Below are positions 1 through 45,130 of a DNA stretch of 45,130 bases, piece by piece. Location of the stretch: NCBI GenBank assembly GCA_003599735.1, contig QZJI01000004.1, positions 1 through 45,130 on the forward strand, given 5' to 3'. This stretch comes from Dehalococcoidia bacterium (GTDB lineage Bacteria; Chloroflexota; Dehalococcoidia; UBA2979). Position 1 is the stretch's first letter; every line of letters starts with the position of its first letter. Made by a program: the position numbers and the translations under genes. The notes beneath the pieces are model-generated. The model saw only the letters and a list, made by a program, of their open reading frames with translations. It made no database searches and had not been told where the DNA came from.

Positions 1-111
1 GTCCATGTGGCCAGGGCCGGCTTCCCGGTCTACCCCTCGTTCCGGGCCGGCGCCCAGGCCCTGGGCCGCGTCCGGGCGTACTACGAGGAACTCGACGCGC
101 GGACGAAGTAG
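1..111 (+). CDS. 3' end of a probable NDP-forming acyl-CoA synthetase / CoA ligase
   Basis: An open frame enters from the left edge and stops with TAG at 109-111, giving 36 residues. The tail contains GFPVYPSFRAGAQALG, which resembles the C-terminal end of ATP-grasp/CoA-binding acyl-CoA synthetases (ADP-forming acetyl-CoA synthetase family), where a 'G(I/F)PVY..P..A..AL' strand-helix is common. The gene start lies outside the window, so domain content cannot be checked. The assignment rests on this short motif only. It would fit the acyl-CoA chemistry seen elsewhere in the window. The next gene begins about 70 bases downstream on the same strand. Confidence 0.4.
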   Translation, partial: VHVARAGFPVYPSFRAGAQALGRVRAYYEELDARTK

Positions 112-183
112 TTTCAGCCGCCTCCAGAAGCGCGCTGTAAGATGTACTGCGACTCGCAAATCTGCCTACCCACTGGATACCAG

Positions 184-1413
184 ATGGCCGCTGAGGAATC
201 TCCGCGCGTGACGCCGTCCTCGCCTCCGGGCGGGCCGGTCTACCTCGACTCCGCCGCCTCCACGGCCCTCCGTGCCGAGGCGTACCGCGCGATGCTCCCG
301 TTCCTCCAGACGGAGTTCGCCAACCCCTCCGCCCACCACGCCGCGGGCCGCCGCGCGAGCGACGCATTGGAAGACGCCCGTGGCCGTGTCGCGCGCGTGT
401 TCAACGCGGAGCCGGAGGAGGTGGTGTTCACCTCTGGCGGCACGGAGAGCATCAACGCGGCGATCAAGGGTGTCGCGTTCGCGCAGGCGGACGCGGGCGG
501 GGGCCGGCACATCCTGACCACCGCCGTAGAACACCACGCCGTCCTCCATTCCGCGCAGTACCTCGAACGTTTCGGGTTCGAGGTTGAGGAGCTTCCGGTC
601 GACGAATACGGCCGCGTCTCGCCCGAGGAAGTCGCGGCCGCCGTCCGCCCGGACACTGCCCTCGTCTCCGTCGGCTACGCGAACAACGAGGTGGGCACGG
701 TGCAGCCGATCGCGGCGATCGCAGCCGCCGTAGCGGCGCGCGCGTCGGCCCTTGGCCGGCGGATCCCGTTCCACACGGACGCCGTGCAGGCAGCGAGCAC
801 GCTTTCGCTGGACGTGCAGGCGCTCGGCGTCGACCTGCTCTCGCTCTCAGGCCACAAATTCGGCGGGCCGAAGGGGACCGGGCTGCTTTACATGCGTCGA
901 GGCACCCCGTTCTTGGAGTTGCTGTCAGGTGGCGGCCAAGAACGGCAGCGCCGCTCCGGCACCGAGAACGTCCCCGGCAACGTCGGCCTGGCCGTCGCGC
1001 TCGAGTACGCGCAGGCGGAACGGGGTGAGTTCGCGCGCCGCACGGGGGCGCTGCGCGACCGCCTGCTGGCCGCTGTGCTGGAGGCGTGCCCGGACGCCCT
1101 GGTGAACGGCCATCCGACGGAGCGGCTGCCTCATGCGCTCCACGTCTGCTTCTCCGGCCTGGAAGGCGAGGCGCTCGTCGACGAGCTCGACCGTCTGGGC
1201 ATCGAGTCCTCCGCCGGGGCTGCTTGCACCTCGGCCACCTGGGAGCCGTCGCACGTCCTGCTGGCGATGGGCGTCCCGCTGGAACTGGCGATCGGGTCGC
1301 TGCGGATGTCGCTCTGGTCCACCACCACGGCGGAGCAGGTGGACTACGTCTCACGAGTGCTTCCTAGCGCCGTCAGCCGGGTGCGGGAAGCCGCGATCCC
1401 CGCTCCGCGCTAG
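184..1413 (+). CDS. iscS: Cysteine desulfurase (IscS/NifS family)
   Basis: PLP-dependent enzyme that removes sulfur from L-cysteine and passes it to Fe-S scaffolds or thiolation pathways. The 409-residue protein has the family order: VYLDSAAST near residue 19, FTSGGTESIN near 82, the EHHAV histidine near 117, FHTDAVQA near 197, the PLP lysine in SGHKFGGPKG (K225), RSGTEN near 257 and the catalytic loop SSAGAACTSA (C348). The loop is SAGAACTS rather than the usual SGSACTS, but the cysteine is kept. An in-frame ATG at 142 would add 14 residues that do not look like family sequence, so I prefer 184; neither start has a strong ribosome site. A matching IscU scaffold is encoded at 15492-15893. Confidence 0.93.
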   Translation: MAAEESPRVTPSSPPGGPVYLDSAASTALRAEAYRAMLPFLQTEFANPSAHHAAGRRASDALEDARGRVARVFNAEPEEVVFTSGGTESINAAIKGVAFAQADAGGGRHILTTAVEHHAVLHSAQYLERFGFEVEELPVDEYGRVSPEEVAAAVRPDTALVSVGYANNEVGTVQPIAAIAAAVAARASALGRRIPFHTDAVQAASTLSLDVQALGVDLLSLSGHKFGGPKGTGLLYMRRGTPFLELLSGGGQERQRRSGTENVPGNVGLAVALEYAQAERGEFARRTGALRDRLLAAVLEACPDALVNGHPTERLPHALHVCFSGLEGEALVDELDRLGIESSAGAACTSATWEPSHVLLAMGVPLELAIGSLRMSLWSTTTAEQVDYVSRVLPSAVSRVREAAIPAPR

Positions 1414-1458
1414 ATTCGTCGAACCTCACCATTCGTGTAGGCCGATGATCGAGGACGC

Positions 1459-1487
1459 TTTACATAGCGACCCCGACGGGGTAGCGT
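1459..1487 (+). promoter_or_regulatory. Possible promoter for the small HTH gene
   Basis: TTTACA at 1459-1464 and TAGCGT at 1482-1487 are separated by 17 bases, upstream of the ATG at 1518. The -10 matches the consensus at only three positions, so this is a candidate. Confidence 0.25.
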
Positions 1488-1517
1488 CTACACAGTTGAT
1501 CCATTCCTGCCGACGAG

Positions 1518-1745
1518 ATGGACGCAACGGTGCCTGATTCCCCGTTCGATGAGTATCTGGATCTGGTGGAGGCCGCGCGCGAGCTTGGCATCCATCCGCA
1601 GAGTCTGCGCCGCTTGATCAAACAGGGCCGCGTCCCCGCGACTCTGTTCGCGGGCAAATATCTGATCGAGCGCGACAAGCTGGACATGTTCAAGTCTTCG
1701 TACGACCCACGTCCGGGCCGGAAGCCAATCCGCCGGCTTCTGTAG
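1518..1745 (+). CDS. Small helix-turn-helix (excisionase/MerR-like) DNA-binding protein
   Basis: A 75-residue protein. Residues 14-55 (LVEAARELGIHPQSLRRLIK, then a basic turn and GKYLIERDKLDMF) match the winged helix of the excisionase/MerR-like family (HTH_17 type): an 'AA.ELGIHP.SLRR.I..G..PA' recognition helix followed by a short wing. The C-terminal tail is basic (RPGRKPIRRLL). It is a single-gene unit with its own hairpin terminator directly downstream. There is no integrase nearby, so a prophage excisionase role is not supported; a small transcription factor is more likely. Its target is unknown. Confidence 0.75.
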   Translation: MDATVPDSPFDEYLDLVEAARELGIHPQSLRRLIKQGRVPATLFAGKYLIERDKLDMFKSSYDPRPGRKPIRRLL

Positions 1746-1776
1746 GCCGCGTTAGGTCGCGATCAAGTCTGAAGAC

Positions 1777-1812
1777 CGAAGGCCGCGCAGTCAGCGCGGC
1801 CTTCGTCGTGTT
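1777..1812. terminator. Bidirectional hairpin terminator
   Basis: A perfect 12-base stem (1777-1788 with 1794-1805) encloses the 5-base loop AGTCA and is followed by TCGTGTTT. It lies between the converging HTH gene and lipoprotein gene. Confidence 0.8.
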
Positions 1813-1828
1813 TCCGCACACACCGAGG

Positions 1829-2602
1829 TTAGATCGGCGGTTCCACGCTGTTTGAAGTGGCGTCGATGTCAGAGACCTGCACGTCTACGTGCAGGACCTC
1901 TTTTTGCTGGGCGTTCTTTCCGGTGATGAGGACACGGAGCAGAACCCCGCGATCCTCCGCGAACCAGACATCGGCCTGTGTCTTCACGTCCGCCGCGGAT
2001 TCAGGGACGGCGCTCTGTGTGCCGAAGACCTCTTCGAACGCCTGGCGGTCGAAGAGGTAGTGCCGTGCGGTCACGCCACCGAGCGACTCCTTCGTGAACG
2101 CCCGTCCCTCCAGCCGTTGCGTCAGTTGCTCGGAGGTTGGTCCGGCCGGCCCGGAGAACAACCCCTGCGGGCTGAAGTCGGAGGTGGCGAGGAGCGAGGC
2201 TGTCCCCGTGATTCCGCGTTGCCACTGGCCCTGCGGTTCCCGGCTCCATTGATCCTTCGCGATGCTGACCGTTTCCAGATTGGCCTTGAGGAACCCGAGG
2301 TCGGCCTCGATTTTCGACTGTTGCCGGTCCGGGTTGACGCGCGTGCCATTCGCCTTGATGCGGAACGTGCCGCCCTGCAGCAGCGCCTGCGCCGTCTGCT
2401 GATCCAGGGCCTCCGCTGAGACGAGGATGTCGGACGAGAAGCGGTACGACTTCAGCGTGTCGAGGGAGGTCACCTTGAACGCGGCTGGAGTCGGTGTCGC
2501 CTTCGACTTTGATCCGCCCTTGCACCCGGCAACCGTCAGCAGCGAGGCGGCAAGGAAGAGCACGCCCAACAGGGCGAGGGGGGATGCTTGCGATCGCTTC
2601 AT
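1829..2602 (-). CDS. LppX/LprAFG-like lipoprotein
   Basis: Predicted secreted lipoprotein of 257 residues. The N-terminus is a lipoprotein signal peptide (MKRS, a hydrophobic stretch at 9-25, lipobox VAGC with C27 as the lipidated residue), followed by a Lys/Ser/Thr-rich linker. The mature part looks like the LppX_LprAFG fold: 'TLKSYRFSSDILVS' near the start, alternating strands, and a 'QADVWFAEDRGVLLRV' strand near the end. Family members bind or carry lipids at the cell surface; the ligand here is unknown. The start at 2602 is chosen because GGAGGT lies just upstream and the signal peptide begins there. It is divergent from the MBL-fold gene, with about 100 bases between them. Confidence 0.75.
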   Translation of the reverse strand: MKRSQASPLALLGVLFLAASLLTVAGCKGGSKSKATPTPAAFKVTSLDTLKSYRFSSDILVSAEALDQQTAQALLQGGTFRIKANGTRVNPDRQQSKIEADLGFLKANLETVSIAKDQWSREPQGQWQRGITGTASLLATSDFSPQGLFSGPAGPTSEQLTQRLEGRAFTKESLGGVTARHYLFDRQAFEEVFGTQSAVPESAADVKTQADVWFAEDRGVLLRVLITGKNAQQKEVLHVDVQVSDIDATSNSVEPPI

Positions 2603-2705
2603 GAAACCTCCGTTGCCGTGGTGCGGCGTGACCACCGTCGCGGATCGGCGGGACGGCGTCAACGCGGGCTTGCCCGTCGTACTGGCCACCCCTGAGGATG
2701 ATGTG

Positions 2706-3452
2706 ATGTCATCACTTCCCGAAGTCGCGCCCGGCGTCCACCACATGATGGACGGCGCATGGTGGTTCTCTGGCATCCGCGGCGCGAACGTCTATCTGTT
2801 GCGGCTGCCATCCAGGGCGCATGTGCTGGTGGACGCCGGGATGCCCGGCTCGGACGCCGTGATCCTCCAGCGCCTGGCGGCGATCGGTATCACGCATGTG
2901 GAGGCCATCCTCCTGACGCACCGGCATATCGACCACGCCGGCGGCGCGGGCCGTCTGCGCGAGGCGCTGGGTGCGCGCGTAGTCGCGGGCGCGGGCGATG
3001 TCGTCGATGGGAGGATGCGCGGTGACCGCCGCATCCAGTCCGTTTCGTGTCCGGTCGACCTCGTCTTGCCGCCCGAGGAGTGCGAGCCGCTGCCAGGGCT
3101 GCTGGCGATCCCCACGCCGGGCCACACCGCTGGTTCCACGGTATATGTGGTCCCTGCGCTCGACCTGTGGTGCGTCGGTGACATCGCCTTGCACTCGGGC
3201 GACCGGATGAGTCGCCCGCTGCCACCATCGAACCAGGACACGCCGGCGCAGGAACGCGCGCTCCAAACGCTGGCTGTCCGCTGTGGCGCGAACGGCGCGC
3301 CTGGCCATGGTGATCCGGTGCTCGGCGGCTTTGGCGACCTGGTCCGCGTGCTGGCGGCACGGCCTCCGGCGCGGGGCCCGTGGTGGCTGCGCGTGATCCT
3401 GAACCCGCGGGCGATGGCACGCTTCATCCGCCGTCAGGCGGGACGTCGCTAG
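2706..3452 (+). CDS. Metallo-beta-lactamase fold hydrolase
   Basis: A 248-residue MBL-fold protein. The zinc-binding signature is LTHRHIDHAGG (HxHxDH) near residue 65; further metal ligands are expected at PTPGHTAGS (His) and the VGDIALHSGD aspartate, and a late histidine in APGHGDP. This arrangement matches the glyoxalase II-like/general MBL hydrolase family. The substrate cannot be read from sequence. The ATG at 2706 follows a GAGGA ribosome site; an adjacent GTG at 2703 is an alternative. The stop codon shares the palindrome CTAG (3449-3452) with the stop codon of the opposing pyrE gene. Confidence 0.88.
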   Translation: MSSLPEVAPGVHHMMDGAWWFSGIRGANVYLLRLPSRAHVLVDAGMPGSDAVILQRLAAIGITHVEAILLTHRHIDHAGGAGRLREALGARVVAGAGDVVDGRMRGDRRIQSVSCPVDLVLPPEECEPLPGLLAIPTPGHTAGSTVYVVPALDLWCVGDIALHSGDRMSRPLPPSNQDTPAQERALQTLAVRCGANGAPGHGDPVLGGFGDLVRVLAARPPARGPWWLRVILNPRAMARFIRRQAGRR

Positions 3453-4135
3453 TCGAACTCGGAGCGCGGCTCGCCCTCGCGCCGGAGGTAGGCCATCGCG
3501 CGGTCGAAGTCGCCCTCGCGGAGCAACTTAGCGGAGTCGAGGTAGGTCAGGACGACCGCCAGCGACAGGAGCGAGTGCATCCGCACGCCCGTCGCCTCTA
3601 ACCGGCGTGCCGCGCCCTGCTCGCGGTCGAGCAGCACCACCGCGTCCGAGACCAGCAGTCCGGCGTTGCGCAGCTCCTCGGCAGTGGTGACCAGCGACCC
3701 GCCGCCGGCCGCGAGATCGTCCACGATCAGGACGCGCATCCCTGGACGGTAGATCCCCTCGATTTGCGGCGTCACAGACTCCTCAGCCCCTTGCGGGGGG
3801 CGGATGTAGAGCAGGGGCTTCTCCATCTGGAGCGCGAGCGCCGTGGCAACGTGCAGACCGCCGATGGGCACGCCCGCGATGGCGTCGAACGGGTCGACCG
3901 TCCGCTGTCTCTTCAACATTTCTAATTCCAGTTCGTCCTGGATCAGGCGCGCCGTGCGCTTCAGCGCGTCCGGGCGGGAGATGAGCAGCTTCGCGTTCAC
4001 GTAGACCGGCGAGTTGCGCACGGTGCGGCCGAGGCTGAAATCGCCGAATTGGATCGCGCCGATCCGCCACAGCGTGTCAGCCAGCCAGAGCCGCCCCTGC
4101 GGATCCATCCGCCCAGCCGGGTCGCGCGAGGTCAT
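3449..4135 (-). CDS. pyrE: Orotate phosphoribosyltransferase-like protein (PyrE)
   Basis: Type I phosphoribosyltransferase that would convert orotate plus PRPP to OMP in pyrimidine synthesis. The 228-residue protein has an OPRT-type N-terminal region (FSLGRTVRNSPVYVNAKLL), the segment DAIAGVPIGGLHVATALA, and the PRPP loop VLIVDDLAAGGGSL near residue 134. The usual OPRT loop reads VEDV.TTGGS, so this is a somewhat altered version that keeps the paired aspartates and the GGGS turn. It is the last gene of a three-gene set with 4-base ATGA overlaps (DUF429, hydroxyacid dehydrogenase, pyrE), implying translational coupling. Another PRTase of the same fold is possible but less likely. Confidence 0.82.
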   Translation of the reverse strand: MTSRDPAGRMDPQGRLWLADTLWRIGAIQFGDFSLGRTVRNSPVYVNAKLLISRPDALKRTARLIQDELELEMLKRQRTVDPFDAIAGVPIGGLHVATALALQMEKPLLYIRPPQGAEESVTPQIEGIYRPGMRVLIVDDLAAGGGSLVTTAEELRNAGLLVSDAVVLLDREQGAARRLEATGVRMHSLLSLAVVLTYLDSAKLLREGDFDRAMAYLRREGEPRSEFD

Positions 4136-5133
4136 GCGCGCCTCCGTCCCGCCGCCAGCGCTTCCGGGTTCACCGCGTTTGAAGGTACGCGGCCTTCTAG
4201 CCCCGCCAGTAACCCCTCTACCGCGAGGTGCGCCATGGCCGTGCGTGTTTCCAGCGTGGCGCTGCCCAGGTGAGGAGCGACCACGAGATGTGGGGCGGCG
4301 AGGAGAGGATCGTCCGCGGGGATCGGTTCTGGCGTCATCACGTCGAGGCCCGCGCCAGCGATCTGGCCGGAGCGGAGCGCCTCAAGCAGCGCCGCCTGGT
4401 CGACGACACCGCCGCGTGTGGTGTTCACGAAGATCGCGTCCGGGCGCATGCTCGCGAAGAATGCGGCGTCGCACATCCGCTCGGTCTCGGGGGTGAGAGG
4501 GACGTGCATGCTGACATACTCGCTGCGCGCGAGCAGATCGTCGAGCGGGACGAAGGCGCCGGGGAAGTCCGTCACGGGGCGGCGGCCGCTGTAGAGCACC
4601 CTCATCCCGAAGCCCTGCGCCCGCTGGGCCACGGCGCGGCCGATGCGTCCCGGCCCCACGATGCCCAGGGTCGCACCACTCACCCGATGCCCCAGGAGCC
4701 AGGTGGGGTGCCACGGGCCCCATTCGCCCCCTCGGAGCGCACGGTCGCCTTCAGGGAGGCGTCGCGCGGCCGCGAGCAGTAACGCCCATGCCATGTCCGC
4801 AGTGGCTTCTGTGAGCACGCCCGGCGTATTGGTCACCAGCACACCGCGTGCCGTGCAGGCGGGGACATCGACGTTGTCGTAGCCGACAGCCATGTTCGCC
4901 ACCACACGGAGGCGCGGTATGGCGTCCAGCAGCGCGCGGTCGACCCGTTCGGTGAGCATGGTGAGGAGCCCGTCACAACCGGCGGCGCGCGCACGCAGCA
5001 CCTCCGTCGTGGGGGGCGATCCCGCCTCCCACACGTCGATGTCCGCGTGCGCACGCAGTACGGCAAGCGGTGCGCCGGGTGCCTCGCCGCCGGGGAGCAT
5101 GCGCGAGATGAAGAGGCGATGGCGGTCGCTCAT
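4132..5133 (-). CDS. D-2-hydroxyacid dehydrogenase (glyoxylate/hydroxypyruvate reductase type)
   Basis: NAD(P)H-dependent reductase of 333 residues. The Rossmann motif GIVGPGRIGRAVAQ is followed by the catalytic set of this family: Arg in NTTRGGVVDQ, Glu in MTPEPIP and His in VVAPHLGSAT. The N-terminal substrate domain (VVANMAVGYDNVDV) matches GyaR/GRHPR-type enzymes acting on glyoxylate or hydroxypyruvate. The chosen ATG at 5133 overlaps the upstream DUF429 stop as ATGA; its own stop overlaps the pyrE start in the same way. A role in glyoxylate clearance would fit the 2-hydroxyacyl-CoA lyase at 42574, but that link is inference. Confidence 0.9.
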   Translation of the reverse strand: MSDRHRLFISRMLPGGEAPGAPLAVLRAHADIDVWEAGSPPTTEVLRARAAGCDGLLTMLTERVDRALLDAIPRLRVVANMAVGYDNVDVPACTARGVLVTNTPGVLTEATADMAWALLLAAARRLPEGDRALRGGEWGPWHPTWLLGHRVSGATLGIVGPGRIGRAVAQRAQGFGMRVLYSGRRPVTDFPGAFVPLDDLLARSEYVSMHVPLTPETERMCDAAFFASMRPDAIFVNTTRGGVVDQAALLEALRSGQIAGAGLDVMTPEPIPADDPLLAAPHLVVAPHLGSATLETRTAMAHLAVEGLLAGLEGRVPSNAVNPEALAAGRRRA

Positions 5134-5849
5134 CGCGTGATTGTACGGGCGGGTGTCCGCGATCCGCCGATGACCGGGTTCGTCCAACGACGCGAACGTT
5201 TCGGCAACACGAGGGGCACTGGGATGTCCGACCCCATCACCTCCGTGCGCCGTACGAGGTGGAGCCAGCCCGTGAGGGCGCAGGTCACCGCGTCCAATTC
5301 GTCGTGCGTGACCCGCCGGCGAGGGAGGCCGCGCACCCCGGCGCGGAAGAGTCCGCGGCGCAGTCCTTCCAGACCGGCGCCCTTGCGGGGGATACCCAGC
5401 ACGTCCTGCGTCATCCCGGGGTAGACCTCGATGACCGTATGTCTGTCCTCCTGCAACCGTTCGCGCAGCGCGATCCCGCGCAGCGTGAGGCGCACCATGG
5501 AGGGGAGCAGCGCGGGGAACGGGCGGTAGCCCTCCCGCGCGGCGATCCGGTCGACCGCGCGCATGATCCCGGCGGAGGCGCACTCGCAGTCGCGCTCCGC
5601 GCAGTGGCGGCCTTCCGGCAGGGCGAGTGGCGCGTCGATGGCGATCAATGTGGGGCGGTGGGCCGCGACGGCTTCAAGGATCGCCTCGTCCGTCCGGACC
5701 ACGCGCAGGTCCAGCAGGCGGCCGTCCCGGTCCATCGCGGCGAGTCCTGTGGGGTAGCGCGGCCCGCTGCGCAGGTCGAGGCCGAGCACGATGCGGGCGC
5801 CACCGGGGCGCGGTGGGCGGGTGGCCGAAGGGGCCTCTACACTTGTCAT
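5130..5849 (-). CDS. DUF429 family protein (predicted RNase H-like nuclease)
   Basis: A 239-residue protein of the DUF429 family. Features: an acidic strand near the N-terminus (IVLGLDLRSGPRYPTGLAAM), a second acidic strand LIAIDAPLALPEG, a Cys-containing segment HCAERDCECASAGI, VIEVYPGM in the middle, and the late THDELDAVTCALTGWL helix. The family is predicted to have an RNase H-like fold with these acidic residues as metal ligands; no activity is established. It opens the three-gene operon and is coupled by ATGA overlap to the dehydrogenase gene. An AAGGA ribosome site lies upstream of ATG 5849. Confidence 0.8.
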   Translation of the reverse strand: MTSVEAPSATRPPRPGGARIVLGLDLRSGPRYPTGLAAMDRDGRLLDLRVVRTDEAILEAVAAHRPTLIAIDAPLALPEGRHCAERDCECASAGIMRAVDRIAAREGYRPFPALLPSMVRLTLRGIALRERLQEDRHTVIEVYPGMTQDVLGIPRKGAGLEGLRRGLFRAGVRGLPRRRVTHDELDAVTCALTGWLHLVRRTEVMGSDIPVPLVLPKRSRRWTNPVIGGSRTPARTITR

Positions 5850-5936
5850 GCGCCCGTCCTTACCTGTGGACTACGCGCGCTGGTCGCGTCTGGGTGCGCG
5901 TCAGCATATCGAGCACCGCACTGGCTGGAGGATTCC

Positions 5937-6278
5937 ATGGCTGAGAAGCGCCCGGGCGAGCCGTTCTCGCGGATCGATGTCCATGAAGCGAAGCGGATGA
6001 TTGACGCGGGCAACGTCCAGGTCATCGACAGCCGGGAGCCGCACGAGCACGAAGACGGGCACGTCCCCGGTTCTCTTCAGATCCAGCACATGGCTACGCT
6101 GGTCCACGCCGACAAGCTGGCGAAGGACCGTCCGATCCTGTTCATCTGCAAGAGCGGAGCGCGTTCCGCGGTGGCCGCGGAGTTCGCCGCTGCCCTCGGC
6201 CTGACCGATCTTTACAACGTTGAGGGCGGCCACGACGCGTGGGTGAAGGCTGGTTACCCGATGGAATCCGGGCGCTAA
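5937..6278 (+). CDS. Rhodanese-like sulfurtransferase
   Basis: Single-domain rhodanese of 113 residues. The CH2A-type region VIDSREPHEHEDGHVPGSLQI and the active-site loop FICKSGARS, with the sulfur-carrying cysteine, are intact; NVEGGHDAW is the usual C-terminal motif. Such small cytoplasmic rhodaneses carry sulfane sulfur as a cysteine persulfide. The start ATG at 5937 follows a clear GGAGG, five bases upstream. Its stop codon overlaps the stop of the opposing sensor-kinase gene by three bases. No operon partner is seen, but it fits with the cysteine desulfurase earlier in the window. Confidence 0.92.
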   Translation: MAEKRPGEPFSRIDVHEAKRMIDAGNVQVIDSREPHEHEDGHVPGSLQIQHMATLVHADKLAKDRPILFICKSGARSAVAAEFAAALGLTDLYNVEGGHDAWVKAGYPMESGR

Positions 6279-7873
6279 CGGCCCGCAGGGCCGCGGCCTA
6301 ACAGGTCGCGGACCGCTGACAGCAACGTCTCCACGTCGAACGGTTTTTGCAGGTATCGGGTGGTCACGCCCGGCGGCAGGGCCGCGCGTTCGGCCTCGAT
6401 GTCGTTGGTGACGAAGATGAGCCGGTCGCTCAGTTCGCGGGTGTGGGCGGCGATCCATGCGGCCAGCGCAGCGATGTCCATCCCGCGAAGCGGGTGGTTG
6501 GCGATCACGGCGTCGTAGTTGCCCCCGCGCAGATACTCCACACCCTGGGCGGCGTCCGGAGCGGTCGTGACGTCATACCCAGCGTTGGACAGCGCCTCGG
6601 ACGTCAACAGACGGATCGCCGGGTCGCTATCGACGACCAGAAGCCGGCCCATCGCGGCTGGGCGCGTGACGCCACCCGGCTCGTGCGCTTCCGGAGTCCG
6701 GGCGACCGTCCGCAGTGGTGGCTCCGGGACCAGCGGCAACTGCACGCCGGCCGGTGGCTTGAGCGGTTCCGGCTCCTGGCGAGCGAACTGCAGCAGGTTT
6801 CGCATGATCCGTGCGGCACGCTGTGACTCTTCCTCGATCGTGCGCAGCGCGTGCTCTCGATCCGCCCCTTCGAGGGAATCCAGAATCTGCGCGTATCCAA
6901 GGATCGAGGTCAGCGGATTGTTCAGTTCATGGGCAGCCCCGGCGACAAGGTCGCCCAACGCGTCGAAACGCGCTACGGCATCAGTGTCTTGCCCCGGCAG
7001 GTGGCCTATCGCGTCTGTGGCAGTCAGCGGGCCGCGTAGCCGGACGCCTAGCCTGCGCAGTGTCCGCTCGGCGAGCCAGCCGTCCGCGGCGGTGAACGCG
7101 CGGGTGCCGCGCCGGTAAAGCAGCGCGATCCCGGCGACCTCCGCGTGGTCGAAGAGCGGGATGTGGACGCGGGAGCGCAGTCCAAACGCGGGCAGCCGGC
7201 CAAGGGGCGTACGGGCGGGGGCGTCCGCGGATGCGACGCTCAGGTCGCCCTCCAGCGCCGGCTCGCCACGTTCCCGGACGAGCACCTCGTCGTCGTCGAG
7301 CTGCGTCCAGGTGTCTCCCGCGGCGACGCCAGCCATCGGGGACGGGTAGGCGGCGACAACGGTGGCGCCGCCGCCCACGAACCGGATGACGCAGGCGAAG
7401 TCGAATGGCACCGCCGTGTCCAGCGCCTGCAGAACCGCACGGGCGGCCGCGTGGGGGGAGTCGCTGTCCTCCAGCGCGTCGGCCGCCGCGAGAGGGGCCT
7501 GAGGGGATACGGGGGTCACCACGCTGGCCACCTCTGGCTCCGCCTGGCTGGCCGGCGTGGACAGGCGGATCGCCCAGCCTTCGCCACTGACCAACCCGAC
7601 CACCTCCACGGAGAGCGTAGCCGTGAGGCTCGCAACCTCGAAGCGGAGGATGCCACCCCAGGTGGAGCCAGGGCCGGGCCAGGGGTCCGGCCAGCCCGCG
7701 CGGTCGCTACGGGCGAGCAGGGAACGCGGGTCGCGGCCCAGCACGGTGCCGGTCTCCGAGAGCCCCAAGAGCGCGCACGCTGCCGCGTCCGCCCGACGGA
7801 TGCTCCCGCCGGCGTCGACCAGCAGCCACCCAGGCGGCGGCATGTCTGTCGGACGCGGAGCGCCATTCGGCAC
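6275..7873 (-). CDS. Degenerate hybrid sensor protein: PAS-like, GAF, HisKA, pseudo-receiver
   Basis: A 532-residue protein from GTG 7873 (GAAGGAG just upstream; a TTG 13 codons earlier is weaker). Domains in order: PAS-like (about 12-107), GAF (about 127-277), a HisKA dimerisation helix pair with the phospho-acceptor in GAAHELNNPLTSILGYAQIL (H315), a Pro-rich linker (370-405), and a receiver-like domain (409-527). Two things are missing. No HATPase_c domain lies between HisKA and the receiver, only about 40 residues of linker. In the receiver the phospho-acceptor position reads AVIANHPLRGMD, placing Asn459 where Asp is expected, and the acidic pair reads VDSD instead of VDDD; the lysine in LQKPF is kept. 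It probably acts as a dimerisation or partner-binding scaffold or needs a separate ATPase subunit. Confidence 0.82.
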   Translation of the reverse strand: MPNGAPRPTDMPPPGWLLVDAGGSIRRADAAACALLGLSETGTVLGRDPRSLLARSDRAGWPDPWPGPGSTWGGILRFEVASLTATLSVEVVGLVSGEGWAIRLSTPASQAEPEVASVVTPVSPQAPLAAADALEDSDSPHAAARAVLQALDTAVPFDFACVIRFVGGGATVVAAYPSPMAGVAAGDTWTQLDDDEVLVRERGEPALEGDLSVASADAPARTPLGRLPAFGLRSRVHIPLFDHAEVAGIALLYRRGTRAFTAADGWLAERTLRRLGVRLRGPLTATDAIGHLPGQDTDAVARFDALGDLVAGAAHELNNPLTSILGYAQILDSLEGADREHALRTIEEESQRAARIMRNLLQFARQEPEPLKPPAGVQLPLVPEPPLRTVARTPEAHEPGGVTRPAAMGRLLVVDSDPAIRLLTSEALSNAGYDVTTAPDAAQGVEYLRGGNYDAVIANHPLRGMDIAALAAWIAAHTRELSDRLIFVTNDIEAERAALPPGVTTRYLQKPFDVETLLSAVRDLLGRGPAGR

Positions 7874-7970
7874 ACATGCTCCTTCCGCGGGGAGGGAATC
7901 CTCGCGTGTCAAATCGTCGGCTCAGACCGCGTGGTCATGCTCCGGGGAAACCCCCTGTTCTGCCAGAGGT

Positions 7971-7993
7971 TTGTCCACGGGTCGTGTGGATAA
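7971..7993. promoter_or_regulatory. Pair of inverted DnaA-box-like sites
   Basis: TGTGGATAA at 7985-7993 is the exact reverse complement of the DnaA box TTATCCACA. TTGTCCACG at 7971-7979 matches it at seven of nine positions in the opposite orientation. Both lie in the 128-base gap upstream of the sensor gene. Whether DnaA binds here is unknown. Confidence 0.4.
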
Positions 7994-8001
7994 GAATCGG
8001 C

Positions 8002-8664
8002 TTAGTTCCGCCGCTCGACACCACCCCACCGTTCTGAGACGGCGCGCTGGGCCTGCTGGTGCGCGCCCCGGATGAGTGGTTCCAGCAGGGCGTCCGCCCG
8101 TTCCAGGCGTCGACGCCCGTCGAACGTCTCGATCAACGGCTGGAGCAGGCGGGGTGGAAGGACATCGGCCGCCGCCGTGCCGACCGCGTCCACCAACGCG
8201 TCCGGCGACTGAGGGATCTGGACGCTTCGCCGGTACACCCCGTCCACCAGCTGGCGGAAGCGCTGCACCTGCTCGAAGGCGGTTGTGACCGCTTCGAGCA
8301 GGCTGGGCGGCACTTCGCCTGGCTCGCCCACGGGGTATTCGATGTCAGCAGTCAAGAACGGCCGATCGTGGTGGAGGGCGAGGATGCGGAAGCGCCGCTC
8401 GCCGCGCGTCTGCACCATCACCCGACCTCCACCGATGGGGGACGCGGACTCGATGCGTGCCGTCGTCCCGACATCGTGCGGGATCGCGTCGGCGTCGCCC
8501 ACCTCGCTGCCGGCTTGGAGCAGCACAATGCCGAACGGTTCGTCCGCCTCCATACACTCGGCCAGCAACTGGTGGTAACGCGGCTCGAAGATCTGGATGG
8601 GAAGCCCCATGCCAGGAAAGAGGACGGTGCGCAGTGGAAACAGGCGGAGAGTCGTACTCACCAC
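8002..8664 (-). CDS. LON peptidase N-terminal (substrate-binding) domain protein
   Basis: A stand-alone LON substrate-binding domain of 220 residues with no AAA+ or protease domain. The N-terminus LRLFPLRTVLFPGMGLPIQIFEPRY is the classic LON_substr_bdg opening; GIVLLQAGSEVGDAD and GRVMVQTRGERRFRIL are the following conserved strands; a helical bundle fills the C-terminal half. Family members are about this size. A role in binding misfolded or tagged substrates is suggested by homology to Lon, but the function of the isolated domain is not established. The GTG start overlaps the TAG stop of a small membrane ORF upstream (TAGTG), suggesting coupling; a second GTG follows directly. Confidence 0.88.
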   Translation of the reverse strand: MVSTTLRLFPLRTVLFPGMGLPIQIFEPRYHQLLAECMEADEPFGIVLLQAGSEVGDADAIPHDVGTTARIESASPIGGGRVMVQTRGERRFRILALHHDRPFLTADIEYPVGEPGEVPPSLLEAVTTAFEQVQRFRQLVDGVYRRSVQIPQSPDALVDAVGTAAADVLPPRLLQPLIETFDGRRRLERADALLEPLIRGAHQQAQRAVSERWGGVERRN

Positions 8665-8819
8665 TAGCCGCTTCGTCGCGCGAAAAGCAGTCCCGCGCCT
8701 ATCAGCACCAGTATCGTGCCGCGTGCCACCGGGCGCACACCACGGACGCGGACTCCGGACACGACCGCCTGAGCACGGTCACGTTCGCCTTCCTGGACGG
8801 AGACATCGTAGAAGGACAT
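8664..8819 (-). CDS. Small C-tail-anchored membrane protein (hypothetical)
   Basis: Possible 51-residue protein beginning MSFYDVSVQEGERDRAQ and ending in one hydrophobic segment (GTILVLIGAGLLF) plus a basic tail RRSG, so it would be anchored by its C-terminus. The TAG stop overlaps the GTG start of the LON-domain gene. The frame can be extended upstream to a GTG at 8861. No family is recognised. A different upstream ORF (8779-8937) directly follows a good -10 element, so a frameshifted single gene is also possible. Confidence 0.35.
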   Translation of the reverse strand: MSFYDVSVQEGERDRAQAVVSGVRVRGVRPVARGTILVLIGAGLLFARRSG

Positions 8820-8937
8820 CGATGCGCCACGGGTGCCCCGCGGGGTGTCGCCGGGGGTCACTCGACGTGCGCGTGGCTATGCCAGCCTCGTGCGCCGCGG
8901 CAACGCGAACCCATGGTTCCGCGGGTGCGTCACTCAT
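8779..8937 (-). CDS. Possible leaderless small ORF overlapping the membrane ORF
   Basis: ATG at 8937 begins six bases after the TAGAAT element and encodes 52 residues (MSDAPAEPWVRVAAAHEAGI..., then an Arg/Pro-rich tail). The first 20 residues look protein-like; the tail looks like out-of-frame sequence over the neighbouring membrane ORF. It may be a leader, the N-terminus of a frameshifted gene, or chance. Confidence 0.2.
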   Translation of the reverse strand: MSDAPAEPWVRVAAAHEAGIATRTSSDPRRHPAGHPWRIDVLLRCLRPGRRT

Positions 8938-8943
8938 GACGTA

Positions 8944-8949
8944 ATTCTA
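8944..8949 (-). promoter_or_regulatory. -10 element (TAGAAT) upstream of the LON-domain operon
   Basis: On the minus strand TAGAAT (one mismatch to TATAAT) ends six bases before an ATG at 8937, the spacing typical of leaderless transcripts. No clear -35 is seen. It could serve the small ORFs and the LON-domain gene. Confidence 0.45.
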
Positions 8950-9002
8950 CCGTGTGCCAGCAGCGACCGCGGCGTGGGTGGGTAAAGAGTTAGGAAACCC
9001 GG

Positions 9003-11531
9003 CTACGCCGTCTGCAGCGCCCGCACGCGCAGCGCAGCCGGCGACATCCCCGCTCCGTCGAGCGGTAGGAGTGTCATCAGCGCGCCGCCGTCGTAGTAAT
9101 GCGGGACGTACACGGTGCCCGCGGCAACCCCGTCATCCAGTTTGACGGCGATGCGGACGGAGGCGGCCCCGTTGGTCAGGTCGACCACGTCGCCAGTGCG
9201 GATACCGGCCGCCTCCGCGTCGCGCGGGTTCAGCCAGACGGCCTCCTCGCGGTGCAACTTGTCCGCGTCGTCCGAGTGGATCGAGGCGGCGTCCCACGAC
9301 GTGTACAGCGAGCGTCCCGTGGCCAGCGTCAGTCCACCTGAAGCTGCGGTCACCGCGGGTGCGGGTTGTGCCTTGGCTGTCGTCGAGGTCGCGACAAGCG
9401 CACGCACCTGCGCTGGCGCTGCGTCCACCTGTGCCAACGTCGGGTACCCGGTCGCCGTGGCGAGCGCCTCGTGCGCCTCCGCCACGCCCGAGGGTGCCTC
9501 GCGGTCGCCGAGGCGGTTCGCTAGCGCGGCAAGGATCTCGACGCCGTCCGACTCCTGGCCGCGCGCGCGCTGCGCGGAGCGCTGGTGCAGGACGCGGCGA
9601 TCGGCGTTCGTGATGGTGCCGTCGGTCGCGAAGAACGGAGCCGCGGCCAGCACAGCGGTCGCGTATTCGGCGGTTGTGGAGCGGAGCGAGTCGATGACCA
9701 CGAGGGTGTCGAGGCCCTGGAGCGCCGCCTCGATGGCGGTGCGTCCGGGGGCGTTCAGGAGCGGGTTGTCGGAGTGGATGACCAGCGCCTTCACCTCGCC
9801 GCGCTGCGCGGCCTCGATGATCTCCGGGAAGGACTTGCCGCCCGTGCCGGGTATGATGCCCATGTCGGCGATACCGAGGACGTTCGCGTCGGTCGGCAGG
9901 TAGTGGAAGGCGGAACCGGCCTCGTTGCCGCGCAACGCGATCGCGAGGTTGGCGGCGGCGGTCGCGGCGCCGCCGGCGCGGGCCGCGCCATCCGCACCGT
10001 TCGGCGCGTAGACGACGGCCGCGCTGGCGCCCTTACCGCGCGCGACCACGTCGAGGGCGCGCGTCCACGCGGCGGTGTCCACACCGGCCGGGGCGGCCCC
10101 GCCGTCAGCGAGGCCCTGCAACGCGGCAGCCTCCTGGCCGGGGACGACGCGCACGATGGCGGCGGCCCAGCGGTCGAGCGCGGTCCATTTCGACGAGACG
10201 ATGACCACCTGCGCCTTGCGCTTGATGACGGCGTCCTTCAGGCGAAGCGAGACAACCTGGTGCGAGTCCTCAATGTCGAGGGCGGCGACCACGATGGTCT
10301 GAGCCTGTTCGAGGTCGGTCAGTGAGGCGGGCACGCGGTCGGTGCCGAAGGCGGCGCGCATCGCGTCCGCGACGGCGCGATGCACCGTACCGTGCGAGAA
10401 GTCGACGTGCGGTGTGCCGATGGCGCGGGCAACCCGCACGAGGAGGTATGCCTCTTCGTTCGTCGCCAGGGGTGAACCGAGGACAGCAATGGCGTTTGCG
10501 CCATGCGCCGACTTCACGGCGGTCAGGGCGTCCACGGCCGTGGTCAGCGCCTGCTCGAAGGCCGCGGGGAGGAGCCTTTGCCCCGCGCGCACGAGGGAGC
10601 GCGTGAGGCGTTCGCGTTCAGCGACCGCGACGTAGCCGAAGCGACCACGCACGCAGATCTGGTCGCGAGAGAACGGGTTCAGCCGGTCGGGCCGCACGAT
10701 GACCGGTCGGTCGTCGGCGACGCCGTACGAGATCGTGCAGCCGACAGCGCACGAGTTGCAGGTGGAATTCGTCCAGTCGTCCGCGCGGCCGACCCACTTG
10801 TTTGGTTTCTCCATCAATGTCGCCGTGGGGCAGACATCGATACAGGCGCCGCAGAAGTTGCAGTCGGACTCGTGGATCGAACCGCCGGTGCCGAAGGCGA
10901 TCATCGTGCGGTGGCCCTTGCCGGAGAGCGCGATCGCGCCGGTGTGGCGCAGGTCGTCGCAGGCGCGGACGCAGCGCGTGCAGAGGATGCACATCTGCGG
11001 GTCGAACTCCAGGTAAGGGTTGCCGCGGTCCGGCTCCGGGGGCGGCGTCTCGTAGTACGAGCGCGGCTCGCCGACCCACGGCTCCTCGAAGTCGCCCTGG
11101 TCAACGATCTCGCAGGAGGTCTGGAGTTCGCAGCGGTAGTTTTTGGAGCAGGTCAGGCAGCGGTGCGTGACCACGTCATCACGGAGGCAGATGTCGCCGG
11201 GCATGCAGTGGACGCGACGGTGGCAGGTGAGGCAGCGGTCCGGGTGATTCGCCAGGATCATGGACATCACGGACTGGCGGGTGCGCTTTACCTCGGCGGT
11301 CTCGGTGTTCACCACCATGCCGTCGGCGACCTGACTGACACACGCGAGTTGCAGCGGCGTCGGCCGCGCGCCCACGATCTCCACGATGCAGGTGCGGCAG
11401 CCGGCGTACGGTTCCAGGCCGTCGATGTAGCAGAGGTTGGTGATCGCGACGCCGTTCGCCTTGATCACCTCGACCAGACGGGCTCCGGCCTGTGCCTCGA
11501 CGGCCTGGCCGTTGAGAGTGATCTGGACCAC
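9003..11531 (-). CDS. nuoG: NuoG-like iron-sulfur/molybdopterin-fold oxidoreductase subunit
   Basis: An 842-residue protein related to complex I NuoG and formate dehydrogenase alpha. Ligand sets in order: [2Fe-2S] C34/C45/C48/C64; the family His-Cys motif H96-x3-C100-x2-C103-x5-C109; a second similar motif C125-x2-C128-x5-C134 followed by the usual ELQ; ferredoxin-type C181/184/187/191 and C224/227/230/234; C258/C261/C265/C293 at the start of the large molybdopterin-fold domain. The Mo/Se-ligand position of formate dehydrogenases appears to be Val383 (motif FSHGTVHRAVAD), so it is probably not a formate dehydrogenase. GTG 11531 is preceded by a GAGGGG ribosome site. It follows nuoI by 69 bases and would move electrons along an Fe-S chain. 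No other complex I genes are in the window. Confidence 0.85.
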   Translation of the reverse strand: MVQITLNGQAVEAQAGARLVEVIKANGVAITNLCYIDGLEPYAGCRTCIVEIVGARPTPLQLACVSQVADGMVVNTETAEVKRTRQSVMSMILANHPDRCLTCHRRVHCMPGDICLRDDVVTHRCLTCSKNYRCELQTSCEIVDQGDFEEPWVGEPRSYYETPPPEPDRGNPYLEFDPQMCILCTRCVRACDDLRHTGAIALSGKGHRTMIAFGTGGSIHESDCNFCGACIDVCPTATLMEKPNKWVGRADDWTNSTCNSCAVGCTISYGVADDRPVIVRPDRLNPFSRDQICVRGRFGYVAVAERERLTRSLVRAGQRLLPAAFEQALTTAVDALTAVKSAHGANAIAVLGSPLATNEEAYLLVRVARAIGTPHVDFSHGTVHRAVADAMRAAFGTDRVPASLTDLEQAQTIVVAALDIEDSHQVVSLRLKDAVIKRKAQVVIVSSKWTALDRWAAAIVRVVPGQEAAALQGLADGGAAPAGVDTAAWTRALDVVARGKGASAAVVYAPNGADGAARAGGAATAAANLAIALRGNEAGSAFHYLPTDANVLGIADMGIIPGTGGKSFPEIIEAAQRGEVKALVIHSDNPLLNAPGRTAIEAALQGLDTLVVIDSLRSTTAEYATAVLAAAPFFATDGTITNADRRVLHQRSAQRARGQESDGVEILAALANRLGDREAPSGVAEAHEALATATGYPTLAQVDAAPAQVRALVATSTTAKAQPAPAVTAASGGLTLATGRSLYTSWDAASIHSDDADKLHREEAVWLNPRDAEAAGIRTGDVVDLTNGAASVRIAVKLDDGVAAGTVYVPHYYDGGALMTLLPLDGAGMSPAALRVRALQTA

Positions 11532-11565
11532 GGCTACCCCACCCCTCGATGTCCCGATGTGCGCC

Positions 11566-11579
11566 CCTCGATATCGAGG
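11566..11579. promoter_or_regulatory. 14-base perfect palindrome in the nuoI-nuoG gap
   Basis: CCTCGATATCGAGG is a perfect palindrome. The half-site CCTCGAT also occurs singly about a dozen bases away in the same gap, and a related half-site (CCTCGA/TCGAGG) flanks the nuoI start. It could be an operator, but part of the motif doubles as a ribosome-site-like GAGG. Confidence 0.25.
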
Positions 11580-11600
11580 AGGCGCGCCAGCCGTCTCTGG

Positions 11601-12167
11601 TTAGTGCTTGTGTCCGCCACGGTCGAGTTTGCCCGGCAGCTTCTGCGGGCCGAACGGTCCGGCGACGCCCGCGACCCCCACGCGTGAACGCGCCGTAGGC
11701 ATCGATGTCGTGAGGGGTTGGCGATCCTGCGTCTGGCCGTTCGGGTAACGCCCGCCGGTCGTCGCCAGGTAGCCCTGCGCCTCACGCGTCAGCGCGGCGC
11801 GGTCGCGGTACATCGTCTCGAAGACGTAGACGGCGTCGTTGTAGCGGCCGCCGGCCTGGATCGCCTGGTAGGGGCACGCCTCGGTGCAGAGACCGCAGTA
11901 CATGCAGATGCGGAAGTCGATCTCGTAGCGGTCGATGTTGAGGGTGCCGTCGGCGCGCGGGCTGGTCTGAACCAGAATGCAGCCGTCCGGGCAGGCCTGG
12001 GCGCAGGTGGAACAGCCGGTGCAGCGCTCTTCGAACCAGAGGAGGTTCGTGCGGGCGCGGACGGGCACCTCGCGCTGTTGTTCGGGGTAATTGACGGTGA
12101 TGGCCGGGCGCACGACGTGCCGGAGCGTCACCAGCATCCCGCGGGCGATGCCGAGTCCGTACGCCAC
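11601..12167 (-). CDS. nuoI: NuoI-type 2x[4Fe-4S] ferredoxin subunit
   Basis: A 188-residue NuoI-like protein. Two [4Fe-4S] motifs are present: CTGCSTCAQACP (C49, C52, C55, C59) and CMYCGLCTEACPYQAI (C88, C91, C94, C98), with the NuoI-type N-terminal amphipathic region (GMLVTLRHVVRPAITVNYPEQ) that docks on the membrane arm in complex I. The C-terminal 70 residues (Gln/Pro/Gly-rich, ending in His-Lys-His) are poorly conserved in type. The start is GTG 12167; nuoG follows 69 bases downstream, so the two are probably co-transcribed. It would relay electrons from NuoG toward quinone. Confidence 0.85.
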   Translation of the reverse strand: MAYGLGIARGMLVTLRHVVRPAITVNYPEQQREVPVRARTNLLWFEERCTGCSTCAQACPDGCILVQTSPRADGTLNIDRYEIDFRICMYCGLCTEACPYQAIQAGGRYNDAVYVFETMYRDRAALTREAQGYLATTGGRYPNGQTQDRQPLTTSMPTARSRVGVAGVAGPFGPQKLPGKLDRGGHKH

Positions 12168-12168
12168 A

Positions 12169-12205
12169 ACGCCTCGATTCCCCTGCGGGCCGCCATTCGA
12201 GGCGT
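12169..12205. repeat. Inverted repeat just upstream of nuoI
   Basis: ACGCCTCGA at 12169-12177 and its exact reverse complement TCGAGGCGT at 12197-12205 are separated by 19 bases. The repeat touches the start of nuoI and could be an operator or an RNA hairpin. Confidence 0.35.
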
Positions 12206-12338
12206 CCCGCCACCGCGCGCGAGCATACCCGAGGCCCGCCGCGCGCGATACCCGCGTGAATCCGGGGCGGGGTCGGGATGTCTTGTGAAATCTGGCACGA
12301 TTGAAGACAAACTGGGCCGTGACGGCCCCGAGAGATCT

Positions 12339-12365
12339 TTAGCACTCTCATCTAGAGAGTGCTAA
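12339..12365. promoter_or_regulatory. CIRCE operator (HrcA binding site), perfect
   Basis: TTAGCACTC at 12339-12347, nine bases, then GAGTGCTAA at 12357-12365: a perfect match to the CIRCE heat-shock operator TTAGCACTC-N9-GAGTGCTAA bound by the repressor HrcA. It lies 86 bases before the ATG at 12452 and should control the two-gene operon downstream. CIRCE normally controls groESL or the hrcA/dnaK operon, neither of which is here. A TAATAT at 12363-12368 overlaps its right arm and could be a -10. A small hairpin (12314-12328) lies just upstream. Confidence 0.92.
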
Positions 12366-12451
12366 TATCGGACAGCGGCTCGGGCAAGCCGCCTGACATT
12401 GGCGCCCGCCTGAGACCGCTCCAGCAAGGCTGTTTCAGCAAGGGGGGATCG

Positions 12452-12904
12452 ATGTCTATCGGCACCATCCTGGAGCAGCATCCGGCCCCGGCTTCGGTCG
12501 GCGCGCTGCGGCTGTTGCCCCACCACCAGGTTCACCAGCACTACCGCAACCTGTTATCGCTTTCGCCTGCCGATCTAGTTGCCCGCGCACGTCAGGATTT
12601 GCTCGCCGAGATACGGCTACCGGATGAACAGCGCCGAGAGGTTGTGTACCGACGGCTGAGTGCGTGGCTCGATATCGACGGAGAGGACGCGCGCATCCTC
12701 GCTCGCGCGTACGACCGCGCCGCTACTGACCTGCCTGAAGAGTTGCAGCGGTGCCGGCTTGAGGCGGAACAGGACGCGATCTTCAACGGCCTGAGTTTCA
12801 CCGACTTCCAGCGGCTGGCGCGGCTGGTGCCGTGGCTTCACGCCGAGCAAGGGCTGGCGATTATGGCTGAGGCGGTCGAAGCCGGCTGGTCGACCGCGGC
12901 GTAG
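12452..12904 (+). CDS. Unknown 150-residue protein, first gene of the CIRCE-controlled operon
   Basis: The family is not recognised. It is a soluble, mostly helical, acidic protein without signal peptide or membrane segment. Visible features: a His-rich stretch LLPHHQVHQHYRNLL near residues 27-41, a charged helix (LPDEQRREVVYRRLSAWLDI), then EEDAR-type helices and a C-terminal amphipathic helix ending EAVEAGW. ATG 12452 is preceded by AGGGGGG. An in-frame start at 12359 would place the CIRCE arm inside the coding region, so it is rejected. The next gene starts 20 bases downstream. Position under a perfect CIRCE site suggests a heat-induced function, perhaps as a chaperone partner or proteolysis factor; this is inference. 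Confidence 0.78.
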   Translation: MSIGTILEQHPAPASVGALRLLPHHQVHQHYRNLLSLSPADLVARARQDLLAEIRLPDEQRREVVYRRLSAWLDIDGEDARILARAYDRAATDLPEELQRCRLEAEQDAIFNGLSFTDFQRLARLVPWLHAEQGLAIMAEAVEAGWSTAA

Positions 12905-12924
12905 CCCTTCGAAGGGAGAACACT

Positions 12925-13848
12925 GTGGACTCCATCGTGCGGACTGAGCCGCTCTTCGAGACGCTTCGGCGTCCCGGCGCACTTGACGCCCCACTGTTGA
13001 TCGCGGCCTTCGGTGGCCCCGCGGGGCAGACGTCGGCGGCAGTCGTCGAGTACCTCGCGCAACAGTGGGACGCCCGCCCGATCGCGGACCTCGACCCCGA
13101 CTCGCTGTACGACTTCACCGTAGTGCGACCGAGCGTCCTCATCGAGGACGGGGAACGCGTGATCGAATGGCCAGGCGTGCGCTTCTGGCACGCCCGGCCT
13201 GATGGCGTTGACCGCGACCTGGTGCTGGTGGAGGGGCGCGAGCCACACTTCCGTTGGCAGCAGGTGGCCCTCGCTGTCGTCGAAGTCGCGCGGGCGCTGG
13301 GCGTGGCGGAATCGATCGTCCTGAACTCGTACGCCGCGGGCGTACCGCACACGCGACGCGTTCCGGTGACAATGGCCGGGGAGGGGGGAGCGTTCGCGGC
13401 ACGTGCGGGGATCGATCCGATTACGCCTCGCTACCAGGGGCCAGCGACGACGGCGATGACTCTGGGTGTCGCGTTGCGTCAGGCGGGTTTCAAGACGGCG
13501 AGCCTGAGCGCGCTCGCCCCCTTCTACCTCGCGGTCGACCCGAGTCCACACGCAGTGGCTGCGCTGATCGAGGTGATTGATCGCGGGCTCGGCACACGGA
13601 CATCTCTGGAGGCGCTTGAACAGTACCGCTCTGCCGTTGACGCGCAGGCCGTGACCGCGATGCAGTCGTCACCGGGGATGGCGCAATTCGTCGCCAACCT
13701 CGAGTGGCAGCATGACGAATCTCCCGGCATGCTCAATGAGCCGGTCCTGCGCGCAGAAGATGTGGTCGCCGACGTTGAGGCGCTGCTCGCGCGAAGAGAC
13801 GGCGACGCAGGCGGTTCGAACGCGGGCCCCACCAGGCAGGCACGGTAA
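12925..13848 (+). CDS. PAC2-family protein (proteasome-assembly-chaperone-like fold)
   Basis: A 307-residue protein of the PAC2 family. Family features: LIAAFGGPAGQTSAAVVEYL near residue 25, YDFTVVRPSV, LVLVEGREPHFRWQQ, the middle segment VLNSYAAGVPHTRRVPV, and DPSPHAVAALIEVIDRGLG in the C-terminal half. In eukaryotes PAC2 helps assemble the 20S proteasome; archaeal and bacterial relatives share the fold and their roles are mostly unknown. It starts with GTG 12925 behind GAAGGGAG, which is part of the palindrome CCCTTCGAAGGG at 12905-12916. It is probably co-transcribed with the unknown upstream gene under CIRCE control. Confidence 0.82.
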   Translation: MDSIVRTEPLFETLRRPGALDAPLLIAAFGGPAGQTSAAVVEYLAQQWDARPIADLDPDSLYDFTVVRPSVLIEDGERVIEWPGVRFWHARPDGVDRDLVLVEGREPHFRWQQVALAVVEVARALGVAESIVLNSYAAGVPHTRRVPVTMAGEGGAFAARAGIDPITPRYQGPATTAMTLGVALRQAGFKTASLSALAPFYLAVDPSPHAVAALIEVIDRGLGTRTSLEALEQYRSAVDAQAVTAMQSSPGMAQFVANLEWQHDESPGMLNEPVLRAEDVVADVEALLARRDGDAGGSNAGPTRQAR

Positions 13849-13868
13849 GGCGGCGCTTCAGAACCAGA

Positions 13869-13885
13869 CCCCTGCTGTCCAGGGG
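13869..13885. terminator. Hairpin between converging PAC2 and trxB genes
   Basis: A six-base stem CCCCTG/CAGGGG with the loop CTGTC lies in the 57-base gap between two convergent genes. There is no clear T tract, so it is a modest terminator candidate. Confidence 0.4.
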
Positions 13886-13905
13886 GCGCTGTCTCCGTAC
13901 TCCAT

Positions 13906-14856
13906 TTACGCGCCGTCGAGGAACCATCCGGCGTCGAGGGCGGCCTGGCAGCCGCTGCCGGCGGAGGTGACGGCCTGCCGGTAGACCGGGTCGCGCACGT
14001 CGCCGGCGGCAAAGACGCCCTCGATGTTGGTGGCGGTCGCGCCAGGGCCGGGGCCGCCGCGCGTGAGGAGGTAGCCGGCGGCGTCGGTGTCGAGGACGCC
14101 ACGGAAGAGGGCCGTGTTCGGCTGGTGCCCGATGGCGATGAACACCCCGGCGACATCGAGGTCCTGGGTGGCGGCGTCAGCGGTCGAGCGCAGTCGCACA
14201 CCGGTCACGCCAGCGTCATTGCCGAGGATGTCTTCGACCTCTTCGTTGAGCGCCAGCGTGATCCGTCCCTGCGCGACGCGCTGCTTCAACCGTTCCACGA
14301 GGACGGCCGTCGCCGAGAACTCCTCGCGACGGTGGACCAGCGTGACACCGCTGGCGATGTTCGAGAGGTCGATGGCGTCCTGCACCGCGGTGTCGCCGCC
14401 ACCGATGACGGCGACCGGCTGCCCCTTGAAGAAGTAGCCGTCGCACGTCGCGCAGGTGGAGACGCCGCGGCCGAGGAACCGCTGTTCCGCCGGCAGGCCG
14501 AGGTATTTCGGCGATGCACCGGTGGCGATGATCAGCGCGTCGCAGGTGTATTCACCTTCCGCGCCGGTGAGGCGGAATGGGCGCTTGGTCAGGTTGATGG
14601 AGGCGATTTCGTCGAACAGGATCTCCGCGCCGAAGCGGACGGCCTGCGCCTCGAATCGATCCATTAGATCGACGCCCAGCACCGCGGCGTGTTCGGCCGG
14701 CCAGTTTTCGACGGCTGACGTGGTGACGAGCTGGCCGCCCTTCTGGACGCCCGTGAGGAGCAGCGGCTGGTGTCCGCCGCGTGCCGCGTACAGTGCGGCG
14801 GTGTACCCGGCGGGGCCGGAGCCGAGGACGATCACCGGCGCGTGACGCGCAGTCAT
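13906..14856 (-). CDS. trxB: Thioredoxin reductase-like flavoprotein
   Basis: FAD-dependent disulfide reductase of 316 residues. It has the FAD-binding GSGPAGYTAALYAAR, the redox-active CATCDGYF (both cysteines present), the second dinucleotide-binding loop GGGDTAVQDA, and the C-terminal FAD motif GVFAAGDVRDP. The segment after the second Rossmann strand reads VHRREEFSA; NADPH-specific enzymes usually have HRRxxxR here, so the last Arg is replaced by Ser. This may weaken NADPH preference (inference). It lies 6 bases downstream of the MobA-like gene and ends the long minus-strand run. No thioredoxin gene is adjacent. Confidence 0.9.
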   Translation of the reverse strand: MTARHAPVIVLGSGPAGYTAALYAARGGHQPLLLTGVQKGGQLVTTSAVENWPAEHAAVLGVDLMDRFEAQAVRFGAEILFDEIASINLTKRPFRLTGAEGEYTCDALIIATGASPKYLGLPAEQRFLGRGVSTCATCDGYFFKGQPVAVIGGGDTAVQDAIDLSNIASGVTLVHRREEFSATAVLVERLKQRVAQGRITLALNEEVEDILGNDAGVTGVRLRSTADAATQDLDVAGVFIAIGHQPNTALFRGVLDTDAAGYLLTRGGPGPGATATNIEGVFAAGDVRDPVYRQAVTSAGSGCQAALDAGWFLDGA

Positions 14857-14862
14857 CGCTGC

Positions 14863-15495
14863 CTACCCGCCCAGCACGCGACGGCCCTTGGCCAGCGCCT
14901 GAGGCGTGTCGAGGTCGAGCGCGACGCTAGGCTCGTCCGGCATCGGCAGGCGGAGCGGGGGGTGGCGCTGGAGGATGGCGCGCAGGCCCTCGCCCTCTTC
15001 GTCGGCGTGTGCCAATTCTTCGAGCAGATCGCCGTCGAGGACGACCGGGTGGCCACCGTGTTCGCGTCCCGCGGCGTCGAGGTAGGTGGGTTGGACTGCC
15101 TCGATCCGCGCGCCTTCCGCAACGCGGGTACGAAAGACTTCCACCAGCCGGTCGATGACACGGGCAGGTGCAGGCTGGTCGACGTTCTGGACGACGACGA
15201 CGGACGGCCTCGGCCGGCCGGGGGCGAGGAGCGCGGCGGCACCTTTCGCGAGCGAGGTGGCGCGGCCCTGTGGCCAGCGCTGGTTGAAGACGAGGTAGCG
15301 CCCCCCCTCGCCGAGCGTGCGACGGACCGCCTCGGCGCGGCTCCCGGTCACGATCACGATCTCCTCGACGCAGGAGGCGAGGAGTTGGTCCCGTTCCCAC
15401 TCTATGAGCGTGCGGTCGCCCCAGCGGACGAGCGGCTTCGGCTCGCCCATCCTCGATGACGCGCCGGCGGCGAGGAGGATGGCGGCGACGGTCAC
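14863..15495 (-). CDS. MobA-like nucleotidyltransferase (molybdenum cofactor cytidylyltransferase type)
   Basis: NTP transferase of the MobA/MocA (NTP_transf_3) family, 210 residues. The nucleotide loop LAAGASSRMGEPKPLVRW is at the N-terminus; the metal-binding region reads VVVVQNVDQPAPA, and GGHPVVL is the usual mid-domain motif. MocA-type enzymes add CMP to molybdopterin for xanthine-dehydrogenase-family enzymes; related proteins act on other substrates, so the exact role is open. The GTG start overlaps the iscU stop by four bases (GTGA), a strong sign of coupling. No molybdenum hydroxylase is encoded in the window. Confidence 0.82.
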   Translation of the reverse strand: MTVAAILLAAGASSRMGEPKPLVRWGDRTLIEWERDQLLASCVEEIVIVTGSRAEAVRRTLGEGGRYLVFNQRWPQGRATSLAKGAAALLAPGRPRPSVVVVQNVDQPAPARVIDRLVEVFRTRVAEGARIEAVQPTYLDAAGREHGGHPVVLDGDLLEELAHADEEGEGLRAILQRHPPLRLPMPDEPSVALDLDTPQALAKGRRVLGG

Positions 15496-15893
15496 GTGTG
15501 TGCCACCTGCTTTGCGCGCCAGGCGGCGACGGCCTGGCGTACCGCGGAGGCGGCGAGGACGGAGCAGTGCACTTTGCTGGCGGGCAGCCCGTCGACGGCG
15601 GTGGCATAGTCGTCGCGCGTGAGCGATTCCGCCTCCTCCAGTGTGCGGCCCGTCACCATCTCGGTCGCCGCGGACGAGGTGGCGATCGAGGCGGGGCAGC
15701 CGGAGGAGAGGAATGAGGCGGCGGCAACGCGCCCATCGGCGAAGCGCAGGAAGATCCGGAGCGAGTCGCCGCAGACGGGATTCGTCACGAACGCCTCAGC
15801 GTCCGCGTCCGGCATCGCGCCCGCGTTCCGCGGCCGCTCGAAGTGGTCGATGAGGGTGGCGCTGTATTGCTCAGGCGAGAGACGTTCGGCCAT
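15492..15893 (-). CDS. iscU: IscU/SufU-type Fe-S cluster scaffold
   Basis: A 133-residue Fe-S scaffold on which clusters are built before transfer to apoproteins. All three ligand cysteines are visible: NPVCGDS, SSGCPAS and KVHCSVLA. The region between the second and third cysteine (EMVTGRTLEEAESLTRDDY) has the length typical of the SufU subgroup. The sulfur donor is likely the cysteine desulfurase at the start of the window, more than 14 kb away. It is coupled to the MobA-like gene by a GTGA overlap and starts 38 bases after the methyltransferase gene. Confidence 0.9.
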   Translation of the reverse strand: MAERLSPEQYSATLIDHFERPRNAGAMPDADAEAFVTNPVCGDSLRIFLRFADGRVAAASFLSSGCPASIATSSAATEMVTGRTLEEAESLTRDDYATAVDGLPASKVHCSVLAASAVRQAVAAWRAKQVAHT

Positions 15894-15931
15894 GTACTAA
15901 TTGTCGCACGGGCGTGGTGAGTCATGCCGTG

Positions 15932-17134
15932 TTAGCCGAGGACGGGCCGGAGACAGCGCAGGCCGTCGAGCGGCGCGCCCTTCGCCAGTGCCAACACGCG
16001 GATGCGGCCGAGGCCTTCCGGCTCACACAGCACCTCGGCGGCGCGACGGTCGGCGGCGAACCGCTGGGCGTCGACCGCCGCGCGCCGCGAGGCCGCGCGC
16101 AGGGCTTCGCCGAGGCCGAGCGCCATCAGCGCCTCCGCCTGCGAGACGAGCGGCGCCTCCTCGAAGCCCTCCGCGGCGGCGGCCAACGAGGTGAAGTCGA
16201 CGTGGACGGTGAGGTCGAGGCGGCCGGGCTCGGCGAGCGGGTCGGGCTGCGGGGAGTGGCGGCGGAACGCCATCAGCGTGCCCTGGCGCCGCCACGAGGC
16301 GTAGAGGTCGCGCGCCGGGTAGCCGTAGTCGATCGAGAGCAGATATCCGCGCTCCATCTTTGAGGCGATCGCGCGCATCGCCTCGGACGCGGCGAGTCCC
16401 ACCTCAGCGAGCGCGCCGTCGCCGGGTGGGAGTCCGAGCCGCGCGAAGTACGCCTCGATGGCTGGTGTGGAGAGGGGGCCGTCGACGAGGCACAGCGCAC
16501 CGTCCTCGTGTGTGACGTAGCGCTCGATGAACGTCTCGCCATCGCGGCGTACGAGGTGGACGGGGAGCGCGTCAAAGAATTCGTTGCTGATGACGACACC
16601 GGTGACGCGCTCTGGCCGCGCGAGCCAGTCCGCCGTCAGCGTGTGCTCGGCCTCGAACCCCGCCCCCGTGAGGTGCGCTCGTTGGTCGGCCAGGCGGTTC
16701 GGATGGCCGTCCAGCATCACGGGGCGTACGGCGGCGAAGCAGTGCGGCGCGCGCGCGCGGAGCCACGTCAGGATCGCGCGCATGAACGCGCCACTGCCGC
16801 ACCCCACTTCGATGAGCGCGAATGAGGAGGGTCCGCCGAGCCGTTGCCAGCATTCGAGGACCTGGCGGGCCCAGAGGTAGCCGAAGATCGGGTGGACCTC
16901 CGGGCTGGTCTCATAGTCGCCGTCGCGGCCCCAGGTCAGGCCCGCGCGGCTGTAGTAGCCATGCTCCGGATGGCCGAGCGCCTGCGCCATGAATTCGGCG
17001 AAGGTGATCCGCCCGCCGGCCGCCTCGATCCGCTCGATGAGCAGTGGCAGTAGTGGCGTCTGGGTCGCCAGCGCGAACTCGTCCGCGAGCGCGAAATCGT
17101 CGGCCTCGGTGTTGGTGTCGGGGGAGGCGGTCAT
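15932..17134 (-). CDS. MidA/NDUFAF7-like SAM-dependent methyltransferase (DUF185)
   Basis: A 400-residue class I methyltransferase of the MidA/NDUFAF7 family. Conserved marks: ITFAEFMAQALGHPEHGYYS near the N-terminus, GDYETSPEVHPIFGYLWARQ, the SAM-binding FALIEVGCGSGAFMRAIL, VISNEFFDALPVHLV, and LLSIDYGYPARDLY. In mitochondria the relative methylates an arginine of a complex I subunit; bacterial roles are little known. The start ATG at 17134 begins the conserved region; longer versions overlap the upstream gene. The nuoG/nuoI pair lies about 4 kb further on, so a link with complex I is possible but unproven. Confidence 0.88.
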   Translation of the reverse strand: MTASPDTNTEADDFALADEFALATQTPLLPLLIERIEAAGGRITFAEFMAQALGHPEHGYYSRAGLTWGRDGDYETSPEVHPIFGYLWARQVLECWQRLGGPSSFALIEVGCGSGAFMRAILTWLRARAPHCFAAVRPVMLDGHPNRLADQRAHLTGAGFEAEHTLTADWLARPERVTGVVISNEFFDALPVHLVRRDGETFIERYVTHEDGALCLVDGPLSTPAIEAYFARLGLPPGDGALAEVGLAASEAMRAIASKMERGYLLSIDYGYPARDLYASWRRQGTLMAFRRHSPQPDPLAEPGRLDLTVHVDFTSLAAAAEGFEEAPLVSQAEALMALGLGEALRAASRRAAVDAQRFAADRRAAEVLCEPEGLGRIRVLALAKGAPLDGLRCLRPVLG

Positions 17135-17168
17135 GCTTCGATCGTAGCCCGCACGGCCTCGCGGTCGT

Positions 17169-17804
17169 TCATAGAGCGTTGAGGACGGTGAGCCGGTTCG
17201 AGGTGATGTGGTCGACGCCCCACGCCTCGAGTTCCAGGGCGCGAGCGGTGTCGTCCACGGTCCAGACGCCGACATCGCCCGCGCGCAAGCGGAGCGCCTC
17301 CACCTCGTCCGGGGTGTGGAGCAGCGTGTGGCGGATGACGACTGACACCGGTTCGATCGCCCCGGCGTCGCGTCCGGTGAGGTAGGCGCGCAGCTGGCGT
17401 TCGTCCCGGATCGAGTAGGCGACGTCGAGGTCGGGCAGCCACGCGCGGACGCGATCAGCGAGGCGCCAGTCCTCACAGGTCACGCGGAGCCGTGAGCGGT
17501 CGAGCAGGCTGAGCGTGCGGGCAAGGTCGGGTGCGGGGTCTCCCGCCCAGGCTCGCAGGTCGAGCACCAGTGCGGCGTCCTCGACCACCTCCAGTAGCGC
17601 CTCGAGCGGGACGGGGAGCAGACGCGTGAAGCCGTGCCGGCTGATGCCGAGGCGCAGCGTGCCTAGCGGCCGTTCATGGTGGGCGACCAACTGGCCGCTG
17701 ACCGACCAGAGGTCGGCTTCGATGGCGTCGACGGCGGGGTGGCGGCTGAGCGGGAGGACGGCGCGGTCGTTCCCCGCGCGGTGCAGGATGCGCTGGACGG
17801 GCAT
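17169..17804 (-). CDS. Glycerophosphodiester phosphodiesterase family protein
   Basis: A 211-residue GDPD-like TIM-barrel protein. The N-terminal HRAGNDRAVL corresponds to the family 'HRG...EN', and AVDAIEADLWSVSGQLVAHH carries the metal-ligand 'E.D...DG.LVV.HD' pattern with some substitutions (N-D for E-N, HHE for HDE). The C-terminus VGVWTVDD...GVDHITSN is typical. Known members hydrolyse glycerophosphodiesters to glycerol-3-phosphate. The altered catalytic residues leave activity uncertain. ATG 17804 has only a weak ribosome site. It sits 20 bases after the UPF0047 gene and 34 bases before the methyltransferase gene. Confidence 0.78.
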   Translation of the reverse strand: MPVQRILHRAGNDRAVLPLSRHPAVDAIEADLWSVSGQLVAHHERPLGTLRLGISRHGFTRLLPVPLEALLEVVEDAALVLDLRAWAGDPAPDLARTLSLLDRSRLRVTCEDWRLADRVRAWLPDLDVAYSIRDERQLRAYLTGRDAGAIEPVSVVIRHTLLHTPDEVEALRLRAGDVGVWTVDDTARALELEAWGVDHITSNRLTVLNAL

Positions 17805-17824
17805 GGGAGGCCTGCCGTCAGTGG

Positions 17825-18346
17825 CTAGCGGGGGTGGGCGGCGCCGAGCGCCTGGACGAAGACGGAGCGCGGGCGGGCGTGGTCGAGTTCGATGAGGAAG
17901 ATGCTCTGCCACTGGCCGATGTGGGCCGCCCCGTTGTGGACGGGCACGGTCTCGGACGCCCCCAGGAACAGTTGCTGGCAGTGGGCGTGGCCGTTGGCGC
18001 ATTCGCGGTCGGTCATGTGGACGGTGCGGATCGAGAAGTCGTTGTGCTCGTAGTAGTCGCCAGCGGGGACGATACGGGAGAGGACGCGCGCCATGTCGTT
18101 CAGCAGCAGCGGCTCGTGCTCGTTGATGACGATCGCGGCCGTCGTGTGGTTGGAGACGATGGCGACCTGTCCGAAGGCGACGCCGGAGCGGGCGACCACG
18201 TTCTGCACGTCCGCGGTGATGTCGATGAACTCGAGGGCGTGCGAGGTGTGGTACTCGAGCGTCTCGGCGTAGGCGACGAATTGAGAGGCGGGGACTTGCG
18301 CCGCGTGGAGCGGGCGCGTGTCCGGACGCGGAATGCTCTCGACCAT
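17825..18346 (-). CDS. UPF0047 (YjbQ-like) protein
   Basis: A 173-residue UPF0047 family protein. It shows FIDITADVQNVVARSG, VAIVSNHTTAAIVINEHEP, a DYYEHNDFS segment, the NGHAHCQQLFLG motif with clustered His and Cys residues, and a GQWQSIFLIELDHARPR end, all typical. Some members have weak thiamine-phosphate synthase activity, but the physiological role is uncertain. ATG 18346 has a GGAGG ribosome site four to five bases upstream. It heads a tight minus-strand run toward trxB. Confidence 0.9.
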   Translation of the reverse strand: MVESIPRPDTRPLHAAQVPASQFVAYAETLEYHTSHALEFIDITADVQNVVARSGVAFGQVAIVSNHTTAAIVINEHEPLLLNDMARVLSRIVPAGDYYEHNDFSIRTVHMTDRECANGHAHCQQLFLGASETVPVHNGAAHIGQWQSIFLIELDHARPRSVFVQALGAAHPR

Positions 18347-18456
18347 GCGGCCTCCGCCTGTCCCCGGGCTGCGCGGGTGGGCGCCAGCCGTTGGAGCGTT
18401 CGGTCGAGGGTATCAGCGGGCGCGAGCCGGACGCCACTGGTGGCGCCTCCGTTGGC

Positions 18457-19323
18457 CTAGCGCGGACCGTCGCCGCGGTGGCGACGGAGGGAACGGACGG
18501 CCTCGGTCACCGTCTGGATGTCCCGGGCGCCAGCCCGGAACCGGACGTACTCTTCCAGGTCGCGCAGGGCGGAATCCACCTCGCCCAACCGTTCGCGGAG
18601 CATCCCGCGGTCGCGGATCTCGTCCAGGTCCCAGGGGAACATGGCGATGAGGAGGTCGATGACGCGCGCGGCGCGGTCCTCGTCACCGCGCTGGAGGTAG
18701 CCCGCCTTCAGGTTGTGGAGCAGACGCTGGATCACCTGCCGGGGCGAGAGCGAGGCGAGGTAGTGCTCTTTGAACGGCACTCGCGCGCCGAAGATGTTGC
18801 GCAGCAGCACCTGGCAGTCCCGAGGCGTGAGCAGGCGTCCGAAGTTGAAGACATCGATCAAGAGCGTGTCGGTCTCGTCCGTGACACCGGCCGGGGTGTA
18901 CCGGCAGATGACGTGGCCGGGCAACCCTACCGGGCGCACGTCCAGCCCCACGCGCTGGCAGACTTCGGCATACAGGATCGCGAGTGTGATCGGGATGCCG
19001 AGGCGTTCCGACAGCACTTCGTTCAGGTAGAGGTTCCTCGGGTCGTCGTAAAACTCGCTGTTCCCGCGGAAGCCGAGTTCCCGGTAGAGGTAGCGATTGA
19101 TCCCGCGAACGACGAAGGTGGGTGTCTGTCGTTCCGGGTCGCGTCCCAGCTGGTGCGCCAGCGTGTCCGCCATGTCTTGCAGGCGGCGATCGTATGCGTC
19201 CAGGTCGAGGCTGGGGTATTCGGACTGTGCGATGACGAGGGCGGCACGGGCGAGGGGGACATCTTCGGCGGGGCCGCTGACGGCTTCACGGAACCGCGCG
19301 CGCGTCTCCTCGAATGTGGTCAC
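18457..19323 (-). CDS. SirB1-family transglutaminase-like/TPR protein
   Basis: A 288-residue SirB1-like protein: an N-terminal transglutaminase-like fold (YPSLDLDAYDRRLQDMA, FRGNSEFYDDPRNLYLNEVL, GIPITLAILYAEVCQRVGL, GLPGHVICRY) followed by a C-terminal TPR-like helical region (LLHNLKAGYLQRGDEDRAARV...). The GLPGH motif has a His in the catalytic-like position, but the transglutaminase cysteine is not evident, as usual for this family. Function is unknown. It begins with GTG 19323, overlapping the plsY stop as GTGA. Confidence 0.85.
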   Translation of the reverse strand: MTTFEETRARFREAVSGPAEDVPLARAALVIAQSEYPSLDLDAYDRRLQDMADTLAHQLGRDPERQTPTFVVRGINRYLYRELGFRGNSEFYDDPRNLYLNEVLSERLGIPITLAILYAEVCQRVGLDVRPVGLPGHVICRYTPAGVTDETDTLLIDVFNFGRLLTPRDCQVLLRNIFGARVPFKEHYLASLSPRQVIQRLLHNLKAGYLQRGDEDRAARVIDLLIAMFPWDLDEIRDRGMLRERLGEVDSALRDLEEYVRFRAGARDIQTVTEAVRSLRRHRGDGPR

Positions 19324-19901
19324 CGCTTCACCCGCGAGCGCGCGGGGGTGAACCCCTCGAACGAGACGATCTTCGCCGCGAGGATGGCGAGGAGCAGGAC
19401 GATGCCGAGTGTCAGCTCCCACGGGTAGCCCATCGCGTAGGTGATGAACGGCATCGAGTTCAGCCCAACGAGGCCCGCGAACCGCTTCCGCCGCGTCACG
19501 AGGAACAACACGGATGTGAGCAGCACCGCGTACAGCGTGGCCAGCGGCGCGAAGGCCAACCACACCCCCACGGTCGTCGCGGTGCCGTTGCCGCCCTTGA
19601 ACCGCAGGAAGACCGAGTAATCGTGTCCGACGACGGCCGCGAGCCCGGTGAAGATCGCGAGCGTGTGGCTGTCGCTGACCCAGTACGACAATCCGACGGC
19701 GGCGGTGCCCTTACCGATATCGCCGGCGGCGGCGATCAGGGCGGGGGTGAGGCCGATGTTGTCCCACACGTTCATGACGCCGGGGTTGCCATCGCCGATG
19801 TGGTGAATGTCCCGGCCGCCGGTCCAGATGAAGGCGACGATGTACGACGCCGGGATCGAACCGAGCAGATAAGCGGTGGCAAGGATCATCGTGATGGTCA
19901 C
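19320..19901 (-). CDS. plsY: PlsY-like acyl-phosphate glycerol-3-phosphate acyltransferase, divergent
   Basis: Multi-pass membrane protein of 193 residues that matches PlsY along its length: YLLGSIPASYIVA at the start, DIGKGTAAV in the second segment and GHDYSVFLRFKGGNGTAT in the third. PlsY transfers acyl groups from acyl-phosphate to glycerol-3-phosphate, the first step of phospholipid synthesis. Here the glycerol-phosphate loop reads GDGNPGVMNVWDNIG where the family has GSGN.GATN..R..G, and KGGKG is KGGNG. These changes at signature residues suggest altered substrate or a paralogue. GTG 19901 with GGAGG upstream is preferred to ATG 19889. It is coupled to the SirB1 gene. Confidence 0.82.
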   Translation of the reverse strand: MTITMILATAYLLGSIPASYIVAFIWTGGRDIHHIGDGNPGVMNVWDNIGLTPALIAAAGDIGKGTAAVGLSYWVSDSHTLAIFTGLAAVVGHDYSVFLRFKGGNGTATTVGVWLAFAPLATLYAVLLTSVLFLVTRRKRFAGLVGLNSMPFITYAMGYPWELTLGIVLLLAILAAKIVSFEGFTPARSRVKR

Positions 19902-19950
19902 GCCGGCCTCCGAGAACGCAGAGGCATGATACCGCGCCCCTCGTTGGACG

Positions 19951-19984
19951 CGCCTCGTACCCGGCACCGCGCGGGCACGAGGCG
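19951..19984. terminator. Hairpin between cupredoxin and plsY genes
   Basis: CGCCTCGT (19951-19958) pairs with ACGAGGCG (19977-19984), and after one mismatch the stem continues CCCG/CGGG around an 8-base loop. There is no T tract. It could be a weak terminator after the cupredoxin gene or an mRNA-stabilising structure. Confidence 0.4.
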
Positions 19985-19997
19985 ATCCGCGTAAGGA

Positions 19998-20468
19998 CTA
20001 CTGGACGGTGATCGACGCCTTCATGTCCGGGTGGATGGTGCAGGCGTATGTGAATGTCCCGGTTTTGCTGGCGGTGAATTTGAACGTCCCACCGTTTGGT
20101 GTGAGCGGCTGAGAGTCAAAGGTGCTGCCATCGTCGGAGGTTGTGGTGTGCGCGAACGCGTCCTCGTTCACGAAGGTGACCGTGGTGCCGGCTTTTACCA
20201 CGAGGGTGGGCAACTTGCCGCCGCTGATGGGCGCGCGCACGGCGCCGTCAGCTCCGGGTGTCGAGAGGGCGGGGGCCGCCTTCGTCACGGCAGTCGCGGC
20301 GGCGGGCGTCGCTGTGGTGGTCGAGGCCGCGGCGGTCGCGGTCGCCGTCGTGGCGGTAGAGGCTTTCGCTGGCGTGGCCTCGGTCTTCTCGTCGCCGCCA
20401 GAGCAGGCGACGCCCAGCAGGCTGACGGCGGCCAGCGATGTCACGGCGGCCCAACGGAATGAATGCAT
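19998..20468 (-). CDS. Cupredoxin (plastocyanin-like) lipoprotein
   Basis: A 156-residue exported blue-copper-type lipoprotein. Signal peptide with lipobox GVAC (C22), then an Ala/Thr/Pro-rich linker of about 50 residues, then a cupredoxin domain. Type I copper ligands are visible: His in EDAFAHTTT and the C-terminal loop YACTIHPDM (Cys, His and Met). It would carry electrons or copper at the outer face of the cell membrane. ATG 20468 is preceded by GAGGGAG. It is encoded just upstream of plsY. Confidence 0.88.
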   Translation of the reverse strand: MHSFRWAAVTSLAAVSLLGVACSGGDEKTEATPAKASTATTATATAAASTTTATPAAATAVTKAAPALSTPGADGAVRAPISGGKLPTLVVKAGTTVTFVNEDAFAHTTTSDDGSTFDSQPLTPNGGTFKFTASKTGTFTYACTIHPDMKASITVQ

Positions 20469-20625
20469 GTCAGTCTCCCTCTGAAGCCGCGCCACCGGCG
20501 CGGACTATTCAGAGGGCGTCCGGTTGGCCGCACCCGTCGCCGGGTACCGACCGCCCTCGCGACGCCGTACTCCGGCGTCGAGGCGGTGAGCGTACTCGCG
20601 GGCGTGCCGCTTTCGCTATGCCTCG

Positions 20626-21030
20626 CTACAGCTCGGTGATCGGGCGGCGTCCCGAGAAGCCGGAGGTGCGCGGGTGCCACCAGTCGATGTCGTCCTCGCC
20701 CGCTCGCCAGCACCAATAGGCGAGGACGCCGTGGATGGTCGTCGGGAAGTCGATCAGCCCCTCGTCAATGCCTTTGATTTCGGCGCCCGCGCCGGTGATC
20801 GCGGCGATGTGGCGCTGTGCCTCTTCACCCAGACGGCGCTGTTCCCGGTTGAGATCGCGGATGCGGCGTTCGCCCACCACTCCGTTATTCAGGTGGCGGC
20901 GGTTGAGCGCGTTCAATTCGTCCTTGACGGCGCGCAGGGCCACCTGCGTGCGCTGGAGGTCGAGCACCGTGTGGCGGATCAGGCGGAGCGCCGTCCGTGC
21001 TTCCTCAAGCGTGAAGTTGCCCGCGGGCAT
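20626..21030 (-). CDS. DUF2203 family protein
   Basis: A 134-residue DUF2203 protein. The family pattern is clear: an opening FTLEEARTALRLIRHTVLDL helix, a long coiled-coil-like charged middle (VKDELNALNRRHLNNG... RDLNREQRRLGEEAQRHI), then GLIDFPTTIHG, WCWRAGEDDIDWWHPRTSGF and GRRPI at the end. The function is unknown. It starts six bases after the upstream membrane-protein gene, so the two are probably co-transcribed. Confidence 0.9.
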   Translation of the reverse strand: MPAGNFTLEEARTALRLIRHTVLDLQRTQVALRAVKDELNALNRRHLNNGVVGERRIRDLNREQRRLGEEAQRHIAAITGAGAEIKGIDEGLIDFPTTIHGVLAYWCWRAGEDDIDWWHPRTSGFSGRRPITEL

Positions 21031-21036
21031 CCAGCA

Positions 21037-21477
21037 CTATTCCGGCCGGGCGCTGCCGAACGCGTCGTCGGGGGTGTGGTAAATGTCTCCATTCACCACA
21101 TCTGAGGGAGTGCCCCAGGCGCCGTGCGACCACATTCCCTGGGGGTCGAGGCCGAGAGCGCCTGTCGCGGCGCGCTCCACGGACTGACGAAGCGCCGCGA
21201 GGTCACCGCCGAACGCGGCCACGCCGAGGTTGACGCCGAAGGCGGCGAGCGGGGAGGGGATGTGTAGCCACGACCACGGTGCATCATTCACGCGGAGTGC
21301 GGCGACGATGCCGGGGACGAGATCCTGCGGGCGCACGGTGACATGGCGGATATCGATGTCCATGGGGTCCAGCCCGGCCTCCTGGCGGCGGCGGGCATCC
21401 AGCACAATGCGACCGAGGACGGCGCCGAGGGCAGCGCCGATGAAGACGAAGAGTGCGGTACGCAGACGACCGAGCAT
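21037..21477 (-). CDS. N-terminally membrane-anchored protein of unknown family
   Basis: A 146-residue protein. One N-terminal membrane segment (LFVFIGAALGAVLGRIVL, about residues 8-25) is followed by a basic stop-transfer stretch (DARRRQE) and a soluble domain with DIRHVTVRPQDLVPGIVAA, then a Gly/Ala-rich helix and an acidic end. I do not recognise the family. ATG 21477 has AAGGAG upstream. It shares a divergent control region with the aquaporin gene and is followed by the DUF2203 gene after six bases. Confidence 0.75.
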   Translation of the reverse strand: MLGRLRTALFVFIGAALGAVLGRIVLDARRRQEAGLDPMDIDIRHVTVRPQDLVPGIVAALRVNDAPWSWLHIPSPLAAFGVNLGVAAFGGDLAALRQSVERAATGALGLDPQGMWSHGAWGTPSDVVNGDIYHTPDDAFGSARPE

Positions 21478-21503
21478 CGGCGGGCTCCTTGGGTTGACAG
21501 GTC

Positions 21504-21551
21504 GACGGTACGCAGGGCGATTGGAGGGGGTCAAACTGGGACGGTACGCAG
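21504..21551. repeat. Two 12-base direct repeats in the divergent promoter region
   Basis: GACGGTACGCAG occurs at 21504-21515 and again at 21540-21551, 36 bases apart. Both copies lie between the divergent membrane-protein and aquaporin genes, next to TTGACA-like elements. They look like paired regulator sites. Confidence 0.5.
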
Positions 21552-21570
21552 AAAGTAATGTTGAGATGTA

Positions 21571-21599
21571 TTGACACGTTCTCTATTCGATGCCAGACT
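21571..21599 (+). promoter_or_regulatory. Candidate -35 for the aquaporin gene
   Basis: TTGACA at 21571-21576 is a perfect -35. The best -10 at 17-base spacing (CAGACT, 21594-21599) is weak. The ATG follows at 21640. Confidence 0.35.
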
Positions 21600-21611
21600 G
21601 CCCCCATCGAG

Positions 21612-21625
21612 CCGCCTTCGGGCGG
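21612..21625 (+). promoter_or_regulatory. UUCG-loop hairpin touching the aquaporin ribosome site
   Basis: CCGCC-TTCG-GGCGG forms a short, very stable tetraloop hairpin whose right arm runs into the ribosome site GGAGGAG (21624-21630). It could tune translation. Confidence 0.35.
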
Positions 21626-21639
21626 AGGAGCGAGGTCTG

Positions 21640-22320
21640 ATGGACGACGCACTCGATCCCCGCTCGCTGGTCGTTGAGGCGATCGGGGCGTTCACGCTGA
21701 TCTTCGCCAGCACGGGTGCCGTAATGGTCGCGGCCGGTAAAACGAATATCGGGCTACTTGAGATCGCCTTTGCCCACGGGCTGGCGATTGCGTTGATGGT
21801 CTCCGCCCTGGGCGCGATCTCCGGCGGGCATTTCAACCCCGCCGTCACCGTGGCCATGTGGGTGACGCGACGCATCGGCACGATCGCCGGCGCGGGCTAC
21901 GTCGTCGCCCAACTCACTGGTGCAGTCCTTGCCTCGCTGGCGCTCCGCGTGTTGTTCCCTGAAGGGCTCCGCGAGGAGGCCCAAATGGGCGCTGCGTTGC
22001 TGGGCCCTGGTATCGACTTTGCCCGAGGGGTGGGCATTGAGGCCATCCTGACGTTCTTCCTGGTGATCGTGATCTTTGGCACCGCGGTGGACTCGCGGGC
22101 CCCGAAACTCGGTGGCATTGCCATCGGTCTGACGATCACCATGGACATTCTGATCGGTGGCCCGCTCACAGGCGCGGCGATGAACCCGGCACGCGCGTTT
22201 GGCCCGGCGGTGGTTGCCGGCGTCTGGGATGACCATGTGGTGTGGTGGATCGGGCCGATCATCGGCGCTGTCGCCGCGGGCCTGCTCTACCACTACGTCC
22301 TCATCGAGGAGGAAGCCTGA
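21640..22320 (+). CDS. Aquaporin / MIP-family channel
   Basis: Six-helix membrane channel of 226 residues with both half-helix boxes intact: SGGHFNPAVTVA and GAAMNPARAFGPA. Members conduct water or small neutral solutes such as glycerol. The residue after the second NPA box is Arg, part of the selectivity filter, followed by AFGPA as in many water-type channels; a firm water/glycerol call is not possible. ATG 21640 follows two possible ribosome sites (GGAGGAG and GAGG). A strong terminator lies about 90 bases after the stop. Confidence 0.93.
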   Translation: MDDALDPRSLVVEAIGAFTLIFASTGAVMVAAGKTNIGLLEIAFAHGLAIALMVSALGAISGGHFNPAVTVAMWVTRRIGTIAGAGYVVAQLTGAVLASLALRVLFPEGLREEAQMGAALLGPGIDFARGVGIEAILTFFLVIVIFGTAVDSRAPKLGGIAIGLTITMDILIGGPLTGAAMNPARAFGPAVVAGVWDDHVVWWIGPIIGAVAAGLLYHYVLIEEEA

Positions 22321-22413
22321 CCCCACGCGAGCGCGGCGCACGACCGCGCGACCTCCATCTGACACCCGCATCTGTCGCAACTATTACCCCCGCCGCACGG
22401 CAGATGTTGGTGA

Positions 22414-22439
22414 GAGGGCGGCCCGCAAGGGCCGCCCTC
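22414..22439. terminator. Bidirectional hairpin terminator
   Basis: A perfect 11-base GC-rich stem (22414-22424 with 22429-22439) with a GCAA tetraloop, between the converging aquaporin and dUTPase genes. Confidence 0.82.
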
Positions 22440-22462
22440 GAACTTTGTCCGAGGAGGTGTCG

Positions 22463-22900
22463 CTACCGCAGGCCGGTGCTGCCGTGTCCGCCGTCGCCGC
22501 GTGCCGTGTTGTCGAGAGCCTCGACCTCCACCCACTCGGTGGGCACGAGGCGTGCTACGACCAGCTGGGCGATGCGGTCGCCGTCGTGGACCTCGAACGG
22601 GCCGCAGCCAGGCAGGCAGTACATGGTCACGAACAGTTCGCCGCGGTAGTCGGCGTCGATGGTGCCGAAAACGGAGAGGACCCCCCGAGCGGCGAGTCCG
22701 GAGCGCGGGCGCGATTGCACGTCGAACCCTTCCGGAGCGGCGATGGCGATGCCGGTGGGCACCTTGACCGGCTGTTCGCCGATGGTGAGCGGGGCGTCCA
22801 GGCAGGCGTGGAGGTCGTAGCCGGAGGCGGCGGCCGTCTGCCGAGCGGGGACGCGCGCGGTGGGGCGGAGGCGCCGGACGCGGAGGGTGGTGTTGTTCAT
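22463..22900 (-). CDS. dut: dUTP diphosphatase
   Basis: Trimeric dUTPase of 145 residues that hydrolyses dUTP to dUMP and pyrophosphate, supplying dUMP to the ThyX thymidylate synthase encoded at 31800. The five motifs are present: AASGYDLHA, PRSGLAARG, GTIDADYRGE (catalytic Asp and the Tyr that selects deoxyribose), GDRIAQLVV and RGDGGHGSTG. In motif 5 the Phe of the usual GGFGSTG is His. It starts 7 bases after the alpha/beta hydrolase gene. Confidence 0.93.
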   Translation of the reverse strand: MNNTTLRVRRLRPTARVPARQTAAASGYDLHACLDAPLTIGEQPVKVPTGIAIAAPEGFDVQSRPRSGLAARGVLSVFGTIDADYRGELFVTMYCLPGCGPFEVHDGDRIAQLVVARLVPTEWVEVEALDNTARGDGGHGSTGLR

Positions 22901-22907
22901 GCGCGGG

Positions 22908-23711
22908 TCATGCGGGCTTGGCATGCGCCCGCATGAAGCGCACCAGGACGCCAGCCGTGCGGTCCGGGATCTGGGCCGGTGGGAAGTGGCCGACGCCGGT
23001 GAAGACGTGCAGGTGCCGGCGCTCCGGCGCGAGTTCGAGGTAGCCACGCAGTGGATCCGCGGGCGGGACGACGTCGTCCGCGTCGCCGAGCATGACCAGC
23101 GTGTGGACGGGGATTTGCACGGCACAGCCCTCCAGCCCGGGCCACGGCGACTCCTGGCCGCGAGCACGCTCCGGTGGGTTATTCAGGATGTCCCGCCAGA
23201 GGGCGGCACGCTGCGCGTCGTCGAGGCCCATGTGCTGCTGTGTCCAGGCCTCGGGCGGGGCGCTGTCACCCGGCCGGGACGCCGTCGGGCGTGCGGCGCG
23301 GGTGGCGCGTTGCTCCGGTGTGAGGCCGGGGCGCGAAGGGTCGGGGCCAGCGATGAGCGCGAGGGCGCGTACACGCTCCGCGTGGTCACGCACGTAGTAG
23401 CGGGAGACGAGCGTGCCGAGGGAGTGGCCGACCAACGTGAACCTTCGCAGGCCAAGTATGTCTACAGCGGCGGCGAGGTCACGCGCATACGAGGCGGGAG
23501 CGTAATCGGCCTCGGAGGCGCCGCGGTCGGACGCGCCAGCGCCGCGCATCGAGATGGCGTACGAGTGGACTCCGGCTTCCGCGAGGTGGCGTTGGACGGT
23601 GGCCCACTGGCGGTGGGACGAGGAGGCGCCGTGGACGAGGACGGCAATGTCGTCGCCGCTCCCGGCCTCGTCGTAATCGAGTTTTACAGGACCGGCCTGG
23701 ACCAGCGGCAT
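22908..23711 (-). CDS. Alpha/beta hydrolase
   Basis: A 267-residue alpha/beta-hydrolase fold protein. The oxyanion segment is LVHGASSSHRQW, the nucleophile elbow is LVGHSLGTLVSRYY (Ser near residue 97), the acid is probably in MLGDADDVVPP and the catalytic His in VFTGVGHFPP. The substrate is unknown; esterase or haloalkane-dehalogenase-like relatives share these motifs. It is likely co-transcribed with dut, seven bases downstream. Confidence 0.88.
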   Translation of the reverse strand: MPLVQAGPVKLDYDEAGSGDDIAVLVHGASSSHRQWATVQRHLAEAGVHSYAISMRGAGASDRGASEADYAPASYARDLAAAVDILGLRRFTLVGHSLGTLVSRYYVRDHAERVRALALIAGPDPSRPGLTPEQRATRAARPTASRPGDSAPPEAWTQQHMGLDDAQRAALWRDILNNPPERARGQESPWPGLEGCAVQIPVHTLVMLGDADDVVPPADPLRGYLELAPERRHLHVFTGVGHFPPAQIPDRTAGVLVRFMRAHAKPA

Positions 23712-23759
23712 GCGGGCTCCCTCACGCGTGGCGCATCATACGGCGCGCGCCTCGTCGTC

Positions 23760-23790
23760 CCGCAAACAGAAGACCCCGCACAAGGCGGGG
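23760..23790 (-). terminator. Terminator of the four-cluster ferredoxin gene
   Basis: On the minus strand, CCCCGC-CTTGT-GCGGGG is followed by TCTTCTGTTT, a standard intrinsic terminator shortly after the ferredoxin gene ends at 23814. Confidence 0.75.
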
Positions 23791-23813
23791 CCATTCCGAG
23801 GTGCGCGCGGCGA

Positions 23814-24323
23814 TTACGCGGTGGTCGCGGCGGCGCGCTGCAGGCCCTTCCCCTTCTTCGGAGTGAGGATCTCCAGCGGGTAGACCTTCTTCTTCAGCAT
23901 CTCGCGCGGCGGGTCGATGTAGATCGCGGCCCAGCCGCAGGCCTGCTCGCAGAGCCGGCAGCCGACGCACTTTTTATCGTCCACGGTCGCGATGCCGTAG
24001 TAGTCATGGTTGTTCGGGGAGTCCTGCAGCGACAGTGCCTCGAACGGGCAGATGTTAATGCAGAGCTCGCAGCCGGAGCCGATGCAGTTTTCCTCGATGA
24101 CCTTGGAGAGCGGCAGTTCGCGGCGGGGGAAGGTGCGGCAGAGGTCGCCGATCTCGTCGAGGATCGCTTCGGGCGGGCAGACCGCGCCGCAGGCTCCGCA
24201 GTTGATGCAGAGTTCCTCGTCGATGATGTGGATCTCGTTGCGCCGGCCGGAGATCGCCTCCACCGGGCACTTCTTCACACAGGCCGTGCAGCCGATGCAG
24301 GTCTCGATAATCGTGTACGCCAA
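23814..24323 (-). CDS. Four-cluster [4Fe-4S] ferredoxin
   Basis: A 169-residue polyferredoxin. Four cluster motifs: C9/12/15/19 (CIGCTACVKKCP), C39/42/45/49 (CINCGACGAVCP), C80/85/88/92 (CIGSGCELCINICP, with a longer first spacing of C-x4-C), and C119/122/125/129 (CVGCRLCEQACG, ending in Gly rather than Pro). An extra Cys62 lies between. The C-terminus is Lys-rich. It should pass low-potential electrons, but no partner oxidoreductase is adjacent. The start is TTG 24323 with GAGAGG upstream. It has its own terminator and appears monocistronic. Confidence 0.88.
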   Translation of the reverse strand: MAYTIIETCIGCTACVKKCPVEAISGRRNEIHIIDEELCINCGACGAVCPPEAILDEIGDLCRTFPRRELPLSKVIEENCIGSGCELCINICPFEALSLQDSPNNHDYYGIATVDDKKCVGCRLCEQACGWAAIYIDPPREMLKKKVYPLEILTPKKGKGLQRAAATTA

Positions 24324-24441
24324 GACGGTGCCTCTCGGTCGTCCGTGAAGTCCAAGGCCACCTTACCAACGGCCCGCCGCGCCAGCAACCAGATTCGCGA
24401 GGGCTGGTGCGCCGTTTCGGCGACCCGCAGGCGGTGGGCGG

Positions 24442-24819
24442 TCAGGCGGCGAGACGGCTGGCAATCGAGTTGACCTCGTACGGAGGCGGGATCAGGTCCA
24501 CGCGCAGGGCCTCGGCGGCGGGGACGGCCTCAGCAGGGGCCAGCAGCAGGATGCGACTGCCTGGGGCCGCCCGGCGCAGGGCGCGGGCATAGCCGGGCAC
24601 GGCGGCGTCCGGCCCCCCGGCCACGATGAGGTTGTAGTAGACGCGGTCCAGCCAGTCGAGCGCCTCAGAGGCGGAGACTCCAGCGTCCACGTTGTAATCG
24701 AATTCCTCCAGCAGGTAAGCCGCCGCCCGCGCCGCACGAGGCTCTGAGACGATGAGGAGCGCCGAGCCACGTCGCGCCAAGCCGCGCACCGCGCGACGAC
24801 GCTGCATGTCACCTTCCAT
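24442..24819 (-). CDS. Receiver-like protein lacking the phosphorylation site
   Basis: A 125-residue protein with the size and strand-helix order of a response-regulator receiver: SALLIVSEPRAARAAAYLL, EEFDYNVDAGVSASEALDWL, YYNLIVAGG, SRILLLAPAE, DLIPPPYEV. The phospho-acceptor Asp is replaced by Gly (LIVAGG), the acidic pair is reduced to SEP, and the conserved Lys before Pro is absent (IPPPY). No output domain is present. It is therefore a pseudo-receiver, probably acting through binding. ATG 24819 with GGAGG upstream is preferred; an ATG at 24807 is also possible. Confidence 0.65.
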   Translation of the reverse strand: MEGDMQRRRAVRGLARRGSALLIVSEPRAARAAAYLLEEFDYNVDAGVSASEALDWLDRVYYNLIVAGGPDAAVPGYARALRRAAPGSRILLLAPAEAVPAAEALRVDLIPPPYEVNSIASRLAA

Positions 24820-24892
24820 CTCGTCCTCCGCGCCGGCCGCTGCCACGGCCTCTAACGACTATCGGCAGGTGTGGCGTTTCGCGTAGCTCTTC

Positions 24893-24914
24893 GGTGGTGA
24901 CATGGTGGTGACAT
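24893..24914. repeat. 11-base tandem direct repeat upstream of nfo
   Basis: GGTGGTGACAT is repeated head to tail at 24893-24903 and 24904-24914, about 55 bases before the endonuclease IV start. It may be a regulator site; each copy contains the -35-like GTGACA. Confidence 0.5.
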
Positions 24915-24968
24915 ATCGACAAGGAGCCGCCTCCACCGGAGTACGATGGAGTCAGTGGAGGGTGGTCC

Positions 24969-25853
24969 ATGGGCGGCATCCAGGTCGGGGCGCACGTTTC
25001 CTCCTCGGGCGGTTTGTTCAATGCAATCGACCGCGCCATCGCCATCGAGGCCGAGGCGTGCCAGATCTTCGTGAGCGCGCCGCAGACCTGGCGTCCGACG
25101 AAGCATACGGAGGCTGCGCTGGCGCAGTTCCGCGCGCGTCGGGCGGAGACGGGCTTCGGCCAAGTCTGGATCCACAACATCTACCTCGCTAACCTCGCGT
25201 CCGAGGATCCGCTGATGGTGGAAAAATCCATCGCTAGCGTCGTGAATGCGATGAGCGTTGGCGCGGCGGCGGGGGCGGACGGCGTGGTGCTGCACACCGG
25301 CTCGCACAAGGGGCTGGGGCTGGAGGCGGTCCTCGACCGGGTGGTGGACTCGCTCCGTCGGATCCTAGAGGCGTCGCCGGCGGGACCCACGCTCGCGCTG
25401 GAGACGATGGCCGGGCAAGGCGGGACGATCGGGACGAAGTTCTCCGACCTGGGAACGCTGCTGCATGCCGTGGACTCGCCCCGGCTCGCGACGTGCCTGG
25501 ACACCTGCCACTCGTTCGCCGCGGGGTATGACATCCGCACCCGCGAGGGGCTGGAGATCGCGCTGACCGAGTACGACCGCGAGATCGGCCTCGACCGCCT
25601 CGCCGTCGTCCACGCCAATGACTCGAAGACGCCGCTGGGCGGTTTCCGCGACCGCCACGAGAACATCGGTGACGGCCACCTCGGCATCGAGGGGTTCGAG
25701 GTGCTGATGGCGCATCCGGCCTTCCAGGGCAAGGCGTTCTTGCTGGAGGTCCCCGGCTACCCGACGGAGAAGCATCCGAAGGGTGATGGCCCTGATCTGG
25801 AGAACGTGCGGCGTCTGAAGGCGATCCGCGATGGGGTGCCCGTCGCGCGGTAG
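24969..25853 (+). CDS. nfo: Endonuclease IV (AP endonuclease)
   Basis: Base-excision repair enzyme of 294 residues that cuts DNA 5' of abasic sites. The TIM-barrel zinc ligands are in the usual motifs: GAHVSSSGG, IHNIYLANLAS, LHTGSH, ALETMAGQG, CLDTCHSFAAGYD, VVHANDSKTPLG, RHENIGDGHLG and LLEVPG. The length is typical. ATG 24969 follows GGAGGGTGG; TACGAT at 24942-24947 could be a -10. It converges on a small gene at 25861. Confidence 0.95.
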   Translation: MGGIQVGAHVSSSGGLFNAIDRAIAIEAEACQIFVSAPQTWRPTKHTEAALAQFRARRAETGFGQVWIHNIYLANLASEDPLMVEKSIASVVNAMSVGAAAGADGVVLHTGSHKGLGLEAVLDRVVDSLRRILEASPAGPTLALETMAGQGGTIGTKFSDLGTLLHAVDSPRLATCLDTCHSFAAGYDIRTREGLEIALTEYDREIGLDRLAVVHANDSKTPLGGFRDRHENIGDGHLGIEGFEVLMAHPAFQGKAFLLEVPGYPTEKHPKGDGPDLENVRRLKAIRDGVPVAR

Positions 25854-25860
25854 GCGCGGG

Positions 25861-26175
25861 TTAGCGGTTCACCTGGCGCGGGGCGCCGGCCATCGTCAGA
25901 AACTCGTCCTCCCAGTGGAGGATTTCCCGCACGAGGAACTCGGAGACGGCGCCTTCCTGCGTCGGAATCTCCGGGTCGGCCTCGAAAATCGCCATCAGAC
26001 GCTTCGCCATCTCGTCGTGTGACATCCGCTGGTCGCCGGTCTCGTCTCGGACTTTCTGCTCGGCTTCCATGACGATGTCACAGAGTTCGGACGGGACGAA
26101 GGATTCGAGTTCGGCGCTGATCATCTCAGCGATCCAGTCGGCGCCTTCGCTGGCAAGTTTCGGATCAATCGGCAT
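25861..26175 (-). CDS. Small acidic protein of unknown family
   Basis: A 104-residue acidic, helical protein with no signal peptide or membrane segment. It has a SELCDIVMEAEQKVRDETGD helix, a HDEMAKRLMAIFEADPE helix and a C-terminal FLVREILHWEDEFLTMAG helix ending in RQVNR. I do not recognise it. ATG 26175 has AGGAG seven bases upstream. A 13-base inverted repeat lies in its upstream region. Confidence 0.65.
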   Translation of the reverse strand: MPIDPKLASEGADWIAEMISAELESFVPSELCDIVMEAEQKVRDETGDQRMSHDEMAKRLMAIFEADPEIPTQEGAVSEFLVREILHWEDEFLTMAGAPRQVNR

Positions 26176-26201
26176 CGGTGCTCTCCTCGGCTCTCGCAGA
26201 G

Positions 26202-26238
26202 CGTCCGCGTCGTACGTCCGCAGGCTACGACGCGGACG
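26202..26238. repeat. Long inverted repeat upstream of the small acidic protein
   Basis: CGTCCGCGTCGTA (26202-26214) and its exact complement TACGACGCGGACG (26226-26238) form a 13-base stem with an 11-base loop. A partial third copy of the arm (GCGTCCGCGGCGTCG) follows at 26256-26270. There is no T tract on either side. It may be an operator or a structured 5' leader. Confidence 0.5.
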
Positions 26239-26346
26239 AGGGTTCGCGCGAGAGGGCGTCCGCGGCGTCGAGCATGATCCTCATATGCTCAAGCTATGTG
26301 CGCGGGGGGTTCACGACCGTTGTAGCCGCCCCCGGTCCCATTGGGA

Positions 26347-27579
26347 CTAATGCAGCACCTGCTCCGCGATCAGCACCGCCGTCTCGTCCTCCGAGAGTCC
26401 GAGGATGTCCGTGGCGATCTCCATGGTGTGCTCGCCGAGGAGCGGCGCGGCGCGGCGGAGTTCGACGGGTGTCACGGAGAGGCGTACGGGCGGGCCGTCG
26501 TAGGCGCGCACCCCGGCCTCGGGGTGGTCGAGGTAGGTGTAGTAGCCGCGTGCCTCCAGATGCGGGTCGGCGAGGATCTCGGAGGCGCGCAGGACGAGCC
26601 CGGCCGGGACGCCGGCCGCCTGTAGCGCGGTGAGCGCCGTGGGGCCGTGCTGCTCGGCCGCCCACGCCGTCACCAGGGCATCCAGCGCGTCTTCGTTTGC
26701 CTTGCGGGCAGCGAGGGAGGTGAAGCGCGGGTCGGTGGCCCACTCCGCGTGGCTCATCGCGCGTGCGGCCGCCTGCCACTGGGACTCATCGAGGCAGGCC
26801 AGCACCAGCCAGCGGTCGGCGCGGTCGCCGGCCTCGGACGTGCGGTAGGCCCCGTGCGGTGCGGCGTAAGGTACGCGGTTGCCCTGACGGGGGTAGCCCG
26901 AGCCGTTCGCTTCCGCGAAGACGGGGGTGGAGAGCGCAGCAAGGGAGGACTCCAGTTGCGACATGTCGATCAGTTGCCCCTGGCCGGTCTTTCGCTGGTG
27001 GCGTACGGCGGCAAGCAGCGCGATGACGCCGTGCATCGGGTTCACCACGTAGTCCGGATAGTTCGTGCCCACGCCAATGGGCGGTGCGCCCTCGAACCCG
27101 GCCAGGCCATTCACGCCGCAGACCGCGGAAAGCACGGCGCCGAAGCCGACGAACTCGGCGTGCGGGCCGGTGAGGCCCTGCATCGGCTGGTACATCGCGA
27201 CGATGTTGGGGTTCACCGCGTGCACGGTCTCCCAGGTCATCCCGATCTGGCGCACAGCACGCAGCGTCATGTTCGTCATCATGACGTCGGCCCAGCGGAC
27301 GAGGTCGAGACCGAGTTCGTGGCCGCGCTCGGTGGTGAGGTCGATGGTGATCGATCGTTTTTCCGCGTTGAAGTTGTTGTAGTAGCCACCGACGTTCAGG
27401 CTGGGGTTGTCCGCCGGGCGCGGCCCCACGACCCGCAGCCCGTCCGGACGCTTCGCGGTCTCTATGCGGATGACGTCCGCCCCCATGTTCGCGAGGGCCC
27501 GCGTCGCGATCGGGCCCGCGCCGAACCAGGTGAGGTCCAGTACCTTCAACCCGTCGAGCGCGCGGCGACGACCGTTCAT
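26347..27579 (-). CDS. CaiB/BaiF CoA-transferase (downstream member of overlapping pair)
   Basis: Family III CoA-transferase of 410 residues that moves CoA between acyl-CoA and free acid by an Asp-bound anhydride. N-terminal motifs VLDLTWFGAGPIATRALANM and GADVIRIE, a YNNFNAEKRSITIDL segment, the likely active-site Asp in NYPDYVVNPMHG, and AVRHQRKTGQGQLIDMSQ are all standard; GEHTMEI closes the protein. The ATG at 27579 overlaps the stop of the upstream CaiB gene (ATGA), so the two products may form a heteromer or successive enzymes. Substrate unknown. Confidence 0.88.
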   Translation of the reverse strand: MNGRRRALDGLKVLDLTWFGAGPIATRALANMGADVIRIETAKRPDGLRVVGPRPADNPSLNVGGYYNNFNAEKRSITIDLTTERGHELGLDLVRWADVMMTNMTLRAVRQIGMTWETVHAVNPNIVAMYQPMQGLTGPHAEFVGFGAVLSAVCGVNGLAGFEGAPPIGVGTNYPDYVVNPMHGVIALLAAVRHQRKTGQGQLIDMSQLESSLAALSTPVFAEANGSGYPRQGNRVPYAAPHGAYRTSEAGDRADRWLVLACLDESQWQAAARAMSHAEWATDPRFTSLAARKANEDALDALVTAWAAEQHGPTALTALQAAGVPAGLVLRASEILADPHLEARGYYTYLDHPEAGVRAYDGPPVRLSVTPVELRRAAPLLGEHTMEIATDILGLSEDETAVLIAEQVLH

Positions 27580-28889
27580 CGCGCACCGCCAATGACGCCC
27601 GCCGCGCGCAGCGCGGCGCGTTCTTCGTCCACCAGGCCGGTCTCCGCGAGGATCTCGTCCGTGTGCTCGCCGAGAAGCGGGGCGGGACGGCGGAGGCGAG
27701 CGGGCGTGCCCGCGAGCGCCCACGGGAAGCCGGGGTACCGCAGGTGGCCGCGTATGGGGTCATCGATCTCCCGCCACCAGCCGCGGGCGGCGAGTTGCTG
27801 GCTCGCGAGGATGTCGGCGGGGCCGTTTACCGCACCGATGAGGACGCGTAGTTCCTGGCCGCGCACGTACAGGGTCTCCTTTGGATGTCGCGCGAAGAAC
27901 GCGACGACTTTGGTCTCGATCTCGGCGAGCAGATCGCGTACCTGTGGCGCGCGCGCCGGGTCGGCCATCAGGACGGTGATCTGGGCGGTGTTCATTGCGG
28001 TCGCGATGAAGGAGGCATAGGGCTCGGCGTCCAGGGGCGTGGAGCCTTCCAGTGCGCGCATGAGTTGGACGAGGCCGGGAAAGCCGGAGCCCGCGTTGCC
28101 TGTACACATGGCGTAGACATGGCCGTCTGTCGTCTCGTAAATGCCAAGGCCAGGCATCTTGAAACCGAGGGCGCCCTGGCCGCCGGTGCGCGCGCGGTCG
28201 GTGCCCAGAATGTCCGCCTGCTGCATCGCGGTTTCCTCCGCCATCAGTAGCGACTCGAACATCGAGGCCTCGACGCGCTGGCCTTCGCCGGTGGCATCGC
28301 GGTGCAGGAGGGCGGCGAGGATGCCGGCCGCCGCGTTGATCGAGGCGGTATGGTAGCCCTGATGGTCCGGCAGTTGCTCAGGCGGGCCGTCCACGAATCC
28401 GGCGAGCGTCATGACTCCGGACATCGCGTTGGCCGCGATGTCCGCGTACGCCCATTCCGCATACGGCCCGCTGATCCCCCATCCGGTCACTGAGGCGTGG
28501 ATCAGGTCGGGGCGTGTTTCGCGCAGGACGTCGTCGGTCAGGCGGAGGCGCGCGGCCTCCGCGGGGGTCCATGACTCCAGCAGCACGTCAGCGGTCGCGA
28601 GGAGGCGGAGGAAGGCCGCGCGTCCGCGCTCGTCACTGAGATCGAGAGCAAGTCCGCGTTTGTTCGCATTGAGCAGGACGAAAAAGACTGACGCCTCTGC
28701 CGCAGGGGCGCCGGGCAGAGACGGCCCCCAGTGGCGTGCGGGGTCGCCCTCGACTGGTTCGACCTTCACGACATCCGCACCAAGGTCGGCGAGCAGACGG
28801 CCGGCGTAGTGACCAGCGGGATGGGTGAGGTCGAGGACGCGCAGGTCGGAGAGGGCACCAGACGCGTCTGCCTCGTGTGTCATCGTCAT
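27576..28889 (-). CDS. CaiB/BaiF CoA-transferase (upstream member of overlapping pair)
   Basis: Family III CoA-transferase of 437 residues. Motifs: VLDLTHPAGHYAGRLLADLG, GADVVKVEPVEGD, NANKRGLALDLSDERG, GWGISGPYAEW, a DHQGYHTASINAAAGILAALLHRDATGEGQRVEASM segment containing the likely Asp, and GEHTDEIL. It is distinct from the downstream partner and diverges in the middle region. ATG 28889 has an AGGTGG ribosome site; ATG 28883 is an alternative. It is divergent from the MFS gene across about 150 bases. Confidence 0.88.
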   Translation of the reverse strand: MTMTHEADASGALSDLRVLDLTHPAGHYAGRLLADLGADVVKVEPVEGDPARHWGPSLPGAPAAEASVFFVLLNANKRGLALDLSDERGRAAFLRLLATADVLLESWTPAEAARLRLTDDVLRETRPDLIHASVTGWGISGPYAEWAYADIAANAMSGVMTLAGFVDGPPEQLPDHQGYHTASINAAAGILAALLHRDATGEGQRVEASMFESLLMAEETAMQQADILGTDRARTGGQGALGFKMPGLGIYETTDGHVYAMCTGNAGSGFPGLVQLMRALEGSTPLDAEPYASFIATAMNTAQITVLMADPARAPQVRDLLAEIETKVVAFFARHPKETLYVRGQELRVLIGAVNGPADILASQQLAARGWWREIDDPIRGHLRYPGFPWALAGTPARLRRPAPLLGEHTDEILAETGLVDEERAALRAAGVIGGAR

Positions 28890-28979
28890 GCGCCACCTGC
28901 CTGTGCTGTATCCGCGAGGGCGGATAGAACGCCTGCTGGCGAGGCGTGTCAACGGTCGCGTACAGGGTGAACCTTCACG

Positions 28980-29009
28980 TTGACGGTAGGGTTTGTGCCT
29001 CCGTACAGT
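28980..29009 (+). promoter_or_regulatory. Promoter candidate for the MFS gene
   Basis: TTGACG (28980-28985) and TACAGT (29004-29009) with an 18-base spacer; the ATG follows at 29039. Confidence 0.45.
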
Positions 29010-29038
29010 GATTGTCCACTGCAGGCCGGAGGATATCG

Positions 29039-30409
29039 ATGGCAATGGGACGCGGCGGCCCGATGGGTCACGGCCAGCGACCGTCGATGCGCGCGGCGCT
29101 CGTGGTCTTCAAGTACCCCGTTTATCGCCAGTTGTGGATCTCTTCCGCGTTCGCCTTCATGGGAATGCAGATGCTCCAAATCGCCCGTGCGCTGCTCGCA
29201 TGGGATCTGACGCACTCCTTCGGCGCCATCGGCCTCGTCTCGCTCTCGTTCGGTCTGCCGATGCTGGCGTTCTCGCTGGTCGGCGGCGCCGTGGCGGACC
29301 GCGTGGACAAGCGGAACCTCACGCTGATCACAAACACGCTGATCGGAGTGCTGGCGGCGGTGACCGCGGTGATGGTCTCTACCGGACACATGACGTTCGA
29401 AATCCTGATTATTGTCGGGTTGATGCAGGGGACGCTGTCCGCCCTCGGCATGCCCGCCCGTACGCCGCTGATGGCGGAGGTGGTCGGGCAAGAGAACATG
29501 ATGAGCGCCATCGCGATGTCCAACACCGCGATGAACGGGACGCGGCTGTTCGGGCCAGCGCTCGCCGGCATCATCGCGGGAGCGTGGGGCATCGAGTGGT
29601 CGTACGCGGCGCAGGCGGTCGCCTATGTGCTGGCGACGCTGACGATGTTGACGGTGCCGTCTGGCCTGGGCGCGGCGGCCCGGGCGGAACGCGCACCTTC
29701 CAATGTCCTTAGGGAGATCGGTGGCGGGCTGCGGTACGTGGCTGGCCATCCCACGCTGCGCCTTCTGATGGGGATGATGTTCATCACGACGTTCTTCGCA
29801 ATGCCGTACGTCATGCTGCTGGCGGGCTTTGTCCAGCGCGACCTTGGCCAGAACAAAGAAGCCTACGGCTGGTTGCAGTCGATTTCCGGGATCGGCGCGC
29901 TGGCGGGCTCGTTGGGCATCGCTACGGTGACGGGGTTCGACCGGAAACCGTTGTTGCAGTGGCTATCCGGGCTCGTCGGCGGTGCCGGGTTGATCCTCAT
30001 GGCCGTGTTCTCCGCATGGTTTGGTTTCGCCGGCGCGATCGCGGCGACGCTGGTGCTGGGGCTGTTCCTGACTGCTTACCAGACGCTGAACAGCACGATG
30101 ATCATGGACGCGTCGGAGCCGCAGTACTACGGCCGCGTGATGAGCATCAACATGCTCACCTTCAGCGCGATGCCGATCATGGCCGCCCCGTTGGGCGCGG
30201 TCGCTGACCGCATCGGTGCGTCGACTCTGTTTGTGGCCCAGGGCGGGATGGTCATCGGCTTCCTGTTGCTTGTCGCGTTGGTGAGCCCAAAGTACACCTT
30301 CAGCCGGCAGGCTCCTCGGGTGTTTGACGGTGACCAGCCGGCAGGTCAGGGCGCACGCCCGTCCGCCGCTGGCGGTGGGTACGCAGGAGTCTCCGCCCGC
30401 CGCCCGTAG
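29039..30409 (+). CDS. MFS transporter (MFS_3/EntS-like exporter)
   Basis: A 456-residue membrane protein of the MFS_3 group, about 10-12 helices. After a short Gly-rich N-terminus, FKYPVYRQLWISSAFAFMGMQM is the typical first segment; GGAVADRVDKRNL is the conserved loop 2-3 motif; SNTAMNGTRLFGPALAG and YYGRVMSINMLTFSAMPIMA are characteristic of MFS_3. The family includes enterobactin and macrolide exporters; substrate not inferable. ATG 29039 with GGAGGA upstream is chosen over the upstream TTG. It is divergent from the CaiB pair and followed by the class I CoA-transferase 43 bases on. Confidence 0.9.
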   Translation: MAMGRGGPMGHGQRPSMRAALVVFKYPVYRQLWISSAFAFMGMQMLQIARALLAWDLTHSFGAIGLVSLSFGLPMLAFSLVGGAVADRVDKRNLTLITNTLIGVLAAVTAVMVSTGHMTFEILIIVGLMQGTLSALGMPARTPLMAEVVGQENMMSAIAMSNTAMNGTRLFGPALAGIIAGAWGIEWSYAAQAVAYVLATLTMLTVPSGLGAAARAERAPSNVLREIGGGLRYVAGHPTLRLLMGMMFITTFFAMPYVMLLAGFVQRDLGQNKEAYGWLQSISGIGALAGSLGIATVTGFDRKPLLQWLSGLVGGAGLILMAVFSAWFGFAGAIAATLVLGLFLTAYQTLNSTMIMDASEPQYYGRVMSINMLTFSAMPIMAAPLGAVADRIGASTLFVAQGGMVIGFLLLVALVSPKYTFSRQAPRVFDGDQPAGQGARPSAAGGGYAGVSARRP

Positions 30410-30452
30410 GCTCTGTATTCCTTGTTATCGTGGCGGAGCAAGGAGGGGCACG

Positions 30453-31787
30453 ATGGCCGGTTGGCGCGAGGAGTACGAGCGTCGTCGGATGTCCTTCGAC
30501 GATGCGGCGGCCCTGATCCAGGGCGGCGACATCGTCTACACGCCGATCGGTGGGGACGCGCGGTCGTTCATGCCGGCCGTCCTGCAGCGGATCATGGCAC
30601 TCGATTATCAGGTCGCGATCCATGCGTGCAGCCCGACGCCCGCCCAGGAGTGGTTTACCGACGCCTACGCCGCGCTGCCGTTCGACCTGCGCACGGAGAT
30701 TTACGTTGGCCCGACAGGCCGCGTGGCGTTGGAGGCGAAGCGCGCCGACTTCTACTCGAACCTGTTTTCCAACCAGTTCAACGTGTGGGACCACCGTCCG
30801 CATGATCGCGAGCCGATCGATGTCTTCCTGACGCAATGCACGGCGCCGGACGCGGGCGGCTACGTGACGTTTGGCGGCCAGCCCTGGCAGAAGGGCGACT
30901 TCGCGCGGCGGGCGCGTACCTCGATTTTCGAGGTGTGGCCGTTTCTCCCGAATGTCCCAACCACCGAGCGGATGCACGTCTCCGAAGTGACGGCGTTCGT
31001 TGATACGTTGCTGACCGAAGCGCCGCCCGTCGCGGGGACCGTCCCACCACCGGAAGCCGCGACCATCATGGGCTTCGTGCGGGAGATTGTGCAGGACGGC
31101 GACACTGTGCAAATTGGCGCGGGCCGCACGGCGACGCACCTTGTCCCGCTCGGGCTCTTCGAGGGTAAGCACGACCTCGGCTGGCACTCCGAGATCACGC
31201 CGCTGGGTGTGCTGCCGCTGATGATGGCCGGTATCGTGAATTCCTCGCGAAAGTCCAATGACCGGGGCCTCCATGTCACGACGACGGTTTCGCCGCGGAC
31301 GCCCGAGGAGTTTGAGTGGTTGGAACGATCCGGGAAGATCGAGACGCGCGCGGTGAAGGACGTGAACTCGATCATCGAGGTCGCGAAGCAGGAGCGGATG
31401 TGCGCGATCAACAACGCGTTCACCGTGGACCTGACGGGACAGATCTGTTCGGAGTCCCTCGGCACCACCACCTACAACGGGACGGGCGGGCAGTCCGAGT
31501 TCCACATCGGCGCGGCGCTGGCGAAAGGCGGGAAGGCGATCACCGTCCTGCCGTCTTCCACGAAAGACGGCACCATCACGCGGATCGTGCCGGCGATTAC
31601 GGATGGCCAATTCGTGACGGTGCCGCGGACGTTCGCGGACTACGTGGTGACGGAGTTCGGCATCGCGCGGTTGGCCGGGAAGAGCCAGCGTCAGCGGGCT
31701 GAGGAACTGATCGCGATCGCCCACCCGGACCACCGAGGTGAGCTGCGGGCGCAGTTGCGTTCGCGGTTCTACCCCGCGCCCGACTAG
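30453..31787 (+). CDS. Acetyl-CoA hydrolase/4-hydroxybutyrate CoA-transferase family protein
   Basis: Class I CoA-transferase of 444 residues. The family's glutamate that forms the CoA thioester is in LGWHSEITPLGVLPLMMAG; IQIGAGRTATHLV-type and GTGGQSEFHIGAALAKGGKAI loops, plus VPAITDGQFVTVPRTFADYVVTEFGIA, match acetyl-CoA:carboxylate CoA-transferases. It would swap CoA between acetyl-CoA (or another acyl-CoA) and an organic acid. ATG 30453 follows AGGAGGGG. It lies downstream of the MFS gene on the same strand and 12 bases from the converging thyX gene. Confidence 0.87.
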   Translation: MAGWREEYERRRMSFDDAAALIQGGDIVYTPIGGDARSFMPAVLQRIMALDYQVAIHACSPTPAQEWFTDAYAALPFDLRTEIYVGPTGRVALEAKRADFYSNLFSNQFNVWDHRPHDREPIDVFLTQCTAPDAGGYVTFGGQPWQKGDFARRARTSIFEVWPFLPNVPTTERMHVSEVTAFVDTLLTEAPPVAGTVPPPEAATIMGFVREIVQDGDTVQIGAGRTATHLVPLGLFEGKHDLGWHSEITPLGVLPLMMAGIVNSSRKSNDRGLHVTTTVSPRTPEEFEWLERSGKIETRAVKDVNSIIEVAKQERMCAINNAFTVDLTGQICSESLGTTTYNGTGGQSEFHIGAALAKGGKAITVLPSSTKDGTITRIVPAITDGQFVTVPRTFADYVVTEFGIARLAGKSQRQRAEELIAIAHPDHRGELRAQLRSRFYPAPD

Positions 31788-31799
31788 CGCGTCCGCCCG

Positions 31800-32813
31800 C
31801 TACGCGTCTTCGGCTGCCTCCGGCGCTCCGGCTCCGATCTGCTGCGCGCCGCCCGCGAGGAGCGCCTGCAACTCGCGCCACTCGCCGGGAGACATCCCGG
31901 CGGCCTTCGCGGTGAGCGTTTCGCCGGCCAGCATGCGCCGGACTGCGTCCAGCGACTGCTGGGAGAGTTGAGCGCCCCCCTGGCGATAGTTCACGAACGC
32001 CTTGTGTGTCATCGGCACCCAGCGGGCCATGACGTCTGAGAGCGTGTCGGCGTAGACGCGGATCTCGTACTGAGCGTGCGCATCCGCGCGCAGCCGGACG
32101 AAGTGCATGAAGTTGTGTAGGTCCGTCTTCCAGTACCACTGGGTGTAGAAGTTGAGCGACAGGTTCATCCGCGCCAGTTCGCGCGCGATGCCGTCGTAGG
32201 ACGGGTCGCGAGGCTGTCCGTCCGGGCCCTCGTTTAGCAGTTCGTCATAGTGGCCGTAGGCGCGTTCGGCGTCGTCGCGCAGGATGGCTTGGACGCGGCG
32301 CGCCTGCTCCGCGTCCAGCGTGTCGCCTCGGCCCTGGCGGTTCGTCGAGGACTGCGCCGCGATGTGGGCGGCGTCCGGGATATAGAACTCGTTGTCCAGG
32401 ATCGAGTAGCGCGCTGAGTACTCGTTCACGTTGGCGGTGCGATGCCGGATCCACTGGCGCGCGACGAAGATCGGCAGTTTCACATGCAGTTTGATCTCGC
32501 ACATCTCGAACGGGGAGGTATGCCAGTTCCGCATGAGGTAGTTGATCAACCCCTGGTCGTCACGCTGGCGTTTCGTCCCGCGGCCGTAAGAGACGCGTGC
32601 CGCCTGCACGACCGCCGCGTCGTCGCCCATGTAGTCGATGACGCGGATGAAGCCATGGTCCAGGATGGGGAGCGGTTCGTAGAGGATCTCCTCGACGGCG
32701 GTGACGGTGGCGCGGCGTGTGGGGACGCATTCGGCGCGTTGGGCGTCGATTTCGGCGCGCTGTTCCGGCGTCAGCCGGGCGGCGTCCTCAGAGGCGTGCG
32801 TGGATCCGGCCAT
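31800..32813 (-). CDS. thyX: Flavin-dependent thymidylate synthase ThyX
   Basis: FAD-dependent enzyme that makes dTMP from dUMP with methylenetetrahydrofolate. The ThyX signature [14 protein letters not shown] (residues 123-136) matches RHR-x3-x-NE-x-S-x-R, and ARQWIRHR just precedes it. At 337 residues it is longer than the common 220-250-residue form, with an extra N-terminal 40 residues and a C-terminal helical tail ([17 protein letters not shown]... [13 protein letters not shown]). A dUTPase in the same window supplies dUMP. ATG 32813 is the start chosen; an upstream extension lacks conserved sequence. Confidence 0.93.
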
Positions 32814-32967
32814 CGGTCCCCTCCATTGTCGAGGGGCGCGGTGCGGGCGATGCGGGCGCGTTCGGCACGCCGGCAGGGGAGAGGCGCCACGCCGCACGGT
32901 CATGCAGTGCAGTGCTCCCGGCAGGATACCGAGGCGGCGGGGGAACGTCGAAGGTGCGGATGGCGCG

Positions 32968-33192
32968 TTAGCGGGCGGCGCGGCGGGCGATCCGTGCCAG
33001 GGCGGTCTCATTCGGATCCCAGAGACCGCAGCTGGTCTCCAGATTCTCGAGGAAGGGGCCGATGCAGTCTTTGCCCTCACGGACGATGTGATTGCAGAGC
33101 ATTACATAAGGATCCAACCGAGACGAATCAATCGTCCGGCGGAGCCAGCGGCATTCGATGGCGAGGCGGTCATTATCCACGTTCCGGAGCAT
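32968..33192 (-). CDS. Small hypothetical protein, His/Cys-containing
   Basis: A 74-residue protein, not recognised. It is compact and rich in charged residues, with [20 protein letters not shown], a central [19 protein letters not shown] containing Cys-Asn-His and a second Cys, and [17 protein letters not shown]. The spaced Cys/His residues could bind a metal, but no known motif fits. ATG 33192 is preferred; a TTG at 33255 would extend it by 21 residues. It lies between thyX and the membrane-anchored protein and is transcribed away from the latter. Confidence 0.55.
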
Positions 33193-33283
33193 ACCCCGGG
33201 CTTCCCATACATGCCTCGTGGTGCAGATGGAGGCGCGCGGTACGATGATCTCCAAGGGGGTTTCTCACCCTCAAGGAGCGAAT

Positions 33284-34204
33284 GTGCCTCAGTTGCCGCC
33301 CGTGGCCGCCGCGGCATTCGTCCTCTGCCTCCTGACCGTGATCGTCGGGACGGTCGTCGTCGTGCAGGTGCGGTCTCGCCAGCGGCGGATGCGACTGGCT
33401 GAGATGGTCCGAGCCACCGCGTCCATCCCGCGCCCCACCGTTTCTACGGTGGAGCCACCACTGGCGGCGACGCTGGCCCCGCTGCGTGGGAGGGACTATG
33501 GGGCGGCGGGGAGTGAGGGCCGTTTCCAGCCCTTCGAGGAGCGCCCAGCCCGGGCGCCCGCACCGGGACGCCCCGCCCGCCGGTTGGCCGCGCACGTCGA
33601 AGGCATGTCACCGACGGCGACCCCGGCTGCCGCGGTAATTGTGGCCGACGCCGAACCCGCGCTGGTGGTTTCCCTCGTGGAGCCCGTGGAGGCTGAACCA
33701 GATCCCGCCGTAGATTCGACCCTGCCGCCCGCTGAGGAGGTGGTGTCCGCCGTTGGGGCGGAGTCATTGTTGCCCGTGTGGGATGAGGTTCCCCCAATTG
33801 CGCGGCCGGAGGCTGATGTTTCACCAGACCAGGAGGCGGCAACCGAGCCGGGGCTCGCCAGTGTCGCTCCGGCGCCTCCGGTTGCGCCCCTGGGCGGCGA
33901 CGAGGTGCGAGTGGACGAGCCGGTCGAGGGCGCATCGGTGGTGCCCCCGCCCCCCCTGTCGCCTCCGGTACTCGAACCGCAGATCACGGTGTTGCCGCCT
34001 CGACTATCTGCGCCGGCGCTTCCGGCGCTTCCGGCGCTGATGACGCGCGAGATCGCCCTTGGCGATGCGGCACGGGCGCTCCGGGAGGCTCTGCCTGCCG
34101 TCCTGACGATGACCGATGGGCGGCGTCTGCGCCGTGCTGTGGCGATCGGGGCGGCGACCTCCGTCGTGGCGGTCGCCTTCGCGATCCGAAGCCGCCGCCG
34201 GTAG
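33284..34204 (+). CDS. Membrane protein with Pro/Ala/Glu-rich central region, unknown family
   Basis: A 306-residue protein with an N-terminal membrane helix (about 7-28, FVLCLLTVIVGTVVVV), a basic stretch RSRQRRMR, a 200-residue low-complexity region rich in Pro, Ala, Val and Glu with few predicted strands or helices, a short amphipathic helix DAARALREALPAVLT and a C-terminal membrane helix (AIGAATSVVAVAFAI) ending RSRRR. No family recognised. The GTG at 33284 follows AAGGAG with six-base spacing, so upstream ATG codons are rejected. Confidence 0.65.
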   Translation: MPQLPPVAAAAFVLCLLTVIVGTVVVVQVRSRQRRMRLAEMVRATASIPRPTVSTVEPPLAATLAPLRGRDYGAAGSEGRFQPFEERPARAPAPGRPARRLAAHVEGMSPTATPAAAVIVADAEPALVVSLVEPVEAEPDPAVDSTLPPAEEVVSAVGAESLLPVWDEVPPIARPEADVSPDQEAATEPGLASVAPAPPVAPLGGDEVRVDEPVEGASVVPPPPLSPPVLEPQITVLPPRLSAPALPALPALMTREIALGDAARALREALPAVLTMTDGRRLRRAVAIGAATSVVAVAFAIRSRRR

Positions 34205-34206
34205 GA

Positions 34207-34221
34207 CCCGGGGCCCCCGGG
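34207..34221. terminator. GC-only hairpin after the membrane protein gene
   Basis: CCCGGGG and CCCCGGG flank a single C directly after the TAG stop. The usable loop would open the inner pairs. There is no T tract, so this is a weak terminator candidate. Confidence 0.3.
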
Positions 34222-34304
34222 GGGTGGGGGATTTCACAGTTCCGCAATGCTTCGGCAATCTGCCCCGCACAACTCCCGCGCATGATCCGTTTCAGGAACA
34301 AGAG

Positions 34305-34325
34305 ATGAACAAGATTCGTCTCTGA
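34305..34325 (+). CDS. Possible six-residue leader ORF
   Basis: ATG-TGA encodes MNKIRL just upstream of the zinc-ribbon gene, with AGGA before it. Too short to be secure; it may be chance. Confidence 0.15.
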   Translation: MNKIRL

Positions 34326-34346
34326 TTCATGGGAGAGGAGGCGGAC

Positions 34347-34586
34347 ATGATCTACACCAAGGCTTGCCCGCGCTGCCAGGGAGATATCACTCGCGTCGAG
34401 GATGTCGGTGACACGTACTTCTCGTGTGTCCAGTGCGGCCACACCTTGTACCAGGCACCGGGCTTTGCGACCGGGCAGGCCGTGGACGCAAAGCGACCAT
34501 GGCTGACCGCGGTCGACCGTTCGGTCGCACGGAAGCGTCGGATCGGCCGGGCACCGGCACCGGTGGGTACGGCACGCGCGGCGTAA
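34347..34586 (+). CDS. Small zinc-ribbon protein
   Basis: A 79-residue protein with a single N-terminal zinc ribbon: CPRC near residue 7 and CVQCG near 27, giving a C-x2-C...C-x2-C knuckle pair, followed by a hydrophobic patch TLYQAPGF and a basic Ala/Arg/Pro tail (SVARKRRIGRAPAPVG). Such proteins often bind nucleic acid or act as adaptors; no specific role can be given. ATG 34347 with GAGGAGG five bases upstream is chosen; an in-frame ATG at 34329 lies just before that ribosome site. A perfect terminator follows. Confidence 0.7.
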   Translation: MIYTKACPRCQGDITRVEDVGDTYFSCVQCGHTLYQAPGFATGQAVDAKRPWLTAVDRSVARKRRIGRAPAPVGTARAA

Positions 34587-34607
34587 TATCGAAGCGTCAG
34601 CAGGTAG

Positions 34608-34643
34608 AAGGGCGGGGTCGCGCGACCCCGCCCTTTCTTTCTC
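34608..34643. terminator. Strong bidirectional terminator
   Basis: A perfect 28-base palindrome (34608-34635), AAGGGCGGGGTCGC and its complement, followed by TCTTTCTC. It lies between the converging zinc-ribbon and fabF genes. Confidence 0.85.
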
Positions 34644-34657
34644 GTCTGGGGGCAAAC

Positions 34658-35908
34658 CTACCCCTGGAATCGCCGGAAGACGGCGCTCGCGTTCTGGCCT
34701 CCGAGGCCGAACGAGTTCGACATTACGACATCGATCCGCGCCTCGACCGCCACGTTGGGCGTGATGTCGAGGTCGCATTCCGGGTCAGGGAATTCGTAGT
34801 TAATGGTTGGTGGTACGAGGCCGTGATGGAGGGCGAGCACGGAGGCGACAGCCTCGATGCCGCCGGCGCCCGCCGCGAGGTGGCCGGTCATCGACTTCGT
34901 AGAGGAGATTTTTACGCGGCGGGCGTCACGGTCGCCCAAAGCGATCTTGATGGCGTGCGTCTCCGTGCGGTCGTTCAATGGCGTGCTGGTGCCGTGCGCG
35001 TTGATGTAGTCGACCTGCGAGGGCTCGATGCCGGCGTCGCGCATGGCGCGGGTCATCGCCAGGGCCTGCCCTTCTGGGTCGGGGGCGGTGTCGTCCGTGG
35101 CGTCGAACGACCAGCCGACGCCCGCCAGTTCGCCGTAGACGCGCGCGCCACGCGCGAGGGCGGCTTCTTCGGACTCGATGAGCAAGACGCCAGAGCCCTC
35201 GCCCAGGATGAAGCCGTCACGCTGGATGTCGAATGGGCGGCAGGCGTGCGCGGGGTCATCGTTGTTTTTCGAAAGCGCGCCCATCCGCCCCATGGAAGAG
35301 AGGGAGAGCGGGGTGATCATCGCTTCCGCGCCGCCGACGAGGACGGCGCGGGCGTGGCCGAGCCGGATCAGGGAGAGCGCGTGGCCGAGGGCGTCCGTAC
35401 CGGAGGCGCAGGCGGTGTTAATGGTGGTGTTCGGCCCGCGGACGCCGAGTTGCCTCGCAAGGCGTGCCGCGCCCATATGCTGGCCCATACGGGTGATGAT
35501 GAACGGGTCGACACCGCGCGAGCCGCGCTCCACGTAGGCCATCCACTCCGGCCCCATATTGAAGACGTCGCCGGAGGTTGCCATCACCACGCCGATGTCA
35601 TCGCGGTTGGTGTCCGTGACCTCCAGTCCGCCGTCGCGCATGGCCTGGACGCCGGCGGCGTGGGCGAACTGCGCGAAGCGCCCGGTGCGGCGCGCGACCT
35701 TCCGCTCAAGGTATGGCTCGATGTCGAACCCTTTGACCTCGCCAGCGATCTGGACAAGGTCGGCGGCGGCATCCCACTGGGTGACGCGCCCGATGCCGTT
35801 GCGACCGGTGCGCAGCCCCTCCCAGTATTCCTCGATATCGTTGCCGATCGGCGTGACGGCGCCCATCCCGGTGATCAGGGCGCGGTGGATCGTGCGCGTG
35901 GCCGGCAT
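34658..35908 (-). CDS. fabF: Beta-ketoacyl-ACP synthase II (FabF)
   Basis: Condensing enzyme of fatty-acid elongation, 416 residues. The Cys-His-His triad is intact: NTACASGTDALG (C167), NAHGTSTPLND and KSMTGHLAAGAGG; the C-terminal SNSFGLGGQNAS is the usual glycine-rich loop. N-terminal ALITGMGAVTPIGN is typical of KAS II. ATG 35908 follows GGGAGGA. No other fab genes or acyl carrier protein are adjacent, so it may act as a stand-alone FabF. Confidence 0.95.
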   Translation of the reverse strand: MPATRTIHRALITGMGAVTPIGNDIEEYWEGLRTGRNGIGRVTQWDAAADLVQIAGEVKGFDIEPYLERKVARRTGRFAQFAHAAGVQAMRDGGLEVTDTNRDDIGVVMATSGDVFNMGPEWMAYVERGSRGVDPFIITRMGQHMGAARLARQLGVRGPNTTINTACASGTDALGHALSLIRLGHARAVLVGGAEAMITPLSLSSMGRMGALSKNNDDPAHACRPFDIQRDGFILGEGSGVLLIESEEAALARGARVYGELAGVGWSFDATDDTAPDPEGQALAMTRAMRDAGIEPSQVDYINAHGTSTPLNDRTETHAIKIALGDRDARRVKISSTKSMTGHLAAGAGGIEAVASVLALHHGLVPPTINYEFPDPECDLDITPNVAVEARIDVVMSNSFGLGGQNASAVFRRFQG

Positions 35909-36056
35909 ACAAATGTCCTCCCGAAGTCGCCTGGACGCTTCAATGCTACGCGCGCTGGGCTGTCGAAGCGACGGATTGGATCCCCCCTAAGGTTGGCGAC
36001 GCGTGGCAGAATACCCGCGGTCGCGCCGACCCCTCGGCGCGCGGGAGGGGTACCTG

Positions 36057-37253
36057 ATGCCGTTACCACTGGAGGGCTACCGGATACTTGACCTATCTGT
36101 CTGGCAGCAGGGGACCTACGCGACCACGATGCTGGCTGACATGGGCGCGGACGTCATCAAGATCGAATCTCACGCCAACCCTGATCCTGGCCGTGGCCTG
36201 CAGCAGGGCGGTCCTCGCAATGCCTACTTCAACACGCTCAACCGCGGGAAGCGTTCCATCCTGCTGGACATGAAGAACCGGGCGGGGATGGAGGTGTTCT
36301 GGCGGCTGATGAAGACCGCCGACGTATTCCACAACAACATGCGAGGCGGCGTGATGGAGCGGTTGGGCGTCACGTTCGAGACAATCCAGCAACACAACCC
36401 TCGCTGCATCTTCTCCAACGCAACGGGCTGGGGGCACCTGGGCCCGGAGCGCCACCGGGGCGCGATGGACACACTGGCGCAGGCGCGTGGCGGGTTCATG
36501 TCCGTCACGGGGGAGGGCGAGGACGGTCCCCCGACGCCCGCCGGATTCCCGCAGGCCGACCATGTCGGCGCGGTTGTCTCCGGGTATTCGATCGTCCTGG
36601 CGCTGCTGCACCGCGAACGGACGGGTGAGGTGCAGGAGGTGAACACCTCGCTGTATGGATCGCAGATGCTGATTCAGTCGTACAACATCACGCATGCAAT
36701 GTGGAGCGGTCAGCTGATCGGGCGGCGAAAGCACAACGAACGGCCACCCACCTGGAACCATTTCCAGGCAGGCGACGGCAAGTGGTTCATGATCGGCTTT
36801 CTGCCGGCGGACAAATGGTGGCCACAATTCTGCGACGTGCTGGGCTCCGAGGAGTTAAAGCACGACCCCTACCGGACAGCCGCCCAGCGCCTCGATCGGC
36901 TCGCTGAGGTGACAGCGAAGATGGACGCGATCTTCCAGACGAAAACGCGTGACGAGTGGATTGCGGCGTTTCACGCACAAGATCTGCTGGTGCAGCCGGT
37001 GATGGACTACCTCGAAATCGGCAAGGATCCGCAGGCGTGGGCGAACGGTTATCTCGTCGAGGTGCCGGACGAGACGGGCAAGCCGTGGCCCATGGTGGGT
37101 TCTCCCGTCCACCTTTCGAAGACCCCGGCCCGCATCGAAAAGCAGGCACCTGAGTTCGGCCAGCACACCGAGGAGGTGTTGCTGGAGTCCGGGTTCACCT
37201 GGGACGAGGTCGAGGCCTACCGCACGCAGGGCGCGTTCGGCGAGTCGCGGTAG
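36057..37253 (+). CDS. CaiB/BaiF CoA-transferase (third copy)
   Basis: Family III CoA-transferase of 398 residues. Motifs: ILDLSVWQQGTYATTMLADMG, GADVIKIES, NRGKRSILLDMKN, NNMRGGVMERLGV, the likely active-site Asp in GAMDTLAQARGG, HRERTGEVQEVNTSLYGSQ and a WNHFQAGDGKWFMIG segment common in this family. GQHTEEVLLE closes the protein. It is only distantly similar to the pair at 26347-28889. ATG 36057 has GGGAGGGG upstream. It is divergent from fabF. It could feed the HACL/OXC enzyme at 42574, as formyl-CoA transferase does for oxalyl-CoA decarboxylase; this is inference. Confidence 0.88.
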   Translation: MPLPLEGYRILDLSVWQQGTYATTMLADMGADVIKIESHANPDPGRGLQQGGPRNAYFNTLNRGKRSILLDMKNRAGMEVFWRLMKTADVFHNNMRGGVMERLGVTFETIQQHNPRCIFSNATGWGHLGPERHRGAMDTLAQARGGFMSVTGEGEDGPPTPAGFPQADHVGAVVSGYSIVLALLHRERTGEVQEVNTSLYGSQMLIQSYNITHAMWSGQLIGRRKHNERPPTWNHFQAGDGKWFMIGFLPADKWWPQFCDVLGSEELKHDPYRTAAQRLDRLAEVTAKMDAIFQTKTRDEWIAAFHAQDLLVQPVMDYLEIGKDPQAWANGYLVEVPDETGKPWPMVGSPVHLSKTPARIEKQAPEFGQHTEEVLLESGFTWDEVEAYRTQGAFGESR

Positions 37254-37284
37254 GCCAAGTGTCAGATGAGGCCCAGCGTAGAGG

Positions 37285-38154
37285 CTACAGACCGCCGAGG
37301 CTCTGGAGGAACTCGCGGATGTTGAGGGCGAGGGCGGCGGGCTGATCCGTGGGGACCGGGTGGCCAGCGTCCTCGATGAGGGAGACGCGCGAGCCGGCGA
37401 TGCGGCGGTGGAGGCGCTGGATCGCCTCCGGCGTCAGCATGTCGGTCTCGGAGCCGCGCACGATCATCGTGGGGCACTGGATGCGGTCGGCGGAGTCCCA
37501 GAGGTCGGCGAGGCGTCGCTGGCCGGGGTCCGGCTCCGGCGGCCGCACGGTAGCGTCCCGGAACACCGGGTCGAAGTCCCAGACGAACACGCCGTCCTCG
37601 TTCACGATGAAGGAGGCGCGCACGCGGCGCTCCAGCTGCTCTGTGTTCGCGTACGGGAAGAATTCCCGGAACGCGGCGACGGCCTCGTCGAGGCTCCCGA
37701 AGGAGTCGCCGACGGCGAGCAGGCGGCGCAGTTGTTCCACGCCGGAACGCAGGACCTCGGGCGCCGACTCGATAACAACGAGGGCGGTGACGGTCTCGGG
37801 GTGTTCGGCCGCGTAGCAGATGGCGTTGGCGCCGCCCATCGAGTGGCCGACGAGGGTGACCGAGCGCAGGTTTAGCGTCTCGATCAGTGAGGCGAGATCC
37901 TCGACCTGGGTCGCACGGGTGTAGTCGCGGTCAGCGGCACGGGCGGAGGAACCGTAGCCTCGCTGGTCGACGGCGATGACGCGGTACTCGCGGGCTAGAT
38001 CGGCAGCGACATCGGCCCAGGCCTCGGCCGTCTCCGCGTAGCCGTGCAGGAGCAGGAGGGCGTGGCGGCTGCGGGGGTCGCCCCACTCGCGGACGTGGAA
38101 GCGGACGCCGTTGGACTCGATCATCTCGTCACGCGGACGTGTATTGGTTGCCAT
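37285..38154 (-). CDS. Alpha/beta hydrolase
   Basis: A 289-residue alpha/beta-hydrolase. LLLHGYAETAEAWADV (oxyanion), IAVDQRGYGSSA, the nucleophile elbow LVGHSMGGANAI, the acid in VRGSETDML and the catalytic His in EDAGHPVPTDQP are all present; the order matches epoxide-hydrolase/haloperoxidase-type enzymes. Substrate unknown. An AT-rich stretch at 38275-38315, unusual for this sequence, lies upstream and probably holds the promoter. Confidence 0.88.
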   Translation of the reverse strand: MATNTRPRDEMIESNGVRFHVREWGDPRSRHALLLLHGYAETAEAWADVAADLAREYRVIAVDQRGYGSSARAADRDYTRATQVEDLASLIETLNLRSVTLVGHSMGGANAICYAAEHPETVTALVVIESAPEVLRSGVEQLRRLLAVGDSFGSLDEAVAAFREFFPYANTEQLERRVRASFIVNEDGVFVWDFDPVFRDATVRPPEPDPGQRRLADLWDSADRIQCPTMIVRGSETDMLTPEAIQRLHRRIAGSRVSLIEDAGHPVPTDQPAALALNIREFLQSLGGL

Positions 38155-38327
38155 GAGGATCCTCCGGGTAGGTGCGTCATCGATGGCGCATGGGATGTCG
38201 ATCGGCGCGCGCCGGCTTGCGGGCTGCGACGGGCGTCTGGAAGTTCGAATGTACGGCGGGGTATCGCTACGGCGTTGAAAATATCACAAAACGTATGACA
38301 CTGAATTTGGAACCCCGTCGGGCGACC

Positions 38328-39266
38328 TTAAAGGGCGGCGGTGATGTCGTTCGCGATGGGGAGGCCGTCCTGGAGCGCCAGCCAGTTCTTGCCTCGGTCG
38401 TGCGAAGCCCATAGCTGCGTCCCAGCGGCGACAAAAGCGAGGTCGTCCCAGTCGAAGGGTCGGACGATGCAGGGGACACGATCCCACTCATCGTTGTCGT
38501 CGAGCATGACGCGCTGCCAGGTCACCCCGCCGTTCGCGGAGCGGAAGACCGCACCTTCGACACCGGGGGCGCGACGGGCGGCGGAGTAGATGAGCGTGTC
38601 CGGCGTGCCCGGCAACACCGCGAGGGTGCCGCCCCACGAGCGGTCGAGGCCGCCGATGCTCTGCACCCAGGTGTAGCCCTCGTCCTCGCTACGGAAGATG
38701 CCGCTGGGCGTAGTGGCGAAGAGACGGTCGCGGCGTTCGGGATGGACCCACATGCGATGCACTTTTGGATCGAGGCCGTCTGTCCGGCGCATCCACGAGG
38801 CACCGCCGTCGCGGGTGTGCCAGCATCCACCGCCGACAATCGCGATGACAACGCCCTCGGTCACCTCGCCGGCGGCGGCGACGTAGGGGGCGACGCCCGG
38901 CGCCGGTGGGGCGAAGCGGTTGAGTTTGATGACGTTCTGGACGCCATCGATGGTGGTCCACGTCGCGCCCTTGTCGTGTGAGCGGTGGAGGCGGCCATCC
39001 GCGCCGCCGATGAACAGGTCGCCGGCCGTGGTGACGGAGACGGAGCGCGGGTCACCCTCCCAGCCGCGTTCCCAGCGCTTGCCGGCGAACACCCAGACGC
39101 CTTCGCCCGGCGCGGCCGCGAGGCCGAGGCCGTCACGGAAATCGACACGGTCGAAGCGCTTCCCAGCGACGGCGACGACCGGCGCGCGACCGGGCTCGAC
39201 CTGGAGAAGTCCTTCGTCGGTGGCGAGGACGATGCCGAGCGGGTCGTACTTACGGCGGCTAATCAT
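38328..39266 (-). CDS. Asp-box (BNR) beta-propeller protein
   Basis: A 312-residue cytoplasmic protein (no signal peptide) with five Asp-box repeats: SHDKGATW, TRDGGASW, SEDEGYTW, SANGGVTW and SHDRGKNW, about 45-60 residues apart. This spacing predicts a beta-propeller like VPS10/sialidase or Ycf48-like repeats. No sialidase catalytic residues are evident, so it is more likely a binding scaffold. Its ATG overlaps the sir2 stop (ATGA), so both are made from one transcript. Confidence 0.85.
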   Translation of the reverse strand: MISRRKYDPLGIVLATDEGLLQVEPGRAPVVAVAGKRFDRVDFRDGLGLAAAPGEGVWVFAGKRWERGWEGDPRSVSVTTAGDLFIGGADGRLHRSHDKGATWTTIDGVQNVIKLNRFAPPAPGVAPYVAAAGEVTEGVVIAIVGGGCWHTRDGGASWMRRTDGLDPKVHRMWVHPERRDRLFATTPSGIFRSEDEGYTWVQSIGGLDRSWGGTLAVLPGTPDTLIYSAARRAPGVEGAVFRSANGGVTWQRVMLDDNDEWDRVPCIVRPFDWDDLAFVAAGTQLWASHDRGKNWLALQDGLPIANDITAAL

Positions 39267-40087
39267 CGCGTGCCCTCTCCGTGCGAAGCGGTCTGCTGCC
39301 CGCGTACCGCCGCCACCAGCGCTGGCAGCGCCTCACCCGATGCGGCCCGGACGACGATGTCAGCGAGCGGTGTCAGCGGCGTCTCTTCCGGGTTCACCTC
39401 GATCAGCGGGACGCCTCGGCGGGCGGCTTCGATCGGATAGGCGGCCGCGGGGTAGACGACGGCGGAGGTGCCCACGGTCATGAAGCAATCCGCCTGGGCA
39501 GTCTCCGCCTCACAGCGCGCGAGCGCGAGCGGCGGGATCGGCTCGCCGAACATCACGGTGTCGCCCTTCACGACGCCGGAGCAGCCGGGAGCAGCACAGC
39601 GGGGCGGTAAGTCGGCCTCATCCACCGGGAACTCTTCGCGGGGCCAGCGCATGCCACAGCGGACGCAGCGCATCCAGAGCCGGTTGCCGTGGATCTCGGT
39701 CAGCGAGCGTTGCCCGGCACGTCGGTGGAGGTCATCGATGTTCTGCGAGATGACGTGGGCCACCCGGCCCATGTCCTCGAGCTCGGCCAGCGCCAGGTGT
39801 CCGGCATTCGGCTGTGCGCCTTCGATCGAGGCCCCGAAGGCGTTTCCGGCGCGCGCGTCCGCCAGGCGGCGTTCCCACCAGCGTTTCGGGTCGGCGGCGA
39901 AGGTCTCGTACTGGTTGAGAGGCGGCTCGCCCTGCGTGGTCCAGAGGCCTCCCTCGCCGCGGAAGGTGGGGATGCCGGACTCCTTCGACATGCCAGCGCC
40001 GGCGAGGACGACGGTATGGCGGCTGCGGAGCAGTACCTCCGCCGCGCGTCTGATCGCCGTCTGTGTCGCCTCGTCCAGCACGGGCAT
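39263..40087 (-). CDS. Sir2-family NAD-dependent protein deacylase
   Basis: Sirtuin of 274 residues that removes acyl groups from lysines using NAD+. NAD-binding GAGMSKESGIPTFRG (residues 30-44), QNIDDLHRRAG (115-125), catalytic His133 in EIHGNRLWMRC, and the zinc ribbon C141/C144/C164/C169 are all present; VGTSAVVYPAA and IEVNPEETP follow. ATG 40087 is chosen because conserved sequence starts there. It is coupled to the Asp-box propeller gene. Confidence 0.93.
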   Translation of the reverse strand: MPVLDEATQTAIRRAAEVLLRSRHTVVLAGAGMSKESGIPTFRGEGGLWTTQGEPPLNQYETFAADPKRWWERRLADARAGNAFGASIEGAQPNAGHLALAELEDMGRVAHVISQNIDDLHRRAGQRSLTEIHGNRLWMRCVRCGMRWPREEFPVDEADLPPRCAAPGCSGVVKGDTVMFGEPIPPLALARCEAETAQADCFMTVGTSAVVYPAAAYPIEAARRGVPLIEVNPEETPLTPLADIVVRAASGEALPALVAAVRGQQTASHGEGTR

Positions 40088-40140
40088 GATCCTACCGGGC
40101 GTGACGCCTGCGGTCAGGGCGTCTTCAGGAGGGGAGGCAG

Positions 40141-40146
40141 TATCCT
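40141..40146 (+). promoter_or_regulatory. -10-like TATCCT at leaderless distance from tlpA
   Basis: TATCCT (four of six to TATAAT) ends six bases before the GTG start at 40153, which has no usable ribosome site because GGAGG abuts the start codon. This suggests a leaderless transcript. No -35 is clear. Confidence 0.35.
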
Positions 40147-40152
40147 CGGAGG

Positions 40153-40764
40153 GTGGCATCCATCTCATCTGTCCTGGGTCTGTCGTCTCTGTCCCCCGAG
40201 CGTCGGGATTGGCTGCGTCGCGGTGTGGCGACGTTGATCCTCCTGGGTGCGGTCGTCGCGTTCGTTTCGGAAGAACGTGCGGCTGGCGGCGACGCGGATG
40301 TTCAACGTCTCGGCGTGCTGGACGGAGTTACGAGCCCTGGGGTGGGGCAGGCGGCGCCCAATTTCGTGCTGGAAGAGCACGGCACCGGACGGCTGGTGCG
40401 ACTGTCCGACTACCGAGGGAGGACGGTCGTGCTCAACTTCTGGGCGACCTGGTGCCCTCCCTGCGTTGCGGAGATGCCGGAGTTGCAGTCGCTCCAAGCG
40501 AAGCACGAGGCCAGCGGTGACCTGGTCGTCATCGCCGTGGATGTCGAAGAACCACCGGCCGCGGTCGAGGAGTTCAAGCAGCAACTCGCCCTCACCATGA
40601 CCATCCTCGGTGACCGGACGGGCGACGTGCGGAGGTACTACGGACTGCCGGGCCTGCCCGGGACCTTCTTTATCGACCGCGACGGGGTGATCCGCGCGAA
40701 GGCGCTTGGACCGATCATGGGGAAGCCGCTGGCGGACGGCCTGGCCTCCGTGGGAGGGGGCTAG
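40153..40764 (+). CDS. TlpA-like membrane-anchored thioredoxin
   Basis: A 203-residue thiol-disulfide protein with an N-terminal membrane anchor (about 24-40) and an outward-facing AhpC/TlpA-type thioredoxin domain. The active site is FWATWCPPC (C101, C104); AAPNFVL and LPGLPGTFFIDRDG are typical TlpA/ResA motifs, the latter with the cis-Pro. It likely reduces disulfides outside the membrane, for instance in cytochrome c or copper-site maturation. The DUF6941 gene follows two bases after its stop. Confidence 0.88.
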   Translation: MASISSVLGLSSLSPERRDWLRRGVATLILLGAVVAFVSEERAAGGDADVQRLGVLDGVTSPGVGQAAPNFVLEEHGTGRLVRLSDYRGRTVVLNFWATWCPPCVAEMPELQSLQAKHEASGDLVVIAVDVEEPPAAVEEFKQQLALTMTILGDRTGDVRRYYGLPGLPGTFFIDRDGVIRAKALGPIMGKPLADGLASVGGG

Positions 40765-40766
40765 CG

Positions 40767-41159
40767 ATGGACCTCGGCTTCGCCTTCCTGTGTGACGCCG
40801 CGCAGGACTCCGGCGGCAAACTGCACGCGCTGGGGATCGGCGTGGACGTGCTCCACGCCGCCTCGCTGCCTGCCGTCCATCCCCACCTTTCGCTGGTCGT
40901 GCGTTTCGCCTACGGGCGGGAGGACGAGGGCGACCACAGTTTCTCGATCGCCGTGTTAGACGCGGACGGGAAGAATGTGGTGGCGCCGGTCGGCGGGCAG
41001 ATGACGTTGCGGCTGAACGGCGAGAGCACGGCCGGGGGGGCCAACCTGGTGGTGGACCTGCAGAACGCCCAGTTCACTACCTATGGCCCGCACGAGGTCT
41101 CCGTCAGCGTGGACGGCCGCTCGTTCGCGACGCTGCCGCTGGCCGTCCAGCGGCTGTGA
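40767..41159 (+). CDS. DUF6941-like protein
   Basis: A 130-residue small beta-rich protein. FAFLCDAAQDSGGKLHALGIGVDVL at the start, a hydrophobic strand LSLVVRFAYG, and an Ig-like end (YGPHEVSVSVDGRSFATLPLAV) match what I recall of DUF6941 proteins, which have no known function. ATG 40767 lies two bases after the TlpA-like stop, and the TGA stop overlaps the next gene's GTG. Confidence 0.62.
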   Translation: MDLGFAFLCDAAQDSGGKLHALGIGVDVLHAASLPAVHPHLSLVVRFAYGREDEGDHSFSIAVLDADGKNVVAPVGGQMTLRLNGESTAGGANLVVDLQNAQFTTYGPHEVSVSVDGRSFATLPLAVQRL

Positions 41160-41719
41160 GCGCGCGCAGCGCCGAGGTGGTCGCGGAGACGCTGCACACC
41201 GCACGTCTCGACCTCGTCCCATACGACCTCGACTTCTGCCGCGCGATCGTGGCGGGTGACCGTGCCGTCGCGGCCGAGTGGATGGGCGCCGACCTGGGGA
41301 CGTGGCCGGGTGGCAGCGAGCTCGAGTTCGGCTTCCCCAGCAACCTCCGGGCGCTCCGCGAGGATCCGAGCGCGCTCGGCTGGTATGGACGGGCGCTGGT
41401 GGTGCGGATACATGGGGCGGTCGCGGGGAGCGTGAACCTGAAGGGCCGTCCACGCGGAGGGCGCGTCGAGATCGGGTGGGAGCTCGACCGGTTCTATCGC
41501 GGCCAGGGGTATGCACAGGAAGGGGCGCGAGCTGTCCTCGCGTATGCCTTCGGCCATGCCGAAGTGCGGGAAGCGGTCGCGGAGATCGATCCCACGAATG
41601 CGCCCTCGATTGCGGTGGCGGAGGCGGTCAGGATGCGGCGCACGACCGAGGCGAGTACGCAGCACGCGGGCGCCGTCCTCTGGGCGATCATGCGCGCTGA
41701 GTTCGAGGCTGCCGGCTGA
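41156..41719 (+). CDS. GNAT N-acetyltransferase (RimJ/RimL-type)
   Basis: A 187-residue GNAT-fold acetyltransferase that would transfer acetyl from acetyl-CoA to an amine. The acetyl-CoA loop is in DRFYRGQGYAQEGARAVL (the R/Q-x-x-G-x-G/A type), preceded by VEIGWEL and followed by the NAPSIAVAEAVRMRR helix typical of RimJ/RimL relatives. The GTG start overlaps the upstream stop (GTGA). It converges on the HAD gene with a seven-base gap. Acceptor unknown. Confidence 0.87.
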   Translation: MSARSAEVVAETLHTARLDLVPYDLDFCRAIVAGDRAVAAEWMGADLGTWPGGSELEFGFPSNLRALREDPSALGWYGRALVVRIHGAVAGSVNLKGRPRGGRVEIGWELDRFYRGQGYAQEGARAVLAYAFGHAEVREAVAEIDPTNAPSIAVAEAVRMRRTTEASTQHAGAVLWAIMRAEFEAAG

Positions 41720-41726
41720 CCCTCGC

Positions 41727-42371
41727 TCACCGTAGTACGTCGTGCCGCCGGAGTGCCGCCCGCAACTGCGCGGCGGGGTCCCCCGTTGGGTCGATCCACT
41801 CCGCCCGCCAGCCGAGGCCGCGCGCCGCCTCGACGTTTTCCGGCAGGTCGTCGAAGAACAGCAGGCGCGCAGCCGGGATGCCGCTCACTTCCTCGAACGC
41901 ACGATAGATCGCGGCGTCGGGCTTCAGGACGCCGGCCAGGTGGCTCGCGACCGCGTGGCGCAATCGCGCGACGGTGGGGTAGCGGGAGTCCGGGCCGCGC
42001 AGGTCGGCCCAGTGGGGTTCGCTAGTGTTGGAGAGTGCGCCGGTAAGGACGCCAGAAGCCTCGATCGCCTCGACCACGGTGCCGACGCCGGGGTATTCCG
42101 CCCAGTGCCACGCGAGGTGGATGCGCCGTACGTCGTCCGGCGTGTAGACGCTGTCTGAGACCTCCGCGACGCCGGCGTAGTACTCGGCTGGCGCGATGCG
42201 CCCGATGGAGAGGGCGTCGAGCAGCGGGGCACGCCGTGCGAGGAACGCCGCGTCCCCAGCAATGGAGTGAGGTGGGAGGCCGGCGCGGGCGTGCGCCTCG
42301 CCCCATGAACGGGCGATCTGCACGAGGACGCCGCCGAGGTCGAACACGATCAGGTTGACCGGCTCGCTCAC
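41727..42371 (-). CDS. HAD-family hydrolase
   Basis: A 214-residue HAD phosphatase-like protein. Motif I reads IVFDLGGVLV, which keeps the nucleophile Asp but has Gly where many HADs have the second Asp, as in the YihX/epoxide-hydrolase-N branch. Motif II is in GALSNTSE, motif III lysine in GVLKPDAAIYRAF and motif IV in LLFFDDLPENVEAA. It may act on sugar phosphates or similar. The start is GTG 42371. Confidence 0.87.
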   Translation of the reverse strand: MSEPVNLIVFDLGGVLVQIARSWGEAHARAGLPPHSIAGDAAFLARRAPLLDALSIGRIAPAEYYAGVAEVSDSVYTPDDVRRIHLAWHWAEYPGVGTVVEAIEASGVLTGALSNTSEPHWADLRGPDSRYPTVARLRHAVASHLAGVLKPDAAIYRAFEEVSGIPAARLLFFDDLPENVEAARGLGWRAEWIDPTGDPAAQLRAALRRHDVLR

Positions 42372-42420
42372 AGGCGGACTTTCTCAGTGGTGTCGGGAGC
42401 GCCATAGCAGGCCCACCACA

Positions 42421-42462
42421 TGTGGATTATGACTGCCATCTCCGGGCCTCCCGCGTGGATAA
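42421..42462. promoter_or_regulatory. Two DnaA-box-like sites upstream of the HACL/OXC gene
   Basis: TGTGGATTA (42421-42429) and CGTGGATAA (42454-42462) each match TTATCCACA on the complementary strand with one mismatch. They lie in the roughly 200-base region upstream of the thiamine-diphosphate enzyme. Confidence 0.25.
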
Positions 42463-42573
42463 CTGCGTCCCGTCCGTCCGCCGGGGGATGTACCATGCCG
42501 CACCGGGCAAGCCAAACGGTGGGCCGCGTGGACCACGGGCATCCCGCGCATATTCCTGGGACGGGGAGCAGAT

Positions 42574-44238
42574 ATGGCACAGATCGACGGCGCCACGATC
42601 ATCGCTCGGTCGCTGAAGACGCAGGGCGTCGACGCGATGTTCGGCGTGGTGGGCATCCCGGTGACCACCATCGCCATGGCGGCGCAGCGCGCCGGCATCA
42701 ACTACGTGGGGATGCGGCATGAGATGCCGGCGACATACGCGGCGCAGGCCGTGTCTTACCTCGGCGGGCGGATCGGCGCGGCGCTGGCGGTCTCCGGGCC
42801 GGGCGTGCTGAACGCGGTGGCCGCGTTCGCCAACGCCTGGTCGAACCGCTGGCCGGTGATCCTCCTCGGCGGCTCGTACGAGCGCACGGGGCACATGATG
42901 GGCTTCTTCCAGGAGGCCGACCAGCTCACCGCGCTCCGCCCGTATGCGAAGTTCGCGGAGCGGGTGGAGACGATCGAGCGCATCCCGATCTACGTCGCCG
43001 AGGCGGTGAAGAAGGCGATCCACGGCGTGCCCGGCCCGGTCTACCTCGATCTGCCGGGCGACGTCATCGCCGGCAGCGTGGATGAGGACACGGTGCAGTG
43101 GATGCCGCGCATCCCGGACCCGCGCCGGACGATGTCCGACCCGGCGGACGTGGAGGCCGCGATCGCCGCGCTGAAGACGGCGGAGCAGCCGCTGATCATT
43201 ATCGGCAAGGGCGTCGCCGCCTCGCGCGGCGAGCAGGAGATGAAGGCCTTTGTCGAGAAGACCGGCATCCCGTACCTCGCGATGCCGATGGCGAAGGGGA
43301 TCCTGCCCGACGACCACGACCAGGCGGCGGCCGCGGCGCGGTCGTTCGTGCTGCAGAACGCCGACCTCGTCTTCCTGGTGGGGGCACGGCTGAACTGGAT
43401 GCTTCACTTCGGCCTGCCGCCGCGCTTCCGCAAGGATGTGCGCGTGGTGCAGTTGGACTTCAACCCCGAGGAAGTCGGCGTGAATGTCCCGACCGAGGTG
43501 ATGATGATCGGTGACGCGAAGAAGACGCTCGGGCAGCTGCTCGACGTCCTCGACCGCGACCACTGGCAGTTCCCGCAGGACAGCGAGTGGTTGCAGTCTG
43601 TCCGCTCCGAGGCGCGTTCGAACGCCGAGCTCGTCGAGGGGATGAAACAGGAGGAGACCGACCCGATTGGCTACTACCGCGCGCTCCACGCGATCAACCA
43701 GAATCTCCCGCCGGACGCGATCTTCGTCGCGGAGGGTGCGAGCACGATGGACATCAGCCGGACGGTGATCGACCAAATCGTCCCGCGTTCCCGGCTGGAC
43801 GCGGGTTCGTTCGGGTCGATGGGCCTCGGCCACGGGTTCGCGATCGGCGCGGCCACGCAGTTTCCCGGCAAGCGGGTCGTCTGCCTTCAGGGCGACGCCG
43901 CGTTCGGCTTCGCGGGCACCGAGTGTGAGGTGGCGGTCCGCTACAACCTGCCGATCACCTGGATCGTGTTCAACAACGGCGGCATCGGCGGGCACAAGCC
44001 GGAGCTGTTCGACCGTCCGAACAAGCCGGTGGGCGGGATGAGCCTCGGCGCGCGCTACGACATCATGATGCAGGGCCTCGGTGGCACCGGGTACAACGCG
44101 AAGTCGTACGATGACCTGCAGGGCGCGTTGAAGCAGGCGCTGGCGTTGCCGGGGCCGTCGCTGATCAATGTGCCGCTGGACCCGGACGCGAAGAAGAAGC
44201 CGCAGAAGTTCGGCTGGTTGACGTCGACGCGCACGTAG
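42574..44238 (+). CDS. 2-Hydroxyacyl-CoA lyase / oxalyl-CoA decarboxylase family enzyme
   Basis: Thiamine-diphosphate enzyme of 554 residues. The N-terminal activating Glu is in MRHEMPATYAAQ (E50); the TPP/Mg site runs from GDAAFGFAG near residue 440 to VFNNGG; the region GGSYERTGHMMGFFQEADQ and the end QKFGWLTS closely resemble human HACL1. This family either cleaves 2-hydroxyacyl-CoA to formyl-CoA and an aldehyde or decarboxylates oxalyl-CoA. HACL1-like features favour the lyase, but both remain possible. ATG 42574 has GGGGAG upstream. It is followed by a terminator and an acyl-CoA dehydrogenase gene. Confidence 0.88.
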   Translation: MAQIDGATIIARSLKTQGVDAMFGVVGIPVTTIAMAAQRAGINYVGMRHEMPATYAAQAVSYLGGRIGAALAVSGPGVLNAVAAFANAWSNRWPVILLGGSYERTGHMMGFFQEADQLTALRPYAKFAERVETIERIPIYVAEAVKKAIHGVPGPVYLDLPGDVIAGSVDEDTVQWMPRIPDPRRTMSDPADVEAAIAALKTAEQPLIIIGKGVAASRGEQEMKAFVEKTGIPYLAMPMAKGILPDDHDQAAAAARSFVLQNADLVFLVGARLNWMLHFGLPPRFRKDVRVVQLDFNPEEVGVNVPTEVMMIGDAKKTLGQLLDVLDRDHWQFPQDSEWLQSVRSEARSNAELVEGMKQEETDPIGYYRALHAINQNLPPDAIFVAEGASTMDISRTVIDQIVPRSRLDAGSFGSMGLGHGFAIGAATQFPGKRVVCLQGDAAFGFAGTECEVAVRYNLPITWIVFNNGGIGGHKPELFDRPNKPVGGMSLGARYDIMMQGLGGTGYNAKSYDDLQGALKQALALPGPSLINVPLDPDAKKKPQKFGWLTSTRT

Positions 44239-44262
44239 CCGTCGCTTCTCGCGAGCAGAAGT

Positions 44263-44290
44263 CGAGGGCGTCCCACCCGGGGCGCCCTCG
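44263..44290 (+). terminator. Intrinsic terminator after the HACL/OXC gene
   Basis: CGAGGGCG (44263-44270) pairs with CGCCCTCG (44283-44290) and continues inward (UCCC/GGGG) to a four-base loop; a short T-containing stretch TTGTAT follows. Confidence 0.7.
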
Positions 44291-44361
44291 TTGTATGAGG
44301 GGTGTCCGACAGGCGATAACGGTGGGCATAGCCAGTGATGTCCCGCACGCCCTCTGCCCGC

Positions 44362-44370
44362 TGCTAGAAT
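44362..44370 (+). promoter_or_regulatory. Extended -10 promoter for the acyl-CoA dehydrogenase
   Basis: TGCTAGAAT combines an extended TG with TAGAAT (five of six to the consensus). No strong -35 is present, as usual for extended -10 promoters. The ATG follows 85 bases downstream. Confidence 0.5.
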
Positions 44371-44455
44371 CCGGCGCGTACAGCCGGTATCTGTCGGCTG
44401 GGGCACGAGGACGCCGAGGGTGCCTCGATGCCAGCTGCTTCGAGGAGGGCATGCG

Positions 44456-45130
44456 ATGGACTGGGACGACAGCGCGCCAGAGGCGGAGTTCCGTGCGCAG
44501 GTGCGGGCGTTCATCAAGGAGCATGGATCGAAGCAGCGCCTCGGCGGTGATGGCGATGGCGAAGAGATGATTGGGAGCAACGCGCGGGACGTGCGCGAGC
44601 GGACGAAGCCGTGGCGCGACGCCCTCGTGGCCAACGGGTGGATCGCGCCGGCCTGGCCGAAGTCATACGGCGGGGCGGGGTTGTCGCCCAAGGAGCAGTT
44701 CATCCTGAACGAGGAGCTGGCGGAGAACGGCCTCTCCAACGTCGGTGGGTTCGGCGTGATGATGCTGGGGCCGACGCTGATGATCCACGGCGACGACGAG
44801 CAGAAGGCGGAGCACCTCGGCAAGATCCTGCGCGGCGAGGTCGTGTGGGCGCAGGGGTGGTCCGAACCGAGCGCGGGGTCGGACCTGGCATCGTTGCAGA
44901 CTCGCGCGGTGCGCGACGGCGACGAATATGTGGTGAACGGACAGAAGATCTGGACGAGCGGGGCGCAGCACGCCGACTGGATCTACATGCTCGCCCGCAC
45001 CGACGCCGACGCCCCGAAGCACCGAGGCATTTCGCTGCTGATGTTCTCGATGAGCACGCCGGGCGTGGAGGTGCGGCCGCTGATCAACATGGCGAACCAG
45101 CACGGCTTCAACGAGGTGTTCTTCGAGGAC
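44456..45130 (+). CDS. Acyl-CoA dehydrogenase, partial (runs off the right edge)
   Basis: The first 225 residues of an acyl-CoA dehydrogenase. It starts MDWDDSAPEAEFRAQVRAF; WIAPAWPKSYGGAGLSPKEQ, SEPSAGSDLASLQTRA (FAD/substrate contact region) and VNGQKIWTSGAQHADWIYML are standard motifs. The FAD-linked enzyme oxidises acyl-CoA to the 2,3-enoyl form. The catalytic base is beyond the window. GAGGAGG lies about seven bases before ATG 44456. Confidence 0.93.
   Translation, partial: MDWDDSAPEAEFRAQVRAFIKEHGSKQRLGGDGDGEEMIGSNARDVRERTKPWRDALVANGWIAPAWPKSYGGAGLSPKEQFILNEELAENGLSNVGGFGVMMLGPTLMIHGDDEQKAEHLGKILRGEVVWAQGWSEPSAGSDLASLQTRAVRDGDEYVVNGQKIWTSGAQHADWIYMLARTDADAPKHRGISLLMFSMSTPGVEVRPLINMANQHGFNEVFFED

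Follow-up and report, generated by a model that had tools for sequence, protein, structure and literature searches.

Comparative analysis of the window, by which we mean the whole 45,130-nt stretch of DNA, makes it very probable that a two-gene operon coding for a small helical protein (ORF1) and a protein of the PAC2 family is controlled by HrcA. The argument draws on a CIRCE operator that is conserved with PAC2 in six genera and, separately, with ORF1 in three families, and that disappears where the genes do, and on the presence of hrcA in the genome. The regulator HrcA, the CIRCE operator and the PAC2 family are all known already, and the ORF1-PAC2 operon is a lineage-specific extension of the known HrcA regulon. 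Control by HrcA and CIRCE is well established for groESL and the hrcA/dnaK operon, and HrcA regulons are usually small and restricted to the classic chaperones. The operon and its surroundings comprise the following features.

12339 to 12365, forward strand: perfect CIRCE operator (putative HrcA site), located by pattern search and kept with the operon in relatives
12339 to 12368, forward strand: candidate sigma-70-type promoter within the operator, read off the sequence
12366 to 12451, forward strand: 5' leader from the operator to the ORF1 start, with 12388 to 12451 unusually conserved in the genus
12452 to 12904, forward strand: ORF1, 150 aa with an ATG start, all-helical as modelled, a new family linked to CIRCE in three families of the class
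12925 to 13848, forward strand: PAC2-family protein (PF09754), 307 aa with a GTG start, in a CIRCE-linked paralog clade
11601 to 12167, reverse strand: divergent NuoI-like ferredoxin gene, flanking and outside the unit, kept in G001 and G004 without the unit
13906 to 14856, reverse strand: convergent thioredoxin-reductase-like gene, likewise flanking, outside the unit and kept in G001 and G004 without it

The operator, TTAGCACTC-TCATCTAGA-GAGTGCTAA, has no mismatch to CIRCE and is the sole match in the window at up to 3 mismatches, with none arising in 100 dinucleotide shuffles. Across the genome from which the window comes (G000; 82 contigs, 2.0 Mb, about 70% complete), three CIRCE sites with up to 3 mismatches were found, versus none for a reversed-pattern control; the other two stand before hrcA-grpE-dnaK (C66:7493) and groES-groEL (C5:2279). 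The initial annotation had described a perfect CIRCE operator followed by an unrecognised 150-residue protein and then a PAC2-family gene, and all three elements were borne out, the PAC2 gene matching PF09754 with E=1.3e-36 (126.9 bits against a curated cut-off of 25.8). The hrcA gene, whose absence had been named as an argument against the proposal, is encoded in this genome (PF01628, E=3.8e-40) under a perfect CIRCE of its own. As in the known HrcA/CIRCE regulon (groESL, hrcA-grpE-dnaK(J)), the operator is the identical TTAGCACTC-N9-GAGTGCTAA, hrcA accompanies it in the genome, the site precedes the first open reading frame (by 86 nt, to the ORF1 start), and such sites also stand before the chaperone operons in this genome; the targets here differ, being a PAC2 paralog and a new helical protein. 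An additional HrcA target, rpoH, is known in Geobacter (PMC545781). The operator may also hold a promoter, since TTAGCA (12339-12344) is followed, after an 18-nt spacer, by TGC-TAATAT (12363-12368). The third base past CIRCE is a T at 86-88% of groES, PAC2 and ORF1 sites, a preference not shared by hrcA or groEL2 sites.

The unit comes and goes as one block. In two genomes of the same genus (G001 and G004), nuoI directly adjoins trxB, and the operator, ORF1 and PAC2 are all absent between them. The start of the NuoI-like gene lies only 172 nt from the operator on the opposite strand, so that the operator could be thought to serve this divergent gene, or to be a chance palindrome, with the ORF1-PAC2 pair a bystander. 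This is highly improbable: in those two genomes the operator is gone along with the pair while nuoI is retained, which assigns it to ORF1-PAC2 and not to the nuoI-like gene, and in other genera it is kept with PAC2 where no nuoI is nearby. The neighbours of CIRCE-PAC2 elsewhere are methyltransferase and aminotransferase genes, an acyl transferase, thiD-like and peptidase S11 genes, or a biotin carboxylase, and because they differ among genera, synteny does not account for the association of CIRCE with PAC2. A phage or defence origin of the unit was also considered and rejected, with no PHROGs or PADLOC match and no viral contig.

For a survey of the Dehalococcoidia family to which the genome belongs, every CIRCE site with up to 3 mismatches was collected from 36 genomes (115 sites) and the downstream genes were named by tblastn. 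Nearly all sites (113/115) precede hrcA-grpE-dnaK, groES-groEL, a second groEL or PAC2, and the two left unassigned both carry 3 mismatches. Apart from ORF1 and PAC2, the classified CIRCE targets in the family are all chaperones or their regulator hrcA. PAC2 is a CIRCE target in 12 genomes belonging to six genera (g1, g3, g6, g7, g9 and g10), one of the genomes, G010, has only a degraded copy of the gene. The initial annotation had proposed heat-shock (HrcA/CIRCE) control of the pair, to be checked by the presence of CIRCE before the same genes in relatives; with the site conserved before PAC2 across these genera and before ORF1 in three families, comparative genomics strongly supports that such control operates. 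The operon is patchy, occurring in 6/17 genera of the family, and is therefore dispensable. PAC2 is found without ORF1 in genera g6, g9 and g10 and in G024, so that joint action of both proteins is not required.

A second groEL under CIRCE, with no groES detected alongside, occurs in most genomes of the family (L109, L113, L116, L119 and others), and no such site was among those of the incomplete genome of the window. Double CIRCE-like sites precede hrcA in genus g8 (L125, L161, L164). A degraded copy of the operon in G010:C4 (L052:4806-5700) has kept CIRCE, but its ORF1 and PAC2 are disrupted or carry internal deletions; in G024, the other member of that genus, CIRCE-PAC2 is intact.

Genomes of the family hold up to five PAC2 matches each, and the CIRCE-linked ones form a paralog of their own. 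In a maximum-likelihood tree the 11 intact CIRCE-linked PAC2 proteins cluster, the CIRCE label changing twice on the tree where shuffled labels change 10.3 times on average (0/500 shuffles as low), and the cluster stands apart from the main PAC2 clades without CIRCE. Three rows without CIRCE (G009, G011 and G019, upstream of which no site was found even at up to 6 mismatches) are nevertheless placed within it, where they sit on a long, modestly supported branch. When a profile of the clade was run against 44 family genomes, 15/15 intact genes of that paralog, from six genera (378-452 bits), were preceded by CIRCE with 0-2 mismatches, and none of the next 15 PAC2 loci examined (329 bits or less) had CIRCE upstream. 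The profile had been built without genomes G368, G326, G338 and G364; all four proved positive and carried a perfect site, so fresh cases were correctly predicted by the association. Two other groups of PAC2 paralogs in the same genomes are without CIRCE.

ORF1 is tied to CIRCE independently of PAC2, as judged from the upstream sequences of its homologues. Searching 393 genomes of the class with a profile turned up close homologues in three families: f20 (16 genomes), f1 (four) and f50 (one). A CIRCE-like palindrome lies upstream of all the intact ones (21/21), in 17 of which no PAC2 was seen nearby, and of none of the eight distant ORF1 paralogs examined. The f20 homologue is preceded by pheT and faced by rplT, with no PAC2 in the flanks, and its operator is mostly TTGGCACTC-N9-GAGTGCCAA or GAGTGCCAG, with near-invariant arms and a variable mid-spacer. 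Among the HrcA sites predicted for Desulfovibrio, variants of this type appear at groESL (PMC545781 Table 8). The reversed-pattern control over the same ORF1 loci was run at a looser limit of 5 mismatches only and gave 9 matches, so that the case for ORF1 rests on the fixed position immediately before the gene and on palindromic conservation and not on the count. Some f20 homologues are preceded by two CIRCE-like palindromes in tandem, spaced 43 or 82 nt apart (L241 and L242; L240). Distant paralogs of 160-194 aa without CIRCE (L054:1333-1815, L055:5057-5641, L056:4664-5173) belong to an unnamed family and carry a PWWKFW-like C-terminal tail (KPWWKFW, KPWWAFW, KPRWKFW).

For ORF1 itself, searches of Pfam and NCBIfam up to E=1 found no family and those of PHROGs and PADLOC no match, and it matched none of the Pfam/NCBIfam profiles of known heat-shock families (Hsp20, DnaJ, GrpE, Hsp33 and similar). 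Its homologue in G006 likewise has no Pfam/NCBIfam family, and that of G054 gave only a match below the cut-off (E=0.31). ORF1 shares 66-74% identity with two relatives in the genus and is separated from the PAC2 gene by 20 nt. The dN/dS ratios among members of the genus, 0.05-0.25 for ORF1 and 0.11-0.20 for PAC2, are rough owing to high, near-saturated dS; with values of at most 0.25 both are under purifying selection and are therefore real genes. An AlphaFold model from a two-row alignment predicts ORF1 to be all-helical (pLDDT 82). Searches with this model gave at best E=0.1 in Foldseek and Z 7.9 in VIA-align 2, scores within the range of unrelated helical proteins, and hence no fold family is claimed. 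A PDB profile search with ORF1 matched a TetR helix stretch only (E=0.062), which was taken as noise.

The closest solved relative of the PAC2 clade, by profile search of the PDB, is Rv2125 of M. tuberculosis (5UN0; E=1.2e-59 over about 245 residues), with weak archaeal matches to 3GAA and 3VR0; a structure prediction for PAC2 from a two-row alignment reached pLDDT 37 and was left unused. The protein belongs to the same PAC2 fold family as the actinobacterial Rv2125, Cgl1923 (2P90), 2WAM and SCO1997 (3E35), and differs from them in forming a paralog of its own under CIRCE, its host genomes having yielded no 20S proteasome. It also shares the PAC2 domain with eukaryotic PAC1-PAC2 and the archaeal PAC2-like (Pba-type) assembly chaperones, but without an HbYX tail or a proteasome partner that could be found.

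The membership of the PAC2 gene in PF09754, together with the Anbu-like peptidase genes found in part of the family, could be taken to mean that PAC2 is a true, heat-induced assembly chaperone of a proteasome or a proteasome-like peptidase, and the initial annotation had drawn a link to proteasome assembly. This is very unlikely. The 36 family genomes yielded no 20S proteasome, and a search with PF00227 gave no match in the 70%-complete genome of the window and only weak matches in family f1, of which the two read closely (G001, G003) represent a 250-residue Anbu-like peptidase beside an Alpha-E gene. Nor does the distribution of PF00227 track that of CIRCE-PAC2, which is present without a PF00227 match in G013, G027, G033 and G002 and absent despite one in G001, G004, G009 and G018. 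The C-terminal HbYX motif, as in archaeal PbaA, was seen in 0/11 PAC2 C-termini in the alignment, and deletion of Rv2125 reportedly does not impair the proteasome. The proposed link to proteasome assembly fell away on these counts, and 'proteasome assembly chaperone', judged from the genomes, is not supported as a functional name and should not be applied here. The Anbu-like peptidase next to Alpha-E was located in same-genus genomes at L256 (653-1423 and 1489-2073) and in L253.

In HrcA systems generally, the repressor depends on GroEL for its activity, and repression is lifted once GroEL is titrated by misfolded clients. ORF1-PAC2 would accordingly behave as a class-I (HrcA/CIRCE) heat-shock operon: without stress, free GroEL, acting here presumably as it does elsewhere, would keep HrcA active and HrcA bound to CIRCE would block transcription, whereas misfolded proteins occupying GroEL would cause HrcA to be released and ORF1-PAC2 to be expressed with hrcA-grpE-dnaK, groESL and the second groEL. 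If the operator carries its own promoter, HrcA would compete there with RNA polymerase. PAC2 would represent a dedicated stress paralog clade, distinct from the two PAC2 clades without CIRCE, and ORF1 would have become an HrcA target independently of it. As their most likely role, the two proteins may hold or steer clients for GroEL/DnaK, without ATP and without a proteasome.

Membership of the regulon makes a quality-control role of some kind for ORF1 and PAC2 plausible, with about even chances, and HrcA control combined with such a broad role is a fairly probable joint reading. The specific ATP- and proteasome-independent holdase or assembly role is offered tentatively, as is the suggestion that ORF1 and the CIRCE-linked PAC2 are heat-shock chaperones or assembly factors of a new class that works without a proteasome. 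The products might instead be HrcA-controlled regulators or adaptors, with ORF1 tuning HrcA or GroEL, for example, or PAC2 binding a metabolite or RNA. The regulon does take in hrcA itself, and ORF1 is predicted to be a small helical domain of a kind that often serves protein-protein contacts; however, profile searches with ORF1, its homologues and PAC2 detected no DNA-binding or enzyme family, and the other classified CIRCE targets except hrcA are all chaperone genes, so that we consider regulators or adaptors rather unlikely.

No record of a PAC2 gene or an ORF1-type protein as an HrcA target was found in the open-access literature, nor any work there treating the HrcA regulon, CIRCE and Chloroflexi together. 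A conserved extra target of HrcA offers a strong genetic clue to what two uncharacterised families do, and the placement of ORF1-PAC2 under the chaperone switch points to an undescribed arm of the protein-repair response in uncultured Chloroflexota. Bacterial PAC2 proteins carry a proteasome label, though no 20S proteasome seems to be present in these genomes. A chaperone function, if true, would make bacterial PAC2 proteins part of the GroEL/DnaK network and would suggest that the PAC2 fold is a general assembly chaperone that was recruited to proteasomes in archaea and eukaryotes. The conserved extra target predicts induction alongside groESL and interaction with unfolded clients or with GroEL/DnaK, for which an in vitro approach is feasible despite the uncultured hosts.

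The leader between operator and ORF1 gave no RNA family above the gathering score in Rfam and a non-significant RNA fold (z -1.5). Its segment 12388-12451 is 92-94% identical in two relatives of the genus by BLAST, against 69-73% at the DNA level for the ORF1 and PAC2 genes, and occurs, among the genomes searched, at the ORF1-PAC2 operon only, a conservation that may possibly reflect a second layer of regulation.
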